Positions 1 to 64,000 of a stretch of 64,000 bases of DNA are shown one piece after another; within the stretch, counting starts at the first letter, position 1, and every line of letters starts with the position of its first letter. Location: contig CANFTW010000003.1 of the NCBI GenBank assembly GCA_947450025.1, positions 62,001 to 126,000 of the forward strand, read 5' to 3'. This DNA is from Bacteroidota bacterium. GTDB taxonomy: Bacteria; Bacteroidota; Bacteroidia; B-17B0; Aurantibacillaceae. A program made the translations under genes and the position numbers. Under the pieces are notes generated by a model. The model was not told the DNA's origin, did no database searches, and worked only from the letters and a program-made list of their open reading frames with translations.

Positions 1-336
1 TTAGACAAGTGCCCAATTAGAACTGTATTAGATCGCTTTGGAGATAAATGGTCTATTTTAGTCATTATGATTTTATCAGGGAAAGGCAAATTACGTTTTA
101 ATGAAATTAATAAGCTCATGCCTGATGTGTCGCAAAAAATGTTAACCGTTACCTTAAGAACTTTAGAGGCAGATGGTTTGGTGTCTAGAGAAATATTTCC
201 AGAAATTCCTCCTCGTGTTGAATATGAATTAACTCATATGGGAGAAACTCTAGTGCCGCATATTAAAGGGTTAGCATCATGGGCAAATGAGCACTTAGTT
301 GCTATCAAAAAATCTCGCAAAAAATTTGCAGCCTAA
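1..336 (+). CDS. HxlR-family winged-helix transcriptional regulator (5'-truncated)
   Basis: The reading frame is open from base 1, so the start codon lies outside the window; 111 codons are visible. The first residues (LDKCPIRTVLDRFGDKWS) match the opening of HxlR winged-helix regulators, which normally carry a conserved Cys just before the first helix (seen here as the C of DKCP). The wing region (LEADGLVSREIFPEIPPRVEY) and the ELTHMGETLVPHI segment are typical of the family. HxlR proteins usually bind DNA as dimers and respond to redox or electrophile stress. The effector and target genes cannot be told here. The stop codon overlaps the stop of the convergent SRPBCC gene by three bases. Confidence 0.93.
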   Translation, partial: LDKCPIRTVLDRFGDKWSILVIMILSGKGKLRFNEINKLMPDVSQKMLTVTLRTLEADGLVSREIFPEIPPRVEYELTHMGETLVPHIKGLASWANEHLVAIKKSRKKFAA

Positions 337-800
337 TGATTAGGAAACTGTTTTTCTAAAATCTTTGTTCTGTATTCAAAAATGTACTCAATACGTTTTC
401 TTACAAAGAGTTTATGTGCAATAGCCCCCAATATACCAAAAGGGAGAACGTAATTGACTTCGTCACACATTTCAACGCCTGTTTCCGTTTTTTTAAATGA
501 ATGTCTATGATGCCATAATTTATAAGGACCAAAGCGTTGCTCATCAATAAAATAGTCTCCTTCTTTAACATGTGTAATTTCTGTCATCCATTTCACTGGA
601 ATACCTAGCATAGGTTTAATAATATATGTGATAATTTGTCCTGCATACATCTTTTCTCCATCCTGCTTGTCTGAGGTAATCATAAATCCCATATCGGGTG
701 GTGTTATTTTTGGCAAGTTGTTTGGCGATGAGAAAAAATTCCAAGCGTCTTCTAATGAAATTGGTAAATGTTGTGTGCTCTTAATGCTATAGAAGTTCAT
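333..800 (-). CDS. SRPBCC (START-like) family protein
   Basis: A 155-residue cytosolic protein with no signal peptide. The N-terminal STQHLPISLEDAWNFFSSP segment followed by LPKITPPDMGF is characteristic of small SRPBCC/polyketide-cyclase-like proteins, in which a beta-grip around a long C-terminal helix encloses a hydrophobic ligand pocket. Later segments (DEVNYVLPFGILG and the Arg/Lys-rich C-terminal helix) fit the same fold. The ligand is unknown. The gene is convergent with the HxlR gene and its TAG stop shares bases with that gene's TAA. ATG start at base 800; the divergent Nudix gene begins just beyond it. The family call is firm, the function is not. Confidence 0.8.
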   Translation of the reverse strand: MNFYSIKSTQHLPISLEDAWNFFSSPNNLPKITPPDMGFMITSDKQDGEKMYAGQIITYIIKPMLGIPVKWMTEITHVKEGDYFIDEQRFGPYKLWHHRHSFKKTETGVEMCDEVNYVLPFGILGAIAHKLFVRKRIEYIFEYRTKILEKQFPNH

Positions 801-807
801 AATGTTA

Positions 808-815
808 TATCTTTG
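808..815 (+). promoter_or_regulatory. Bacteroidota -7 promoter box (TAnnTTTG) of the Nudix gene
   Basis: TATCTTTG matches the Bacteroidota primary-sigma -7 consensus TAnnTTTG. It lies 25 bp before the ATG at 841 and downstream of the earlier in-frame ATG at 802, so transcription starting about 7 bp beyond the box would exclude the upstream ATG. No clear -33 element was found. Confidence 0.6.
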
Positions 816-840
816 CTATAAAGACAATCAATTGCCCTCA

Positions 841-1476
841 ATGTTTCAGCTATTCATTAATAAATTAAAAAACAATTTACAAAAGCCGCTCCCTGGCGTA
901 ACCGCACAGTTTGAAATGGCACATGTGAAACGTGAAAAAATATTAGCAAATTCAAATGAATCTGAGCATTACAGGCCAAGTGCTGTTTTAATATTGTTAT
1001 TTCCAAATGAACAACAACAAACCTCCGTATTGCTAATTGAACGCATGACTTATAATGGCCATCATAGCGGTCAAATTGCTTTTCCTGGAGGCAAAGCCGA
1101 GCCTGATGATGTTGATTTAGAAGCCACAGCTTTAAGAGAATTTTTTGAAGAAACTGGAGCCGATATAACTCCATTAGTAATTGGCCAATTAACTCCAGTT
1201 TATATTCCTGTGAGCAAATTTATGGTACAACCATTTGTATCCTATGTTGAACAAAAACCAAATTTTTCGGTAAGTGCCTGTGAAGTTCGCGACATCATTG
1301 AATGGGAAATTAATGACTTGCTAAATCCACAAACGATAAAAGAAACGACTATTGAGCCCACGCCAGGTTACAAATTAACAACTCCATATTTTGATGTGCA
1401 TGGAAAGGTGCTTTGGGGGGCTACAGCCATGATGCTAAATGAATTAAAGCATGTTTTAATAACAACCCATCCATAA
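841..1476 (+). CDS. Nudix hydrolase, CoA diphosphatase-like
   Basis: A 211-residue protein if read from ATG 841. The Nudix box runs from about residue 83 to 106 (GGKAE ... REFFEETG), with the metal-binding Glu residues in REFFEE. It is preceded by LLIERMTYNGHHSGQIAFPGG, which resembles the extra motif of the NudL/PCD1 coenzyme A diphosphatase branch (LLTxR...GxxxFPGG). CoA is therefore the likely substrate, hydrolysed to 3',5'-ADP and 4'-phosphopantetheine, but other nucleoside diphosphate derivatives are possible. ATG 841 is preferred over the in-frame ATG at 802 because a promoter box lies between them. A shared hairpin terminator follows. Confidence 0.88.
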   Translation: MFQLFINKLKNNLQKPLPGVTAQFEMAHVKREKILANSNESEHYRPSAVLILLFPNEQQQTSVLLIERMTYNGHHSGQIAFPGGKAEPDDVDLEATALREFFEETGADITPLVIGQLTPVYIPVSKFMVQPFVSYVEQKPNFSVSACEVRDIIEWEINDLLNPQTIKETTIEPTPGYKLTTPYFDVHGKVLWGATAMMLNELKHVLITTHP

Positions 1477-1480
1477 ATAA

Positions 1481-1508
1481 AAAAGCCTTCTAGTTTAGAA
1501 GGCTTTTT
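1481..1508. terminator. Bidirectional rho-independent terminator
   Basis: A perfect 12-bp stem (AAAAGCCTTCTA paired with TAGAAGGCTTTT) closes a GTT loop, with A and T tracts on the two sides. It sits between the convergent Nudix and peptide-binding-protein genes and can serve both. Confidence 0.9.
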
Positions 1509-1527
1509 AGAATAGATTGTATTCTTA

Positions 1528-3285
1528 TTATTTTTTAGGCATTTTATCCTTAGGTACTAAATACACCACCGATAAATCCATGTAATTCATAGCGTTTTCA
1601 GGGAAATTTCGAACGTTTAATTGTTCTAGACGGAAATTTTCATCATAAAAAACAGGCATAATAGGTGCTTCATCTAAAACAATTTGCTCTGCTCTAGATA
1701 ATAAAGCATATCGCTTAGCCTTATCAGCTTCAACAAAAGATGCTGCAAATAAAGAATCAAACTGTGCATTTTGAAAACGAGAATAGTTTACAAACGACTT
1801 GTCTGTTGTGTTTTTAGGAACATGTTTTCCGTAAAAAACAGTTAAAAATGTTTCTGGATCTGGATAATCTGCTACCCATGCAAATCGGAAAAAATCTGAT
1901 TTTCCTGAAGACACATTTTCAATATGCTCTGCAAATGGCACTATGTTAATATCAATATCTACATTTAAATTTTCCTTTAACATCTTCTGAATAACTTCAG
2001 CAACTAAAATATTATTTCCACCACCACTATTAATCTCTAAGGTTACTTTAGGAAATCCTTTTCCATCAGGGTAGCCAGCTTTTTTCAAATATTCCTTAGC
2101 CTTTGCCACATCAAGTGTATATCCTTTTAATCCTTTAAAATTATAACCATCTTTTTCAAACTCTTCAATATATGGAACCATACCATAATCAGCTGCAGTG
2201 CCTTCTCCTTGAATCGTAAAATCTGCAATTTTATGTCTGTCGATTGCAAAGTTAAATGCTAAACGAACCTCCTTTTTATTAAACGCTGCACTTGTTGTAT
2301 TAAAGCCTAGGTAATTGGTATTAAAGGCAGGTGAATTTAAAATTTGAAATTCGGTTTTGCGTTCTTTAGCATGTTCTAAATCTCCCATAACATCATGAAA
2401 AACCTCAACTGGTAACCGGTAAACCATGTCTAAATTTCCAGATTTGAATTCTAAAATCTCTGCTTTCTTCTCGCGAATAAACGTATATTTTAATCCATCT
2501 AAATAAGGTAATTTATTTCCGTCTTTATCATACCCATAATAATCTGGATTCTTTTTCATTATCAGCACTTCTCCTTCTTTTATCGTTTCTAAAAGGAAAG
2601 GTCCTGTTCCAACTGGATGAACTCGCATATCAATAGCATACTTATCGACAGCCTCTTTTGGATAAATCCAACAACCTGGCATTGCCAAAATATTTAAGAA
2701 TCCTGCGAATGGCGACTTTAATGAAATAATTAAAGTTGTATCATTTATAACTTTTACGCCTGATACTCCTAATTTTTTTCCTGTTTTAGAAGCTTCAAAA
2801 GATTCATTAGCTCCAACAACACGGTCTTTAAACGTAACATCATATTGAGCATTACTAGGATCAGCGGTACATAATCTATCAAAACAGTACTTAATATCAT
2901 TGGCTGTTAACATTCTGCCTTTGCCATCAGGGAAGCATGCATCTGGATGAAACATCACTCCTTGACGAATATGAAATGTCCATTCTGTTTGATTCTGATT
3001 ACTTTCCCAAGTGCGGGCTATAGCTGAAATGGATGATAAATCATTTTGGTCAAACTTCACTAAGCCCTCAAATAATTGAGTTCCAATGTGAAATCCTACA
3101 ATTTCATTAACAGAAATTGGATTTAAACTTTTAAATGTTTCTACTTCATTCATGCGCATCACTCCGCCCATGAATACTCCGCCTTTTCCCTCTGCACCAT
3201 TGTGGTTATCTTTACTGTCGTCTGAACATGACGTTAAGCCAAGTGACAATACACCCGCTAATAGTGGAATAAATAGTTTTTTCAT
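1528..3285 (-). CDS. Peptide ABC transporter substrate-binding lipoprotein (SBP family 5)
   Basis: Read from ATG 3285, the protein has 585 residues and opens with a lipoprotein signal (MKKLFIPLLAGVLSLGLTSC, lipid-carrying Cys at 20). The body has the layout of DppA/OppA-type family 5 proteins: LVKFDQNDLSS near the N-terminus, the TEWTFHIRQGVMFHPDA strand pair, the GTGPF turn, then FAIDRHKIADF and a late DYPDPETF segment. It should bind di- or oligopeptides at the membrane. No permease or ATPase gene lies next to it, so its transport partner is elsewhere or it works otherwise. Neighbours are the convergent Nudix gene and a co-oriented exonuclease gene. Confidence 0.9.
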   Translation of the reverse strand: MKKLFIPLLAGVLSLGLTSCSDDSKDNHNGAEGKGGVFMGGVMRMNEVETFKSLNPISVNEIVGFHIGTQLFEGLVKFDQNDLSSISAIARTWESNQNQTEWTFHIRQGVMFHPDACFPDGKGRMLTANDIKYCFDRLCTADPSNAQYDVTFKDRVVGANESFEASKTGKKLGVSGVKVINDTTLIISLKSPFAGFLNILAMPGCWIYPKEAVDKYAIDMRVHPVGTGPFLLETIKEGEVLIMKKNPDYYGYDKDGNKLPYLDGLKYTFIREKKAEILEFKSGNLDMVYRLPVEVFHDVMGDLEHAKERKTEFQILNSPAFNTNYLGFNTTSAAFNKKEVRLAFNFAIDRHKIADFTIQGEGTAADYGMVPYIEEFEKDGYNFKGLKGYTLDVAKAKEYLKKAGYPDGKGFPKVTLEINSGGGNNILVAEVIQKMLKENLNVDIDINIVPFAEHIENVSSGKSDFFRFAWVADYPDPETFLTVFYGKHVPKNTTDKSFVNYSRFQNAQFDSLFAASFVEADKAKRYALLSRAEQIVLDEAPIMPVFYDENFRLEQLNVRNFPENAMNYMDLSVVYLVPKDKMPKK

Positions 3286-3359
3286 ACCAAGTACATAAGT
3301 TTTAGTAATCACAAATATAGCCTAAAAAACTAAAAAAGCTAAAAAATTGACTAAAAATG

Positions 3360-4124
3360 TTAAAATTCGATTTCCAATAAAACCGGGCAATGGTCGCTAT
3401 GCATAGCATCTGGTAAAATAACTGAACGTTGTAATTTTTCTTCAAGATGATTTGCTACTAAATTATAGTCAATTCGCCAACCTAAATTTTTACCTCGAGA
3501 TCCTGCTCGATAACTCCACCAGCTATATTGATGAGGCTCCTGATTAAAATATCTAAAAGAATCTGTAAATCCAGATTGAATAAACTGCTCCATCCACTCT
3601 CTTTCTTCAGGTAAAAAGCCAGAGGTGTTAGCATTGGATTTTGGATTATGGATATCTATAGGTTTGTGGCAGATATTATAATCGCCGCATAAAATTAAAT
3701 TAGGAAGTTTTGTTTTTAACTCATTAATGTACTGTTGAAAATCGGCCAACCACTGCATTTTAAATGCTTGTCTGTCATCTCCACTACTTCCACTTGGATG
3801 ATAAACGCTCATAACTGAACAATGTTCAAAATCTAATCGAATGATTCTTCCTTCAAAATCATATTTTTCGATACCGCAACCATATTCAACATGTTTAGGT
3901 TTAAGCTTAGAAAAAATAGCAACGCCACTATAACCCTTTTTTTGAGCAGAATACCAGTACAAATGGTATCCAAGTTCTTCAAACAACTTCACATCCACTT
4001 GGTCTGGAGTAGCTTTCGTTTCTTGAAAACATAGCACGTCTGGCTGAGCGGCTTTTACCCACTCCACTAATCCTTTATTCATTGCGGCACGAATACCGTT
4101 TACGTTATATGTAATAATTCTCAT
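3360..4124 (-). CDS. xth: Exodeoxyribonuclease III
   Basis: A 254-residue AP endonuclease/3'-exonuclease of the Xth family for base-excision repair. Visible active-site motifs: N7 in MRIITYNVNGIR, metal ligand E35 in QETKA, the catalytic D148 and N150 in CGDYN, the GWRIDY segment and the C-terminal SDHCPV with the general-base His. Length fits the family. The ATG at 4124 is the natural start because the MRIITYNVNG strand opens the fold. The gene lies 74 bp upstream of the peptide-binding lipoprotein gene in the same direction. No functional link between the two is apparent. Confidence 0.96.
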   Translation of the reverse strand: MRIITYNVNGIRAAMNKGLVEWVKAAQPDVLCFQETKATPDQVDVKLFEELGYHLYWYSAQKKGYSGVAIFSKLKPKHVEYGCGIEKYDFEGRIIRLDFEHCSVMSVYHPSGSSGDDRQAFKMQWLADFQQYINELKTKLPNLILCGDYNICHKPIDIHNPKSNANTSGFLPEEREWMEQFIQSGFTDSFRYFNQEPHQYSWWSYRAGSRGKNLGWRIDYNLVANHLEEKLQRSVILPDAMHSDHCPVLLEIEF

Positions 4125-4181
4125 GTAAATACTATTTATGGTTTAAAAATACAATTTCTATATTTATAAACCGTTATTAGC

Positions 4182-7100
4182 ATGGTGAGTTTTAGGTTTA
4201 TTTTAATAGTGTTTCTGTTGTGTGGATGTTTTATTCAGGCAAAATCCCAAACGAACCTAAAACAAAAATATTATTTTGTAAAATCTGATACGCTTTATTT
4301 AGATTCTTTAAGTTTAATTCCTGGTACTGTAAAAATTTTCATCAAAGGCGAGTTAATCGATTCTTCCAATTTCAAAATAAATTATCCTCTTAAAGCAATT
4401 ATCTTTAAAACTAAGCCCTCCGATCCAGTCGCTGTTTCCTATAAAACATTTCCGTATAATTTCGAAAAGCCGTATTATCATCAAAGTACATCCCAACTTA
4501 CAAAAGATTTATCGTTACCTGCCAATCCTATGACTTTAGCGTTTGCAGGTTCAGTTCATGCAAATGAAGGTTTTGTCTCAGATGGGTTAAATAAAAATGG
4601 AAGTATCAGCAGAGGTATCAGTTTTGGTAACAACCAAGATGTTGTGGTGAACTCTAGTTTAAATTTACAAGTAAGTGGTAAACTAACTCAAGAAGTTGAT
4701 TTATTATTAGCCGCCACAGATGATAACATTCCTTTTCAAGCAGATGGGACTACTGCTCAGCTTCAAGAGTTTGATAAAGTGTTTGTTCAACTATCTAATA
4801 AGAGTACCAAATTAATTGTGGGCGACTTTCAGTTACAAAGACCTAATAGTTATTTTATGAATTTTTACAAACGAGCTCAAGGTGCCTACCTAGCCAATAA
4901 CCATAATGATACGATTAACAAAAAACCCGTTGTTTTTAAAACTCAGATTAGCGGCGCGGTGAGTAAAGGTAAATTTGCTCGAAATGTCATTCAAGGAGTT
5001 GAAAATAATCAAGGTCCTTATCGATTAAAGGGCGCTGATAATGAACAATTTATTATAGTATTATCAGGAACGGAAAGAATATATATAGATGGTCGTTTAT
5101 TACAAAGAGGTCAAGAAAATGATTATATCATTGATTATAATACCTCCGAATTAACATTTACTGCCAAACAAATCATCACAAAAGACAAACGGATTATTGC
5201 TGAATTTCAATATGCCGAAAGGAATTATGCAAGATCACTTTACTTTTTTGGGGAAGAAATAGAAACTGATAAATTAAAAGTGCGCTTTAATTTTTTTGGA
5301 GAGCAAGACAATAAAAATAAAACACTACAACAAAATTTAACAGAAGCTCAAAAACTAACCATGTATCAAGTGGGTGATACATTGGGCAAAGCAGTAACAA
5401 GCGGAGCAGAGCTCGCTGTTTTTAATACAACCGATGTTTTTTATTGGAAAAAAGACACAACGGTAGCGTCTGCTTTATATCCTGGGATATACGTATACTC
5501 TACCAATGCCGATAGTGCTAAATACAGAGTTAAATATAGTTATGTAGGTGAAAATAATGGTTTTTATATTCAAGTGTCAACCACTGCAAACGGTAAAGTA
5601 TATAAATGGGTGGCGCCCATAGGAGGAATTTTACAAGGTAATTATGAACCCATTATTCCTTTAGTCACTCCTAAGAAAAAACAAATGTTTACAACTGGAG
5701 TGAATTATCAATTTAATAAGAATCATCTAGTAGATCTTGAAGGAGTATATACAAAAAACGATATCAATACCTTTAGTAAATTTAATTCAAATAATGATGA
5801 TGGATATGGCATTAAAATAAATAGCAATAACCAAACCGTTATTAAAAAAGACACCTCTAAAAAAGAATCTCTAAATGCTATTTACAATTTAGGTTACGAA
5901 TATATTCAACAATACTTTAATCCAATTGAGCGTTACCGATCGATAGAATTTGAAAGAGATTGGAATAGACCAATTAATGCACCGATAAACACCGACCAAC
6001 ATGTTGGATTTGCACAAGTAGGGCTTCAAAAAAACAATAAATTAAAACTATTATACGGTATCAATTTTTTTGATGAAGGTGTTTTTTATAAAGGATTAAA
6101 ACATAGTATTAACAGTGGCTATAACACAAAAACAAATAGTATAAATTATTATGGCTCCTATTTAACTAGTAACTATAATTCTCAACTAAGTAATTTTTAT
6201 AGGCATAAGGCATCTTTCTCACAAAATCTATGGAAATTACGGTTGAATTATTTGGATGAATTTGAACAAAATCTTTTTAGAAAAAACACCTCGGATAGTT
6301 TATTGCCTAGAAGTTATCAATTTTGGGAATGGGAAACCAATATCACCAATAAAGACACTAGCGGAAATTTGTATAAAGTGTTTTATAGAGAGCGAAGAGA
6401 CAGGCAAGCCTATAGTTCTATTCTTAAAGATTCAACCTTTGCACAAAATATCGGATTTAGCGCTAATGTTAATAGTGTTCGCAATCATCCTTTTTCTGTC
6501 ATATTTACGTATCGTGAACTTCATTTAAAACATGCAAATCCCTTATTTATAAAACCAGACAATACCTTGTTGAGTCGTTTAGAATATTCTCCTCGTCTGA
6601 TTAAAGGATTTATCACATCCAGTATTTTTTATGAAACTGGGTATGGGCTAGAAAACAAAAAGGAATATTATTATTTATTAGTGGCTGCTGGGCAAGGCAC
6701 TTATGCATGGAAAGACTACAATGGCAATGGCATTAAAGAACTTGATGAATTTGAAATTGCTCAATTCTCAGATCAAGCTCTATACATCAAAGTTTATACC
6801 CCAACGAATCAATATGTAAAAGTACTACATGATCAGTTTAGTTTTTCTTTAAACCTTCGTCCATCGGCATTTTTAAAAGACAGTGCCAGTAAAGCCATGA
6901 AATTTATAAGCCGATTTGCCTCGCAATCAGTTTATCGTATTGATAAGAAATCAAATGACAATGGTCAATTATTTTCCTTTAATCCAGCCGAAGTGAATTT
7001 AAAAGATCCTTTATTAACGGCCTTAAATTACTCCTTCCGACAAAGCTTATTTTTTAATCAAAGCGCTGCTGTGTTTGGCACAGACTATACCTACCAAGAT

Positions 7101-7676
7101 AACCTAAGCAAACAACTATTAACTAACGGTTTTGAAACAAGGGGTAATACCACTCATGAATGGCGTTGGAGATGGAATGTAACAAGGGCTTGGAGTATCA
7201 ATAGTGCTAATATTTATGGCATGAAATCAAACGAGTCAGGATTTTTAATTAATCGTAATTATAAAATTGAATCTTATGATCTCGAACAAAAATTAAGCTA
7301 TCAGCCAAACACCGCTTTTAGATTAAGTGTTTTATACAAGCATAATAAAAAACAAAACATTCTCAAAGAAGGATTTCAAAAAGCAGAATTAAATGATATA
7401 GGAATAGAATTTAAATTTAATCAAGTAGAAAAGGGAAGTTTTACCGGAAAAGCTGATTTTATAACAATTACTTACAATGATGCACAAAATCAAAACACTC
7501 CAGTGGCCTATGAAATGTTAAATGCTCTAAAAACAGGGTATAATTATACTTGGGAATTAAGCTATCAGCGCAACTTATCAAACAACATTCAAGTAAGCAT
7601 CAATTATAATGGAAGAAAATCTCCAGATAATAAAATCGTCAATATAGGTGGTGCACAAGTAAGAGCATTTTTCTAA
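4182..7676 (+). CDS. Large outer-membrane protein of unknown function
   Basis: A 1164-residue exported protein with an N-terminal signal peptide ending near AKSQ. Residues 23-120 look like a small beta domain. There follows a stretch (GLNKNGSISRGISFGNNQ ... LQVSGKLTQEVDLLLAATDDN) that I associate with big Bacteroidota surface or outer-membrane proteins, then a plug-like module (GTERIYIDGRLLQRGQENDY). The remaining roughly 700 residues alternate aromatic and polar residues as in beta-barrels, and the chain ends in Phe (AQVRAFF), as many outer-membrane barrels do. I do not recognise a function. SprA-like translocon components share some of this texture, but I cannot show homology. The riboflavin synthase gene follows 40 bp later with its own promoter box. 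Confidence 0.75.
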   Translation: MVSFRFILIVFLLCGCFIQAKSQTNLKQKYYFVKSDTLYLDSLSLIPGTVKIFIKGELIDSSNFKINYPLKAIIFKTKPSDPVAVSYKTFPYNFEKPYYHQSTSQLTKDLSLPANPMTLAFAGSVHANEGFVSDGLNKNGSISRGISFGNNQDVVVNSSLNLQVSGKLTQEVDLLLAATDDNIPFQADGTTAQLQEFDKVFVQLSNKSTKLIVGDFQLQRPNSYFMNFYKRAQGAYLANNHNDTINKKPVVFKTQISGAVSKGKFARNVIQGVENNQGPYRLKGADNEQFIIVLSGTERIYIDGRLLQRGQENDYIIDYNTSELTFTAKQIITKDKRIIAEFQYAERNYARSLYFFGEEIETDKLKVRFNFFGEQDNKNKTLQQNLTEAQKLTMYQVGDTLGKAVTSGAELAVFNTTDVFYWKKDTTVASALYPGIYVYSTNADSAKYRVKYSYVGENNGFYIQVSTTANGKVYKWVAPIGGILQGNYEPIIPLVTPKKKQMFTTGVNYQFNKNHLVDLEGVYTKNDINTFSKFNSNNDDGYGIKINSNNQTVIKKDTSKKESLNAIYNLGYEYIQQYFNPIERYRSIEFERDWNRPINAPINTDQHVGFAQVGLQKNNKLKLLYGINFFDEGVFYKGLKHSINSGYNTKTNSINYYGSYLTSNYNSQLSNFYRHKASFSQNLWKLRLNYLDEFEQNLFRKNTSDSLLPRSYQFWEWETNITNKDTSGNLYKVFYRERRDRQAYSSILKDSTFAQNIGFSANVNSVRNHPFSVIFTYRELHLKHANPLFIKPDNTLLSRLEYSPRLIKGFITSSIFYETGYGLENKKEYYYLLVAAGQGTYAWKDYNGNGIKELDEFEIAQFSDQALYIKVYTPTNQYVKVLHDQFSFSLNLRPSAFLKDSASKAMKFISRFASQSVYRIDKKSNDNGQLFSFNPAEVNLKDPLLTALNYSFRQSLFFNQSAAVFGTDYTYQDNLSKQLLTNGFETRGNTTHEWRWRWNVTRAWSINSANIYGMKSNESGFLINRNYKIESYDLEQKLSYQPNTAFRLSVLYKHNKKQNILKEGFQKAELNDIGIEFKFNQVEKGSFTGKADFITITYNDAQNQNTPVAYEMLNALKTGYNYTWELSYQRNLSNNIQVSINYNGRKSPDNKIVNIGGAQVRAFF

Positions 7677-7704
7677 TTTCTTTTTGAGTACAGATAATAA
7701 AATT

Positions 7705-7712
7705 TACCTTTG
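7705..7712 (+). promoter_or_regulatory. -7 promoter box (TAnnTTTG) of riboflavin synthase
   Basis: TACCTTTG ends only 4 bp before the ATG at 7717. A start site about 7 bp downstream of the box would fall on or next to the ATG, predicting a leaderless or nearly leaderless mRNA. Confidence 0.5.
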
Positions 7713-7716
7713 CTAT

Positions 7717-8301
7717 ATGTTTACAGGAATTATAGAGGGTCTTTCAAAAGTGGAGGCCATAAAAAAAGAAAACACAAATGTTCATTTTACATTTAGCTGT
7801 TCATTTACACACGAATTAAAAATCGATCAAAGCGTTGCACACAATGGCGTTTGTTTAACGGTTATTCAGCTAAACGAAAATCAATATACGGTCACTGCTA
7901 TTGATGAAACCTTACAAAAAACCAATTTAGGAAATTTAAAAATTGGAGATTATGTCAATTTAGAACGTTGCATGCCTGCCAATGGACGTTTTGATGGACA
8001 CATTGTTCAAGGACACGTTGATCAAACTGGTATTGTATCTTCCATGACTGATAATCAAGGAAGCTGGACCTATACAATAAAATATAATCATCAATTTGGC
8101 AATGTTACCGTTGAAAAAGGTAGTATTACCATTAATGGAACCAGCTTAACAGTCGTTGACTCCAAAGAAGATTCTTTCTCTGTTTGCATCATTCCTTATA
8201 CTTTTGAAAACACTGTTTTTAAACATTTAAAAGTAAACGATGTTGTTAATTTAGAATTTGATATCGTTGGAAAATACGTGGCTCGATTATTAAACAAATA
8301 A
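7717..8301 (+). CDS. ribE: Riboflavin synthase (alpha subunit)
   Basis: A 194-residue enzyme that dismutates two 6,7-dimethyl-8-ribityllumazine molecules into riboflavin. It shows the two repeated lumazine-binding half-domains: MFTGIIEGLSKVE opening the first, with VAHNGVCLTV; and the second with GHIVQGHVDQTG and GSITINGTSLTV. ATG 7717 is chosen because MFTGIIEG is the invariant N-terminus; the in-frame TTG at 7684 would add eleven residues and lies upstream of the promoter box. nadB follows after 2 bp, so the two cofactor-biosynthesis genes are probably cotranscribed. Confidence 0.96.
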   Translation: MFTGIIEGLSKVEAIKKENTNVHFTFSCSFTHELKIDQSVAHNGVCLTVIQLNENQYTVTAIDETLQKTNLGNLKIGDYVNLERCMPANGRFDGHIVQGHVDQTGIVSSMTDNQGSWTYTIKYNHQFGNVTVEKGSITINGTSLTVVDSKEDSFSVCIIPYTFENTVFKHLKVNDVVNLEFDIVGKYVARLLNK

Positions 8302-8303
8302 CC

Positions 8304-9863
8304 ATGCAACAAAAAGTCGATTTTTTAATTATAGGTAGCGGAATTGCAGGATTAAGCTATGCCTTAAAAGTGGCTGAGCACGGCTCTGTGTATATTGTTA
8401 CTAAAAGTAATGAAGACGAATCTAATACTAAATATGCGCAAGGTGGTATAGCCGCTGTATGGCACGATAAAGACACAATTGAAAAACACATTCAAGATAC
8501 CTTAATTGCTGGAGCTGGACTATGTGATGAAGAAGCCGTAAGAGTGGTAGTAACGGAGGGCACTGATCGCGTTAGAGAACTAATTGAATTAGGTGCTAAT
8601 TTTGATAAAACCAAAGAAGGGTCATATGATTTAGCTAAAGAAGGTGGACATTCAGAACATCGTATTTTACATCACAAAGACATTACAGGTTACGAAATTG
8701 AACGCGCCTTAATTGCACAAATTCGATCACATAAAAATATTACAGTCCTTGATCATCATTTTGCCATAGACATTATTACGCAACATCACTTAGGCGAAGT
8801 TGTCACCTCTCATTCAGAAAATATTGAATGTTTTGGTGCTTATATTTTAAATACTAAAACACAAAAAATAGAAACTGTCCTTGCTAAAATTACCATGATG
8901 GCAACTGGTGGGGTTGGACATGTATATGCAACCACAACGAATCCAACCATTGCCACTGGCGACGGAATAGCCATGGTATATAGAGCGAAAGGACGAGTAA
9001 GAGACATGGAATTTGTACAATTTCATCCTACCACTTTATACAACCCTGGAGAAAATCCTAGTTTTTTAATCACAGAAGCAATTCGAGGATTTGGCGCCGT
9101 TTTAAAAACTATTGATGGAAAAGAGTTTATGCAAAAATATGATGAGCGCTTATCCTTAGCCCCTCGTGATATTGTGGCTAGAGCCATTGATAACGAATTA
9201 AAAACTCGTGGTGAAGATTTTGTGTACTTAGATTGTAGACATTTAGATAGAAAAGCATTTATAGAACACTTTCCTAATATCTACGAAAAGTGTATGACTC
9301 TAGGAATAGATCCCTTCATTAAAATGATTCCTGTTGTACCAGCCATGCATTATTTATGTGGTGGCATTTTGGTCAATAAGGAAGGTCAATCCACTATTAA
9401 TCAACTGTTTGCAGTAGGAGAATGTGCTTGCACAGGGCTTCACGGCGCAAACAGGCTAGCCAGCAACTCCTTATTAGAAGCTGTTGTTTTTGCCCATAGA
9501 GCCGCCAATAAAGGCATTCTCCTTCTTTCTCAGATTTCATTTAAAGAAGGAATCCCCTATTGGGATGCTGAAGGAACAGAACATGCCGAAGAAATGGTAC
9601 TCATTACTCAATCTCAAAAAGAGGTGCAACAAATTATGAGTAATTATGTGGGGATAGTTCGCTCTGAATTACGTTTACAACGTGCCTTTGACCGGTTAGA
9701 GATTTTATATAAAGAAAATGAAGCGCTTTACGAAAAAACCACCGTTACCCAAAAACTTTGCGAACTACGAAACTTAATCTGCATAGGATATCTGATTATT
9801 AAACACGCTATTAGACGTAAAGAGTCTGTAGGCTTGCATTATATGGTAAACTATAAAAAATAA
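8304..9863 (+). CDS. nadB: L-aspartate oxidase
   Basis: A 519-residue flavoenzyme that oxidises L-aspartate to iminoaspartate, the first step of de novo NAD synthesis. FAD-binding motif GSGIAGLSYA is at residues 11-20, the substrate region EGGHSEHRILHH follows, and the conserved ATGGVGHVYATTTNP and HGANRLASNSLLEAVVF segments are present. The helical C-terminal domain (about residues 420-519) is complete. It abuts riboflavin synthase; nadA and nadC are not in the window. A tRNA-His gene with its own promoter follows. Confidence 0.96.
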   Translation: MQQKVDFLIIGSGIAGLSYALKVAEHGSVYIVTKSNEDESNTKYAQGGIAAVWHDKDTIEKHIQDTLIAGAGLCDEEAVRVVVTEGTDRVRELIELGANFDKTKEGSYDLAKEGGHSEHRILHHKDITGYEIERALIAQIRSHKNITVLDHHFAIDIITQHHLGEVVTSHSENIECFGAYILNTKTQKIETVLAKITMMATGGVGHVYATTTNPTIATGDGIAMVYRAKGRVRDMEFVQFHPTTLYNPGENPSFLITEAIRGFGAVLKTIDGKEFMQKYDERLSLAPRDIVARAIDNELKTRGEDFVYLDCRHLDRKAFIEHFPNIYEKCMTLGIDPFIKMIPVVPAMHYLCGGILVNKEGQSTINQLFAVGECACTGLHGANRLASNSLLEAVVFAHRAANKGILLLSQISFKEGIPYWDAEGTEHAEEMVLITQSQKEVQQIMSNYVGIVRSELRLQRAFDRLEILYKENEALYEKTTVTQKLCELRNLICIGYLIIKHAIRRKESVGLHYMVNYKK

Positions 9864-9878
9864 ATTTTCTAAATTTTA

Positions 9879-9907
9879 TTGCTTATAAAAGAAATTTATT
9901 ACATTTG
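9879..9907 (+). promoter_or_regulatory. Promoter of tRNA-His (TTG-N18-TACATTTG)
   Basis: TTG at 9879-9881 and TACATTTG at 9900-9907, separated by 18 bp, match the Bacteroidota -33/-7 arrangement. The mature tRNA starts 12 bp after the box, which leaves a 5' leader of only a few bases. Confidence 0.75.
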
Positions 9908-9918
9908 TAGCCCAAAAT

Positions 9919-9993
9919 GGTAGATGTAGCTCAGTTGGTTAGAGCATCGGTTTGTGGTACCGAGGGTCGAGGGTTCGAGCCCCTTCATTTACC
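9919..9993 (+). tRNA. tRNA-His (GTG)
   Basis: A full cloverleaf is readable. The 7-bp acceptor stem is 9920-9926 with 9986-9992 (one G-T pair). The D arm is GCTC/GAGC, the anticodon stem TCGGT/ACCGA carries the loop TTGTGGT with anticodon GTG, and the T arm holds TTCGAGC. The extra 5' G at 9919 (G-1) opposite discriminator C at 9993 is the identity signature of bacterial tRNA-His. CCA is not encoded. Confidence 0.96.
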
Positions 9994-9999
9994 CTTCTT

Positions 10000-10028
10000 A
10001 AAGACTGTCTGAAAAGATGGTCTTTTTT
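10000..10028 (+). terminator. Rho-independent terminator of tRNA-His
   Basis: An 11-bp stem (AAAGACTGTCT with AGATGGTCTTT, including two G-T pairs) with a GAAA loop is followed by a T run. It starts 7 bp after the tRNA. Confidence 0.85.
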
Positions 10029-10049
10029 GTTTTATAGCCTTTAATAAAA

Positions 10050-10080
10050 AAATCCCCAATCTAAATTAGATTGGAGATTT
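10050..10080 (-). terminator. Terminator of the small lipoprotein gene
   Basis: A 13-bp stem (10050-10062 with 10068-10080; G-T wobble on the minus-strand RNA) and a 5-base loop, followed on the minus strand by a T run. It lies 22 bp beyond the stop at 10103. Confidence 0.85.
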
Positions 10081-10102
10081 TACATTTGAATAATATGGTT
10101 TA

Positions 10103-10384
10103 TTATTTAACTGAACAAGCTGAAGAAATATCAGCATAAGTTCCATTAGGATCTGCATTTAAATCATCATTTACATAATTCATTTGCGCCTCCGTTTCTT
10201 TACATGAAGCAGATGCTTGAGCATCCTTCATTTTCTCATCCATCGCTTTCACTTGAGTTAATGTCACTTCAGATCCATTACCATCAGTATATGTAGTAAC
10301 ACATTCGCACGAATACGATTTTTTACATGATGTCATAGCCGAAAGACTAACTAACACAAAAGCACTTAATACTAATTTTTTCAT
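10103..10384 (-). CDS. Small putative lipoprotein, unknown function
   Basis: A 93-residue protein with a lipoprotein signal (MKKLVLSAFVLVSLSAMTSC, Cys at 20) followed by KKSYSCECVTTYTDGNG. It has four further Cys residues, two close together near the N-terminus (CEC) and two towards the C-terminus, which could form disulfides. I recognise no family. It shares a near-identical 5' region, including the first codons, with the collagen-like lipoprotein gene upstream, although the two proteins are unrelated beyond the signal peptide. Being well terminated and provided with a conserved leader suggests a real, regulated gene. Confidence 0.8.
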   Translation of the reverse strand: MKKLVLSAFVLVSLSAMTSCKKSYSCECVTTYTDGNGSEVTLTQVKAMDEKMKDAQASASCKETEAQMNYVNDDLNADPNGTYADISSACSVK

Positions 10385-10470
10385 ATTTTTTGTTTTTATT
10401 ATTTTGCCTACTCTTTAGCTTTTCAGCACACGCTCCTCAGTTTACTTGTGAGGTCAAGTATTTCGTAAAA
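10385..10470 (-). promoter_or_regulatory. Duplicated leader element, copy A (candidate structured RNA)
   Basis: The 5' region of the small lipoprotein gene. With the start codon (10382-10470) it matches 10990-11078 at 85 of 89 positions. In minus-strand RNA the order is TACTTG (10460-10455), A, CCTCA (10453-10449), CAAGTA (10448-10443), AAC, TGAGG (10439-10435). TACTTG pairs with CAAGTA and CCTCA with TGAGG. These stems interleave as an H-type pseudoknot. A short GCT-GAAA-AGC hairpin with a GNRA loop lies closer to the gene (10418-10427). I match it to no known riboswitch class. A duplicated DNA operator is the alternative reading. Confidence 0.6.
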
Positions 10471-10485
10471 AAATAATTTATTTTA

Positions 10486-10992
10486 TTAATCTTTTAGATT
10501 ATATACTGCTTTCACTTCAGAATAATTCTTAGTGTTTACTCCTTGTTTAATCATAGCAGGGGGGATAACAACAATTTTAAATGGTATTCCTCCGGGGTTA
10601 CTAGGGGCAGATCCAGAGTTTAATGTAACCGAAATTGTAACTTGTCCCAAAGAATAGAAATAATTAAATTCAACTGATTGATATGAAAATGGTAAAGCAC
10701 TCCAGGTAGTTTGGGCCGTATTTCCTAAAAAAACCATAACACTTCCATTAGACACAACTGATGATGTAATTCCAGAAACGTTAAATATTGCATCATATTC
10801 AGTACCACTCAAAGTCCAACTAGCATTCGTTGTCGTTCCTACATATGTTGTTATATTTGAAACTCCGTTTGTTCCATTTGCTCCTGCGGGGCCTACTGGA
10901 CCAGTATCTCCTTTTTTACAAGAGGAAAGAACTATTCCTATAATTAAAACTACGCCCGTTAAAACTGCCTTTTTGTTAAATGTTTTTTTCAT
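10486..10992 (-). CDS. Putative lipoprotein with short collagen-like segment
   Basis: A 168-residue protein. An N-terminal lipoprotein signal ends in VLSSC (Cys at 25). It is followed by KK and five Gly-X-Y triplets (GDTGPVGPAGANGTNG), a pattern common in Bacteroidota surface lipoproteins. The rest (about 110 residues) is Ser/Thr/Val-rich and predicted mainly beta, with IPFKIVVIPP near the end. No enzymatic motif is visible. It probably sits on the cell surface. It is transcribed ahead of the smaller lipoprotein gene with 101 bp between them, and both genes carry the duplicated leader. Confidence 0.8.
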   Translation of the reverse strand: MKKTFNKKAVLTGVVLIIGIVLSSCKKGDTGPVGPAGANGTNGVSNITTYVGTTTNASWTLSGTEYDAIFNVSGITSSVVSNGSVMVFLGNTAQTTWSALPFSYQSVEFNYFYSLGQVTISVTLNSGSAPSNPGGIPFKIVVIPPAMIKQGVNTKNYSEVKAVYNLKD

Positions 10993-11078
10993 ATTTTTTG
11001 TTTCTATTATTTTGCCTACTCTTTAGCTTTTCAGCAAACGCTCCTCAGTTTACTTGTGAGGCCAAGTATTTCTTAAAA
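10993..11078 (-). promoter_or_regulatory. Duplicated leader element, copy B
   Basis: Second copy of the 89-bp element (10990-11078 with the start codon). Both arms of each pseudoknot stem and the GNRA-type hairpin are unchanged from copy A. The four differences fall in the A-rich spacer before the start codon, in the GTGT/GTTT segment, at the single base between TACTTG and CCTCA, and at the far edge. The sequence beyond the element differs completely, so its limits are sharp. Confidence 0.6.
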
Positions 11079-11097
11079 TAATCATAAAAATACAATT

Positions 11098-11116
11098 ATT
11101 GTCATTTATTGACAAT
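11098..11116. promoter_or_regulatory. Palindromic operator-like site
   Basis: ATTGTCA-TTTAT-TGACAAT is a perfect inverted repeat with 7-bp arms and a 5-bp centre. It lies between the divergent collagen-like lipoprotein gene and the XRE regulator gene, 47 bp before the regulator's first possible start and 20 bp beyond leader copy B. A dimeric helix-turn-helix protein, perhaps the adjacent regulator, is a plausible ligand; that is inference. Confidence 0.5.
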
Positions 11117-11162
11117 TTTATATTACAAAATGATTATTTATTTCGATAAATGTGGTTGAAAT

Positions 11163-11540
11163 TTGGACGTGCAGAATAAAATAGGTGAAAAAATTCGACA
11201 GTTAAGATTACTTAATGGTTTAAGCCAAGAAGATGTGGCCGAAGAAATTGGTATGAGCCATGGTAATTTTGGAAAAATTGAACGCGGTGAAATTGATGTT
11301 AACTCTACTCACCTAGTGGCTATTGCCAAAATACTAAAAGTAAACGTCAGCGATTTTTTTGAACACAAAAATAAGCCTATCGTAAATGAACCAAAAGGAG
11401 AATATGGTTATGCTACAAAAGCAGAACTCTCAGACATTGTTTTAGCTATTGAACGTTTAACAAAGATTGTAGAAAAGCTTCAAGATAAAAATTCCGAAAA
11501 AAAAGAAAATCAAAAAAAGGGATATGGGGAGAAAAAATAA
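11163..11540 (+). CDS. XRE-family helix-turn-helix transcriptional regulator
   Basis: A 125-residue protein. Residues 5-65 form a Cro/CI-type domain: IGEKIRQLRLLNGLSQEDVA, then EEIGMSHGNFGKIERGE as the recognition helix region, then DVNSTHLVAIAKILKVNVSDFFE. The C-terminal third is Lys/Glu-rich and probably a flexible or coiled tail. The start is TTG 11163 or GTG 11169; a stop codon lies one codon upstream of the TTG and no in-frame ATG precedes the domain. The palindrome at 11098-11116 is a candidate autoregulatory site. Convergent with ftsX. Targets unknown. Confidence 0.88.
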   Translation: MDVQNKIGEKIRQLRLLNGLSQEDVAEEIGMSHGNFGKIERGEIDVNSTHLVAIAKILKVNVSDFFEHKNKPIVNEPKGEYGYATKAELSDIVLAIERLTKIVEKLQDKNSEKKENQKKGYGEKK

Positions 11541-11565
11541 TTAATTTTTTTGCTCTACTTCATTC

Positions 11566-12456
11566 TTAAAAATATAAATCGTCTGTCTTTAAACGGAGGT
11601 AGCGACTAACGGAAAGTGCCGCACTTAAGCCTGATATTAAAACCCCCAATGCAACAATCCCTGCAAATAATAATGCTAATAAATTAGGGTCTTGTAATTG
11701 CAATAAATCTGGGATATAACTTGTGCTTAATACTAAAAATCCTGCTAATAAAAATCCAGCCAATAATCCGGCAATCACCCCTTGACGAATACCCTTTAAA
11801 ATAAATGGCATACGAATAAACCCTTGCGTAGCACCAACCAAATACATTGTCCTTATAATAAATCGTTTGGCATAAATCGATAAACGAATGGTATTATTTA
11901 TTAAGGCAATGGCCACTACTAAAAGTAAACTGCTAAATATTAAAATATAAAGACTAATCAATTTAGCATTATCATTTACCTGTTTAATCATGTCCTTGTG
12001 ATAGATAACTTCTTTCACGAAATGTTTTTGCATAATTTGCTTTTCAAAGCCTGCTAAACTATCCACATTAGCATAATCTGAATTTAATTTGACATCTAAA
12101 GAAGATAGCAATGGATTATATCCTAAAAATGAAATAAAATCTTCGCCTAAATCTTTTTGTAATTTTTTAGCAGCTTCGTCTTTGCTAATATAATCAACCT
12201 GTTTGGTAAATGCCGAAGAACTAATTTCTTGTTTTAGAATGTCTAATTCGGCTTGAGTCGTTGTATCTTTTAATACTACTTGAAATCCAATATTCTCCTT
12301 GATGTGATTTGATAATTTTTTGGCATTAATCACTACCAAACCTAAAAGTCCAAGCATAAATAAAACCAATGCCAAACTAATGACCACAGTTACTGAAGAT
12401 GTTTTTAATTTTTGAGAAGCTGTTCTATTCGACACGATAATTGAATTTATATTCAA
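11566..12456 (-). CDS. ftsX: Cell division protein FtsX
   Basis: A 296-residue ABC-permease-like membrane protein that with FtsE couples the divisome to peptidoglycan hydrolases. One N-terminal membrane helix (TVVISLALVLFMLGLLGLV), an extracytoplasmic domain (about residues 50-165), then three C-terminal helices with the conserved RTMYLVGATQGFIRMPF segment. Length is normal. The start is not ATG: TTG 12456, directly after an in-frame TAG, or GTG 12435, which gives MSNRTASQKLKTSS. An inverted repeat overlaps this region. FtsE is not nearby. Confidence 0.93.
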   Translation of the reverse strand: MNINSIIVSNRTASQKLKTSSVTVVISLALVLFMLGLLGLVVINAKKLSNHIKENIGFQVVLKDTTTQAELDILKQEISSSAFTKQVDYISKDEAAKKLQKDLGEDFISFLGYNPLLSSLDVKLNSDYANVDSLAGFEKQIMQKHFVKEVIYHKDMIKQVNDNAKLISLYILIFSSLLLVVAIALINNTIRLSIYAKRFIIRTMYLVGATQGFIRMPFILKGIRQGVIAGLLAGFLLAGFLVLSTSYIPDLLQLQDPNLLALLFAGIVALGVLISGLSAALSVSRYLRLKTDDLYF

Positions 12457-12477
12457 CTAAATTAAGCTGAATATAAA
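12446..12477 (-). promoter_or_regulatory. Inverted repeat over the ftsX start region
   Basis: TTTATATTCA (12446-12455) and TGAATATAAA (12468-12477) are perfect 10-bp arms around a 12-bp centre. A second palindrome TTGAAT-TTAT-ATTCAA (12441-12456) overlaps one arm, and ATTAAGCTGA occurs twice (12461-12470, 12480-12489). The proposed TTG start (12456-12454) lies at the edge of the hairpin, so it could control initiation or be a DNA operator. Confidence 0.4.
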
Positions 12478-12534
12478 CCATTAAGCTGATTTTTAAAAGG
12501 AATAATTAACACTATATTGTTTGTTAGATAATCC

Positions 12535-13209
12535 TTACAACAACAGATCAGGTCTTCTAATTTTAGTTCTTTCGATAGCTTGCTCATGCCTCCACTCTTC
12601 TACCTTTTTAGTATTACCGCTCGTTAAAATGTCTGGTACTTTCCATCCATGATAGTCTGCTGGCCTTGTATACACAGGTGGCGATAATAAATTATCTTGA
12701 AACGAGTCAGATAACGCTGAAGTTTCATCATTTAATACACCAGGAATTAAACGTATAATTCCATCACACAAAACGGCAGCAGGCAATTCACCACCACTTA
12801 ATACATAATCTCCAATAGAAATTTCTTTAGTAATAAAGTGCTCACGGATTCTCTCATCAATCCCTTTATAATGGCCGCATAATACCATAATATTTTTTAA
12901 AGTAGATAAATGATTGCAAGTGTTCTGCTTCAAAATTTCTCCATCAGGAGTCATGTAAATGATTTCATCATAGGTGCGCTCCTTCTTTAAATCATTAATG
13001 CAGTTTGCAATTGGTTCAATCATCATCACCATGCCAGCACCTCCTCCAAAAGCATAATCATCTACTTTTCGATGAGGCTCAATGCCGTATGCTCTCAAAT
13101 CAATGATATTAACAGTAACCAAGCCTTTTTGCGCAGCTCGTTTTAATATACTATGACTAAATGGGCTTTCTAATAATGGCGGATGAACAGTAATAATATC
13201 AATATGCAT
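12535..13209 (-). CDS. trmD: tRNA (guanine-37-N1)-methyltransferase
   Basis: A 224-residue SPOUT methyltransferase that makes m1G37 next to the anticodon and so prevents +1 frameshifting. Visible motifs: [16 protein letters not shown] at the N-terminus, [18 protein letters not shown], the trefoil-knot AdoMet site [12 protein letters not shown] and [15 protein letters not shown], and the DSF and [10 protein letters not shown] segments of the C-terminal part. ATG 13209 is preferred to the upstream TTG-type extension because MHIDIIT is the usual N-terminus. The ribosomal-protein partners usual in other phyla (rpsP, rplS) are absent. Confidence 0.96.
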
Positions 13210-13275
13210 AGTCAAAATTAACAAAAAATTAGGGAATAAAACGCTAATCCTATGGGTTTAATTCCTGCTATCAAC

Positions 13276-13283
13276 TATATTTG
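13276..13283 (+). promoter_or_regulatory. -7 promoter box (TAnnTTTG)
   Basis: TATATTTG lies 23 bp before the ATG at 13307, in the intergenic gap divergent from trmD. No convincing -33 element was found. Confidence 0.55.
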
Positions 13284-13306
13284 TTTATCAAAAACCATTG
13301 TCTATT

Positions 13307-14104
13307 ATGAAAACTATTTTATTAGCGCTTGCATTATGTATTGGCTTACATTCTTTTGCTCAAAAAAAAGATAAGCCCAATGAAAACACTAAATTTTTAT
13401 ATAAAGAAGCATCGATTGAAACAGATGATTATAGTATCTATATCGTGGATGTTATTTCCAACGCTAAACAAGCAAAATTTAAAATCAAAATTTTTAATAA
13501 AACGAACGATTATTTATTAATTAAACCCAACGAGTTTAAATTTGTTTCTGGAGATAAAACCATTATCAGTTTAGATAAGACATATGTGGTGGCTCCCAAC
13601 GAAGAAGAATCGAAGGTTCTTGATTTTAAAGGCTCCGACATGTTAGTAGAGAAGTACACACTAGAATGTTATGGAATATATAAAGCCTCTGCCGGCGGGA
13701 AAGTATATCCGATTTCAAACTTTGAATTGCCTGCTTCTAAAAATGAAATAATATCCAATGGCTTTACTTGTACGTTATTAAAGTCTGAATTAAACACAGA
13801 TAAATCTGTTGCAAAATATGAATGTGCTTATACTGGTGATGGGGTTGGGATTATAAATCCTAGCAAAGCTTCGGCGATTATGCCAAATGGCCAAGAAAAT
13901 GTGAACTCTAAAAAAAATCACCCCATGGTTTTAGAGAAAGGTAAAAAAGACGATTTTACGTTAGTGTTTAATGAAGTAAATGGGGCTGGAGATATGCAAA
14001 AAAAGGGCATTCAAATAAAATGGAACGACACTTTTAGAGAATCAAAACTAAAAGCTATTGGAAATTCCAAACTAGAACTTATTAAAGAATCTGAAAAAAA
14101 ATAA
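13307..14104 (+). CDS. Secreted protein of unknown function
   Basis: A 265-residue protein with a signal peptide (MKTILLALALCIGLHSFAQ) and a predominantly beta mature part. The first half (ASIETDDYSIYIVDVISNAKQAKFKIKIFN) resembles an immunoglobulin-like or NusG-like exported domain; the second begins near NGFTCTLLKSE. Two Cys residues in the second half could pair. No catalytic motif is visible. ATG 13307 is used rather than TTG 13298 because the signal peptide starts there. It stands alone with its own promoter box, convergent with the methyltransferase gene. Confidence 0.75.
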   Translation: MKTILLALALCIGLHSFAQKKDKPNENTKFLYKEASIETDDYSIYIVDVISNAKQAKFKIKIFNKTNDYLLIKPNEFKFVSGDKTIISLDKTYVVAPNEEESKVLDFKGSDMLVEKYTLECYGIYKASAGGKVYPISNFELPASKNEIISNGFTCTLLKSELNTDKSVAKYECAYTGDGVGIINPSKASAIMPNGQENVNSKKNHPMVLEKGKKDDFTLVFNEVNGAGDMQKKGIQIKWNDTFRESKLKAIGNSKLELIKESEKK

Positions 14105-14134
14105 TTTACTAATTACAAAATCAACATTTTATTT

Positions 14135-15007
14135 TTACTTTTTTTTTAGTCTTCCCCAAACGCCAAGCGGTAATTTTACACCACTTTTTGCATTTAGATA
14201 TAATTCGCCAATATTTAAATTTGATTTATGTTTTGTGGCAAATGGTTGCAATAAATTTTCAGGCACAAGTGCCGAAAACCCAAGAGAGTAGGCGTTTAAT
14301 ATTAATAAGTGTTGTTTAGGATCAACAATCTCTAATACACTATCAATCATTTCTAAAATATTATCTTCTAATTTCCATTTTTCACCATTAGGGCCATGGC
14401 CAAATGCTGGTGGGTCTAAAATAATGCCTTGGTATAAATTTCCTCTTCGCTGTTCTTTCTTCACAAATTTTAAGGCATCGTCAATCATCCAACGAATGTT
14501 ATCTAAGTTTGATTTTTGCATGTTTTCATTTGCCCAATTAACCACTTGCTTAATACTATCCACATGGGTTACATCAGCCCCTGCTGCTCTAGCGGCAATA
14601 CTGGCACCGCCAGTGTATGCAAATAAATTTAAAAACTTTGGTTTTTCTAAATCTACTAAAAAATCATAAATCACATCCCAATTACACGCTTGTTCAGGAA
14701 ATACTCCAACATGTTTAAACGAAGTTAATCCTAAACGTAAGGTAATTTCAGTTTTGCCTAAAGGATAATTAATCGTCCACTGATCAGGCATTTTTTTCAA
14801 TGCTTTCCACTCACCGCTTGAACTACTTTTTGGAACAAACTTTACATGAGCTAACTTTTCCCACTCACTGTAGGAGTAGCGTTTTTTCCAAACAGCTTGT
14901 GGCTCAGGACGAATGGTAATGTATTTACCAAAGCGTTCTAATTTTTCAAAATCGCCACAATCTATTAATTCATAGTCTTGCCAATGTAAAGGAGTTAGTA
15001 ATTGCAT
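14135..15007 (-). CDS. Class I SAM-dependent methyltransferase, RlmI-like
   Basis: A 290-residue protein. AdoMet motif I is FLNLFAYTGGASIAARAAGA (about residues 125-145), followed by THVDSIKQVVNWANEN and the post-motif ILDPPAFGHGP, which resembles the catalytic region of rRNA cytosine-C5 and related RlmI/RlmK methyltransferases. It lacks the N-terminal PUA domain of true RlmI and has a different N-terminal beta domain (LHWQDYELIDCGDFEKLERFG). An RNA substrate is likely but not proven. Divergent from the sugar permease gene with 141 bp between. Confidence 0.85.
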   Translation of the reverse strand: MQLLTPLHWQDYELIDCGDFEKLERFGKYITIRPEPQAVWKKRYSYSEWEKLAHVKFVPKSSSSGEWKALKKMPDQWTINYPLGKTEITLRLGLTSFKHVGVFPEQACNWDVIYDFLVDLEKPKFLNLFAYTGGASIAARAAGADVTHVDSIKQVVNWANENMQKSNLDNIRWMIDDALKFVKKEQRRGNLYQGIILDPPAFGHGPNGEKWKLEDNILEMIDSVLEIVDPKQHLLILNAYSLGFSALVPENLLQPFATKHKSNLNIGELYLNAKSGVKLPLGVWGRLKKK

Positions 15008-15148
15008 GGCCTAAAATTATCAATTATGGTTTATATATCTATCTTGATAAGAATAAGTAGTAAAAAGAAGGTTGTTAATAAATGGGTTTAGTGATGAAAA
15101 CGAAGGCTGACTAAAAACTCTATCTTAGGTAAATATTAAAATAATTAT

Positions 15149-16762
15149 ATGCAAAAAATACAATCGTCTTTTTTATCAATCATTACGGTATTCTTTTTTT
15201 GGGGCTTCTTAGCTGCCTCAAATGGTATTTTTATTCCTTTTTGTAAAACTCATTTTCATCTCAGTCAATTTCAATCACAATTAATTGATAGTGCGTTTTA
15301 TGGGGCTTATTTTATAGGTTCATTACTCTTATACATGATGTCTTTAAAATTAAATACTGACATTATTAATAAAATTGGCTATAAAGCAACTATCGTCTTA
15401 GGATTAACTATTTCTATATTAGGTGCTTTAGTGATGATTCCGGCAGTAAATATTGGGTCATTTCCGTTTATTTTAATGGCATTTTTTATTATAGCCTTAG
15501 GTTTTTCGCTTCAACAAACATCCGCAAATCCTTTAGTTTTAAATTTAGGTGATCCTGCTACAGGCTCTCATCGGTTAAACTTTGCAGGAAGTATTAATTC
15601 TTTTGGAACAACCATTGGGCCCATTTTAGTGAGTGTATTATTATTTGGGAAAGCAATTGCATCAGGAACAGATAAAGAATCTGCACCCATTTCATCCATT
15701 AATACCTTATACATCATTTTAGCCATTGCATTTGCTATCGCAGCAATTATCTTATATTTTACTAAAATGCCAAAACTTCAAATTGAAGAGGAAGATGCCA
15801 ATATGAACGTTTTAAAAAGTCCACTTCACTTTATTATTGGTATTGTTTTATTTTTAATGTGCGTGTTTGTTTATAGCGCAATTAACGATTATTCAAAAGG
15901 ATTAGATAATTATTTATTTTTAGGAAGCATTGGTGGATTTTTAGCTATTATTTTAATCATACTAGGCCTTCAATATCAAACCATCCAAAAACAAAACAGG
16001 TTTGAAATCAAAAAATATCCACAGGTCATCCTTGGTATGATAGCTATTTTTGTATATGTGGGTGTTGAGGTATCTATACAAAGTAATTTAGGTTCATTAT
16101 TAAAATTACCCGATTTTGGCGGGCTTCAGGATTCTGAAATTGGCCCATATATTTCTTTATATTGGGGAAGTTTAATGATTGGAAGATGGACTGGATCAAT
16201 TGGGGCATTTCAATTACATAAAAATTTAAAATTAGTTTTGACGATTGTTGTTCCCTTTCTAGCATTATGCCTTGTACTATTTATGAATCATTTAAATGGA
16301 GCAGATTCATCACAATTTTACAAATACATTATTTGTGTTGTTTTTTTAATTGGAGCGTTTTTTATGGGTCAACAAAAACCTGCCTTAACCTTAATTATTT
16401 TTGGTGGATTAGGCACCTTAGCGATGATTATTGGATTAATGACAACGGGGCAAATAAGTGTGTTTGCATTTTTAAGCGGCGGATTATTTTGTTCCATTAT
16501 GTGGCCTTGCATCTTTTCTTTAGCTACAGCTGGATTAGGAAAATATACGAGTCAAGCATCTTCATTTCTAATTATGATGATTTTAGGTGGTGCATTTATT
16601 CCGCCAATGCAAGGGTTAATTGCCGATAAAATGAACATCCATATCTCTTATATAATACCTGTTATTTGTTTTAGTTTTTTAACATGGTATGCATTTAAAG
16701 TGCGTGGGATTTTAAAAACAGAAGGAATAGATTACGATACTAACGAAACCAGTGCTCACTAA
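15149..16762 (+). CDS. FHS-family sugar/H+ symporter (MFS)
   Basis: A 537-residue polytopic membrane protein with about a dozen hydrophobic helices. The N-terminal FFFWGFLAASNGIFIPFCK segment and the later SLQQTSANPLVLNLGDP and NSFGTTIGPIL segments mark the FucP/NagP branch of fucose, glucose/galactose or N-acetylglucosamine permeases. It is about 100 residues longer than FucP, mostly in the central loop region. As first gene of an operon encoding N-glycan-degrading enzymes, GlcNAc or mannose uptake is the likeliest role; the substrate is inferred. Upstream, TATCTTAG (15121-15128) is a one-mismatch match to the -7 box. Confidence 0.9.
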   Translation: MQKIQSSFLSIITVFFFWGFLAASNGIFIPFCKTHFHLSQFQSQLIDSAFYGAYFIGSLLLYMMSLKLNTDIINKIGYKATIVLGLTISILGALVMIPAVNIGSFPFILMAFFIIALGFSLQQTSANPLVLNLGDPATGSHRLNFAGSINSFGTTIGPILVSVLLFGKAIASGTDKESAPISSINTLYIILAIAFAIAAIILYFTKMPKLQIEEEDANMNVLKSPLHFIIGIVLFLMCVFVYSAINDYSKGLDNYLFLGSIGGFLAIILIILGLQYQTIQKQNRFEIKKYPQVILGMIAIFVYVGVEVSIQSNLGSLLKLPDFGGLQDSEIGPYISLYWGSLMIGRWTGSIGAFQLHKNLKLVLTIVVPFLALCLVLFMNHLNGADSSQFYKYIICVVFLIGAFFMGQQKPALTLIIFGGLGTLAMIIGLMTTGQISVFAFLSGGLFCSIMWPCIFSLATAGLGKYTSQASSFLIMMILGGAFIPPMQGLIADKMNIHISYIIPVICFSFLTWYAFKVRGILKTEGIDYDTNETSAH

Positions 16763-16776
16763 TTATAAAACAAGAT

Positions 16777-17226
16777 ATGCAAGTAACCATTAACGTAAAA
16801 TTAGTTAATTCAAAATTTAATCAAGCCTATGCCGACAAAGAAAATGAAGGCGAAGAAACGGAAGATAATATCAAATACTTATGGGAAGATGAGTTTGATG
16901 TTCAAGGTCATGTCACTCAATTTAAAGTAAATAATAATACCAGTTATTTATTAAATGGCTTGTACCCAAATGATGACGAGTTTAGTTTTGAGATTCCAGA
17001 TATGTCAGTTATTGAATGTACGATGGATAATGGCGCTGTTACATTATTTCCATTTTCAAAAAAAGCCATTAGTAAAACAGAAAAAGTAGAAACTAAAAAA
17101 GGTATAACGTTTTATGTGCACTTAAAAAGCATTCGAGAAATCGTTAATCCAATGACTGGAGTGTATATTTTAAAAGATGACTATCCAAAAGAATTACTAG
17201 AGCTATATCATGATGAAGAGGAATAG
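16777..17226 (+). CDS. Acidic protein of unknown function in the N-glycan operon
   Basis: A 149-residue cytosolic protein without signal peptide or membrane segment. It is strongly acidic (KENEGEETEDN near residue 25; the chain ends YHDEEE). The central part (LWEDEFDVQGHVTQFKVN, then DNGAVTLFPF) is probably beta. I recognise no family. It starts 14 bp after the permease gene and its last 17 bases overlap the start of the hexosaminidase gene, so it is translated as part of the operon. A role in sugar sensing or transporter regulation is possible but unsupported by any motif. Confidence 0.75.
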   Translation: MQVTINVKLVNSKFNQAYADKENEGEETEDNIKYLWEDEFDVQGHVTQFKVNNNTSYLLNGLYPNDDEFSFEIPDMSVIECTMDNGAVTLFPFSKKAISKTEKVETKKGITFYVHLKSIREIVNPMTGVYILKDDYPKELLELYHDEEE

Positions 17227-19495
17227 CATTTTCATATTACTTTTATGGTTGTTGGATTTTTATGGGGTTTCTCAAAATCAAAATACCGTTTTGCCAATTA
17301 TACCAAAACCACAATCCTGTGAAATAACTCAAGGGCAATTTACGTTATCACCTACTACAAAAATTGTCGTTACTTCTTCTTCTCATCAAAATGAAATAGA
17401 TTGGTTAAATGAGTATCTCGATAAATACTACCATTTTAAATTAAAAACTACAGCAGCCATTCCTAAAAACGATTCTTATCTTGAATTTGTATCTATTGAA
17501 GGTGAATCAAATGAGGATTATGAATTAACTATTGCAAAGAATCAAATTCATATATCAGCAAAAGAAAAAAGTGCAGGAAGTTTTTATGCGATACAAACGC
17601 TCATCCAACTTTTACCACTTGAAAAAACAACCACACTTGTTATTCCTTGCCTTAAAATAAACGACTCTCCTCGTTTCAAATGGAGAGGCATGCACTTAGA
17701 CGTTAGTCGGCATTTTTTTTCAATCAGCTCTATTAAAAAGTACATCGACCTCCTTGCCCTTTACAAAATGAATACTTTCCATTGGCATTTAACAGATGAC
17801 CAAGGTTGGAGAATTGAAATCAAAAAATATCCAAAATTAACTGACATTGGAGCTTATAGAAAAGGCACTATGGTTGGCCCATATAGTGACCAAAAATTTG
17901 ATAGCAAACCTTATGGTGGTTTTTACACTCAAGAAGAAATAAAAGATATTGTAGCTTATGCCTCCAAACGTTATATAACCATTGTTCCAGAAATAGAAAT
18001 GCCTGGACATTCAGTTGCTGCTGTAGCCGCATACCCATGGTTGTCTTGCATTGGCAAACAAATAGATGTAGAAAAAGGTTGGGGCGTTTTTGAAGATGTT
18101 TTTTGTACAAAGGATTCTACTTTTCAATTTTTAGAAAATGTCTTGGATGAAGTCATGAATTTATTTCCTGGAAAATATATTCACATAGGAGGTGATGAAT
18201 GCCCTAAAACCAGATGGAAAACCTGTAAAACATGTCAAGCCAGAATTAAAACCGAAAATTTAAAAAATGAACATGAATTACAAAGCTACTTTATCACCCG
18301 TATTGAAAAACATGTCAACTCAAAAGGAAAACAAATTATTGGGTGGGATGAAATTTTAGAAGGTGGTTTAGCGCCCAATGCGGCAGTGATGAGCTGGAGA
18401 GGAACAGAAGGTGGGATTGAAGCCGCAAAACAAAAACATCAGGTAGTTATGACTCCTGGTTCACATTGTTATTTTGATCATTATCAATCTGCTCCAAATG
18501 GTGAACCTTTAGCAATAGGTGGATACACTCCGTTAGAAAAAGTGTATGCCTTTGAACCTATTCCAACTGAGCTAAATACAGAAGAACAAAATTACATCCT
18601 AGGGGCACAAGCAAATATTTGGACTGAATATATCTTAAACGAAAAACATGTGGAATATATGGCTATGCCAAGAATGGCAGCCTTAGCTGAAGTACTATGG
18701 ACACCAAAAGACAAGAAAAATGAAACTGATTTTTTAAATCGTTTACAGACTCATTTTCTATTGTTAGACAAATTAGAGATCAACTATGCTAAAGCATTAT
18801 ATAAAGTAGAGCAAAAAATTACTCCATCCTCAAAACCAAATACCGTTGAACTAGAATTAATTGCTAATGCTTCATTAGGGAGCATTCGTTATACTTCAGA
18901 TGGAAGTATGCCTAATCCTAAATCAGAGAAGTATCAATCGTCGATAAACTTAGATAAGGATATGACAATTTCAAGTGCGCTTTTTAAAGATAACCAATTA
19001 AAAGGAAAAATATCAAGTCGTTATTATGAAATCAACAAAGCAACCAATAAACCTATCACATTAAAAAACGAACCCTCCAAATCTTACAATTACGGCGGCA
19101 GTTTTACATTAGTAAATGGAGTTGTAGCAAAATTACCAAGGGATAATAATGAGTGGCTTGGATGGAGCGGAAAAGACATAGAAGTGATTGTTAATTTAGA
19201 AAAAGTCCAAGAAATTTCATCTTTACAAATCGGTTTTTTAAATGAAGAACTAAATTGGATATACTTACCAAAATCTGTAGAATTCTTAGTCTCTATAGAC
19301 GGCATAAATTATACATCGATAAAGAAACTATTGCCCGAAGATTTTCAATTTGAACGCTTCGCAAAGCTATCTTTTCAAGCTAAAACGGTAAAGTATGTAA
19401 AAATTATAGCTCAAAATTTTGGGAAAATACCAAGTGGGAAAACAGGTGCTGGCGAGGACTCTTGGCTTTTTAGCGATGAAATACAAATCAAATAA
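17210..19495 (+). CDS. Beta-N-acetylhexosaminidase (GH20) with C-terminal beta modules
   Basis: A 761-residue exported exo-enzyme. Signal peptide, GH20b N-terminal domain (about 30-150), then the catalytic barrel with FKWRGMHLDVSRHFF, WHLTDDQGWRIEIKKYPKL and the catalytic pair D329-E330 in HIGGDEC. The WDEILEGGLAPNAAVMSWRG segment completes the site. After the barrel come a chitobiase-type/FN3-like domain (RYTSDGSMPNP, about 555-610) and a discoidin-like domain (about 625-761). In this operon its natural job is to release GlcNAc from the chitobiose core or from antennae of N-glycans. Start is ATG 17210 or 17213, overlapping the previous gene. Confidence 0.95.
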   Translation: MMKRNSIFILLLWLLDFYGVSQNQNTVLPIIPKPQSCEITQGQFTLSPTTKIVVTSSSHQNEIDWLNEYLDKYYHFKLKTTAAIPKNDSYLEFVSIEGESNEDYELTIAKNQIHISAKEKSAGSFYAIQTLIQLLPLEKTTTLVIPCLKINDSPRFKWRGMHLDVSRHFFSISSIKKYIDLLALYKMNTFHWHLTDDQGWRIEIKKYPKLTDIGAYRKGTMVGPYSDQKFDSKPYGGFYTQEEIKDIVAYASKRYITIVPEIEMPGHSVAAVAAYPWLSCIGKQIDVEKGWGVFEDVFCTKDSTFQFLENVLDEVMNLFPGKYIHIGGDECPKTRWKTCKTCQARIKTENLKNEHELQSYFITRIEKHVNSKGKQIIGWDEILEGGLAPNAAVMSWRGTEGGIEAAKQKHQVVMTPGSHCYFDHYQSAPNGEPLAIGGYTPLEKVYAFEPIPTELNTEEQNYILGAQANIWTEYILNEKHVEYMAMPRMAALAEVLWTPKDKKNETDFLNRLQTHFLLLDKLEINYAKALYKVEQKITPSSKPNTVELELIANASLGSIRYTSDGSMPNPKSEKYQSSINLDKDMTISSALFKDNQLKGKISSRYYEINKATNKPITLKNEPSKSYNYGGSFTLVNGVVAKLPRDNNEWLGWSGKDIEVIVNLEKVQEISSLQIGFLNEELNWIYLPKSVEFLVSIDGINYTSIKKLLPEDFQFERFAKLSFQAKTVKYVKIIAQNFGKIPSGKTGAGEDSWLFSDEIQIK

Positions 19496-19497
19496 AT

Positions 19498-20487
19498 ATG
19501 ACTAGTAGAAGACAATTTATTAAACTTTCAGCATTAGCATCCTCACTTTTTGCTTTTAACAAAAGCAAGGCTAATGAGTTAATTATTAATCATAGTAAAA
19601 AAACGATTAAACCAATCGTTATTTCCACTTGGCGTTTTGGTGTAGAAGCCAATGCTGAAGCATGGAAAATATTATCAACTCAAGGTAGATCTTTAGATGC
19701 TGTGGAAGCTGGTGTAAAAATTCCAGAAGCTGATCCTAAAGAACGAAGTGTAGGATACGGTGGAAGACCAGATAGAGATGGGCGCGTGACGTTAGATGCC
19801 TGCATCATGGATGAATATTCAAATATTGGATCTGTTGGATGTTTAGAACATATTGTACATCCCATATCGGTTGCTAGAGCGGTGATGGAAAAAACGCCTC
19901 ATACTATGCTAGTAGGAGAAGGGGCTTTAGATTTTGCTTTAAGTCAAGGCTTCAAAAAAGAAAATTTACTAGTCAAGGAATCGGAAGATGAATGGAAAGA
20001 ATGGTTGAAGAAAGCTGAATACAAACCAAAAGCAAATATCGAAAATCATGATACCATTGGCATGGTTGCTCTAGATATGAATGGAAATTTATCAGGTGCA
20101 TGCACCACAAGTGGCATGGCCTTTAAAATGCATGGACGAATTGGAGATTCACCAATTATTGGTGCCGGATTATTTGTAGACAACGAGATTGGTGCGGCAA
20201 CGGCTACAGGACATGGTGAAGAGGTGATGCGCATTGTTGGCAGTCATACGGTTGTTGAATTAATGCGTCAAGGTTATTCTCCTGAAGAAGCTTGTAAAAA
20301 AGCTGTGGAACGAATTATCACCATCGCTAAAAACAAAAACAAATCCTTAGATGAATTACAAATAGGATTCATTGCCATTAATAAAAAAGGCGAACATGGT
20401 GCCTATTGTTTACAAAAAGGATTTAATTATGCTGTTTACTCTCCCGAAATCAATAATCAATTAATTGATGCCAAACATATTATCTAA
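19498..20487 (+). CDS. N4-(beta-N-acetylglucosaminyl)-L-asparaginase (glycosylasparaginase)
   Basis: A 329-residue N-terminal-nucleophile hydrolase that cleaves the amide bond between GlcNAc and Asn, the last step of N-glycoprotein breakdown. The autoproteolysis site is D185-T186 in NHDTIGM; T186 becomes the nucleophile. Substrate segments GRIGDSPIIGAGLFVDN and ATATGHGEE match the family. The N-terminus SRRQFIKLSALASSLFAF is a twin-arginine signal, so the enzyme probably folds in the cytoplasm before export. Two bp follow the hexosaminidase stop, and the last 20 bases overlap cutC. Plain plant-type asparaginase is less likely given these motifs and the neighbours. Confidence 0.94.
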   Translation: MTSRRQFIKLSALASSLFAFNKSKANELIINHSKKTIKPIVISTWRFGVEANAEAWKILSTQGRSLDAVEAGVKIPEADPKERSVGYGGRPDRDGRVTLDACIMDEYSNIGSVGCLEHIVHPISVARAVMEKTPHTMLVGEGALDFALSQGFKKENLLVKESEDEWKEWLKKAEYKPKANIENHDTIGMVALDMNGNLSGACTTSGMAFKMHGRIGDSPIIGAGLFVDNEIGAATATGHGEEVMRIVGSHTVVELMRQGYSPEEACKKAVERIITIAKNKNKSLDELQIGFIAINKKGEHGAYCLQKGFNYAVYSPEINNQLIDAKHII

Positions 20488-21154
20488 TAAGCTATTAGAA
20501 ATAGCTTGTTTTAATATTGAATCTTGTTTGCTAGCTCAGGAAGCTGGAGCAGATAGGATAGAATTTTGTTCAGATTATTCTGTTGGTGGCATAACTCCAA
20601 ATTATAAAGATATTTTAAAAGCCAAAGAATTATTGCACATTCCTTTGCATGTCATTATTCGTCCACGTGGTGGTGATTTTAATTATAGTCAAAGTGAAAT
20701 AGACTTGATGAAAAAAGACATTGAGTTTTGCAAAATAAATAACATCCATGGGGTAGTGTTTGGTGTATTAACTCAACATAAAAACATTAATTCATTAATT
20801 AATAAAGAACTAATTGAATTGGCAGGACTCATGTCTACAACCTTTCACAGAGCTATAGATGAATGTGTTAATCTAACAGATGCAATGAATGAGATTGTTT
20901 CAATTGGTTTTACAAGAGTCTTAACATCAGGAGGGAAATCAAATGCCATAGAAGGAGTTGATGTTTTAAAAGATTGTCAAAATAGATTCGGAAAAAACAT
21001 TATCATCATTCCTGGTGGAGGAATCAGAAGCCATAACATTGCAGGGATTGTGCAACAAACAAATTGTCAAGAATTTCATTCAGCAGCGCTCTCACCAAAT
21101 ACTGAGCTTGTAAACACTATTGAAGTAGGTTTTTTAAAAGAAAAAATATCTTGA
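20468..21154 (+). CDS. cutC: CutC family protein
   Basis: A 228-residue TIM-barrel protein without a signal peptide. CutC hallmarks are clear: LEIACFNIESCLLAQEAGAD near the N-terminus, IIRPRGGDF, FHRAIDE, LTSGG and IIPGGGIRSHN. The family was named for copper homeostasis in E. coli, but its biochemical activity is unsettled. Here it overlaps the glycosylasparaginase gene by 20 bases and the mannosidase gene by 4, and no copper gene is near, which suggests a role in handling a product of glycan breakdown. ATG 20468 is preferred to TTG 20465. Confidence 0.93.
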   Translation: MPNILSNKLLEIACFNIESCLLAQEAGADRIEFCSDYSVGGITPNYKDILKAKELLHIPLHVIIRPRGGDFNYSQSEIDLMKKDIEFCKINNIHGVVFGVLTQHKNINSLINKELIELAGLMSTTFHRAIDECVNLTDAMNEIVSIGFTRVLTSGGKSNAIEGVDVLKDCQNRFGKNIIIIPGGGIRSHNIAGIVQQTNCQEFHSAALSPNTELVNTIEVGFLKEKIS

Positions 21155-23640
21155 AAACATTCTTCATATATGTGTTCTTTTTCATGTATGCGTTAGCATT
21201 TTCGCAATTACACTTTTTTAGTTTGAGTGATAAACATTGGAAGTTTCGTGAAGTTGGCACAAAGAAGTTTTATCCAGCCGAAGTGCCAGGAACAATACAC
21301 ACAGACTTAATGAATAATCATTTAATTCCTAATCCAAACTTTGATATAGGAGAACAACAAGTGCAATGGATTGCAGAAAAAGATTGGGAGTATGTCTGTG
21401 AATTTGAATATGCTAAGGTCGAAAACACTACCCATTATGAAATTACATTTCAAGGTTTAGACACTTATGCGAAAGTATATTTAAATGGGAATCTAATTTT
21501 AAAAAGCGATAATATGTTTTTAAGATATATTGTTGATGTAAAAAAATATTTAAGAAAGGGTACTAATACATTAAAAATAGTTTTTGAATCTGCCGTAAAT
21601 CGGGGGAAACTTGAGGCAAAGAAATTACCGTACTCATTACCTGGAGATGAAAAAATATTTACTCGTAAAGCACAATACCAATATGGTTGGGATTGGGGGC
21701 CACGTCTAGTAACTTGTGGTATTTATAAAGCCTTAGGAATGTATACATGGAAAGGTACTAAAATAAAATCATTGCATCATCAGATAAAATCAATCACCGA
21801 CACATTAGCCGAGGTGTATATGATTTTAGAAACAGAAAGCGATACCATCCAAAAACAAAAATTTCATTTATCGTTATCCTCCATGATAAATCACGTTATC
21901 ATTGACTCATCCATCACGATGAAGAAAGGGTTTAACAGAGACAGCATTTTAATTAAAATATCTAATCCTCCATTATGGAACTGCAACTTGCAAGGAAAAG
22001 CTAATTTATTTCATTGTCTATTTCAAACTGTTGAAAATAATCATCAGGTAGAAATGATAAATACAACATTCGGATTGCGAACCATCGAACTCGTAAAAGA
22101 CAAGGACTCGATTGGTGAATCTTTTTATTTTAAAATAAATGGGCATCCAACTTTTATGAAAGGGGCGAATTTTATTCCTCCTGATAATTTTATGGCGAAG
22201 CAAAGGCATTCTTATTACGACATTATTCAAAAAGCTAAAGATGCCAACATTAATATGTTACGTGTTTGGGGAGGTGGCTTATACTTAGATGATGAGTTTT
22301 ATGATTTATGTGACCAAAATGGCATTTTAATATGGCAAGATTTTATGTTTGCATGTGCCATGTATCCAGGCGATACAATGTTTTTAAATAATGTGAAACA
22401 AGAAGCCGAACAGCAAATTAAGCGTTTGCGTCATCATCCCTGTTTAGCTTTATGGTGTGGCAATAATGAGGTAGATGAAGGTTGGCACAATTGGGGTTGG
22501 CAAAAACAATACAATTACTCTAAAGCAGATTCAGCTAAAATCTGGAACGACTATCAAAAACTATTTCATAAAATTTTACCAGATGCGGTAAAAACATTTG
22601 ATGCCAAAACAGCTTATGTATCTTCTTCTCCAATGATAGGTTGGGGTAAAAAAGAAAGTTTGCTTCGAGGCGATTCTCATTATTGGGGCGTTTGGTGGGG
22701 CATGGAACCTTTTGATGTTTACGAAAAAAAAGTAGGTCGATTTATGAGTGAATATGGCTTTCAAGGAATGCCTAGTTACTTTACCTTCAAACACTACGGA
22801 GATAGTTTAAATTTAAATTCGGCTTACATCAAAGCGCATCAAAAACATCCAACTGGCTATCAAACTATACAAACCTATATGAATCGAGATTACAATATCC
22901 CGAAAGATTTTTTTAAGTACGTTTATACCTCACAACTCTTGCAACGTGATGGGATGCAGATCGCCATTGAAGCACACCGTCGAAATAAACCATCTTGCAT
23001 GGGAACACTATATTGGCAATGGAACGATTGCTGGCCAGTATCCTCTTGGAGTGCTATTGATTATGATCATCATCCTAAGGCGTTGTATTATGCTACCAAA
23101 AAGTTATATGCTAATTTCTGTATAAGTGTAACTCAAGAAAAACAAGGTTATCAAATTTATGTCATAAGCGATTCTTTAAAAAGCATCCTTGCCACTTTAG
23201 AGATTAAACTCAAAAATACAAAAGGCGAAACACTATTAACAAAAACAAAACTAATCACTGTCAAAGAAAATAGTAGTGAAGTATTTGAATGTTTTTTAGA
23301 TGAAGAATTAAAATCATTTCATAAAAACGAAATATACTTAAGCTGTAATTTAATGGTGAATAAAATAATAATCGCTCATAAAAATTATTTCTTTGTTAAA
23401 CCTAAAGAACTCCTCTTATATCAACCAACCATTCAAGTAACGCAAACTGGGCAAACCTTAAACATCTATTCAGATGTGTTAGTGAAAGACCTGTATTTAT
23501 ATACAGAAAAAGGTGAGCCTATTATTTCTGATAATTATATCGATATAGAGCCAAATCAATCTATTGAACTAAAAACAAACTTAGGAATGGAAGAATTGGA
23601 ACAAATACTACATATTTCCTTGTACGATGTCAATCATTAA
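21151..23640 (+). CDS. Beta-mannosidase (GH2)
   Basis: An 829-residue exported GH2 enzyme that removes the core Man-beta-1,4-GlcNAc mannose. Sugar-binding jelly roll (WEYVCEFEYAK, TYAKVYLNGNLI, YQYGWDWGPRL), then the barrel with KGANFIPPDNFM and LRVWGGGLYLDDEFYDLCDQ. The acid/base is E440 in WCGNNEVDE and the nucleophile E534 in FMSEYGFQG. The start is TTG 21151, overlapping the cutC stop in TTGA; it gives the signal peptide KTFFIYVFFFMYALAFSQ. The next in-frame Met would cut this signal short. Coupled translation with cutC is likely. Confidence 0.94.
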   Translation: MKTFFIYVFFFMYALAFSQLHFFSLSDKHWKFREVGTKKFYPAEVPGTIHTDLMNNHLIPNPNFDIGEQQVQWIAEKDWEYVCEFEYAKVENTTHYEITFQGLDTYAKVYLNGNLILKSDNMFLRYIVDVKKYLRKGTNTLKIVFESAVNRGKLEAKKLPYSLPGDEKIFTRKAQYQYGWDWGPRLVTCGIYKALGMYTWKGTKIKSLHHQIKSITDTLAEVYMILETESDTIQKQKFHLSLSSMINHVIIDSSITMKKGFNRDSILIKISNPPLWNCNLQGKANLFHCLFQTVENNHQVEMINTTFGLRTIELVKDKDSIGESFYFKINGHPTFMKGANFIPPDNFMAKQRHSYYDIIQKAKDANINMLRVWGGGLYLDDEFYDLCDQNGILIWQDFMFACAMYPGDTMFLNNVKQEAEQQIKRLRHHPCLALWCGNNEVDEGWHNWGWQKQYNYSKADSAKIWNDYQKLFHKILPDAVKTFDAKTAYVSSSPMIGWGKKESLLRGDSHYWGVWWGMEPFDVYEKKVGRFMSEYGFQGMPSYFTFKHYGDSLNLNSAYIKAHQKHPTGYQTIQTYMNRDYNIPKDFFKYVYTSQLLQRDGMQIAIEAHRRNKPSCMGTLYWQWNDCWPVSSWSAIDYDHHPKALYYATKKLYANFCISVTQEKQGYQIYVISDSLKSILATLEIKLKNTKGETLLTKTKLITVKENSSEVFECFLDEELKSFHKNEIYLSCNLMVNKIIIAHKNYFFVKPKELLLYQPTIQVTQTGQTLNIYSDVLVKDLYLYTEKGEPIISDNYIDIEPNQSIELKTNLGMEELEQILHISLYDVNH

Positions 23641-23676
23641 ATTACAATTTTAAGTAAATTTACTATACATTATATT

Positions 23677-26607
23677 ATGAGAGCGATATCCTTTTTACTA
23701 CTTACTTTTTTATTTTCTAGTTTGCATTTTTTTGCACAAACCAAGTATGCTAATTTTGTCAATCCGTTTATAGGAACTGGCGGTGCTGGGCATACCTTTC
23801 CTGGTGCTACCGTTCCATTTGGCATGGTTCAACTAAGTCCAGATACACGTATAGATGGCAGCTGGGAAGGATGTGGCGGCTACCACTATTCAGATTCTAT
23901 TGTATATGGATTTTCGCACACACATTTAAGTGGTACAGGCGTGAGTGACTATGGTGACATTTTAGTCATGCCAACAACTCAAACTAAAGTAACTCAACAT
24001 AAAAGCTATGCAACAAAATTTTCTCATCTAAAAGAACAAGCAAGTGCAGGGTTTTATCAAGTAGTTCTTGAAAATAATATTCAAGTGCAATTAACAGCCA
24101 CATCACGCGTAGGAATTCATCAATATACATTTCCAAAAACCGACACAGGGTCTATTTTTATAGATTTATTGCACCGAGACAAAACACTAAAATGCAATTT
24201 AAAAATTTTAGATAGCGTCACAATTATTGGTTCACGTGTTAGTGAAGCATGGGCTCAGCAACAATACGTTTATTTTGTTATGAAGTTTAATAAACCTATT
24301 ATCAATAAAAAACTTCATATAGAACCAAATGAGCGACAAAAGCCTAACGAAGAAGATAAAATAACATCTGCTATCATCCAATTTGATATGGCCGATCAAA
24401 CACCACTCATGGTAAAAGTTGGGATTTCACAAACAGGAACGGATGGCGCCATGATGAATTTATTGGCAGAGGCACCACACTGGGATTTTCAAAAATATAA
24501 ACAAGATGCCCTACAAAAATGGGAACAAGAATTATCGAAAATTGAAATTACAACCTCTAACACACAACAAGCTATTGTATTTTATACAGCCTTATACCAT
24601 TGCTTTATTCATCCTTCCATTGCTAGTGATGTGGATGGGTCGTACCGTGGACGCGATTTTAAAATTCATAAGGCTAACGGTTTTACACCATACACCGTAT
24701 TTTCACTATGGGATACGTTTAGAGGCTTGCATCCCTTATTTTCTATCATTGAGCAAAAACGGACGAGTGATATTCTGAATACCTTTTTAAAACAACATCA
24801 AGAGTGCGGCCGTTTACCTATGTGGGAATTATCAGCCAATGAAACCAATTGTATGATTGCTTTTCATAGTGTTTCTGTAATTGCGGATGCAATGAGTAAA
24901 AACATGAATGGATATGATAAACATGCCGTTTACGAAGCCATGATTGCAGCCTCTAACTTCACTAATTTTGGAATTCCGGTTTATAATAAAAACAATTTTT
25001 TACAAATTGAGGATGAGTCTGAAAGTGTTTCGAAAACTTTAGAATATGCTTATGATAACTGGTGTATCTCTCAAATAGCTAAAAAATTAAATAAAAAAGT
25101 TGATTACGATATTTACATCAAACGGGCGCAAGGATACAAAAATGTGTATGACCATAAAACTGGATTTATGCGTCCACGGAAAAATGGAAATTGGCTTTCT
25201 CCATTTGAACCAAGAGAAGTCAATAATCATTTTACAGAAGCCAATAGTTGGCAATACACGTTTTTTGCTCCACAAGATATTTCGGGTTTAATTAACTTAA
25301 TGGGTGGAGAAAAAAAGTTTGAACAAAAGCTAGATGAACTATTTACCGCGAGCACGAAAACAGAAGGAAGGACACAAGCGGATATTACCGGACTAATTGG
25401 TCAGTACGCACATGGTAATGAACCTAGTCATCATATGACTTATTTATATAACTATGTAAGCAAGCCTCATAAAACGCAAGAAAAAGTTCACCAAATCTTA
25501 ACTGAGTTTTATAAAAATGATCCCGATGGATTAATAGGTAATGAAGATTGTGGGCAAATGAGCGCGTGGTATGTGTTAAGCTCGATTGGGTTTTATCAAG
25601 TGTGTCCTGGAAAGCCTGAATATGCCATAGGCTCTCCATTATTTGATGATGTTGTGATTCATTTAGAAAATGGAAAAAATTTTGAAATCAAAAAACAAAA
25701 TCCTAGTACTCATTTTCAATATATAGTATCCTCTACACTTAACGGGAAACCTTCTAATAGCAGTGCCTTATGGCATAACACTATCATGAATGGTGGAACA
25801 TTAGAATTAACCATGGCCGATAACGTCGATGAAAAAAGCGACTTCGGGAAATCTGGTTTATTAAGACCAAGTACCAGCATTTCAGACAAACCTATAATTC
25901 AAACACCTATTATTAATGCTCCTACTAAAATCACCGAAACAGCTAAATCAATTACCATAGAGCATTCTAATAACAAAGCTGTTTTATATTATACCCTAGA
26001 CGGTTCTGAGCCAACCTTAACTTCTAAAAAATACACGGGTGCTTTTACCTGCGATTCCTCTTCTATTATTAAAGCCAAAGCATTTTTAAATAATGAATTA
26101 AGTACAACCGTTGAAAGTCATATTTATAAAAAGCCAAACAATTGGGACATTACTATTAATAGTTCTTACAATAAACAATATGATGCAGGAGGTAATGACG
26201 GCATTATTGACGGACAACATGGAACCACCAATTGGAGAAGCGGTGGTTGGCAAGGTTACCAAGCACAAGATTTTGATTGTATCATTGATTTAGGTAAAAT
26301 AATTCCAATTCAATTTGTCAATGCCAGTTTTTTACAAGATACGCGCTCCTGGATTATTTATCCTAAACGGGTAGAATACTTTGTATCTGAAGATGGCATC
26401 ACCTATCAATTATTAGGTACTGTTGAAAATGGTGTAGCCGCCGACGATTACAATTTACAAATGCGTACCTTTTTTAATAAGCCCGAAAACCCAGTCGCTA
26501 CGCGCTATTTAAAAGTAAAAGCCATTAATTATGGCACCCTACCAGACTGGCATCAAGGAAAAGGTGGAGAAGCGTTCATATTTATTGATGAAATTGAGGT
26601 GAGATAA
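23677..26607 (+). CDS. Alpha-mannosidase (GH92) with C-terminal beta modules
   Basis: A 976-residue exported GH92 exo-alpha-mannosidase, a calcium-dependent inverting family acting on high-mannose glycans. Signal peptide MRAISFLLLTFLFSSLHFFA, then NPFIGTGGAGHTFPGATVPF, GYHYSD and GFSHTHLSGTG. The acid is E582 in HGNEPSHH; the NEDCGQMSAW segment (622-631) supplies the base region. The catalytic part ends near residue 735. A chitobiase-type FN3-like domain (YTLDGSEPT, about 770) and a discoidin-like domain (about 825-976) follow, the same pair as on the GH20 protein. Linkage preference cannot be read from sequence. Confidence 0.95.
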   Translation: MRAISFLLLTFLFSSLHFFAQTKYANFVNPFIGTGGAGHTFPGATVPFGMVQLSPDTRIDGSWEGCGGYHYSDSIVYGFSHTHLSGTGVSDYGDILVMPTTQTKVTQHKSYATKFSHLKEQASAGFYQVVLENNIQVQLTATSRVGIHQYTFPKTDTGSIFIDLLHRDKTLKCNLKILDSVTIIGSRVSEAWAQQQYVYFVMKFNKPIINKKLHIEPNERQKPNEEDKITSAIIQFDMADQTPLMVKVGISQTGTDGAMMNLLAEAPHWDFQKYKQDALQKWEQELSKIEITTSNTQQAIVFYTALYHCFIHPSIASDVDGSYRGRDFKIHKANGFTPYTVFSLWDTFRGLHPLFSIIEQKRTSDILNTFLKQHQECGRLPMWELSANETNCMIAFHSVSVIADAMSKNMNGYDKHAVYEAMIAASNFTNFGIPVYNKNNFLQIEDESESVSKTLEYAYDNWCISQIAKKLNKKVDYDIYIKRAQGYKNVYDHKTGFMRPRKNGNWLSPFEPREVNNHFTEANSWQYTFFAPQDISGLINLMGGEKKFEQKLDELFTASTKTEGRTQADITGLIGQYAHGNEPSHHMTYLYNYVSKPHKTQEKVHQILTEFYKNDPDGLIGNEDCGQMSAWYVLSSIGFYQVCPGKPEYAIGSPLFDDVVIHLENGKNFEIKKQNPSTHFQYIVSSTLNGKPSNSSALWHNTIMNGGTLELTMADNVDEKSDFGKSGLLRPSTSISDKPIIQTPIINAPTKITETAKSITIEHSNNKAVLYYTLDGSEPTLTSKKYTGAFTCDSSSIIKAKAFLNNELSTTVESHIYKKPNNWDITINSSYNKQYDAGGNDGIIDGQHGTTNWRSGGWQGYQAQDFDCIIDLGKIIPIQFVNASFLQDTRSWIIYPKRVEYFVSEDGITYQLLGTVENGVAADDYNLQMRTFFNKPENPVATRYLKVKAINYGTLPDWHQGKGGEAFIFIDEIEVR

Positions 26608-26639
26608 CTAGGTTATTTCAAAAAAAAAATTTATTTAGC

Positions 26640-27869
26640 ATGGTGAGACCTTTATTTCTAATATTTATACTTGTTGCCTCCTTTTGCAATGCTCAGATAA
26701 AAACTGGTATTTGGCGCGCATCCCTTTTATTAAGTGCCGAAAACCAATTAGAACTTCCTTTTAATTTTGAAATTAAAAATCAAAAAGGAAAAATCTCTTT
26801 AATCATCCATAATGCGCAAGAACGAATTACGGTTGATGAAGTGGTGCTGACAAAAGATTCTTTAAATTTTAAAATGCCCATCTTTGATACCGAATTTAGA
26901 ACTCAACTCAGTGGAGATAGCATTCTTAAAGGCGTATGGATTAATCATACTAAAAAAGAAAATAATAGCATTACCTTTCATGCTCAGTTTGGAAACAAAC
27001 ATCGCTTTTTGATGCCTGTTGAAAAGCCTACTAATTTTTATGATGGCCGATGGGAAACAATCTTTAGTCCTGAAACAAAAGACAGCAGCAAGGCTATTGG
27101 AATTTTTAAACACATTGCCAATTCAGCGTTAGTTGAAGGAACCTTTTTAACCGAAACTGGAGACTATCGGTTTTTAGAAGGAATGGAAAGCAACGGCAAA
27201 TTATACTTAAGTTGTTTTGATGGCTCGCATGCTTATTTATTTTTAGCCGAACACAATGGCTCCCAAATTACAAAAGGCGATTTTTATTCAGGCCCTGCAT
27301 GGCATGAAAACTGGGTAGCAAAACGTAATGATAAATTTCAATTACACGACCCTGAAAGTTTAACCTATTTAAAAAATCCTGACGAAAAAATTGACTTTGT
27401 TTTTTACAATGTCAAAAATCAAAAAGTAAGTTTAAGCGATCCTAAATACAAAAACAAAGTAGTGATTGTGCAAATTATGGGAAGTTGGTGCCCAAATTGT
27501 ATGGATGAAAGCGCTTATTTATCAAAGGTTTACAAGCAGTACCATAAAAAAGGATTAGAAATTATTGCCCTAGCTTACGAACGAACCTCGGATGCTGAGC
27601 GCGCTAAAACCAACTTAATGCGTTTAAGTAAACGATTTGATATTAGCTATGACATTTTACTAACCGGTTTAACAGGCAAAGAAAAAGCCTCAGAAAGTTT
27701 ACCCTTTTTAAATGGCGTTATGGCATTTCCTACCACTATTTTCTTAGATAAAAATCATCAGGTAAAATCGGTTTACACCGGCTTTAGCGGCCCCGCAACT
27801 GGCAAAGCTTATGAGGATTATACGGTTAAAACGGAGAAGTTGTTAAACGAATTACTTTCTAAGAAGTAG
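26640..27869 (+). CDS. TlpA-like thioredoxin-fold exported protein
   Basis: A 409-residue protein with a signal peptide (VRPLFLIFILVASFCNA). Residues 20-255 are a beta-rich domain typical of Bacteroidota TlpA-like proteins. Residues about 265-405 form a thioredoxin fold with the redox motif WCPNC (in MGSWCPNCMDESA) and the cis-Pro region MAFPTTIFLDK. It should act as a periplasmic disulfide reductase or oxidoreductase. It begins 32 bp after the GH92 stop and is probably the last operon gene. The glycosidases carry few Cys residues, so a dedicated folding role is only a guess. Confidence 0.88.
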   Translation: MVRPLFLIFILVASFCNAQIKTGIWRASLLLSAENQLELPFNFEIKNQKGKISLIIHNAQERITVDEVVLTKDSLNFKMPIFDTEFRTQLSGDSILKGVWINHTKKENNSITFHAQFGNKHRFLMPVEKPTNFYDGRWETIFSPETKDSSKAIGIFKHIANSALVEGTFLTETGDYRFLEGMESNGKLYLSCFDGSHAYLFLAEHNGSQITKGDFYSGPAWHENWVAKRNDKFQLHDPESLTYLKNPDEKIDFVFYNVKNQKVSLSDPKYKNKVVIVQIMGSWCPNCMDESAYLSKVYKQYHKKGLEIIALAYERTSDAERAKTNLMRLSKRFDISYDILLTGLTGKEKASESLPFLNGVMAFPTTIFLDKNHQVKSVYTGFSGPATGKAYEDYTVKTEKLLNELLSKK

Positions 27870-27871
27870 TC

Positions 27872-29071
27872 TTAATAAAACAAATTATTATAAGGGAACC
27901 TCACTACATGTACTTTCTTAACTGTATCGTAAACCAGTTTTTTAAAGTCAGGTATGTTTTCTTTATTCAAAGCACTAATATAAACACAAGTTTGGTCGAG
28001 GTTTGTCATCCAAGTTTTTTTCAATTCATCTAGTGACAAATTTTCTCTAGTAACAGGTGTTAAATCATCTTCATCTTTTTTCACGTATTTAAAAGCATCA
28101 ATTTTATTAAACACCAAAATCGTTTCCTTATCACCTGCCCCAATATCAATTAAGGTTTGGCGTACCACATTAATATGGTCTTCAAAATTTGGATGAGAAA
28201 TATCAACCACGTGCAATAAAATATCAGCCTCACGTACTTCGTCTAATGTGCTTTTAAAACTTTCTACTAATTGCGTTGGTAATTTTCTAATAAAACCTAC
28301 GGTATCTGTAAGCAAGAAAAATAAATTATCAATGGTGACTTTACGTACCGTTGTATCAAGTGTAGCGAACAATTTGTTTTCGGCAAACACTTCGCTTTTG
28401 CTTATCATATTCATGATGGTGGATTTACCTACATTGGTATAACCCACTAAAGCTACACGCACAAACTCACCACGGTTTTTGCGTTGCGTAGCCATTTGCT
28501 TATCAATCACTTTTAAATCTTCCTTAAGCTGAGCAATTCTATCACGCGCAATCCGTCTATCTGTTTCAATTTCTTTTTCTCCTGCTCCACCACGTGTGCC
28601 GGTACCTCCACGTTGACGCTCTAAGTGAGTCCACATACCCGTTAAGCGTGGTAGTAAATATTGTAGCTGTGCTAACTGCACTTGTGTTTTGGCATGAGCT
28701 GTTTGGGCACGTTGCGAAAATATTTCTAGAATTAAAGTGGTTCTATCTAATATTCTCGTGCCTAATTCTTTTTCTAAATTTCGCTGTTGAGAAGGAGATA
28801 ATTCATCGTCAAAAATAACGACCGAAATTTTATGCTCCTTAATAAAAGCTTTAACATCATTCAATTTTCCTTTGCCCAAAAAAGTGGCTTTATCAGGGCG
28901 TTCTAATTTTTGAGTAAATACTTTTTTAGTTTCAACACCATAGGTTTCTGCCAAAAAAGCTAATTCATCTAAGTATTCATAAGATACCGCTTCGTTTTGT
29001 CGTTTATTAATAACGCCAATTAAAACGGCTGTAGATGCTTGTGTTTCGGTAGAATGAAGATCAGCTTTCAA
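27872..29071 (-). CDS. hflX: GTPase HflX
   Basis: A 399-residue ribosome-associated GTPase that splits stalled 70S ribosomes. The N-terminal domain (AVLIGVINKRQNEAVSYEYLDELAFLAET) and glycine-rich linker (RGGTGTRGGAGEKEIETDRR) precede the G domain with GYTNVGKST (G1), the TLDTTVR G2 threonines, DTVGF (G3) and FNKID (G4). The start is TTG 29071, 5 bp after the cytochrome gene; no ATG is available that keeps the N-terminal domain. Likely translated from the same mRNA as the cytochrome. Convergent with the TlpA-like gene, 2 bp apart. Confidence 0.95.
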   Translation of the reverse strand: MKADLHSTETQASTAVLIGVINKRQNEAVSYEYLDELAFLAETYGVETKKVFTQKLERPDKATFLGKGKLNDVKAFIKEHKISVVIFDDELSPSQQRNLEKELGTRILDRTTLILEIFSQRAQTAHAKTQVQLAQLQYLLPRLTGMWTHLERQRGGTGTRGGAGEKEIETDRRIARDRIAQLKEDLKVIDKQMATQRKNRGEFVRVALVGYTNVGKSTIMNMISKSEVFAENKLFATLDTTVRKVTIDNLFFLLTDTVGFIRKLPTQLVESFKSTLDEVREADILLHVVDISHPNFEDHINVVRQTLIDIGAGDKETILVFNKIDAFKYVKKDEDDLTPVTRENLSLDELKKTWMTNLDQTCVYISALNKENIPDFKKLVYDTVKKVHVVRFPYNNLFY

Positions 29072-29076
29072 TAGTA

Positions 29077-29682
29077 CTATTTTCCTTTTAAATCAGTTTC
29101 AATATAGGAAGCCACTGCCTCAATTTGTTCGGCAGATAAAGAAGATTTATAGGCTGCCATTGTATTTTTTCCATTGGTAATAATTTCTACAAGACCAGTG
29201 TGTGGCAATGCAGTCGCTGATAAATCTTTAGCGCCACTCATTCCTAACTTACCATCACCTCCGTGACATAGGACACATTTTTGTTCAAAAATCTCTTTAC
29301 CACTCAATGCTGCAATGATTTTACCAGCCTTTTCTTTTTTTACTTTTTGGGCTAAGCCAAAAGAAACCACAATGAAGAAAAAAGATAAAGTCACCAATAC
29401 CTTATTTTTCTTTTTATAACCTACCACCGCTAATGGAATAGAGGCCAATACCAATCCTACTTTCACATACATTAAAGAAGGGATGTGTGGCATTTGGGTG
29501 AGTAAAAAAACACCAGTAGCTAAAAATCCAAAACTCACAATCATTTCCACGATTTTAGTTTTTTTCTTAAATTTTTCTAGTAACTCGTCTTTATCGCTTA
29601 ATAATAAAATGGTTTTTATTAAATAAATGAGTGTAAAAAGCACTACAAATAAGTAGTGAGAGTGTAACATACCTGTTGCCAT
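29077..29682 (-). CDS. Membrane-anchored cytochrome c
   Basis: A 201-residue protein: four predicted membrane helices in residues 1-115 (LHSHYLFVVLFTLIYLIKTILLL, VEMIVSFGFLATGVFLL, VKVGLVLASIPLAVVGY, VLVTLSFFFIVVSFGLA), then a periplasmic class I cytochrome c domain with heme site CVLCHGG and likely Met ligand in NTMAAYKSSLS. The helical part resembles SirB-like membrane proteins. It probably transfers electrons at the membrane; partner unknown. ATG 29682 with a -7 box upstream. hflX follows 5 bp later. Confidence 0.87.
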   Translation of the reverse strand: MATGMLHSHYLFVVLFTLIYLIKTILLLSDKDELLEKFKKKTKIVEMIVSFGFLATGVFLLTQMPHIPSLMYVKVGLVLASIPLAVVGYKKKNKVLVTLSFFFIVVSFGLAQKVKKEKAGKIIAALSGKEIFEQKCVLCHGGDGKLGMSGAKDLSATALPHTGLVEIITNGKNTMAAYKSSLSAEQIEAVASYIETDLKGK

Positions 29683-29703
29683 AGTCTAATTTTAATTGTG
29701 TTT

Positions 29704-29711
29704 CAAATTTA
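29704..29711 (-). promoter_or_regulatory. -7 promoter box (TAnnTTTG) of the cytochrome c-hflX unit
   Basis: TAAATTTG on the minus strand, 21 bp before the ATG at 29682. No clear -33 element was found. Confidence 0.5.
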
Positions 29712-29767
29712 ACAATTTATCTGTAAATAAAAGACTGAAAGTAATTTTTATACATTAGCGATAATGC

Positions 29768-29775
29768 TATATTTG
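29768..29775 (+). promoter_or_regulatory. -7 promoter box (TAnnTTTG) of the amidohydrolase
   Basis: TATATTTG, 19 bp before the ATG at 29795. It lies in the divergent gap with the cytochrome gene. Confidence 0.55.
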
Positions 29776-29794
29776 TTACAATTAACCTATCATC

Positions 29795-32700
29795 ATGCGT
29801 AAACTACTTTTTATTTTTTCTATTGTATTTATCAATCATAGCTATTTGATAAGTCAATCGACATTTCCTGTAAATGGTGCTCCAAATTCTACACACACTA
29901 TTTATGCCTTTATAAATTGCACCTTGCATGTAGATGCGGATGTCACTATATTAAATGCTAGTTTAATTATTCAAGACGGAAAAATTATTCGTGTAGGCGA
30001 AAAATTAGAAGCCCCAAAAGATGCAATTGTCAGTGATTTAAAAGGCAAGCATATCTATCCAGCCTTTTTAGACTTGTATAGTGATTACGGAATGCCTGAA
30101 GTAAAACGTCATGATTACACCGATGCGCCAAAGAAAGGTGCTTATGGCTGGAACCAAGCTATTAAAAGTGATCTAGAAGCCCAAAAATTATTTCTTCATA
30201 ATCTATCAAAAGCTGATGAATTGCGAAAACTAGGATTTGGCGCTGTGGTAACAGCACAAAAAGATGGCATAGTAAGAGGAAGTGGAGTCTTAGTAAACTT
30301 AAATGATGCTAAAGAAAATGAAAGCATTATTAAAGACAAAGCAGCCGCATTTTATTCTTTAAACAAAGGCACCTCGCCTCAAGACTATCCTTCCTCACTA
30401 ATGGGATCAGTGGCTTTGCTTCGCCAAACATATTACGATGCTACTTGGTATAAAACGAATGCCGCCAAAACAGAATACAACATCACCTTAGATGCCTTCA
30501 ACAAATTACAAGAACTACCTTCTATTTTTGAGGGTAACGACAAATACAATGATTTACGTGGTAAAAAAATTGCTGATGAATTTAAAGTAAAATATATTAT
30601 CAAAGGCGGCGGCAACGAATACCAAAGATTGTATGATATACAAAACAGTTATTCAAAATACATTATTCCAGTTAACTTTCCTGATGCTATTGATGTGGAA
30701 GATCCTTATGATGCAGAACAAGCTTCGTTAAGCGACTTAAAACATTGGGAAATGGCGCCAGCAAATTTAGCACTATTAGAAAAAAATTATGTGCCCTTTT
30801 GTATTACCTCAGCAGACTTAAAAGATAAATCAGCATTTTTAAGAAACGTTAGAAAAGCCATTAAATATGGCTTATCTGAAAAAACAGCCTTACGAGCACT
30901 CACTTATAATCCAGCAAATTTTATTGGCGTGCAAGATAAGCTTGGCAGTTTAAAACAAGGGATGTATGCCAACTTCTTTATTTCGTCTAAACCCATTTTT
31001 GAAGAGGATGCTATTATTTTTGAAACATGGAGTAATGGAGAGAAACATGTTTACAATGATTACACGCTTCCTGAAATTACAGGCTTATATGAATTAGCAT
31101 ATCAGGGCAATTCATACAAACTCACCATTAAAAAAGACCAAGACAATTATTTTGGGATGGTGCAATTAAAAGATAGTTTAAAAGCTAAAGTTAATATTGC
31201 CTTTAAAAATAATTTACTAACCTTAAGTTTTCCATACGACTCAACATTCACCATTCGTTTATCAGGTAATTATAATGAGTTAACAAAATCGTTTACTGGC
31301 GCTGGACAATTAGCGGATGGTTCTTGGCTTGATTTTAAACTTAACTACACGCCAGTGATTGATACAGCAAAACAAAAGACACCTAGCCTTTCTAATGCAC
31401 AAAAAATAGATTACGGAAAAATATATTATCCATTTAGTGCCTACGGTGAAGCAGAATTAGATAGTCAGGGATTAATCAAAGATACTTGGTCTAAGTTTAA
31501 AAAACGTTATGATGCAGTTTTAATTAAAAATGCCACCATTTGGACCAATGAATCAGATTCCATTTTAAAGGATCAAGATATTTATATTGTAGATGGAAAA
31601 ATTGTGAGGATTGCTCCAAATATTGATGCTCCTAAAACAGCCTTTGCAAAAACCATAGATGCAAAAGGCATGCATTTAACTCCAGGTATTATTGATGAAC
31701 ACTCTCATATTGCCTTATTTAGTGTGAATGAAGGCGCTGATGCGAGCAGCGCCGAAGTAAGAATGGGTGATGTGATTAATCCTGACGATATCAATATTTA
31801 CCGACAATTATCTGGAGGGGTAACAACCGCTCAATTATTGCACGGCTCTGCAAACCCTATTGGCGGACAAAGTTGTATCATCAAATTACGTTGGGGTAAA
31901 AATCCTGAAGAATTTAAATATGAAAAAGCGCCAGCATTTATAAAATTTGCATTAGGAGAAAACGTAAAACACTCTAACGGTTTAAACCCTGACCAATTAA
32001 GATTTCCACAAACTCGTATGGGGGTAGAGCAATTGTATTATGATTATTTTACTAGAGCGGCTGCCTATAAAAAACAAATGGAAGCATATGGAAAATTAAG
32101 TCCAAAAGACCTTGCAAAAAGTGGGATGTTGGCACCTCGTAAAGATTTAGATTTAGAAGCTTTAGCTGAAATATTAGATGGTAAGCGTTTTATCACTTGT
32201 CATAGTTATGTGCAAAGCGAAGTAAATATGTTAATGCATGTTGCAGATAGTATGAAATTTAAAGTGAATACGTTTACACACATTTTAGAAGGATACAAAG
32301 TAGCAGATAAAATGAAAGCCCATGGCGCCAACGCCTCAACCTTCGCAGATTGGTGGGCATACAAATTAGAAGTCATGGATGCTATACCATATAACGCTAG
32401 CATGCTTACCAAAGTTGGTGTGAACACTGCGATTAATTCGGATGATGCTGAAATGGGAAGACGTTTAAATCAAGAAGCTGCAAAGTCAATTAAATATGGT
32501 GGTTTAACAGAGGTGCAAGCCTTAAAATTAGTGACATTAAATCCCGCAAAGATGTTACACATTGATGATAAAGTAGGAAGTATTAAAGTTGGCAAGGTAG
32601 CGGATTTAGTGATTTGGTCTGACAATCCATTAAGTGTTTACGCAAAAGTCAATACTACGATAATTGATGGGCAAATTTATTACGACAAAGATGAAGATGC

Positions 32701-32845
32701 TAAATTGCGTGAGGATATTAAAAAAGAACGCGCTCGTATTATCGCTAAATTAATTACTGAAAAAAATAAAGGTGCTAAGGTTATTAAACCTCAACCAAAA
32801 AAACAAAACCACTTCCATTGCGATAGCGAAGAAAGTGGTTGGTAA
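29795..32845 (+). CDS. Exported tandem amidohydrolase-family protein
   Basis: A 1016-residue protein with a signal peptide (RKLLFIFSIVFINHSYLISQ) and two amidohydrolase units. The C-terminal unit (about 570-990) has the metal motif H636-S-H638 in DEHSHIA, later His-containing segments CHSYVQSE and THILEGYKVADKM, and NSDDAEMGRR. The N-terminal unit (about 30-420) keeps the fold (IYPAFLDLYSDYG; LRALTYNPANFIGVQDKLGSL), but the HxH position reads LYSDYG (94-99), so it is probably non-catalytic. About 150 residues of beta structure separate them. Substrate unknown; a peptidase- or imidazolonepropionase-like role is typical of relatives. Confidence 0.88.
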   Translation: MRKLLFIFSIVFINHSYLISQSTFPVNGAPNSTHTIYAFINCTLHVDADVTILNASLIIQDGKIIRVGEKLEAPKDAIVSDLKGKHIYPAFLDLYSDYGMPEVKRHDYTDAPKKGAYGWNQAIKSDLEAQKLFLHNLSKADELRKLGFGAVVTAQKDGIVRGSGVLVNLNDAKENESIIKDKAAAFYSLNKGTSPQDYPSSLMGSVALLRQTYYDATWYKTNAAKTEYNITLDAFNKLQELPSIFEGNDKYNDLRGKKIADEFKVKYIIKGGGNEYQRLYDIQNSYSKYIIPVNFPDAIDVEDPYDAEQASLSDLKHWEMAPANLALLEKNYVPFCITSADLKDKSAFLRNVRKAIKYGLSEKTALRALTYNPANFIGVQDKLGSLKQGMYANFFISSKPIFEEDAIIFETWSNGEKHVYNDYTLPEITGLYELAYQGNSYKLTIKKDQDNYFGMVQLKDSLKAKVNIAFKNNLLTLSFPYDSTFTIRLSGNYNELTKSFTGAGQLADGSWLDFKLNYTPVIDTAKQKTPSLSNAQKIDYGKIYYPFSAYGEAELDSQGLIKDTWSKFKKRYDAVLIKNATIWTNESDSILKDQDIYIVDGKIVRIAPNIDAPKTAFAKTIDAKGMHLTPGIIDEHSHIALFSVNEGADASSAEVRMGDVINPDDINIYRQLSGGVTTAQLLHGSANPIGGQSCIIKLRWGKNPEEFKYEKAPAFIKFALGENVKHSNGLNPDQLRFPQTRMGVEQLYYDYFTRAAAYKKQMEAYGKLSPKDLAKSGMLAPRKDLDLEALAEILDGKRFITCHSYVQSEVNMLMHVADSMKFKVNTFTHILEGYKVADKMKAHGANASTFADWWAYKLEVMDAIPYNASMLTKVGVNTAINSDDAEMGRRLNQEAAKSIKYGGLTEVQALKLVTLNPAKMLHIDDKVGSIKVGKVADLVIWSDNPLSVYAKVNTTIIDGQIYYDKDEDAKLREDIKKERARIIAKLITEKNKGAKVIKPQPKKQNHFHCDSEESGW

Positions 32846-32859
32846 TATGTTTATTATTC

Positions 32860-33321
32860 TTATCCTAAATACTTAGCCAACCAAGTTGCTTCTAAAGGTT
32901 GTTTCCATTTTGTGGCTAATTGATTAGATTCGGTAATGGTATTATCAAACACTAAAGTATTAGAGGATATAGTATTGACAGCTAATAAATCCTTTATCTG
33001 AGAGGCTTTAACTACCTCCACTTGATTGTTGTGTTCGTATGCCACTAATAAACGATTTAATAGCTCAACAGAAAAAACTTGTTCCAATTCTTTAATAAAG
33101 CGTAATTGCTTATCAATACTACAGCCACTGGCATTATATTTTTCTTCATTTACTTTAAAAATTAACAAACGATTTTGATATAACTCAAAGGCTGCGTCTA
33201 AGCTTACATCGTGCGCTGTCCATCCACTCACAAACGTTTGACAGCGATTTTTAAAATCTACTAATTGCTCATTCGTTAATTCATTGCTTAATGTATAAAT
33301 CCAAATACGTTCGTTCATCAT
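32860..33321 (-). CDS. Conserved Bacteroidota protein of unknown function
   Basis: A 153-residue cytosolic protein (MNERIWIYTLSNELTNEQ ... VSGWTAHD ... SGCSIDKQLRFI). I recognise this as a family conserved in Bacteroidota and often labelled an ABC-transporter ATPase, but no Walker motifs are present, so that label is not supported. The GCSIDK segment and the WTAHD segment are its most distinctive parts. Start at 33321 or the adjacent ATG 33318. Six bp downstream of the methyltransferase-glycosyltransferase fusion gene, so likely cotranscribed with it. Confidence 0.8.
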   Translation of the reverse strand: MMNERIWIYTLSNELTNEQLVDFKNRCQTFVSGWTAHDVSLDAAFELYQNRLLIFKVNEEKYNASGCSIDKQLRFIKELEQVFSVELLNRLLVAYEHNNQVEVVKASQIKDLLAVNTISSNTLVFDNTITESNQLATKWKQPLEATWLAKYLG

Positions 33322-33326
33322 CTTTA

Positions 33327-34745
33327 TTAAATAAATTTACATTTACGGCTTGCAAAAGCGCACATGCGTAATAAAATTAAACCATGCTTAAATCGAGAAA
33401 TGTTAGTTGTTCCATAAGTTCTATCTCTATACTTAATTGGAATTTCAACAATTTTTAAATTCAATTTGTGTGCTCCAAACAATAAATCAAAATCACCAAA
33501 TGGATCGAACTCACCAAAATATTTTCTGTTTTTAGTCAATTTAATATAATCTTCTCTAAACATGACTTTCGTGCCACATAACGTGTCTTTAAATCGTTGG
33601 TCAAGTAGCCAGGTAAATACCCAACTAAAGAAATGATTGCCTAAATAATTTAAAAACCTCATTGCTTCTCCCTCCATTGGATATACTAATCGAGTTCCAT
33701 TAATAAAATCGCCTTTACTTCCAGCAATGGCATCATAAAATTTAGGGATGTCTTCTGGTGGAACCGTTAAATCGGCATCTAAAATCAATAAAATATCGCC
33801 AGTAGCAATTTTATACCCTTCTCTCACGGCGTCGGCCTTACCCTTACCTTTTTGCTGTCCAATTTTAATATCATGAGTATCTTTATACTTCGCTTGAATT
33901 TCTTGAATTTTTTGCCAAGTATCATCAGTGCTATTTCCTTCAATAAAAATAATCTCTACATGCTTTCCAAATTTTGGTAAACGTGTAATGGCGTTTTCAA
34001 TATTGCCACTTTCGTTACGAGCAGGTATAACAACTGTTGTAGAATATTTCGTTTTATACTGCTCAGGGTTACTGATTGGTAAAGGTTTTGCAAAAGAGTA
34101 AGTGTTTAAACTAAAGAATCTAAAAAACGGAAATTTAGCTAAAAACAAATTATGTAACTCTGCAATTAAAGGAATGTAAAACGGGAAAATAAAACGCTTG
34201 CTGTTTCTATAAACATCAAAGCCAGATACAAATAATAAATTATTCACGTCTTTAGTGTTTAACCAGTTTTGAGTTGGTGTTTTAGTTTTTAAACCTAATA
34301 ACTCTGCAAACTTTAAAACTGGCTCCCACAATGAATTATAGTATTGAACAATAATTTTAGTGTTTGGGTGACATACTTTTTGTACTTGTTCAAACACATT
34401 TTGAATATCATCCACAAACCCAATCAAATTACTAATGATCACAAAATCGTATTTCTCAGTTAAAGTAATATTATTTGCGTCCATTAACATAAACTCTATG
34501 TTTTTACCTTCATGTTTTTCTTTAGCCCAAGCAATTTGTCCTTCACTAAAATCAATGCCTGTTTTTTTTCTTCCTGCAATGCCAGCTAATAAATCGCCGC
34601 TACCGCAGCCAACTTCTAAAACAGAACTATCTTCATGTGAAAAATAATTACAATAATTTGTAATTTCTTTCCAATAGTAATTGGTTAATCCACGCCCTTT
34701 TCTTTTAGACGCAATAACGTTAAAATATTCTTTTATGTTTTGCAA
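33327..34745 (-). CDS. Methyltransferase-glycosyltransferase (GT2) fusion protein
   Basis: A 472-residue two-domain protein. Residues 1-205: class I methyltransferase with motif I LEVGCGSGDLLAGI and IDFSEGQI. Residues about 225-472: GT2 domain of the polyprenyl-phosphate mannosyl/glucosyltransferase type, with VVIPARNESGNIENAI, the DADLT metal site and VPPEDIPKFYDAI, and the C-terminal KYRDRTYGTTNISRFKHG. The second domain probably glycosylates a lipid carrier or protein. The start is TTG 34745; no Met precedes the methyltransferase motif. Both domains look intact, so the fusion is genuine rather than a frame error. Confidence 0.9.
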   Translation of the reverse strand: MQNIKEYFNVIASKRKGRGLTNYYWKEITNYCNYFSHEDSSVLEVGCGSGDLLAGIAGRKKTGIDFSEGQIAWAKEKHEGKNIEFMLMDANNITLTEKYDFVIISNLIGFVDDIQNVFEQVQKVCHPNTKIIVQYYNSLWEPVLKFAELLGLKTKTPTQNWLNTKDVNNLLFVSGFDVYRNSKRFIFPFYIPLIAELHNLFLAKFPFFRFFSLNTYSFAKPLPISNPEQYKTKYSTTVVIPARNESGNIENAITRLPKFGKHVEIIFIEGNSTDDTWQKIQEIQAKYKDTHDIKIGQQKGKGKADAVREGYKIATGDILLILDADLTVPPEDIPKFYDAIAGSKGDFINGTRLVYPMEGEAMRFLNYLGNHFFSWVFTWLLDQRFKDTLCGTKVMFREDYIKLTKNRKYFGEFDPFGDFDLLFGAHKLNLKIVEIPIKYRDRTYGTTNISRFKHGLILLRMCAFASRKCKFI

Positions 34746-34863
34746 AATGTCATTTTTTAAGAAAGCTAATTTACAAGTTTAATTTTAATAAAATAAATGA
34801 TATTTTTTATTTCAAAAATCAAGTAAAGTCCTTTTAGGAATGCTATTAAATAAGATTTAATGC

Positions 34864-34894
34864 TTGAAAAAATAAAAAGTTAAAACTACATTTA
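34864..34894 (+). promoter_or_regulatory. Candidate promoter (TTG-N20-TACATTTA)
   Basis: TTG (34864-34866) and TACATTTA (34887-34894) with 20-bp spacing approximate the Bacteroidota consensus, with the last base of the -7 box changed. It precedes the ATG at 34919 by 24 bp. Confidence 0.35.
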
Positions 34895-34918
34895 CGTATA
34901 TAAAGAATTACTAATTGT

Positions 34919-35362
34919 ATGAGAACAACCTTTAGCTTTAAAACAAGTATCATCACATTTATGATATTAGTTAATTACACGTTATTATTTTCTCAAAATA
35001 ATAAAAAGTCGTTAAACTATACCAAACACCCTTATTGGATAGAAATGATAAAGGATCCAAAAGCAAATTATTTCGAAACAGTAAAAGCATATGACTTATT
35101 TTGGGCTAAAAGGAAACAGCCAAAAGAGGAGGATGAAATCATCGGTCAGTCAAAAACAGCTGAAAGTAAAAAAACATTTTTAGCCAAGTGGTTTAAATCT
35201 AAGGAAGAACGAGAGGAAGAAGAAATAAGAAAATATGCTTTAGATGTAAAAAAATATAAACATTGGAAATTAAAAGTAAAGCCTTATGTACAAGAAGATG
35301 GAAGCATTTTAGATGCAGAACAAAAATTAAACATTTGGGAAGAACAAAAACTACAAAAATAA
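34919..35362 (+). CDS. Small exported protein preceding a T9SS cargo gene
   Basis: A 147-residue protein with a signal peptide ending near LLFSQ and a highly charged mature part (NYTKHPYWIEMIKDPKANYF, then FETVKAYDLFWAKRKQP, then many Lys/Glu residues). I associate the HPYWIEM...ANYFETVKA motif with small Bacteroidota proteins found next to large sortilin-like secreted proteins; the function is unknown. The large T9SS cargo gene starts 25 bp after its stop, so the two are probably one transcription unit. The protein lacks a T9SS signal and so likely remains periplasmic. Confidence 0.75.
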   Translation: MRTTFSFKTSIITFMILVNYTLLFSQNNKKSLNYTKHPYWIEMIKDPKANYFETVKAYDLFWAKRKQPKEEDEIIGQSKTAESKKTFLAKWFKSKEEREEEEIRKYALDVKKYKHWKLKVKPYVQEDGSILDAEQKLNIWEEQKLQK

Positions 35363-35387
35363 ATTGTCTGACAATAACTTATTACAT

Positions 35388-38300
35388 ATGAATTTCAGAA
35401 AATACTTCATGCCATGCTTACTTTTTATTCTATCAATAATTAAAGTTAATGCGCAACCTGGAACAACTTGGCAACCAACAGGCCCTACCCTATTTCCAAT
35501 TAATGCAAGTGGTCAAGTAAATGGAATTGGAAGAGTTTGCCAAATTAAATTTCATGCAACTAACCCACAAAAAATGTATGCCGTAAGTGCTTCTGGTGGT
35601 TTATGGATTAGTTCTGATACGGCTTCTAGTTGGGTAAAAACAGGTACAGATAATATTGCCTCATCGGCATGTGCTTCGGCATGCATTGATTATACAAATG
35701 ATAATATCATTTATTTAGGAACTGGCGACCCTAATTATTACGGAACTGATTTTGGCATTTGGAAGAGTATAGATGGCGGTCAAACTTGGTCTCAATCTAC
35801 CACAGGCATGGGAAATAGATTAGCTGTTGAAATTTTAATGGACCCTACCAATAATAACGTTTTGGTAGCTGCTACTGATAATGGAATTTATAAATCAACA
35901 AATGCAGCAGCAAGTTGGAGTTTAGTAAAAACTGGTGGTGACTTTAAGGATCTGCAATTTAAACCAGGAAGTAATTCTACACTTTATGCCGTAAATTCTT
36001 CAGAGTTTTGGCGCTCAACAGATTTTGGAAGCACCTGGACACAAATAACAAATGGTGTAGTTGTTCCTGGAGGAGGAAGCGGCAATGGAATGAGACTTGC
36101 GGTAAGTCCTGCAGACCCTAATACAGTGTATATAGGAATGGTAAAAGATGAAGGCACTATATTAAAATCCATTGATGGAGGCTCTTCATTTACTACTATA
36201 TATCACAATCCGGCTCAAAGTTTAGTGGGTTATGATGTTAATGGCGGTGGCCAGGGAGATTATAATTTTAGTATGACAGCAGATCCTAATAATGCAAATA
36301 CTGTATTTGTTGTAGCTCATGTAGTTTGGAGAAGTACTGATGGTGGAGTGACTTGGACACAATTAACAGATTGGTGGGATCAACTCCACACAGACATGCA
36401 TGGAATTAGATTTCATCCTACCTATACCAATAAATTATTTAATGTCAATGATGGAGGTGTTTGGATTAGTAATGACCTAGGAGACAATTGGTCACCAAAA
36501 AGTGACGGACTGGATGCTACTGAAATTTATCATGCATCGCAAAGCCCCATCAATCGAGCTATGATAAGTATTGGAACACAAGATAATGGCGAATTATATT
36601 ATGCTACAAATGATTGGAGAACAAATAGAGGAGGCGACTGGACTAGCAAATCGTCTTTTGATTACTTAACTAATAATGTCGTTTATTATAACGAAAATGG
36701 TAACCGAAGACCTGTTAATGGCTCAGAAGCGAGTTATAATTTGCCTTTTACTCCAACCAATGATATCGTTTTAGAGTTTTCTAAAAAAATAAATACCCTA
36801 GGGTTTAGTGGCGAACAAAATATCTGGAGAACCAATGATTTAAATAATTCCACTCCAACATGGATACAAATAAGCAATTTTAATCAGCAGGTAATGGCTA
36901 TAAATTCCTCTCCAGCAGATTCCAACTTATTGTATGTTATTAGTGCAAATAATAAAATTTATAGAAGCGATAATGCTCTCGCAAGCTCTCCAACGTTTAC
37001 AAGCTACACAACACCAGCGGCAACAAATTTATTTGCTAATATAGCTTCTGTAAAAACAAACTCAAATGTGGTTTATATATCTTGTGGAAATAAAGTTTAT
37101 CGGTCTATAAACAAAGGAGCTAATTGGACAAATATTACATCTAATCTTCCAGCAATTAATATTATTAAAATTTATTATGATGAATACAGTACAAATGAAA
37201 CTATTTATGTTTGCAGCGCAAAAGGCGTTTATTACAAAGATGCCAGCATGACTAATTGGGTAAATATAACTTATAATTTACCAACGATTGCGGATATACA
37301 AGACTTTATGATTTATAACCCAGGAACTGCTGGTAGTTTACTACGTGTTGCCTATTACGGAAGAGGGGTTTGGGAACTTCCATTAAATATTAATTTACCA
37401 CCAGCTCCTGATTTTGAAGCTAATAAAACAAATATTTGTGCTGGTCAATTAATTTCTTTTTCTGATTTAAGTGTTGGAAATCCAACAAACTGGAGTTGGA
37501 GTTTCCCTGGCGGCACACCCTCAACTTCTAACCTTCAAAATCCTAGTGTGATGTATCCTGCCACTGGATTGTATAATGTATCTCTCACTGTTTCAAATTC
37601 AAATGGTTCAAACATCAACACTAAAACAGCCTACATCAATGTCATCTTACCTCAACCAATCCCTATAACAGAAAGCTTTTCATTATCAGTAGCTCCTTTA
37701 AATTGGGAGAATTATGATAGCGGAAATGATGGTGTAATTTGGCAAAAAAGTACCACTGCAGGTGGTTTTGGATTAAGTTCTGAATCTGCATACTTTGATA
37801 ATTACAATAATGATGTTCAAAGAAAAAGAGATGAATTAAGAACTTCAAAATATGATTTTAGTGCTTCTACACATCCCATGCTAACATTTGATAGAGCTTA
37901 TGCAAGATATGATAATACCAATAATGACACTCTGGCTGTATTAGTGTCTACTGATTGCGGACTAACTTATAATGAAGTTTACTTGAAAGGAAATACGGCA
38001 TTAGCGACTGCTCCAGATAACACTAGTTCTATTTTCATTCCAACACCCACTCAATGGAAAAATGACACCATTGATTTATTAAGCTATGCAGGTCAAGCAA
38101 ACGTTATGTTTTCATTTCAAAACAGAGGCTTTTATGGGCAAGCTCTTTACCTCGATAATATAAACATATACCATTCAGTAATAACAAATTTTAATGAATT
38201 AGACCCTAATAAAACAATAAGTGTTTATCCAAACCCAAGTACGGGAAACGTTACACTTAATTTAAACACCGTTATAAAAGAAGATTATCAATTAGAAATA

Positions 38301-38459
38301 TTTAATGTCGTTGGTCAAAAAATTTATACCGAACAATTATCTGAATTTACTGGTAAACTAAAAAAAGAAATTAATTTAACTCCTTACGGAAAAGGGTTAT
38401 ACTTAGTAAACATGGTCAGCAATAAAAACACGTATAGCATTAAAGTCATTATCGAATAA
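35388..38459 (+). CDS. Sortilin-like (VPS10/BNR) secreted protein with T9SS type A sorting domain
   Basis: A 1023-residue secreted protein read from ATG 35388, which starts the signal peptide MNFRKYFMPCLLFILSIIKVNAQ. Residues 25-670 form beta-propeller repeats with Asp-box motifs such as SIDGGQTW and STDGGVTW. A PKD domain follows (about 680-760: ICAGQLISFSDLS), then a jelly-roll/MAM-like adhesin domain (about 770-945: DELRTSKYDFSA). The last 75 residues are a type IX secretion type A domain (SVYPNPSTGNVTLNL ... GKGLYLVNM). It is exported across the outer membrane and attached to the surface or released. Ligand unknown. Confidence 0.92.
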   Translation: MNFRKYFMPCLLFILSIIKVNAQPGTTWQPTGPTLFPINASGQVNGIGRVCQIKFHATNPQKMYAVSASGGLWISSDTASSWVKTGTDNIASSACASACIDYTNDNIIYLGTGDPNYYGTDFGIWKSIDGGQTWSQSTTGMGNRLAVEILMDPTNNNVLVAATDNGIYKSTNAAASWSLVKTGGDFKDLQFKPGSNSTLYAVNSSEFWRSTDFGSTWTQITNGVVVPGGGSGNGMRLAVSPADPNTVYIGMVKDEGTILKSIDGGSSFTTIYHNPAQSLVGYDVNGGGQGDYNFSMTADPNNANTVFVVAHVVWRSTDGGVTWTQLTDWWDQLHTDMHGIRFHPTYTNKLFNVNDGGVWISNDLGDNWSPKSDGLDATEIYHASQSPINRAMISIGTQDNGELYYATNDWRTNRGGDWTSKSSFDYLTNNVVYYNENGNRRPVNGSEASYNLPFTPTNDIVLEFSKKINTLGFSGEQNIWRTNDLNNSTPTWIQISNFNQQVMAINSSPADSNLLYVISANNKIYRSDNALASSPTFTSYTTPAATNLFANIASVKTNSNVVYISCGNKVYRSINKGANWTNITSNLPAINIIKIYYDEYSTNETIYVCSAKGVYYKDASMTNWVNITYNLPTIADIQDFMIYNPGTAGSLLRVAYYGRGVWELPLNINLPPAPDFEANKTNICAGQLISFSDLSVGNPTNWSWSFPGGTPSTSNLQNPSVMYPATGLYNVSLTVSNSNGSNINTKTAYINVILPQPIPITESFSLSVAPLNWENYDSGNDGVIWQKSTTAGGFGLSSESAYFDNYNNDVQRKRDELRTSKYDFSASTHPMLTFDRAYARYDNTNNDTLAVLVSTDCGLTYNEVYLKGNTALATAPDNTSSIFIPTPTQWKNDTIDLLSYAGQANVMFSFQNRGFYGQALYLDNINIYHSVITNFNELDPNKTISVYPNPSTGNVTLNLNTVIKEDYQLEIFNVVGQKIYTEQLSEFTGKLKKEINLTPYGKGLYLVNMVSNKNTYSIKVIIE

Positions 38460-38472
38460 AATCAGTAATATC

Positions 38473-39669
38473 TTATTTGGTATTTAAAACATTTGCCAAA
38501 TATTTTCCCATGCTAAAGCAAGCTTGAAGTAAATAACCCCCTGTTGGCGCATCCCAATCAATCATTTCGCCTATGCAGTAATGATTTGGTAGTTTTTTTA
38601 ATTCTAATTTTCCATTTACTTCCTCCAAATCAATCCCGCCAACGGTAGATATAGCATCGTCTAAAGGAGCAAAATCTGATATTGTCAACGGGAATTTCTT
38701 AATCCATCGACTCATCATTTCTGGTTGATTGTATGTTTCTTTTGTGGTTTGATGCTTCAACAAATGTATTTGAGTGGCTGAAAGATTAATTTTTTTTTCT
38801 AGTATATCTTTTATGGATAATTTTCCTCTGTTCTCAAATCTGCTTTGAATTTCTTGTAAGCTTAATTCTGGTTTAAAATCAATATATAATTCAGCTTTTT
38901 GGTTACGAATTAACTGCTCTCTTATTTCCGTGCTTAAACTATAAATCCCACTGCCTTCAATTCCAAAATCAGTTAAAACTACTTCGCCTTTTTTGCGCAT
39001 ATTACCACAATAAAATTCACAATTTTTTAAAGCTTGTCCTGAAATATATTTTAATAATTCTTGATTCCAATTAATTTTGTAAGCACAATTAGAAGGGTAA
39101 AAAGGGTTGATGTGAATTCCTTTTCCTTCAAAGTAAGAAGTCCAGTCGCCGACACTGCCAGTTACTTTCCAGCTTGCCCCGCCTAATGCAAACACAACTA
39201 TCTCAGTCTTTACAACTTTAGTTTCGGTACCTAGTGAAAATTTGACATCATCGTTCTCCCAACCTTTCCATTCATGATTATAATAAATAGAAACCTTATT
39301 TTTTTTTAGAACAGATTCAATCGCATACAATACCTCAATAGGTTTAATGCCTTTTACCGGAAACACACGTTTACTGGTTCCAACATAGGTTTCAATGCCA
39401 ATTGATTTTAACCATTGTCTAGAATCAATGTTTGAAAAATGATTTAAAAACGGCTCTACAAATTGTTTAGGATGATAACGTTCTATGAACTGCTCTATAT
39501 TTTCTGAATGTGTCAAATTAAAGCCTCCTTTTCCAGCTACTAAAAACTTACGGCCTAATGCTGCATTTTTTTCATAGATAGAAATATTGTATTTCTCTGC
39601 GTCTAATGAACAAGCCAGCATCAATGATGCTGGCCCTCCACCTATTATTGTTATGTTTTGTTTAGACAA
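38473..39669 (-). CDS. HI0933/TIGR03862-type flavoprotein
   Basis: A 398-residue FAD-dependent oxidoreductase of the HI0933-like/BaiN group. The dinucleotide motif GGGPASLMLA is at residues 10-19, then KNAALGRKFLVAGKGGFNLTHSE, the hallmark of TIGR03862-type proteins. The C-terminal segment TVGGIDLEEVNGKLELKKLPN and GGYLLQACFSMGKYLA close the FAD site. Physiological substrate unknown. The start is TTG 39669: the FAD motif begins ten residues later and no ATG precedes it. Two bp after the dipeptidase gene, hence probably cotranscribed. Confidence 0.9.
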   Translation of the reverse strand: MSKQNITIIGGGPASLMLACSLDAEKYNISIYEKNAALGRKFLVAGKGGFNLTHSENIEQFIERYHPKQFVEPFLNHFSNIDSRQWLKSIGIETYVGTSKRVFPVKGIKPIEVLYAIESVLKKNKVSIYYNHEWKGWENDDVKFSLGTETKVVKTEIVVFALGGASWKVTGSVGDWTSYFEGKGIHINPFYPSNCAYKINWNQELLKYISGQALKNCEFYCGNMRKKGEVVLTDFGIEGSGIYSLSTEIREQLIRNQKAELYIDFKPELSLQEIQSRFENRGKLSIKDILEKKINLSATQIHLLKHQTTKETYNQPEMMSRWIKKFPLTISDFAPLDDAISTVGGIDLEEVNGKLELKKLPNHYCIGEMIDWDAPTGGYLLQACFSMGKYLANVLNTK

Positions 39670-39671
39670 AA

Positions 39672-41057
39672 CTATACTGTAAAATATTTATAAAACAAAG
39701 GAATGGTTTCAATGCCTTTGTAATAATTAAATACGCCGTAATGTTCGTTTGGAGAATGCAGCGCATCACTATCTAATCCAAAACCAAATAAAATACTATC
39801 CATTCCTAATTCTTTTTTAAATAATGCAACAATCGGAATACTTCCACCGCTGCGGGTTGGAACTGGTTTTTTTCCATAGGTTTCTTCCATGGCTTTACTA
39901 GCTGCTAAAAATCCTTTAGATGTTATTGGCACAACAACTGGTTCTCCTCCATGATGCGCAGTTACTTTTACTTTTACTGATTTTGGGGCAATACTTTCGA
40001 AATGCTTAATAAACAAATCACTAATTTCTTTTGAAGATTGATTAGGAACCAAACGCATCGAGATTTTCGCAAAGGCTTTTGAAGGCAATACCGTTTTTGC
40101 TCCTTCGCCTGTATAACCACCCCAAATACCATTCACATCTAACGTTGGTCGAATCCCTGTGCGCTCATTTGATGAATAACCTTTTTCTCCTCGCTCCTCA
40201 TTAATATCTAAGTCTTTTTTATAATCCTCTAAATTAAATGGTGCCTTTGCCATTTCAGCTCTTTCTTCAGCACTTAACTCTTGAACCTTGTCATAAAAAC
40301 CAGGAACGGTAATATGATTGTTTTCATCATGACAAGAAGCAATCATTTTACATAAAATATTAACTGGATTAGCTACTGCGCCGCCATACACCCCACTATG
40401 TAAATCTCTGTTTGGACCAGTTACTTCCACTTCCATGTATGCTAAGCCTCGCAATCCACTATCAATACTAGGAATATCATTCGCAATGATTGAGGTATCA
40501 GAAATTAATATAATATCTCCTTTTAACTTTTCTTTATTTTCAATAATCCACGGACCTAAACTTGGCGAGCCAACTTCTTCTTCTCCTTCAATCATAAACT
40601 TAACATTACAAGGTAATGTATTTGTTTTCATCATTATTTCAAAGGCCTTCACATGCATATACATTTGGCCTTTATCATCGCAACTACCACGAGCAAAAAT
40701 GGCACCTTCCGGATGAACCTCTGTTTTTTTAATCACAGGTTCAAAAGGCGGTGAGTCCCACAAATCAAGTGGATCAGCAGGTTGCACATCATAATGACCA
40801 TAAACTACTACCGTTGGTTTTGAAGGGTCAATTATTTTTTCGCCATAAACAACAGGGTATCCTTTTGTTTGACAGATTTCTACTTTATCAGCACCTGCCT
40901 CTATTAATCGTTGCTTAATGGCATCGGCTGTTTTATTCATATCCGATTTATGTTCGGCACGAGCACTGATTGAAGGGATTCTTAATAAGTCTAGTAATTC
41001 GTTTAAGAATCGTTCTTTGTTTGAATTAAGATAGGTTTGAATTTGCTGTCTTTCCAT
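39672..41057 (-). CDS. M20-family dipeptidase
   Basis: A 461-residue zinc peptidase related to carnosinase/CNDP-type dipeptidases. Metal and catalytic motifs: YGHYDVQPADP, GSCDDKGQMYMH, the catalytic EGEEEVGSPSL, and a C-terminal SPNEHYG with the last His ligand. The central lid domain (about 205-370) is present. No signal peptide, so it acts in the cytosol on imported dipeptides. It precedes the flavoprotein gene by 2 bp and diverges from the PKD-repeat protein gene. Confidence 0.93.
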   Translation of the reverse strand: MERQQIQTYLNSNKERFLNELLDLLRIPSISARAEHKSDMNKTADAIKQRLIEAGADKVEICQTKGYPVVYGEKIIDPSKPTVVVYGHYDVQPADPLDLWDSPPFEPVIKKTEVHPEGAIFARGSCDDKGQMYMHVKAFEIMMKTNTLPCNVKFMIEGEEEVGSPSLGPWIIENKEKLKGDIILISDTSIIANDIPSIDSGLRGLAYMEVEVTGPNRDLHSGVYGGAVANPVNILCKMIASCHDENNHITVPGFYDKVQELSAEERAEMAKAPFNLEDYKKDLDINEERGEKGYSSNERTGIRPTLDVNGIWGGYTGEGAKTVLPSKAFAKISMRLVPNQSSKEISDLFIKHFESIAPKSVKVKVTAHHGGEPVVVPITSKGFLAASKAMEETYGKKPVPTRSGGSIPIVALFKKELGMDSILFGFGLDSDALHSPNEHYGVFNYYKGIETIPLFYKYFTV

Positions 41058-41110
41058 TACTATAGAATTTTGGTACGAATGTACTTTTTTTATTTAAAAG
41101 GTCGTTTTGA

Positions 41111-43933
41111 GTGATTGAAAAAGTTGATAATTGGTTGATTTATAGGTATTTTTGGTTACATTTTAAGAAAATACAATCGTTTAAAACATATTTAGTTATT
41201 CTATGTTTGCTGATTTTTAAATTAGCAGAAGCTACTCACATTGTCGGCGGTGAAATTTACTATGATAATTTAGGAGGTAATAACTATAAAATACACATGA
41301 AAGTTTATAGAGATTGTTTAAACGGTATCCCTCCATTTGATGATCCAGCGTTTTTTACCATTTTTGATGCTTCAGGTAATGTGGTTACCACATTACAAGT
41401 GAGTTTAACCAGCAGTATAACTGTTCCTCCAACAAATAATAGCCCTTGTGCGCCTACAAGTGCTGGAAATGCATGTGTTGAAGAAGCTATCTACGAGACG
41501 GTTGTCAACTTGCCCCCATTAGCTGGCGGATATTATATTGCCTACCAGCGCTGTTGCAGAAATGGAACTATTTTAAATTTAGTAAATCCTGGAAGTGTGG
41601 GAGCAACTTATTGGGAACATATCCCCGGACCCGAAGTCGTTGCAGTAAATAGTAGTCCTCGATTTTCAAACCGTCCTCCTATTTATATTTGCAACGGAAT
41701 TCCCATTGCATTTAATCACATTGCTTCAGATCCTGATGGCGATTCCTTGGTGTATAGCTTATGCACTCCTTTTAATGGATTAGATGCTTGTTGTCCAATC
41801 GTTGGTACTACACCTGCCCCTGTTGGTGGACAATGTTCAAATCCTCCTTCGTTCTGCCCTTCTACAAATACGCCTCCACCATATATTAGTGTTCCATTTG
41901 CCTCTCCATATTCATCAAGTTATCCTATGGCTTCAAACCCTGCGATAAATATCAATGCTAGTAATGGATTTTTAAATGGGGTTCCAAATATTATTGGCCA
42001 ATGGGTTGTAGGTGTATGTGTCAGTGAATACCGTCATGGGCAATTAATAGGGGTTCACCACCGAGACTTTCAATTTAATGTCATCAACTGTCCCTTTGTT
42101 GTATCTGCCGATATCGTTTCTCAAACAACGACTAACAATGGGGCTGGAACAGGTTATTGTAATGGTTTTACAATTTCCTATTCGAACAATAGTTATAATG
42201 GTACAACCTATCACTGGGATTTTGGCGACCCATCAACTTTAGCAGATACCTCTGATGCCTATAATCCAACGTATACATTTACTAATGTAGGAACATATAC
42301 TGTGACCTTAATTGTAAATCCTGGAAGTCCTTGCGGCGATACCACTACTGAAATATTTCAAGTATATCCTTTATTAGCCCCTGATTATATCGCGCCAAAT
42401 GCTCAATGCTTTAATGGTAATAGTTTTAACTTTAATGGAACTGGGATGTTTCAAGGAAACGGAACGTTTAATTGGGTATTTGGACCAAATGCCTCGCCAT
42501 CCTCAGCAACAACTCTTTCTGTAACAAATGTTGTCTATAACGCTCCGGGAGTTTACCCAGTTGTTCTCACTGTAAATGAAAATGGCTGCACGGCTACAGT
42601 AACCAAAACCATTGAAGTATGGCAAAGTCCTAATGCCTCCGTTGGTACTTTTCCATCAGCAGGTTGCGATCCTCTAGTGATTACATTTAATAATACAAGC
42701 ACAGCTGGTACGCCCATGACGTATGTATGGAATTTTAGTGACGGCACCTCTTCTTCTGCACAAAACCCAACGCATATTTTTTCTCCTCCAGGCGTCTATA
42801 GTTTTTCTTTATCAGTAATAACAAATCAAAATTGCATCGATACGAGTCTTGTTAATTCTGTAAACACGATTACTGTAGCGCCTAGTCCAATAGCCAATTT
42901 CACCTATACTTCTGCGGCGGGATTATGTTTTAATGGAAATAATTTTTCGTTTACAAACACCAGTACATTTACAACTCCTGGAACAGTCAATTGGAGTTTT
43001 GATCCCAACGCATCAGTGCTTCTTTCTTCTGCTCAATCAATTCCAAATGTATCCTATAATTCACCAGGAACTTATACCGTTCATTTAATTGCAAACGAAA
43101 ATGGATGCACAGATACCATCGCTCAGGTCATTGAAATTTTTCAAAACCCTTCGGCATCGGTTAATCCTATCATCTCACTGGGTTGCGATCCAATGTCTGT
43201 GACCTTTGTAAATACAAGTACAGCGGCATCAAATATGACTTACCTATGGCATTTTAGTGATGGCACAAACTCCACAGTGCAAAACCCAACTCATGTTTTT
43301 TCTCCTGCAGGCATTTATAATTATACCTTAACGGTAACCACTAACAGTCAATGTGTTGATACTAGTCAAGTAGTTTCGGTGTCAAGCATTACAGTTAACC
43401 CATCGCCTATAGCTAGTTTTTCGGCAACACCATTAGTAACGACTATTTTTGATCCTGATATCTCTTTTCACAATACATCTCCAACAACTAATATCATAAC
43501 TTGGTATTATAATTTTGCTGATGGGTCTGGCTCAAACGACCAAAATCCAATGCATACTTATGCTACTTGGGGAGATTATTATGTGACACAAACGGTCACA
43601 AATACCTATGCTTGTTCAAACACCATGACCATTTTAGTGAGGATTTTACCAGAATTTAGATTTTGGATTCCGAATGCCTTTACTCCAGGTAATAAGGATG
43701 ATTTAAATGATGTATTTAAACCCATTGTGATAGGAGTAGAAGATTATACCTTTTTAATATTCAATCGTTGGGGGCAACAAATCTATAAAACCAATGATAC
43801 AGAAGCTGGATGGAATGGAACCTTTAAAAATCAACCATGCACCGACGATGTTTATATTTGGAAATGTGAATTTAAAAACATTGTTTCAAAAGAATACGAG
43901 TCTCATGTAGGCCATGTGACCCTTGTGAGATAA
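41111..43933 (+). CDS. PKD-repeat surface protein with T9SS type B sorting domain
   Basis: A protein of up to 940 residues. After a signal segment (YLVILCLLIFKLAEA) comes an ATHIVGGEIYYDNLGG domain rich in Cys, seen in SprB-like Bacteroidota proteins. From about residue 350 there are PKD domains, including a 173-residue tandem duplication. The last 90 residues are a gliding-motility-type (type B) T9SS domain (IPNAFTPGNKDDLNDVF ... FNRWGQQIY). It is probably a surface adhesin. No ATG is available: GTG 41111, directly after a TGA, or TTG 41135 must be the start. Confidence 0.9.
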   Translation: MIEKVDNWLIYRYFWLHFKKIQSFKTYLVILCLLIFKLAEATHIVGGEIYYDNLGGNNYKIHMKVYRDCLNGIPPFDDPAFFTIFDASGNVVTTLQVSLTSSITVPPTNNSPCAPTSAGNACVEEAIYETVVNLPPLAGGYYIAYQRCCRNGTILNLVNPGSVGATYWEHIPGPEVVAVNSSPRFSNRPPIYICNGIPIAFNHIASDPDGDSLVYSLCTPFNGLDACCPIVGTTPAPVGGQCSNPPSFCPSTNTPPPYISVPFASPYSSSYPMASNPAININASNGFLNGVPNIIGQWVVGVCVSEYRHGQLIGVHHRDFQFNVINCPFVVSADIVSQTTTNNGAGTGYCNGFTISYSNNSYNGTTYHWDFGDPSTLADTSDAYNPTYTFTNVGTYTVTLIVNPGSPCGDTTTEIFQVYPLLAPDYIAPNAQCFNGNSFNFNGTGMFQGNGTFNWVFGPNASPSSATTLSVTNVVYNAPGVYPVVLTVNENGCTATVTKTIEVWQSPNASVGTFPSAGCDPLVITFNNTSTAGTPMTYVWNFSDGTSSSAQNPTHIFSPPGVYSFSLSVITNQNCIDTSLVNSVNTITVAPSPIANFTYTSAAGLCFNGNNFSFTNTSTFTTPGTVNWSFDPNASVLLSSAQSIPNVSYNSPGTYTVHLIANENGCTDTIAQVIEIFQNPSASVNPIISLGCDPMSVTFVNTSTAASNMTYLWHFSDGTNSTVQNPTHVFSPAGIYNYTLTVTTNSQCVDTSQVVSVSSITVNPSPIASFSATPLVTTIFDPDISFHNTSPTTNIITWYYNFADGSGSNDQNPMHTYATWGDYYVTQTVTNTYACSNTMTILVRILPEFRFWIPNAFTPGNKDDLNDVFKPIVIGVEDYTFLIFNRWGQQIYKTNDTEAGWNGTFKNQPCTDDVYIWKCEFKNIVSKEYESHVGHVTLVR
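42407..43444 (+). repeat. Two 519-bp tandem units encoding paired PKD domains
   Basis: Two 173-residue units in the T9SS type B protein. Anchors recur at the same interval: CFNGN codons at 42407 and 42926, CDP codons at 42665 and 43184, a distance of 519 bp both times. Each unit has a NENGCT domain and an NFSDGT/HFSDGT domain. The DNA has diverged considerably, so the duplication is not recent. Confidence 0.8.
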
Positions 43934-44011
43934 AATTAAATTAATACAAGATTGTTCATAATCCATTTTGTTGATGATATATCTTCACTAAAAAACAGTT
44001 TATTTTGTTAA

Positions 44012-46003
44012 GTGAACAGTTTATTTACAAAAATACGAGACAAGCATGCACTTTGGTATAAAGGTATCGTGTTTGTTTTTTGTGTTATTTTTTGTGCTTA
44101 TCTCCTGCCAAAAAACACATCTATCAATACTCAAAATATAAAAACTGGCGATGTTTGGCTGAATGATGATTTTATTTCGCCGTTTGATTTTTTAATTAAA
44201 AAAACAAATACGGAACTAGCTCAAGAACAAAAAAATAATCATAAACAAATTGGATACTTTAATCAATCTACAGTTAATGTCAATAACCTCCTGCTTCCAC
44301 TTAAATCATTATTAGGGAAACAATACCATTCTATTAGCGCTTATCTTGATAGTGCTTATAAGTGCGGCGTCTATTTTAATGATGATGATTTGATGCAAAA
44401 AGATACAGCTATCTATGTTGTACAAAATAATGAAGTAGCTTTTACAAGAAAAAATAATTTGTTTACGATTGATAAAATAAAAGATTTTTTATCGACTCAA
44501 CTTACAGATGAAAAAATTATTAGTCAAACATTACAACTAATAAAGCCTAACGTCATATATGATGAAACACTATCTAATGAAATAGCAAAGGAAGAATCTG
44601 AAACAAATTATATTTATAAATCAAAAGTTGAACAAGGAGAAATCATTATTCACAAAAATGATATTATTTCACAAGACCAAAGCAATATCATTGCTAGTTA
44701 TAATAATGAATTAAGTGAACAAGAATCAAATACGTCTTCCGTAACTATTGTATTAGGTCAATTATTAGCCTGTGTATTAATTCTTGGAATCATGATGTTG
44801 TTTTTGGCGTTTTTTAGAAAAACTATTTTTAGTCAAAACTCACAAGTAACCTTTATTTTTTTAATTATTCTTTTAATTGTATTAACCACAAGCATCATCG
44901 CGCATTACAATATCCACTTTATTTATGCCGTTCCGTTTTGTTTAGTCCCAATTTTAATTAGGGTCTTTTTTGATAGCCGAACATCACTCTTTAATTTTTT
45001 AAACATTATTTTATTATGTGCATTTTTTATGCCTGATAAATTTGAGTTTGTATTCATCCAATTAATTGCTGGTATAGGAACGATTTTCAGTGTAGCCGAC
45101 ATGGGAAAGCGTTCTAAATTATTCGTATCCGCATTACTCACATTTGTGTTTTATGTCTTATCATATATTGCCTACCATTTAGTAAATAATACACCGCAAG
45201 CTATTGGTCATTTCGAAAACTATATCCCATTTTTAATTAGCAGTGTATGTGTTCTCTTTTCATTTCCACTTATTTACATCTTCGAAAAGTTATTCGGATT
45301 TATTTCTGATTTTACCCTATTAGAGCTATGTGATTTAAATTCGCCTTTATTGCGTCAGCTTTCTCAAAAAATTCCGGGGACATTTCAGCACTCATTGCAA
45401 GTGGCTAATTTAGCCGAAGAAGCTTGTTATAAAATTGGTGGCAATCCATTATTAGTTAGAACAGGCGCTATGTATCATGATATTGGTAAAATGTCAAATC
45501 CTCGTTATTTTACTGAAAATCAAGTTGGAGAAGTGAGTCCACATGAAGATTTATCCTCCGAAGAAAGTGCGCAAATCATTATTGACCATGTGATTAAGGG
45601 AGTAGAAATTGCTAAGGCTAATAAATTACCAGAGGCTGTTATTGATTTCATTAGAACACATCATGGTACAACCACAACGCGTTATTTTTTATATAACTAT
45701 AAAAAGGAACATGAAGGAGAAATCATCAATGAAGATTTATTTAGATACCATGGTCCTATTCCGTTTAGCAAAGAAACCGCTATATTAATGATGGCCGATG
45801 GTGTGGAAGCCTCGTCAAGAAGTTTAAAAAAATATGATGCCGTGACGATAGATGAATTAGTAGATAAAATTATTAATCATCAAATCAATGAAAATCAATT
45901 TATGAATGCAGATATCACCTTTAGAGATATCAATCAAATTAAAAAGATTTTCAAAAAACGTTTAATGAATATCTATCACGTGAGGATTGAATATCCTCGA
46001 TAA
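44012..46003 (+). CDS. 7TM-HD family phosphohydrolase (PgpH-like)
   Basis: A 663-residue membrane protein: an N-terminal helix, an extracytoplasmic 7TMR-HDED-type domain (about 50-235), about seven membrane helices (245-440), and a cytosolic HD domain with H460 (PGTFQHSLQVANLAEEA), H489-D490 (YHDIGKM) and FIRTHHGTT. This is the architecture of c-di-AMP phosphodiesterase PgpH, so turnover of c-di-AMP is the likely role. The start is GTG 44012, following an in-frame TAA; the first Met codon comes far too late. Convergent with the DUF1801 gene. Confidence 0.9.
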   Translation: MNSLFTKIRDKHALWYKGIVFVFCVIFCAYLLPKNTSINTQNIKTGDVWLNDDFISPFDFLIKKTNTELAQEQKNNHKQIGYFNQSTVNVNNLLLPLKSLLGKQYHSISAYLDSAYKCGVYFNDDDLMQKDTAIYVVQNNEVAFTRKNNLFTIDKIKDFLSTQLTDEKIISQTLQLIKPNVIYDETLSNEIAKEESETNYIYKSKVEQGEIIIHKNDIISQDQSNIIASYNNELSEQESNTSSVTIVLGQLLACVLILGIMMLFLAFFRKTIFSQNSQVTFIFLIILLIVLTTSIIAHYNIHFIYAVPFCLVPILIRVFFDSRTSLFNFLNIILLCAFFMPDKFEFVFIQLIAGIGTIFSVADMGKRSKLFVSALLTFVFYVLSYIAYHLVNNTPQAIGHFENYIPFLISSVCVLFSFPLIYIFEKLFGFISDFTLLELCDLNSPLLRQLSQKIPGTFQHSLQVANLAEEACYKIGGNPLLVRTGAMYHDIGKMSNPRYFTENQVGEVSPHEDLSSEESAQIIIDHVIKGVEIAKANKLPEAVIDFIRTHHGTTTTRYFLYNYKKEHEGEIINEDLFRYHGPIPFSKETAILMMADGVEASSRSLKKYDAVTIDELVDKIINHQINENQFMNADITFRDINQIKKIFKKRLMNIYHVRIEYPR

Positions 46004-46006
46004 AAA

Positions 46007-46351
46007 CTAATACGTTTTTTTGAGAAGCGCTGTAATTTTTTTTAAGTCTTTAACATCAATGTCTTTACTTGGGTCAATCCTATAAACTTTAATTTGTTTT
46101 CTGCCTTCGCTTACTAGATTTGGAGCTTCTACTAAATGCCCCCTCACAAAACCAATATAAATTTCATGCTTTCTTTTCACACTATAAGATAAGTAACAAA
46201 ACCATTTTTCTTTGTAGTAATAAAAAGGTGTATTAAACTTCCAACTCTCTTGTAAATTCATTTCTTGGCTAAAAAAATGTCTAAGAAATAATAAGGTAGA
46301 TTGTTGTGGCTCAGGAATTTTTAGAAAAAAATTATCTAATACATGTTCCAT
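46007..46351 (-). CDS. DUF1801 domain protein
   Basis: A 114-residue cytosolic protein with the DUF1801/YdhG-like pattern: an N-terminal helix pair, ESWKFNTPFYYYKEKWFCYLSY, and GFVRGHL. The fold is related to iron-chaperone-like YdhG proteins, but the role is not established. It is the last gene of the polysaccharide-linked minus-strand group, 3 bp after the RemB/Wzi-like gene, so it is probably cotranscribed without an obvious functional tie. Confidence 0.85.
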   Translation of the reverse strand: MEHVLDNFFLKIPEPQQSTLLFLRHFFSQEMNLQESWKFNTPFYYYKEKWFCYLSYSVKRKHEIYIGFVRGHLVEAPNLVSEGRKQIKVYRIDPSKDIDVKDLKKITALLKKTY

Positions 46352-46354
46352 ACG

Positions 46355-47974
46355 TTAATAATCCCTGTAGAACTGATGAATGCTTGTTTTGATCCCTAAA
46401 TAGACATATGGCGACTGTAATACATAGCCTAAATCATCCTTCATGCTTCGTTGAATATATCCTACTTCTAATCGTAAATTCATTTGAGGAATTAAATAAT
46501 AAGTGAATTTAATATCGCTTTGCATCAATTTACGTTTATTCCCTTGAGTTGTTTTATGACCATATTCGTAAGGACGTGTTGTATAACTTAAAAAAATATT
46601 TTGTCCTAAATTTGAATTTAGAGTATCCATGCCAATTGTTGCCGATAGACCTTGAAAGCTTATCATCCAGCGATTAGCTCTATAACTTAAAAAACCTAAA
46701 TACTCCTTAAAATTGGCACCAAAAGGATGAGCTAATGGCTGCCCATAATTGGCATAGTTTTGCTGAACGCTTCCGTGAGAATAGGTATATGGACGAACTT
46801 GATTATACTCTACTTGCATCGTTAATCCTTTTATTTTAAAAGCATTGATATATTTAGCGCCAAATTGCCATCCTTGTTTATTTGCCCACCAACCTTTTCT
46901 TGCTCTAATTTCTTTTAAATAAAATTCATCTGCTACAGCCTGGGCATAGATTTTTAAACTTCCAAACAATTTAGCGGAAAAATTTAGCCCCATCATGGAA
47001 TTATCAGGAGAACCAACTGAATACTCTTGTGGACGATAAAACACAATAGGGTTTAAGTAATTCACATCAAAGGTACGAACACGATTAGTATCGGTGCCTT
47101 GCCATACGACATTTTCAAAAAAAGAAATATTTAATTCCTTAAATGCATTAAAACTTAAATAATGAAATGTTCCATACTTATTTTGTAAGCTTTTTTGTGA
47201 GCCATCATATCTCGAAAAATCTTTCATCCAAGAATACCAAACGTTGTATTGAATACGCCATATATTAGCATTAATTCCAACATAGGGATTGCTATTTGAA
47301 AAGTCGGATAACAGCAGAGAGCGATAACCATCTCCAATAAAATGTTTGTCTTTCCCTGCCTGAAAATTAAATATTTTATTAGGACTATAAGATACGTAAC
47401 CTGTTACATTAGAAAAACCATAACTACCATCTGAATTTTTAAAGGCTCTTCCTAAACCAGGAATTAAACCAGTAGTTTGTATAGAGGTATCTATAAAATT
47501 TGGATAGCTAACTTTGCCTCCTATCGCAGTTAGAGCAAATGTAAAATCATTATTAATATTGAGTTTCGTATGCACTCCCCCTATAGTTTCTAAAAGCAAT
47601 TTAGATGTTAGCACATCATACCCACCTTGCAAGTCGATTAATGGCAGTACTTGAAAACTATACTGATTGCGTTTAGTAGGACCCTCATTAAATGTTTTAC
47701 TTAAAAAGAAATTTTTGATAGCATAATGTGCATAATGGATTGATGTATCCGAAAAATTTTGAAGCGTTGAACTAATGTATGGCTTAAATGATGAATGAAA
47801 TTCTAAACTAGGATATTTGATGTCCCACTGATCGATTGTTTGTTGAGTTTCTTGATTAATAAAACTATTTTGAGCTTGAGGATCATTTTGAGAAACAAAT
47901 GATAACGCGCTAAAGCAAAATGCTAATAAAAAGCACCTTGTATTTAATACATAACTATTCTTTAATTGTTTCAA
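46355..47974 (-). CDS. RemB/Wzi-like outer-membrane protein (copy 1)
   Basis: About 539 residues from TTG 47974 (signal sequence KQLKNSYVLNTRCFLLAFCF...SFVS). The upstream ATG at 48031 would overlap the wecA-like gene by 52 bases and place charged residues before the signal, so TTG, 5 bp after that gene's stop, is preferred. The mature chain is beta-barrel-like, with NFQAGKDKHFIGDGYRSLLLSD, a segment shared with the paralogue at 49080-50651. Relatives include gliding protein RemB and Wzi-type capsule assembly proteins. A role in surface polysaccharide attachment is inferred from neighbours. Confidence 0.8.
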   Translation of the reverse strand: MKQLKNSYVLNTRCFLLAFCFSALSFVSQNDPQAQNSFINQETQQTIDQWDIKYPSLEFHSSFKPYISSTLQNFSDTSIHYAHYAIKNFFLSKTFNEGPTKRNQYSFQVLPLIDLQGGYDVLTSKLLLETIGGVHTKLNINNDFTFALTAIGGKVSYPNFIDTSIQTTGLIPGLGRAFKNSDGSYGFSNVTGYVSYSPNKIFNFQAGKDKHFIGDGYRSLLLSDFSNSNPYVGINANIWRIQYNVWYSWMKDFSRYDGSQKSLQNKYGTFHYLSFNAFKELNISFFENVVWQGTDTNRVRTFDVNYLNPIVFYRPQEYSVGSPDNSMMGLNFSAKLFGSLKIYAQAVADEFYLKEIRARKGWWANKQGWQFGAKYINAFKIKGLTMQVEYNQVRPYTYSHGSVQQNYANYGQPLAHPFGANFKEYLGFLSYRANRWMISFQGLSATIGMDTLNSNLGQNIFLSYTTRPYEYGHKTTQGNKRKLMQSDIKFTYYLIPQMNLRLEVGYIQRSMKDDLGYVLQSPYVYLGIKTSIHQFYRDY

Positions 47975-47979
47975 AAATA

Positions 47980-49071
47980 TTACTTCGCTAATTTTTTCTT
48001 TTGTGCAGATTGATAACAAAAGTGAATCCATAAAATAAATAATCCACTGCAGCCCAACACTGTAAATAATGATAAGCTAGGGTTTAAATAATAGCTTAAT
48101 AAAGATACGCCTACCGTGAGCATACTAAAAACATAAATAATCACTACAGTTTTTGCATGAGAATAGCCGCAATCGAGCAATCGATGATGTAGATGGTTTT
48201 TATCGGCTGCAAAAGGAGATTGTCCTTTCACTGCTCTTAAAAGAAAAATGCGTAATGTGTCTGTTAATGGATACGATAATGCGGCAATAACAAAAATAGG
48301 ATTTGAGACATGAATCCAAAAACTATTTAAACCATTTACAGGATATTCAATTAATTTGATACTCAAAACACAAATAAACATACCTATAATTAAAGACCCA
48401 CTATCTCCCATAAATATTTTTGCGGGAGAAAAATTGAATATTAAAAATCCTAGTAAAGCACCCGACAAGGAAAAAGAAAGTGATGCCAAAGTATATTCAT
48501 TAGCAAATATAAACCACACTCCAAAAACAGATGCCGCAATAAAACCAACCCCTGCCGCTAATCCATCAATACCATCTATCAAATTCATTGCATTTACAAC
48601 AACGATATAGGTAAATAACGACAAAAATATACTTCCCCATAATGGAATTTCATTAACACCGAAAACTCCATGTAAGCCAGTAATTCTAATGTCACCCATG
48701 AGCACTAAAATTAATCCAACTAAAATATTGGCAAATAATTTTTTAACAGGGGATGTACCGATAATATCATCTTTAACCCCAACAAAAAATAATACTAAGC
48801 TTGTAGCGACTAATATTTTAAATTCTTTTACTGATTCATAAATCTGATCGTATTCATGTAAATCATCAATATTATACCATAATGAAAAAGAAAATAAAGT
48901 GGCCGCATAAATAATAATACCGCCGATAGTCGGAATAGCACGCTTATGGATTTTACGATCTTCTGTAGGTAAATCTATCAGTCTCTTTAATACTGCCACT
49001 TTAATAAGCGCTGGCGTTGCATATAATACAACGGCAAAAGAGGTAATAAAAACTAATACTAAAATGGCCAT
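47980..49071 (-). CDS. wecA: Undecaprenyl-phosphate GlcNAc-1-phosphate transferase, WecA-type
   Basis: A 363-residue polytopic membrane enzyme of the MraY/WecA superfamily that loads a sugar-1-phosphate onto undecaprenyl phosphate, starting O-antigen or similar polymers. Motifs: VKDDIIG (Asp pair), NAMNLIDGIDGLAAG, FMGDSGSLIIG and the C-terminal DKNHLHHRLLDCG, where the His motif points to WecA/TagO rather than MraY. It lies between two RemB/Wzi-like genes and downstream of the GDP-fucose genes. GlcNAc is the expected sugar, but a related amino sugar is possible. Confidence 0.92.
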   Translation of the reverse strand: MAILVLVFITSFAVVLYATPALIKVAVLKRLIDLPTEDRKIHKRAIPTIGGIIIYAATLFSFSLWYNIDDLHEYDQIYESVKEFKILVATSLVLFFVGVKDDIIGTSPVKKLFANILVGLILVLMGDIRITGLHGVFGVNEIPLWGSIFLSLFTYIVVVNAMNLIDGIDGLAAGVGFIAASVFGVWFIFANEYTLASLSFSLSGALLGFLIFNFSPAKIFMGDSGSLIIGMFICVLSIKLIEYPVNGLNSFWIHVSNPIFVIAALSYPLTDTLRIFLLRAVKGQSPFAADKNHLHHRLLDCGYSHAKTVVIIYVFSMLTVGVSLLSYYLNPSLSLFTVLGCSGLFILWIHFCYQSAQKKKLAK

Positions 49072-49079
49072 ATTATTTT

Positions 49080-50651
49080 TTAAAAATCGTAATACGTATT
49101 AAATAAATTTGATTTTAAGCTAAGCGTGTAAAATGTTGTTGTATTATTTGAACTATTAAATCCTAAAAAATCTTGAAACCTATAATTATACCCTAAAGAT
49201 ACATTAAAATTATAGGATGTATTAATGGTATATCCCAATTGAACTTTTGTAATGGTATTATTGTACAGCGCGTATTTATTAAGTGTAAGCCATTGTAAAT
49301 TTAATTTAGCATTCACAAACAAACGACGATATTTAAAGTCTGCTAGCAACACCATTTCTTTTCCATATCCTAGGGTATAGGCTAAATTTTGATTATAATG
49401 AGAATAACTTTGATCGCTGTATGTTCCAAATGGACTATTATAAGAGCCTTCTGCGACGTCATTGTATTCTGCCTGCAACATTAAATTATTAATTTTAAAA
49501 GCATCGAAATATTTAACCCCCACCTGATAGCCAAAGGCATTGCCTAACGCATAAATGTTGCTAAAATCATCTCCCATAAACTGACCATATAGCGACAATT
49601 TATTTGAAAGTTTGACATTTGCCGTTGCACCAATCACAATATTATTTTTATGATTTAATCCATAAAATCCAATGTTTGAAAAAATAACTGGATTAAAATA
49701 CTGCCAATCTAAATGCTGTCTGTTCATGCTATCCGCGGCATTCCAAACCATACCTTGAAACAAACCAATATTAATTCGTTTATTTAAATTATAACTTAAG
49801 TACTGAAAAGCAACTGCCTTCTTTTGAAACAAAGGTTCAGTATTAACTGGAGTGGTGGCGCCCCCTGTAGTAAGATTCATGAGCACAGCATAAATGTTTG
49901 TGTACTGTAATTTTCCTTTAAACCATTCAGAGGTGACTCTTAAATATGGGTAATTAAACGCATTGTCGCTTAATAAGAGAGATCGATAACCATTTCCTAT
50001 TTTTTGTTTTCCATGCCCTAATTGAATATTTAATTGCTTTATTGGCTGATAAGACACAAAGCCTGATGAAAAAGCATAGTCATACCCTGTTAACTTAAAT
50101 GTTTTGTAACGACCCTGGCCAGGCACTACCCTTGTTTGATTATTAAATGATGAAATATAATATGGGAATTGACTTTGGTTTTCTGAAAAGAGTGTTTCAA
50201 AATAAAAATCTTTCCCTATCGTGCCGCTTGCAATAAATCCACGAGTATTAGAAGAAATACGCTGTGTTTTAGCAGTATCATAAAAAGCTTTACCAAACTC
50301 AAAATTTAATAATGGATCTACTTTAAATTCAAATTTTTTGGATTTAGGTTTAATGTGGATTAAATGATCAAAAAACACTTTTTCTAATAAGGGGTCATCT
50401 GTAATGTATTTAAACACGCGATGAGTGTCTCCGACAAATTCATACTTTTTATTGAAAAAAGGGATGTAGGGTTGTATGCTTGAATGAATTTGTTCTGTAT
50501 CTATTTTTGCTAATTGTCGCTGAGAAAATGTATTAAAAAAATAATCGTTTGGTAAATTATAAAATTGTGCCTTTACGTAATAAGACATATGCAGCAAGAC
50601 TAAACAAGTCATGGCTACTTTTATGTTATATCTTTTACTATGAGAGTTCAT
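49080..50651 (-). CDS. RemB/Wzi-like outer-membrane protein (copy 2)
   Basis: A 523-residue exported protein; signal peptide within MTCLVLLHMSYYVKAQ. The mature part has barrel-like alternation and the segment QLGHGKQKIGNGYRSLLLSD, clearly paralogous to copy 1. Shared secondary landmarks include a late KYFDAFKINNLMLQAEYN, matching KYINAFKIKGLTMQVEYN in copy 1. It starts 10 bp after fcl and ends 8 bp before wecA, so it belongs to the same unit. Function inferred as polysaccharide surface assembly or motility-related anchoring. Confidence 0.8.
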   Translation of the reverse strand: MNSHSKRYNIKVAMTCLVLLHMSYYVKAQFYNLPNDYFFNTFSQRQLAKIDTEQIHSSIQPYIPFFNKKYEFVGDTHRVFKYITDDPLLEKVFFDHLIHIKPKSKKFEFKVDPLLNFEFGKAFYDTAKTQRISSNTRGFIASGTIGKDFYFETLFSENQSQFPYYISSFNNQTRVVPGQGRYKTFKLTGYDYAFSSGFVSYQPIKQLNIQLGHGKQKIGNGYRSLLLSDNAFNYPYLRVTSEWFKGKLQYTNIYAVLMNLTTGGATTPVNTEPLFQKKAVAFQYLSYNLNKRINIGLFQGMVWNAADSMNRQHLDWQYFNPVIFSNIGFYGLNHKNNIVIGATANVKLSNKLSLYGQFMGDDFSNIYALGNAFGYQVGVKYFDAFKINNLMLQAEYNDVAEGSYNSPFGTYSDQSYSHYNQNLAYTLGYGKEMVLLADFKYRRLFVNAKLNLQWLTLNKYALYNNTITKVQLGYTINTSYNFNVSLGYNYRFQDFLGFNSSNNTTTFYTLSLKSNLFNTYYDF

Positions 50652-50661
50652 TAATGTGTTT

Positions 50662-51603
50662 TTACCAGACTTTAACGCCTTCTTTCTTTTTAAAATCGTC
50701 GTACACTTGTTTAATCCCCTCAGGTAATTCTATTTTATGCTTCCAGCCTAAGGAGTGTAAATATGAAACATCCATTAATTTACGTGGTGTGCCATCAGGC
50801 TTTGATAAATCATGAATAATCTCACCTTTAAATCCAACAATATCTTTAATTAAAAGTGCTAAGTCTTTTATTGTTAAATCTGTTCCTGATCCAATATTGA
50901 CAAATTTTTCTCCATCATACGAATTCATTAAAAACACACAAGCATCTCCTAAATCATCGGCGTGCAAAAATTCACGCATTGGTGTGCCTGTTCCCCACAT
51001 TTCTACAGATGGTAAATTCTGTCCTTTCGCATCATGAAACTTTCTAATTAATGCTGGCAATACATGAGAATTATTTAAATTATAATTATCATTTGGGCCA
51101 TACATGTTAGTAGGCATTACCGAAATAAAATTGCAACCATATTGGCGCTTGTAACTTTCGCACATTTTAATTCCTGCAATTTTAGCTATGGCATAGGGCT
51201 CGTTTGTTTCTTCTAATAAGCCCGTTAACAAATACTCTTCTTTTAATGGCTGTGGGGCCATTTTTGGGTAAATACAAGAACTACCTAAAAACATCAATTT
51301 TTTCACCTTGTTAACATAAGCATTATGAATCACATTATTTTGAATCATTAAATTCTCATAAATAAAATCCGCCCTATAAACATTATTAGCTTGTATGCCG
51401 CCAACCTTTGCTGCAGCTAAAAACAAATAATCTGGTTTTTCTTTTACAAAAAAATCACTAACAGCCTGCGAATTGCGTAAATCCAATTCAGCCGAAGTAC
51501 GAGTAACGATGTTGTGGTATCCTTTTCCTTGTAAATTACGCATAATAGCAGAACCAACCATTCCTCGATGACCTGCTATATATATTTTGGAATTTAGTTC
51601 CAT
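50662..51603 (-). CDS. fcl: GDP-L-fucose synthase
   Basis: A 313-residue epimerase-reductase that converts GDP-4-keto-6-deoxy-mannose to GDP-L-fucose with NADPH. NADP motif [10 protein letters not shown] at residues 11-20; catalytic Ser in LGSSCIYPK and the Tyr-x3-Lys pair in [21 protein letters not shown] follows. With gmd directly upstream it completes GDP-fucose synthesis from GDP-mannose. Continues into the outer-membrane and WecA-type genes, implying that fucose is built into a surface glycan. Confidence 0.96.
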
Positions 51604-51622
51604 AATCAGTTATTTAGTTAGC

Positions 51623-51653
51623 AAAAACCTCCGCGATATACACGGAGGTTTTT
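51623..51653. terminator. Hairpin terminator between gmd and fcl
   Basis: An 11-bp perfect stem (AAAAACCTCCG with CGGAGGTTTTT) around a 9-base loop. It lies 5 bp after the gmd stop and 19 bp before the fcl start. On the minus strand it ends in a T run, so it can attenuate transcription from gmd into fcl. Confidence 0.85.
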
Positions 51654-51658
51654 AAATT

Positions 51659-52747
51659 TTACTCTTTATAGTTTAATATTTTGTGCCCACCTTCCAGCAA
51701 GTACTTATCACGCTTAAATAATTCAACGTCTGAATTTACCATCTCTTTACATAATTCAGCAACTGTATAAGTTGGTGTCCAGCCCATTTTAGTTTTAGCT
51801 TTGGTGGCATCTCCTACTAATAAATCAACCTCAGCAGGGCGATAATATTTAGGATCAATTTCCACAATTGTTTTTCCTGTAACGACATCAATCCCTTTTT
51901 CTTGCTCTGCTTTTCCTTCCCACTTTAACGTAATTCCTACCTCAGCAAAAGCCATATTAATAAATTCACGAACCGTAATTTTTATCCCAGTTGCTAAAAC
52001 AAAATCTTCTGGCTCATCTTGTTGTAACATGCGCCACATTCCTTCCACATAATCTTTAGCATGTCCCCAATCTCTTTCCGAATCAATGTTTCCCATAAAT
52101 AGTTTGTCTTGTAATCCTAAACTAATTTTGGCAGCGGCACGCGTAATTTTACGAGTAACAAAGGTTTCGCCACGTAACGGGCTTTCGTGATTAAACAAGA
52201 TTCCATTGCATGCAAACATCCCGTATGCTTCACGATAATTTTTAGTAATCCAAAACGCATATAACTTAGCAACACCATACGGACTTCGTGGGTAAAAAGG
52301 CGTCGTTTCTTTTTGAGGAACTTCTTGAACTAAACCATATAACTCAGAGGTTGATGCTTGATAAAATCGTGTTTTCTTTTCTAAACCTAAAATACGAATC
52401 GCTTCTAATATTCTTAGTGTTCCAATTCCATCTGCATTGGCTGTATATTCTGGTGTATCAAAACTCACTTTCACATGCGACATTGCTGCTAAATTGTAAA
52501 TCTCGTCTGGTTGAACTTCCTGTACAATTCTAATTAAATTTGTACTATCTGTTAAGTCGCCATGATGTAATCTAAAATTCACATGCTTTTCATGTTGATC
52601 TTGATATAAATGATCGATTCTATCTGTATTAAATAACGAACTTCTTCGTTTTACTCCATGTACGGTGTACCCTTTACTTAAAAGCAATTCCGAAAGGTAT
52701 GCTCCGTCTTGCCCTGTTACTCCTGTAATTAATGCTACTTTTCCCAT
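51659..52747 (-). CDS. gmd: GDP-mannose 4,6-dehydratase
   Basis: A 362-residue short-chain dehydrogenase that makes GDP-4-keto-6-deoxymannose. NADP motif [15 protein letters not shown], the HHGDLTDS segment, catalytic QASTSELYG and [10 protein letters not shown], and [17 protein letters not shown] are all present. ATG 52747 (MGKVALITG) is preferred to the TTG seven codons upstream. First gene of the minus-strand polysaccharide group. A one-mismatch -7 box (TAATATTG) lies about 20 bp upstream. Confidence 0.96.
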
Positions 52748-52818
52748 ATTTTGTTTATAGAATAGCAATATTACGAAAAATTAACGAAAAAATGTGTTGT
52801 TTTTTAGGGCATTAAGTC

Positions 52819-52848
52819 TTTGTAAAACGAAGTTTTTTAATAGCTTTG
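52819..52848 (+). promoter_or_regulatory. Promoter of DUF3098-uppP (TTTG-N18-TAGCTTTG)
   Basis: TTTG (52819-52822) and TAGCTTTG (52841-52848) with an 18-bp spacer fit the Bacteroidota consensus completely. The ATG at 52868 is 19 bp beyond the box. Confidence 0.8.
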
Positions 52849-52867
52849 CTTTCCTAAAACACTTAGA

Positions 52868-53101
52868 ATGAAAACAACATTTGGCAAACAAAACTATCAA
52901 ATTTTAATTGGAGGAATTGTATTAATTATTCTTGGATATTTATTAATGATTGGTGGTGGTAGTGAAGATCCAAATGTTTTTAATCCTGCTATTTTTGAAA
53001 CACAGCGTATTACCATTGCGCCAATGGTTTGTTTATTGGGCTTTGTTACTGTAATTGTTGCTATTATGTGGCGACCAAAAACTAAAAACGAAGAAGCTTA
53101 A
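52868..53101 (+). CDS. DUF3098 membrane protein
   Basis: A 77-residue protein with two membrane helices ([19 protein letters not shown] and [17 protein letters not shown]) separated by a short loop with [14 protein letters not shown]. This is the DUF3098 family, usually found between ftsX and uppP in Bacteroidota. Here it precedes uppP by 26 bp, but ftsX is 40 kb away. Function unknown; an envelope or division role is suggested by the association. Confidence 0.9.
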
Positions 53102-53127
53102 TTCTTCCTTTTTTACCTTTTGATTTT

Positions 53128-53922
53128 ATGACATACTTCGAAGCATTTATTATTGCCGTTATTGAAGGTTTAACCGAGTTTTTACCTATTTCTTCAACCG
53201 GTCACATGATGATTGGGACGGCTATACTTGGCATTAAAGCCACGCCATTTGTGAAGCTGTTTACCATTGCCATTCAGTTAGGCGCGATTCTATCGGTCGT
53301 AGTTTTATACTTTAAACGTTTTTTTAAATCTATTGATTTTTATATCAAGTTAGTCGTTGCCTTTATTCCAGCTGCCATTTTTGGAGTACTGTTGGGCGAC
53401 TATATTGATGCTGCTCTTGAAAATTTAATTGGCGTTGCAGTCGCTTTATTTATTGGAGGTATTATTTTATTGTTTGTAGACAAATGGTTTAAAAACAATA
53501 TTCAAAATGAGGAAAAAGATATTACCTATCCAAAGGCCTTAAAAATTGGTTTGTTTCAATGCTTGGCTATGTGGCCTGGTATGAGCCGAAGTGCTAGCAC
53601 TATTGTGGGCGGAATGACCCAAGGATTAACTAGACAAAATGCCGCAGAGTTTTCATTTTTTTTAGCAGTGCCTACGATGTTTGCGGCAACGGCTAAAAAA
53701 TTATTAGACTTTTACAAAGACGGGATTAGCTTAAACGCACAAGAACTCAACATTTTAGTATTTGGAAATGTGATTGCTTTTATTGTGGCATTACTTGCTA
53801 TAAAATCCTTTATAGGATTTTTAAATAAACATGGTTTTAAAGGTTTCGGTTGGTACCGCATTATTGTTGGAGGAGTCTTAATTTTATTATTCCTACTGCA
53901 TATTCCAATAGAAATTATTTAG
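53128..53922 (+). CDS. uppP: Undecaprenyl-diphosphate phosphatase
   Basis: A 264-residue polytopic enzyme (BacA/UppP) that recycles the undecaprenyl lipid carrier for peptidoglycan and other polymers. The two active-site motifs are intact: [15 protein letters not shown] (residues 14-28) and [11 protein letters not shown]. Several membrane helices follow. It supplies carrier phosphate to both the peptidoglycan pathway and the nearby WecA-type polymer pathway. Convergent with the beta-barrel gene, 5 bp apart. Confidence 0.96.
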
Positions 53923-53927
53923 TTCCA

Positions 53928-54635
53928 TTAATACGGGATAATAGCAAGCCCTATAGAAAAAGGATGAATACCTTTTGGCCCATTTTGAGTAAACACTTCG
54001 CTAAAATAATAACTTGCTGTTAAGCAGATTTGCTCCACGCCAATTCTAAAATTTACCCCATAACGCCAAGGATTAACGTTTTTTATATTATACAATCGTA
54101 TTCGGCCATTAGCATCATCTGTTTTGTTATAGTTCGATATCACATACCCTATTTTAGCTCCTACCATCACTTTAAAGGTTCGTGTGGTTTTGGTTCTAAA
54201 CCTTAATTCTAAAGGTATTTCGAAACTACGCTCGTTATATCGGTTTGCAATGTATGAGGTTGTTTTTGGTGAAAGAATGGTATTAGTATGCTGAGTTAAA
54301 CTATCATTTCGATAACTTAAATTCCCATTTGAACTAAAGTTATGTGAATAAAATCCTAAGCCATAGCCAAAACTAAAATTTGAATTTCCAATTGGTTTAT
54401 CAAACATGGTGCAAAAACCAAAACCAATACATTTCCAATCAGATTTTATGTTTTTAGAAACACCAAGCCAATTGGTATAATTCGCTTCAAAAATTAAACG
54501 GTCTTTTGGATCCGCTTTATAATTTTTTAAATCAAATTCGGATGCTGTTTTAGCAAGTTTAGCAGAATCTTTTTGCGCCTGAACCGAACGTCCAAAACTA
54601 AAAAACACTAAAAGATAGATAATGGCTTTTTTCAT
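53928..54635 (-). CDS. Outer-membrane beta-barrel protein (PorT-like)
   Basis: A 235-residue protein with a signal peptide (KKAIIYLLVFFSFGRSVQAQ) and a barrel-like remainder of alternating residues (FGYGLGFYSHNFSS, FEIPLELRFRTK, YGVNFRIGVEQICLTASYYF). The FEIPLELRFR strand is common to PorT-like and OMP_b-brl domain proteins. True PorT is a T9SS component of similar length, but I cannot confirm orthology; a generic small barrel is equally possible. Divergent from clpX. Confidence 0.75.
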   Translation of the reverse strand: MKKAIIYLLVFFSFGRSVQAQKDSAKLAKTASEFDLKNYKADPKDRLIFEANYTNWLGVSKNIKSDWKCIGFGFCTMFDKPIGNSNFSFGYGLGFYSHNFSSNGNLSYRNDSLTQHTNTILSPKTTSYIANRYNERSFEIPLELRFRTKTTRTFKVMVGAKIGYVISNYNKTDDANGRIRLYNIKNVNPWRYGVNFRIGVEQICLTASYYFSEVFTQNGPKGIHPFSIGLAIIPY

Positions 54636-54711
54636 GATTTTACCAAAAGTAATGGCTTTTTAGCAGATAAAAAAACAAAATAAAGCCTAGTGTTTGTGAG
54701 CCGATTTTACG

Positions 54712-54719
54712 TACTTTTG
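54712..54719 (+). promoter_or_regulatory. -7 promoter box (TAnnTTTG) of clpX
   Basis: TACTTTTG ends 17 bp before the ATG at 54737. The in-frame GTG at 54719 coincides with the end of the box and cannot be the start if transcription begins downstream. Confidence 0.6.
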
Positions 54720-54736
54720 TGGTCCAATTAAGTAAT

Positions 54737-55978
54737 ATGGCAAAAGCAGGTCCAATTGTATGTTCGTTTTGCGGACGAGATAAGAAAGAAGTTAAAGTTT
54801 TAATTGCAGGTGTCACTGGTCATATTTGCAACCAATGTATTTCTCAAGCATTTAAAATTGTGAATGAGGAAGCTGGTGCACAAGGAAACCAACAAGTGCA
54901 ACATGCCTTAAATGTATTAAAGCCTCATGCTATTAAAAAGCATTTGGATGAATACATTATTGGACAAGATGAAGCAAAAAAAATTATGAGTGTGGCCGTT
55001 TACAATCACTTTAAACGTGTGGCTCATGTGGCTGATGCTAAAGAAGACATTGAGATTGATAAATCAAATGTGATTTTAGTTGGAGAAACAGGGACTGGTA
55101 AAACCTTAATGGCTCGTACCATTGCTAAATTATTAAATGTTCCTTTTTGTATTGCAGATGCTACTGTTTTAACAGAAGCTGGTTATGTGGGCGAAGATGT
55201 AGAAAACGTATTAACGCGTTTATTACAAGCGGCTGATTATGATGTGGCTGCTGCCGAAAGAGGTATTGTGTTTATTGATGAGATTGACAAAATTGCTCGT
55301 AAAAGTGATAACCCTTCTATTACCCGAGATGTGAGTGGCGAAGGGGTGCAACAAGCAATGTTGAAATTACTAGAAGGCTCAGTTGTTAATGTGCCGCCGC
55401 AAGGTGGACGAAAACATCCAGATGCAAAAATGATTCAAGTAAACACCCGTAATATTTTATTTATTTGTGGTGGTGCCTTTGATGGAATTGATAAAAAAAT
55501 TGCACAACGATTAAATACACAGGCTGTTGGTTATTCGGCCTCAGTAGCAAAAGATGAAATTGATAAAGCGAATTTATTACAATACGTGTCTCCACAAGAT
55601 TTAAAATCATTTGGTCTAATACCTGAGTTAATAGGGCGTTTACCCGTTTTAACGTATTTAAAACCTTTAGATAAAGCAACACTTCGTTCTATTTTAACAG
55701 AGCCTAAAAATGCGCTCATTAAACAATATAAGCATTTGTTTAAAATGGAAGGGATTACCTTAGAGTTTGACGAAGCGGTATTAAACTTAATTGTAGATAA
55801 GGCTTTAGAATTTAAATTAGGCGCTCGTGGCTTACGTGGTATTTGCGAATCCATTATGGTAGATTTTATGTTTGATGCGCCAAGCGATGCCAAAGGATCT
55901 AAAAATTTAAACATTACTTTGGAGTATGCCCTAGATAAATTAAAAAATGCCAGGCTAACACAATTGCAAGTAGCGTAA
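54737..55978 (+). CDS. clpX: ATP-dependent protease ATPase subunit ClpX
   Basis: A 413-residue AAA+ unfoldase. N-terminal zinc-binding domain ([10 protein letters not shown] ... HICNQC), Walker [10 protein letters not shown], pore loop GYVGEDV, Walker [10 protein letters not shown], and sensor 2 in LGARGLRGI. The loop that docks on ClpP, IGF in E. coli, reads V264-G265-Y266 here. ATG 54737 is chosen from the conserved [13 protein letters not shown] start and the promoter position. clpP is not in the window. A strong terminator follows. Confidence 0.96.
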
Positions 55979-55991
55979 ACACTTTGTAAAT

Positions 55992-56023
55992 AAAAAAGCC
56001 CACTTAAATAGTGGGCTTTTTTT
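55992..56023. terminator. Bidirectional terminator after clpX
   Basis: A 13-bp stem (AAAAAAGCCCACT with AGTGGGCTTTTTT) and a 5-base loop, with A and T tracts. It lies between convergent clpX and the desaturase gene. Confidence 0.92.
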
Positions 56024-56039
56024 AATAACGTTTAGCTAA

Positions 56040-56774
56040 CTAGCTTTTTACTCTCACCAATTTAATAACTTTAATTTTATCTAAAAAAATCATTACTGGA
56101 TACGTTGGGTCAAACTCAAACCATTTGTTTGCAAAGTTTGGCTTAGACCCCGCATGATGATGGTTGTTTTGAAATAATTCGCCCATCATTAAAAAATCCC
56201 AAAATAATGTGTTTTTCGATTTGTCTCCTTCTTCGTAATTTCTGTAACCGTATTTATGTCCAGCCCAATTAACAATAGCGCCTTGTATTGGTCCCATTAA
56301 AAAATGTATTGGCAATAATAAAAACATCCACCATTGTGTTGCAAAAAAACAATAAAACACAAAGTAACCCACTCCAAAAGCAATACGAGTGTACCAACTA
56401 TCTGCGATCCTATCCACCCTTGGGTATTCCGGAAAATTACGGTCAAATTTATCTTCAACCACCACGCGTTTATTTAATACATCATTGTATATTTTTTTAG
56501 TATGCATCATCATGGTAAAGGCATCTTTAAAAAAATGTGGGGTGTGAGGGTCTTTTTCCGTATCACTATAAGCATGGTGCATCCGGTGCAAAATAGCATA
56601 AGCGCGTGCATTTAAATACGATGAGCCTTGGGTAATCCATGAAAATAAATAGAAAAACTTTTCCCAAAATTTATTCATGGTAAACATTTTATGAGCGCTA
56701 TAACGGTGTAAGAAAAACGTTTGACCAAAAAGAGATAAGTACCAATGTAGGGTCAGAAATAAAAGAATTATCAT
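56040..56774 (-). CDS. Membrane fatty acyl desaturase
   Basis: A 244-residue di-iron membrane enzyme of the acyl-CoA/acyl-lipid desaturase family. Three His boxes are visible: HRYSAH (residues 23-28), HRMHHAYSD (about 63-71) and NNHHH (about 210-214). Hydrophobic helices flank them. It should introduce double bonds into membrane fatty acids with O2. It is shorter than many Delta-9 desaturases and has no fused cytochrome b5, so the electron donor is separate. Stands alone, with terminators on both sides. Confidence 0.92.
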   Translation of the reverse strand: MIILLFLTLHWYLSLFGQTFFLHRYSAHKMFTMNKFWEKFFYLFSWITQGSSYLNARAYAILHRMHHAYSDTEKDPHTPHFFKDAFTMMMHTKKIYNDVLNKRVVVEDKFDRNFPEYPRVDRIADSWYTRIAFGVGYFVFYCFFATQWWMFLLLPIHFLMGPIQGAIVNWAGHKYGYRNYEEGDKSKNTLFWDFLMMGELFQNNHHHAGSKPNFANKWFEFDPTYPVMIFLDKIKVIKLVRVKS

Positions 56775-56888
56775 GTGTGTATGTTTAGTTCGGTTACAAA
56801 TGTCAGCATTATAAACTGATTTATCTCATCAATTAACAAAAACATGGCGTTAAACTATGGTAAAAACAGTATTTCTATTTTTATAAAT

Positions 56889-56921
56889 AAAAAACCCTCT
56901 ACAAATTGTAAAGGGTTTTTT
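56889..56921 (-). terminator. Terminator of the ATP synthase operon
   Basis: A 15-bp stem with one mismatch (AAAAAACCCTCTACA with TGTAAAGGGTTTTTT), loop AAT, followed by Ts on the minus strand. It begins 20 bp after the atpG stop. Confidence 0.9.
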
Positions 56922-56940
56922 ATAGATGTGTTAAATTTGA

Positions 56941-57846
56941 TTATCCGTTTAAGGCTTCAGCCCCCGCAACGATTTCTAAGATTTCAGTTGTAATAGCTGT
57001 TTGACGAGCTTTATTGTAACTAATTTTTAAATCACGTAACATGTCTTTAGCGTTATCGGTTGCTTTATGCATCGCCGTCATACGAGCACCATGCTCAGAC
57101 GCTACAGAATCTAATAAAGCTTTATAAAATTGTGTTTTTAATGAACGAGGAATTAAATCGCTAACAATAAACTCTTTGCTAGGCTCAAAAATATAATCGG
57201 TGTTAGAACCACCTGCATCATTTTGTGTAGCCACAATTGGTAAAAATTGTTCGGCTTGTACAATCTGAACAGCAGCGTTTTTAAATTGGTTGTAAACAAT
57301 CACCACTTTATCAAATTCTTTATTCACAAATGTTTCCATTACTTTTTCAGCAATTGGAGCCACATTATCGTAAGTCAAATTATCTAATATTGTTGTAACA
57401 TTTTGTGTAAAAGCATCCGAGTGAATCCCTTTCTCACTATGTACACCACGCATACCATGAGAAGTTCTTTTAAAAACATCGTTTACTTTTTTACCAATAC
57501 TAACAACAGAAATATTTTGTCCTTGAAAATCATTATTAATTAAAGACCAAGTTTTTTTAATAATATTTGCATTAAATCCACCTGCTAAACCACGATTTGA
57601 AGAAATGGCAATAATTAGAATGTTTTTAACACCTGTCTGACGAGCATAGGCATTTTCAGATGTATCTAAACTTGAGCTAACGTTTTGTAAAATTTCTTGC
57701 AATTTGTTAGCGTAAGGGCGCATCTGCGTAATAGCATCTTGTGCACGTTTCAATTTAGCAGCACTCACCATTTTCATGGCGCTAGTAATCTGCATCGTTG
57801 AACCAACGGATACTATTCTATTTCTTACTTCTTTTAAATTTGGCAT
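56941..57846 (-). CDS. atpG: ATP synthase F1 subunit gamma
   Basis: A 301-residue central-stalk subunit. N-terminal helix with RNRIVSVGSTMQITSAMKMVSAAKL and the C-terminal helix HGARMTAMHKATDNAKDMLRD followed by ARQTAITTEILEIVAGAEAL are the conserved coiled-coil parts that rotate within alpha3beta3. Length is normal. Last gene of this operon: atpD and atpC (beta and epsilon) do not follow and must lie elsewhere, as is usual in Bacteroidota. A strong hairpin separates it from atpA. Confidence 0.97.
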   Translation of the reverse strand: MPNLKEVRNRIVSVGSTMQITSAMKMVSAAKLKRAQDAITQMRPYANKLQEILQNVSSSLDTSENAYARQTGVKNILIIAISSNRGLAGGFNANIIKKTWSLINNDFQGQNISVVSIGKKVNDVFKRTSHGMRGVHSEKGIHSDAFTQNVTTILDNLTYDNVAPIAEKVMETFVNKEFDKVVIVYNQFKNAAVQIVQAEQFLPIVATQNDAGGSNTDYIFEPSKEFIVSDLIPRSLKTQFYKALLDSVASEHGARMTAMHKATDNAKDMLRDLKISYNKARQTAITTEILEIVAGAEALNG

Positions 57847-57861
57847 TTTATCTAAGATTTT

Positions 57862-57896
57862 AGAAGTCAGATTTAAGCTTTATAAATCTGACTTCT
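57862..57896 (-). other. Stem-loop between atpA and atpG
   Basis: AGAAGTCAGATTTA (57862-57875) pairs with TAAATCTGACTTCT (57883-57896): 14 bp with a 7-base loop, within the 63-bp gap. No T run follows on the minus strand, so it is more likely an RNA-stability or processing element than a terminator. Part of an arm recurs degenerately nearby (TCTAACTTCTTAATT). Confidence 0.75.
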
Positions 57897-57909
57897 TAAT
57901 TCTAACTTC

Positions 57910-59487
57910 TTAATTATACTTAGCTGATAATTCTTTTGCAGTTGCTTCTAAAGCTCCTGTAATAGCATCATCAAATTTTCCTGCTTTTAAAGCATCTAAT
58001 TCTGCTTTGTTTTTACGCTCACAAACATCTAAGAATTCTTTTTCGAATTCTCTTACTCTATTTACCGGAACACCACGTAATAAGTTTTTAGTTCCTAAGT
58101 AAATAATTGCAATTTGTTGTTCAACACGTAAAGGAGATGCATTCGCTTGTTTTAAAATTTCCACGTTTCGAGCACCTTTATCTAATACTGATTTTGTAGC
58201 AGCATCTAAGTCAGAACCAAATTTAGCGAACGCCTCTAACTCACGGTATTGCGCTTGATCTAATTTTAATGTCCCTGCTACTTTTTTCATTGATTTAATT
58301 TGAGCGTTACCACCAACACGAGACACCGAAATACCTACGTTAATTGCCGGACGAACACCTGAGTTAAATAAATTCGACTCTAAGAAAATTTGTCCATCAG
58401 TAATCGAAATCACGTTAGTTGGGATATAAGCCGAAACGTCGCCTGCTTGTGTTTCGATGATTGGTAAAGCTGTTAATGAACCACCACCTTTTACAATCGG
58501 TTTTAACGACTCAGGTAAATCATTCATGTTTCTAGCAATCTCATCAGACGCGTTAATCTTAGCAGCACGCTCTAATAAACGACTGTGTAAATAGAACACG
58601 TCACCAGGATATGCCTCACGTCCTGGAGGACGACGTAATAATAATGACACCTCACGGTAAGCTACCGCTTGTTTCGATAAATCATCATACACGATTAATG
58701 CAGGACGACCAGAATCTCTAAAGAACTCACCAACTGCAGCACCTGCAAATGGAGCGTAGAATTGCATTGGAGCTGGATCAGAAGCGTTAGCTGCTACAAC
58801 TACTGTATAAGCCATTGCGCCATTTTCTTCTAATGTACGAACAACGTTTGCTACAGTAGAACCTTTTTGAGCAATTGCTACATATATACAGAATACAGGT
58901 TTACCTGCATCATAAAATTCTTTTTGATTAATAATTGTATCTAAGGCAACGGTTGTTTTTCCAGTTTGACGGTCACCAATGATTAACTCACGTTGTCCAC
59001 GTCCAATTGGAATCATCGCATCAATCGCTTTAATACCTGTTTGTAAAGGCTCAGTAACTGGCTGACGGTAAATCACACCTGGCGCTTTACGCTCTAATGG
59101 TAATTCATACGTTATGCCTTGAATTGGTCCTTTACCATCGATTGGATTGCCTAAAGTATCAATAACACGGCCTAACATACCTTCTCCTACATTAATAGAA
59201 GCAATACGTCCAGTACGTTTTACTGAAGAGCCTTCGCTAATTCCAGTGCTTGCACCTAATAATACAGCACCAACGTTATCTTCCTCAAGGTTTAATACAA
59301 TTCCTTGTAAACCTGTTTCAAATTCAATCAACTCACCTGATTGAACTTTTGATAAACCGTAAATACGAGCGATACCATCACCTACTTGTAATACAGTTCC
59401 AACTTCTTCTAACTCAGCTTCCGATTTGAAACCTGATAATTGTTGTCTTAAAATTGCAGATACTTCTGCTGGTTTTACTTCAGCCAT
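57910..59487 (-). CDS. atpA: ATP synthase F1 subunit alpha
   Basis: A 525-residue subunit of the catalytic hexamer. Walker A GDRQTGKT, the [11 protein letters not shown] segment, the [25 protein letters not shown] signature, and the [11 protein letters not shown] segment with the conserved Arg are present. The N-terminal ILRQQLSGF helix that contacts delta is also there. Lies between atpH (21 bp) and atpG. Confidence 0.97.
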
Positions 59488-59508
59488 TATTGATATGGTT
59501 TTTGTTTA

Positions 59509-60048
59509 TTAATTTAATGCTTTATGTGTTAATTCTTTTTTCATATTAGATAACTGACGAGCAACTGATTTATCTAGTTGTTTATCCCCAATTTTTAATA
59601 TAAATCCTCCAATGATGTTAGCGTCTATCTTTTCAACTAATTCAACTTCGCCACTTAATTGAGATTTTACTAAATCTAATGCTTTTTGTTTTGTAGCAGC
59701 GTCTAAACCGTTAGCCGATGTAACAACTGCTGTTAAAATATTTTTATGAGAACGATATTGCTCAATAAAGCTTGATGCCATTTCTGGAATAACAGATTCT
59801 CTTCTTTTTGAAGCGACAATCGTTAAAAATCCAGAAGTAATCGCATTAAATTTACCATCAAACACCGCCTTCATTGTCGCGATTTTTTTATCTGCTTTAA
59901 TGATTGGGCTATTTAAAAATGTAATGAATTCTTTAGAGCTATCGCAAACACTTTTTACTTGCACCATATCCGTATAAACAGCCTCTAACTGGCCTCTTTC
60001 TACTGATAGGTCTAGCAATGATTTTGCGTATCTTGTTGCAACGATCAT
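59509..60048 (-). CDS. atpH: ATP synthase F1 subunit delta
   Basis: A 179-residue peripheral-stalk subunit (OSCP-type). YAKSLLDLSVERGQLEAVYTD opens the six-helix N-terminal domain; the C-terminal signature is LVEKIDANIIGGFILKIGDKQLDKSV. Two bp after atpF. Confidence 0.95.
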   Translation of the reverse strand: MIVATRYAKSLLDLSVERGQLEAVYTDMVQVKSVCDSSKEFITFLNSPIIKADKKIATMKAVFDGKFNAITSGFLTIVASKRRESVIPEMASSFIEQYRSHKNILTAVVTSANGLDAATKQKALDLVKSQLSGEVELVEKIDANIIGGFILKIGDKQLDKSVARQLSNMKKELTHKALN

Positions 60049-60050
60049 GA

Positions 60051-60563
60051 TTAGTTAAGGTTTACGTCTTTCATTAAGTTGTTTACTAATGCTTTTTGCT
60101 TTTCATCATTTGATAATTCGCTACGTAAAATTTTCTCAGCGATTTCAATAGACAATGTTGCTACTTGGTTTTTTAACTCTGCAACAGCTGCATTTTTTTC
60201 ATTATTAATTTGCTCACGTGCAGAAGATAAAATTCTATCTGCATCTGCTTGCGCTTTGCTTTTTGCTTCAGCAATCATCACTTCTTTAGTGTCGCGAGCT
60301 TCTTTTAATAAATTATCTCTTTCAGCGCGAGCTTCTGCTAAAATCTTTTCATTATTAGATTTTAATTCACGCATATCGTTTAATGCGTTTTCAGCGCTTG
60401 CTAAAGCATCTTCAATACCTTTTTCTCGAGTTTTTATGGCATTTAAAATAGGCTTCCAAGCAAATTTTCCTAATAATACGAGTAATAAGACAAACGTAAT
60501 GGTTGTCCAAAATATTAAACCAACTGCTGGTTCTATTAAACTTGCTAAAATAAATAAGTTCAT
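60051..60563 (-). CDS. atpF: ATP synthase F0 subunit b
   Basis: A 170-residue subunit: one N-terminal membrane helix (GLIFWTTITFVLLLVLLGKF), then WKPILNAIKTREKGIEDALA and a long Ala/Glu/Lys-rich coiled coil that forms the stator stalk, ending in helices that bind delta. A single b gene is present, so the stalk is presumably a homodimer. Confidence 0.95.
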   Translation of the reverse strand: MNLFILASLIEPAVGLIFWTTITFVLLLVLLGKFAWKPILNAIKTREKGIEDALASAENALNDMRELKSNNEKILAEARAERDNLLKEARDTKEVMIAEAKSKAQADADRILSSAREQINNEKNAAVAELKNQVATLSIEIAEKILRSELSNDEKQKALVNNLMKDVNLN

Positions 60564-60611
60564 TTTATAGTGTTTTTAGTTGTACTGTATATTTACCAAA
60601 TAAAATAATTT

Positions 60612-60648
60612 AAACCAAAGCCATTACCAACCGTAATAGCTTTGGTTT
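60612..60648 (-). other. Stem-loop between atpE and atpF
   Basis: AAACCAAAGC (60612-60621) pairs with GCTTTGGTTT (60639-60648). ATTAC and GTAAT inside extend it after single-base bulges, leaving a CAACC loop. It sits in the 103-bp gap downstream of atpE. The downstream T content is modest, so partial termination or 3'-end protection of an atpB-E message is possible. Confidence 0.75.
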
Positions 60649-60666
60649 GTTTGTTGAAGCTTCTAA

Positions 60667-60912
<246 letters not shown>

Positions 60913-60917
60913 CTATA

Positions 60918-62039
60918 CTAGTGCTTTACTGCTACATCATCTTCATGATGTCCGCCTTCTTCATGATGATCAGCAACCGCTGTTCCAATAAATAAGGCAG
61001 TTAACATTGTAAATACGTAGGCTTGTAAAAATGCTACTAGACATTCTAATACATCAATAAATAAGGCAAATGCTATTGAAACTGGGGCAATGTAAATAGA
61101 TTTAAATACAAAAATTAACCCGATTAATGAAATCACAATAATGTGACCAGCAGTCATGTTTGCAAATAAACGAATCATTAAGGCAAAAGGCTTGGTTAAA
61201 ATTCCAACGATTTCAATTGGTATTAAAATTGGCCATATAGCTTTTGGAGCATGTGGTAAAAATATGTGAGACCAGTAATTTTTGTTACCGTTTATATTAG
61301 TTACAATTAATGTTGCAATAGATAATACTAAAGTAAACGCAATATTACCTGTTAAATTAGCGCCAATTGGAATCATTCCGAAGACGTTGTTAATTAAAAT
61401 CATAAAGAAAATCGTTAACAAATAGGGAACAAACTTTTCCGAACCATGACCGATATTTCCTTTAGCAATATCATCACGAACAAATGTAATTAATGGTTCA
61501 AAGAATGATTGTTTTCCTCTAGGTGCCGAAGTAACACCATGTAATTTGTAAGATTTAGCAATTGATGTAAATAAAACAAAAATCAAAAGCGCTGAAAACA
61601 ACATTTGAGCAACATTTTTGGTGATTGAAATATCATAAAAAGACTCCGCAGCATCTTCACTAATAATTTTTTCTTCTTCTAATTTATAGCCATTGTAAGC
61701 GGCATGACCATGCTCAAATCGCGCAGAAGAAAATACCTGTAATCCTTTAGTAGAAGAATATAAAATAACTGGTAATGGTAAAGCTACTGATCCTTCTCCT
61801 TCACCCCATAAATGCCAAGAATGAGCATCTGCGACGTGCTCTAATGCAATAGCGGTAATATCAACTGGCGCATTAGGGTCATGTGCTTTTGCATGCGCAT
61901 CTGCCTCAACATGTGCTTCTGTAGCAGCATGTTCAACTGGTTCTGATGCTGCTAAATTACTAGAAAGCCCTATAAATAGGGAAAATATCAATAAAAAGAT
62001 ACTTGTAAAGTGTTTGTATGTATTAATTTTACTAGTCAT
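60918..62039 (-). CDS. atpB: ATP synthase F0 subunit a
   Basis: A 373-residue subunit, longer than the E. coli protein because of an N-terminal signal-like helix and a periplasmic extension of about 120 residues rich in His, Ala and Glu (HAATEAHVEADAHAKAHDP). The membrane part has the proton-path Arg in ALMIRLFANMTAGHIIV. The C-terminus is also His/acid-rich (DHHEEGGHHEDD). First gene of the operon, with a -7 box about 38 bp upstream. Confidence 0.96.
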   Translation of the reverse strand: MTSKINTYKHFTSIFLLIFSLFIGLSSNLAASEPVEHAATEAHVEADAHAKAHDPNAPVDITAIALEHVADAHSWHLWGEGEGSVALPLPVILYSSTKGLQVFSSARFEHGHAAYNGYKLEEEKIISEDAAESFYDISITKNVAQMLFSALLIFVLFTSIAKSYKLHGVTSAPRGKQSFFEPLITFVRDDIAKGNIGHGSEKFVPYLLTIFFMILINNVFGMIPIGANLTGNIAFTLVLSIATLIVTNINGNKNYWSHIFLPHAPKAIWPILIPIEIVGILTKPFALMIRLFANMTAGHIIVISLIGLIFVFKSIYIAPVSIAFALFIDVLECLVAFLQAYVFTMLTALFIGTAVADHHEEGGHHEDDVAVKH

Positions 62040-62077
62040 TACGAAAAAAGGTATTTGTAAGCTTTAAAATTCGGGTG

Positions 62078-62085
62078 CAAATGTA
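62078..62085 (-). promoter_or_regulatory. -7 promoter box (TAnnTTTG) of the atp operon
   Basis: TACATTTG on the minus strand, 38 bp before the atpB ATG. No -33 element at standard spacing was found. Confidence 0.55.
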
Positions 62086-62233
62086 GGCATAAATTGACAA
62101 AACCGAAACTTTTTTTTAGGATTTAAACGAAAGAATGATAAAAAAATGATTGATGCCAAAAATCATATGATTTTTAATAAAAAAATGCCGGTAAGCCCTA
62201 ATTGAAAATGAGCTATTTTTGATAAAAACAGGA

Positions 62234-62287
62234 TGTTTTTGGATTAATAATGGTGTTTTTGGATTAATAATGGTGTTTTTGGATTAA
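62234..62287. repeat. 20-bp tandem repeat, 2.7 copies
   Basis: Two identical 20-bp units (TGTTTTTGGATTAATAATGG, from 62234 and 62254) and 14 bases of a third. The third copy runs into the M23 gene and supplies its TAA stop (62284-62286, minus strand). Confidence 0.92.
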
Positions 62288-63159
62288 AAAGCAACGTAAT
62301 CCTGAGGATTTATTGCAAATCCATTGTACCAAATTTCGAAATGTAAATGGGGGCCTTTACTATGAGATCCAGTATTTCCAACAACTCCTATTGGTTCTCC
62401 TGCTTTAACATAATCTCCAACTTTTTTAGTGATGCTAGATTGATGTTTATAGACACTTGTTAAGTTATGGCCATGCTGTATTTGTATCACATAACCATCT
62501 TCGGTAGTGTAATTTGCAAACACAACCGTGCCATCCAAAGTTGCTTTAACTAATTCATCATCTGCTGCCACTATGTCTGTTCCAAAATGTTCTTCGCGAA
62601 TATTATAGGATGTGGTAACCAAACCGTTAATAGGCGTGAAAAAGAAAAACTGACTTAAGGCATTTAATTTATTGGCAGAAACCTTATCGCTGGTTGATTC
62701 TAACTGATTGGTTTCGATGTCACTACGAAGTTTTAAATCTTGTTCACTAGGTTTAATGTCAATCTTGGCATACTGACCAGTTGAATCTTTAATCGGTTTT
62801 TGTGGCTTCCCATCAGTTTTACCAGAAAACACATTCAGTAAATTGTTAATGTACCAATCTCGCGCGACCAAGGTGTTTTCTAATGAATCTGCCTTTGAAC
62901 TCAATAAAATAATGTCCTTTCGATCGTCAACATTGCCATAGCCAGGAATATATTCTCTAAATGGAGTAAAGGCCACTAAACTAATAACTAAGGTTGTCAT
63001 TACAATAGTAACTGCCCCTAACAAAATAATTAATCCTAATGGCGACAGTCTTAAAGAAAATTTTTCAGCAAAAGAATCGTCATTTAAAATCACCAAACGG
63101 TATTTATTCCGTAATTGGTCAGTAAATATTTTCCAACGACTATTTTTTTTATCAGACAT
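62284..63159 (-). CDS. M23-family metallopeptidase, membrane-anchored
   Basis: A 291-residue protein: cytosolic N-terminus, one membrane helix (LGLIILLGAVTIVMTTLVISLVAF, about 33-56), a linker, and a LytM/M23 domain (about 170-291). Zn motifs HFGTDIVA (HxxxD) and HLHFEIW (HxH) are intact, so it is likely an active peptidoglycan endopeptidase. The stop codon lies within a tandem repeat. Divergent from the PorW/SprE-like gene; the ATG is only 10 bp from a -7 box. Confidence 0.93.
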   Translation of the reverse strand: MSDKKNSRWKIFTDQLRNKYRLVILNDDSFAEKFSLRLSPLGLIILLGAVTIVMTTLVISLVAFTPFREYIPGYGNVDDRKDIILLSSKADSLENTLVARDWYINNLLNVFSGKTDGKPQKPIKDSTGQYAKIDIKPSEQDLKLRSDIETNQLESTSDKVSANKLNALSQFFFFTPINGLVTTSYNIREEHFGTDIVAADDELVKATLDGTVVFANYTTEDGYVIQIQHGHNLTSVYKHQSSITKKVGDYVKAGEPIGVVGNTGSHSKGPHLHFEIWYNGFAINPQDYVAF

Positions 63160-63169
63160 ACGTGCGATA

Positions 63170-63177
63170 CAAAAATA
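63170..63177 (-). promoter_or_regulatory. -7 promoter box (TAnnTTTG) of the M23 gene
   Basis: TATTTTTG on the minus strand, 10 bp before the ATG at 63159, predicting a leader of only a few bases. Confidence 0.5.
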
Positions 63178-63208
63178 TACTAAATTTACGATTTTGACGT
63201 TATTACCT

Positions 63209-63216
63209 TATTTTTG
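63209..63216 (+). promoter_or_regulatory. -7 promoter box (TAnnTTTG) of the PorW/SprE-like gene
   Basis: TATTTTTG, 10 bp before the TTG start at 63227, predicting a very short leader. It mirrors the divergent M23 promoter. Confidence 0.5.
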
Positions 63217-63226
63217 TAACTATTTT

Positions 63227-64000
63227 TTGAAATATACAACAACATATCTTTTTAGTTTATTTATTTGCTTACTCCTATTAACAGGCTGTAAAACCAATAA
63301 AAACACCTTTGTTCATAGAGGTTACCACAACTTAACCGCACGTTTTAACGGGTATTATTACGCTACCGAAAGCGTTAAAGAAGGCGAAGAAAAAATTAGA
63401 TCGTCATACAAATATGACTACGATAGACTTCTTCCGGTATTTTTAGTGCCTACTAACGAAACTGCAAAATCCACATTTCCCGAATTTGACAAAGCCATAA
63501 AAAAATCATCTAATTGCATCCAGCGTCATACCATAAAAGATAAAAAAGGAATCGAAATTACAACTGCCGGAAGATGGATTGATAATAACTGGAATGTGGT
63601 AGGGATTGCACATTTCTATAAGCGCGAGTTTTTCTCGGGAATTGAAGCTTTTGAATACGTAATAAGAAGTTATAAATCACGAGATAAATACAAAGCGATG
63701 ATTTGGCTTGCTCGTTCTTATAATGAAATAGGTGCTCCAAGCCAAGCAGAACCAATTATTAGCATGCTGAAGGATGATAAAAATATCTCTAAGTATGCTA
63801 AAAAAGAATTGCCTGCTGTTCAAGCTGATTATTATTTGAAAAGAGGAATGTATAACGAAGCAGAATTTGCTTTACTAAGAGCTTTAAAAGGAGGGGAGTC
63901 TAAAAAAACAAATGCGTTCTCGAATTTTATGACCGTTCTTAAAAGCCGTCCTTCAAAAAAAACAAGAGCAAGATATTCTTTTATTTTAGGACAATTGTAT
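63227..64000 (+). CDS. PorW/SprE-like TPR lipoprotein (3'-truncated)
   Basis: An open frame of 258 codons running off the right edge. From TTG 63227 the protein opens KYTTTYLFSLFICLLLLTGC, a lipoprotein signal with Cys at 21. NTFVHRGYHNLTARFNGYYY and the YDYDRLLPVF segment match the start of PorW/SprE, a TPR lipoprotein required for type IX secretion and gliding. Helical TPR-like pairs follow (AGRWIDNNWNVVGIAHFYKR; AMIWLARSYNEIGAPSQAEP). No ATG precedes the lipobox, so TTG is required. The T9SS cargo proteins in the window agree with this assignment; orthology itself is inferred. Confidence 0.82.
   Translation, partial: MKYTTTYLFSLFICLLLLTGCKTNKNTFVHRGYHNLTARFNGYYYATESVKEGEEKIRSSYKYDYDRLLPVFLVPTNETAKSTFPEFDKAIKKSSNCIQRHTIKDKKGIEITTAGRWIDNNWNVVGIAHFYKREFFSGIEAFEYVIRSYKSRDKYKAMIWLARSYNEIGAPSQAEPIISMLKDDKNISKYAKKELPAVQADYYLKRGMYNEAEFALLRALKGGESKKTNAFSNFMTVLKSRPSKKTRARYSFILGQLY

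Follow-up and report, generated by a model that had tools for sequence, protein, structure and literature searches.

Two lipoprotein genes with a shared leader

Within the window, i.e. the whole 64,000-nt stretch of DNA analyzed here, two lipoprotein genes follow each other on the minus strand, each preceded by a leader. The two near-identical leaders lie at 10470-10382 and 11078-10990, as given in the preliminary description. In the order of transcription, the locus comprises:

10990..11083, minus strand: leader copy 2, the shared block as far as the lipoprotein gene 2 start codon, with a DUF805b match at 11013-11044
10486..10992, minus strand: lipoprotein gene 2, 168 aa, with a collagen-like GPVGPAG stretch
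10382..10475, minus strand: leader copy 1, the shared block as far as the lipoprotein gene 1 start codon, with a DUF805b match at 10405-10436
10103..10384, minus strand: lipoprotein gene 1, 93 aa, Cys-rich, with a lipobox
10049..10081, minus strand: terminator-like hairpin past lipoprotein gene 1

The shared block runs from about 10475 and 11083, with its upstream edge ∼5 nt past that first reported (10470/11078), to the ATG plus a few A-rich codons beyond it, after which similarity ends; upstream of the block, identity drops to ∼53%, which is background. A whole-genome search recovered the partner copy at 94–95% identity (E = 3e-36), and the match between the two leaders is far beyond chance. 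The coding regions are indeed unrelated past the first codons, as BLAST found no match between the 93-aa and 168-aa proteins when they were compared jointly, and no Pfam family was found for the product of gene 1. Their N-termini are alike (MKK...), but similar first residues are usual for lipoprotein signal peptides.

The first hairpin of leader copy 1 (P1) begins ∼25 nt 3′ of the gene 2 stop codon, a hairpin scan found no terminator between lipoprotein genes 2 and 1, and the two genes, lipoprotein 2 followed by lipoprotein 1, probably form one operon. Because this gap is so short and the terminator-like hairpin comes only after gene 1, both leaders are probably part of one mRNA. A perfect 7-bp inverted repeat, ATTGTCA-N5-TGACAAT, at 11098-11116 is a candidate operator; it lies where only a short gap separates the lipoprotein operon from a divergently oriented gene for an HTH_3 (Cro/C1-type) regulator at 11163.

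The leaders belong to the DUF805 clan

The preliminary description recognized no named family, which proved incorrect: comparison with Rfam identified both copies as DUF805b (RF02914), with 31.9 bits (E 5.6e-7) for copy 2 and 30.4 bits (E 1.9e-6) for copy 1. These matches are significant and cover the full model, positions 1–35 (core sequence and P2 stem), but both remain below the curated gathering cut-off of 35.6 bits. The related DUF805 model (RF03081, cut-off 51.1 bits) had no above-cut-off match within the window. Direct reading against the alignments showed the clan layout in both copies, with P1, PK1, P2 and PK2 in order together with GAAAA and GAGUA, where the use of helix order and these two motifs as the mark of the clan is our own reading and not Rfam's definition. 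The location also agrees, as both copies immediately precede a start codon in a genome whose closest named relatives are Bacteroidota assemblies, and the 24 nt from GAGUA to the ATG fall within the range of the family (16–29 nt). Judged by sequence, the window copies are thus sub-threshold but significant members of the DUF805/DUF805b clan (CL00115).

With DUF805b they share the inner core AGC...GCU, GAAAA, GAGUAGGC and the position upstream of Bacteroidota genes; they differ in having a 5′ hairpin and PK1, both of which are absent from the 35-position model. With DUF805 they share an overall layout in which the core comes after a 5′ hairpin, but the P1 loop and PK1 measure 10 nt and 2 bp in DUF805 compared to 6 nt and 5 bp in the window subtype, and P2 is GGC/GCC in the former and AGC/GCU in the latter. 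The copies represent a short-loop, long-pseudoknot subtype that is mostly missed by Rfam thresholds. The element is already catalogued in Bacteroidota as a cis-regulatory RNA, and the structure and subtype described here go beyond those thresholds. The DUF805 RNA was reportedly first described by Weinberg et al. in 2017; searches for DUF805b or DUF805 RNA yielded no full-text literature match and no functional account.

A fold with two covarying pseudoknots

The predicted fold has the following parts:

10444..10459 (copy 1) and 11052-11067 (copy 2), minus strand: P1 hairpin, ACUUG/CAAGU with loop ACCUCA (GCCUCA in copy 2), by direct reading
10435..10453 (copy 1), minus strand: PK1, loop CCUCA (10453-10449) with UGAGG (10439-10435); the equivalent pairing covaries in relatives
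11057-11061 with 11043-11047 (copy 2), minus strand: the corresponding PK1
10417..10434 (copy 1), minus strand: P2, AGC (10434-10432) with GCU (10419-10417)
10406..10427 (copy 1), minus strand: PK2, GCU (10427-10425) with GGC (10408-10406), supported by covariation
10385..10405 (copy 1), minus strand: A-rich spacer to the AUG, lacking a Shine-Dalgarno (SD) sequence and a terminator

The loop of P1, whose position is backed by covariation in relatives, pairs with the strand just before P2 to form PK1, and the small P2 is interlocked with PK2, which encloses the invariant GAAAA and GAGUA. In an alignment of 67 relatives, 92.9% of the cells of this structure are paired, compared to 85.9 ± 0.4 after shuffling, and 57 cells are changed on both sides, compared to 12.1 ± 2.5 (0/500 shuffles), whereas slid registers give 6 to 20; these counts are strong but are not formal probabilities, because shuffling leaves kinship in and the elements were picked by their core motif. 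Both-side changes occur in each of P1, PK1 and PK2. The pair types in PK1 include CC/GG, AC/GU, CU/AG and UC/GA, and 83 of 86 are paired, against 69.6 ± 1.6 in shuffled data (43 rows, in three of which P1 is misassigned). For the outer pair of P2, a wider set of 166 elements has 163 paired (135 shuffled), with G-C 129, A-U 28, C-G 2 and U-A 1 across relatives; comparing the two Rfam families, P2 also switches from G-C to A-U. PK2 is formed by NCC before GAAAAG and GGN′ after GAGUA. Its third pair is G-C in 13 and A-U in 12 of the AGC/GCU-type elements (27/28 paired, 19.1 expected) and is usually unformed in DUF805-type members.

All four helices are present in the window copies. PK1, which in the main subtype is just two pairs long, is lengthened to CCUCA/UGAGG and the P1 loop has 6 nt. 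Other short-loop members, at loci L150, L151, L149 and L185, where nothing reaches the Rfam cut-offs, have CUGU/ACAG, CCCGU/ACGGG and CCAU/GUGG as PK1, and CCUG/CAGG also occurs in the subtype; among its members the length of P1 varies, and the subtype alignment places the P1 register off by one. Nested minimum-free-energy folding of the two copies gave unremarkable values (z −0.7 and −1.2) by a method that is blind to pseudoknots. In some DUF805b elements (L053, L057 and L115) a long perfect hairpin, e.g. CCUGUGCAUCAU...AUGAUGCACAGG, lies just upstream, in the place of the DUF805 P1.

The preliminary description had proposed a regulatory leader, acting as RNA or DNA. The first part is supported, and because of the compensatory covariation in P1, P2, PK1 and PK2 we favor an element that functions as RNA.

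Distribution and local copying

Further copies had been predicted, and three clear ones were found elsewhere in the genome, on contigs C6 (35 bits), C1 (26 bits) and C8, the last being a DUF805 element above the cut-off (63.2 bits). DUF805b was detected at E ≤ 0.001 in 69 of 87 genomes of the same family and in 0 of 14 control genomes, and DUF805 at E ≤ 1e-4 in 47 of 87 and in 1 of 14 (a Bacteroides), respectively. The DUF805 model alone recovered the element in 122 of 395 genomes of the class, representing 74 of 197 genera. An exact 28-base pattern had no match in the genome contigs, and a plain DNA search in relatives matched mostly the A-rich tail.

These distant copies show that the element is not confined to one local duplication, but the near-identity of the window pair, which had been taken as functional conservation, has a different origin. 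Unlinked elements upstream of non-homologous genes share on average 66% identity (99th percentile 85%, maximum 93%). Since family members usually share only about that much, the 94% of the window pair suggests a recent local copy, and the pair is very likely the product of recent copying or conversion of the leader. Linked elements upstream of unrelated genes in other genomes are also highly similar, at 96% (L150), 90% (L008) and 89% (L339); L008 is from the same genus and adjoins a homologue of lipoprotein 1 whose neighborhood differs. Taken together, the window pair and these linked pairs suggest that leaders are copied or converted locally with boundaries close to those of the RNA. In two genomes of the same family (L150 and L151), arrays of up to four leaders were observed, one per unrelated gene; by eye, the genes include those for PI-PLC-like and tail-collar-like proteins.

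We also considered that the leader travels with its gene, which homologue searches with both lipoproteins showed is mostly not the case. Only a minority of the homologues of either lipoprotein carry a leader, meaning that these genes can occur without it; beyond the query-source sequences, one further lipoprotein-2 homologue has it (L256).

Genes downstream of the leader

The set of downstream genes agrees with the lipoprotein regulon that had been suggested and extends it to exported proteins. Lipoproteins account for 41 of 172 downstream proteins compared to 42 of 534 in the background (odds ratio 3.7, p 2e-7), other N-terminal export signals for 59 compared to 93, and exported proteins in total for 100 compared to 135, as called by a simple heuristic based on signal peptides, lipobox and hydrophobicity. 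Recurrent Pfam families are rhodopsin, TRL, TM2, DUF805, GldL_N, DUF378 and PixA, and T9SS sorting tails are found as well.

Position relative to the start codon

The distance from GAGUA to the AUG is 16–29 nt in 168 of 177 elements and 19–26 nt in 144, with a sharp peak at 21–24, where starts were sought only 8–35 nt downstream. The spacer after GGN averages 19 nt and is 62% A in the 177 elements. None of these spacers contains an SD-like motif, 4 contain a T5 run, and 134 have an A at position −3. In Flavobacterium johnsoniae, mRNAs lack an SD sequence, the region from −20 to +20 is less structured, and an A at −3 is favorable (PMC6847099); the fold described here ends ∼20 nt 5′ of the AUG, just outside this low-structure zone.

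Given the short A-rich spacer and the scarcity of T5 runs, the stretch between the fold and the gene is too small to hold a terminator or to allow transcription attenuation. As, in addition, both window leaders are probably in one mRNA, control would be exerted at each start codon, and the most likely role of the leader is to control translation initiation separately for each cistron.

Mechanism and alternatives

We regard it as probable that the element is a double-pseudoknot RNA of the clan that controls translation of each cistron in response to a signal, and that the window pair arose by recent copying of the leader. A bound signal, a small molecule or a protein, would drive folding or unfolding of PK2, and the state of PK2 would alter the access of the 30S subunit to the start region independently of SD pairing. 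Each leader-bearing cistron would thereby be controlled separately, and the genes that carry the leader would encode a set of envelope and secreted proteins that responds to the signal. In the window, one leader would be a recent copy or conversion product of the other within the probable operon. More tentatively, the whole DUF805 clan may be a class of riboswitches, or of RNAs that sense a protein, through which a global signal, e.g. envelope stress or a second messenger, governs the SD-independent translation of surface and secreted proteins across Bacteroidota; its aptamer would spread by copying from one gene to an unrelated neighbor.

The strongest competitor, which we consider rather unlikely, is a constitutive booster of translation or mRNA stability, i.e. 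a fixed, unregulated 5′-UTR module whose role would be to protect the mRNA or to present the A-rich start region, so that a gene that acquires a copy is expressed more strongly. Such a portable module is equally compatible with the patchy occurrence among homologues, the local copying to unrelated neighbors and the great diversity of downstream genes; however, the interlocked pseudoknots, together with the invariant GAAAA and GAGUA, resemble a binding core, and a bias towards exported proteins is not expected for a general booster. That the element is an operator or promoter module of the DNA, lacking any RNA function, is very improbable. Upstream of the elements, TAnnTTTG motifs resembling the Bacteroidota promoter are more frequent than expected (29 versus 10), but at no single fixed distance: the fixed distance is that to the AUG, not to the promoter. 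Furthermore, 15 of 77 same-strand elements begin within 40 nt of the stop codon of the preceding ORF, and base pairs in all four helices covary.

A functionless recent duplication would readily explain that the window pair, at 0.94 identity, exceeds every one of 5129 unlinked pairs compared. This notion, to which we give almost no weight, is refuted by the distant, covarying copies: homologues with compensatory changes occur in the 122 of 395 class genomes recovered with the DUF805 model alone, three more copies reside in this genome, and the same kind of local copying recurs in other genomes. Similarly remote is the idea that the 5′ UTR contains a processing site or a self-cleaving ribozyme; the small double-pseudoknot architecture with invariant bases would suit this, yet no Rfam ribozyme family is matched, and a fixed distance to the AUG is atypical of ribozymes.

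Comparison with known regulatory RNAs

The preQ1-I, SAM-II and SAM-V riboswitches are H-type pseudoknots that act on translation by sequestering the SD sequence. The leader resembles them in its short pseudoknot right before the start region and its invariant loop bases, but it has no SD sequence, its fold ends ∼20 nt before the AUG, and no Rfam match to any of the three was found in the window copies. Regulons of c-di-GMP riboswitches comprise many copies per genome upstream of diverse genes for surface, adhesion and secreted proteins. The likeness of the present element, with its many copies and its surface and secreted genes, is one of logic only, as sequence and structure are unrelated.

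For a DUF805-type RNA, our analysis offers a testable structure in which two pseudoknots covary; it also points to translation that proceeds without SD pairing as the likely level of action and to a gene set of lipoproteins, exported proteins, rhodopsin and GldL-like proteins. The element could help to explain how translation initiation is controlled in the SD-less mRNAs of Bacteroidota, and the local copying of leaders alone between unrelated genes provides a clear example of possible regulon recruitment. In the genus, each of the four rhodopsin genes detected carries the leader (L058, L072, L135 and L183), which hints at a link to light or starvation.
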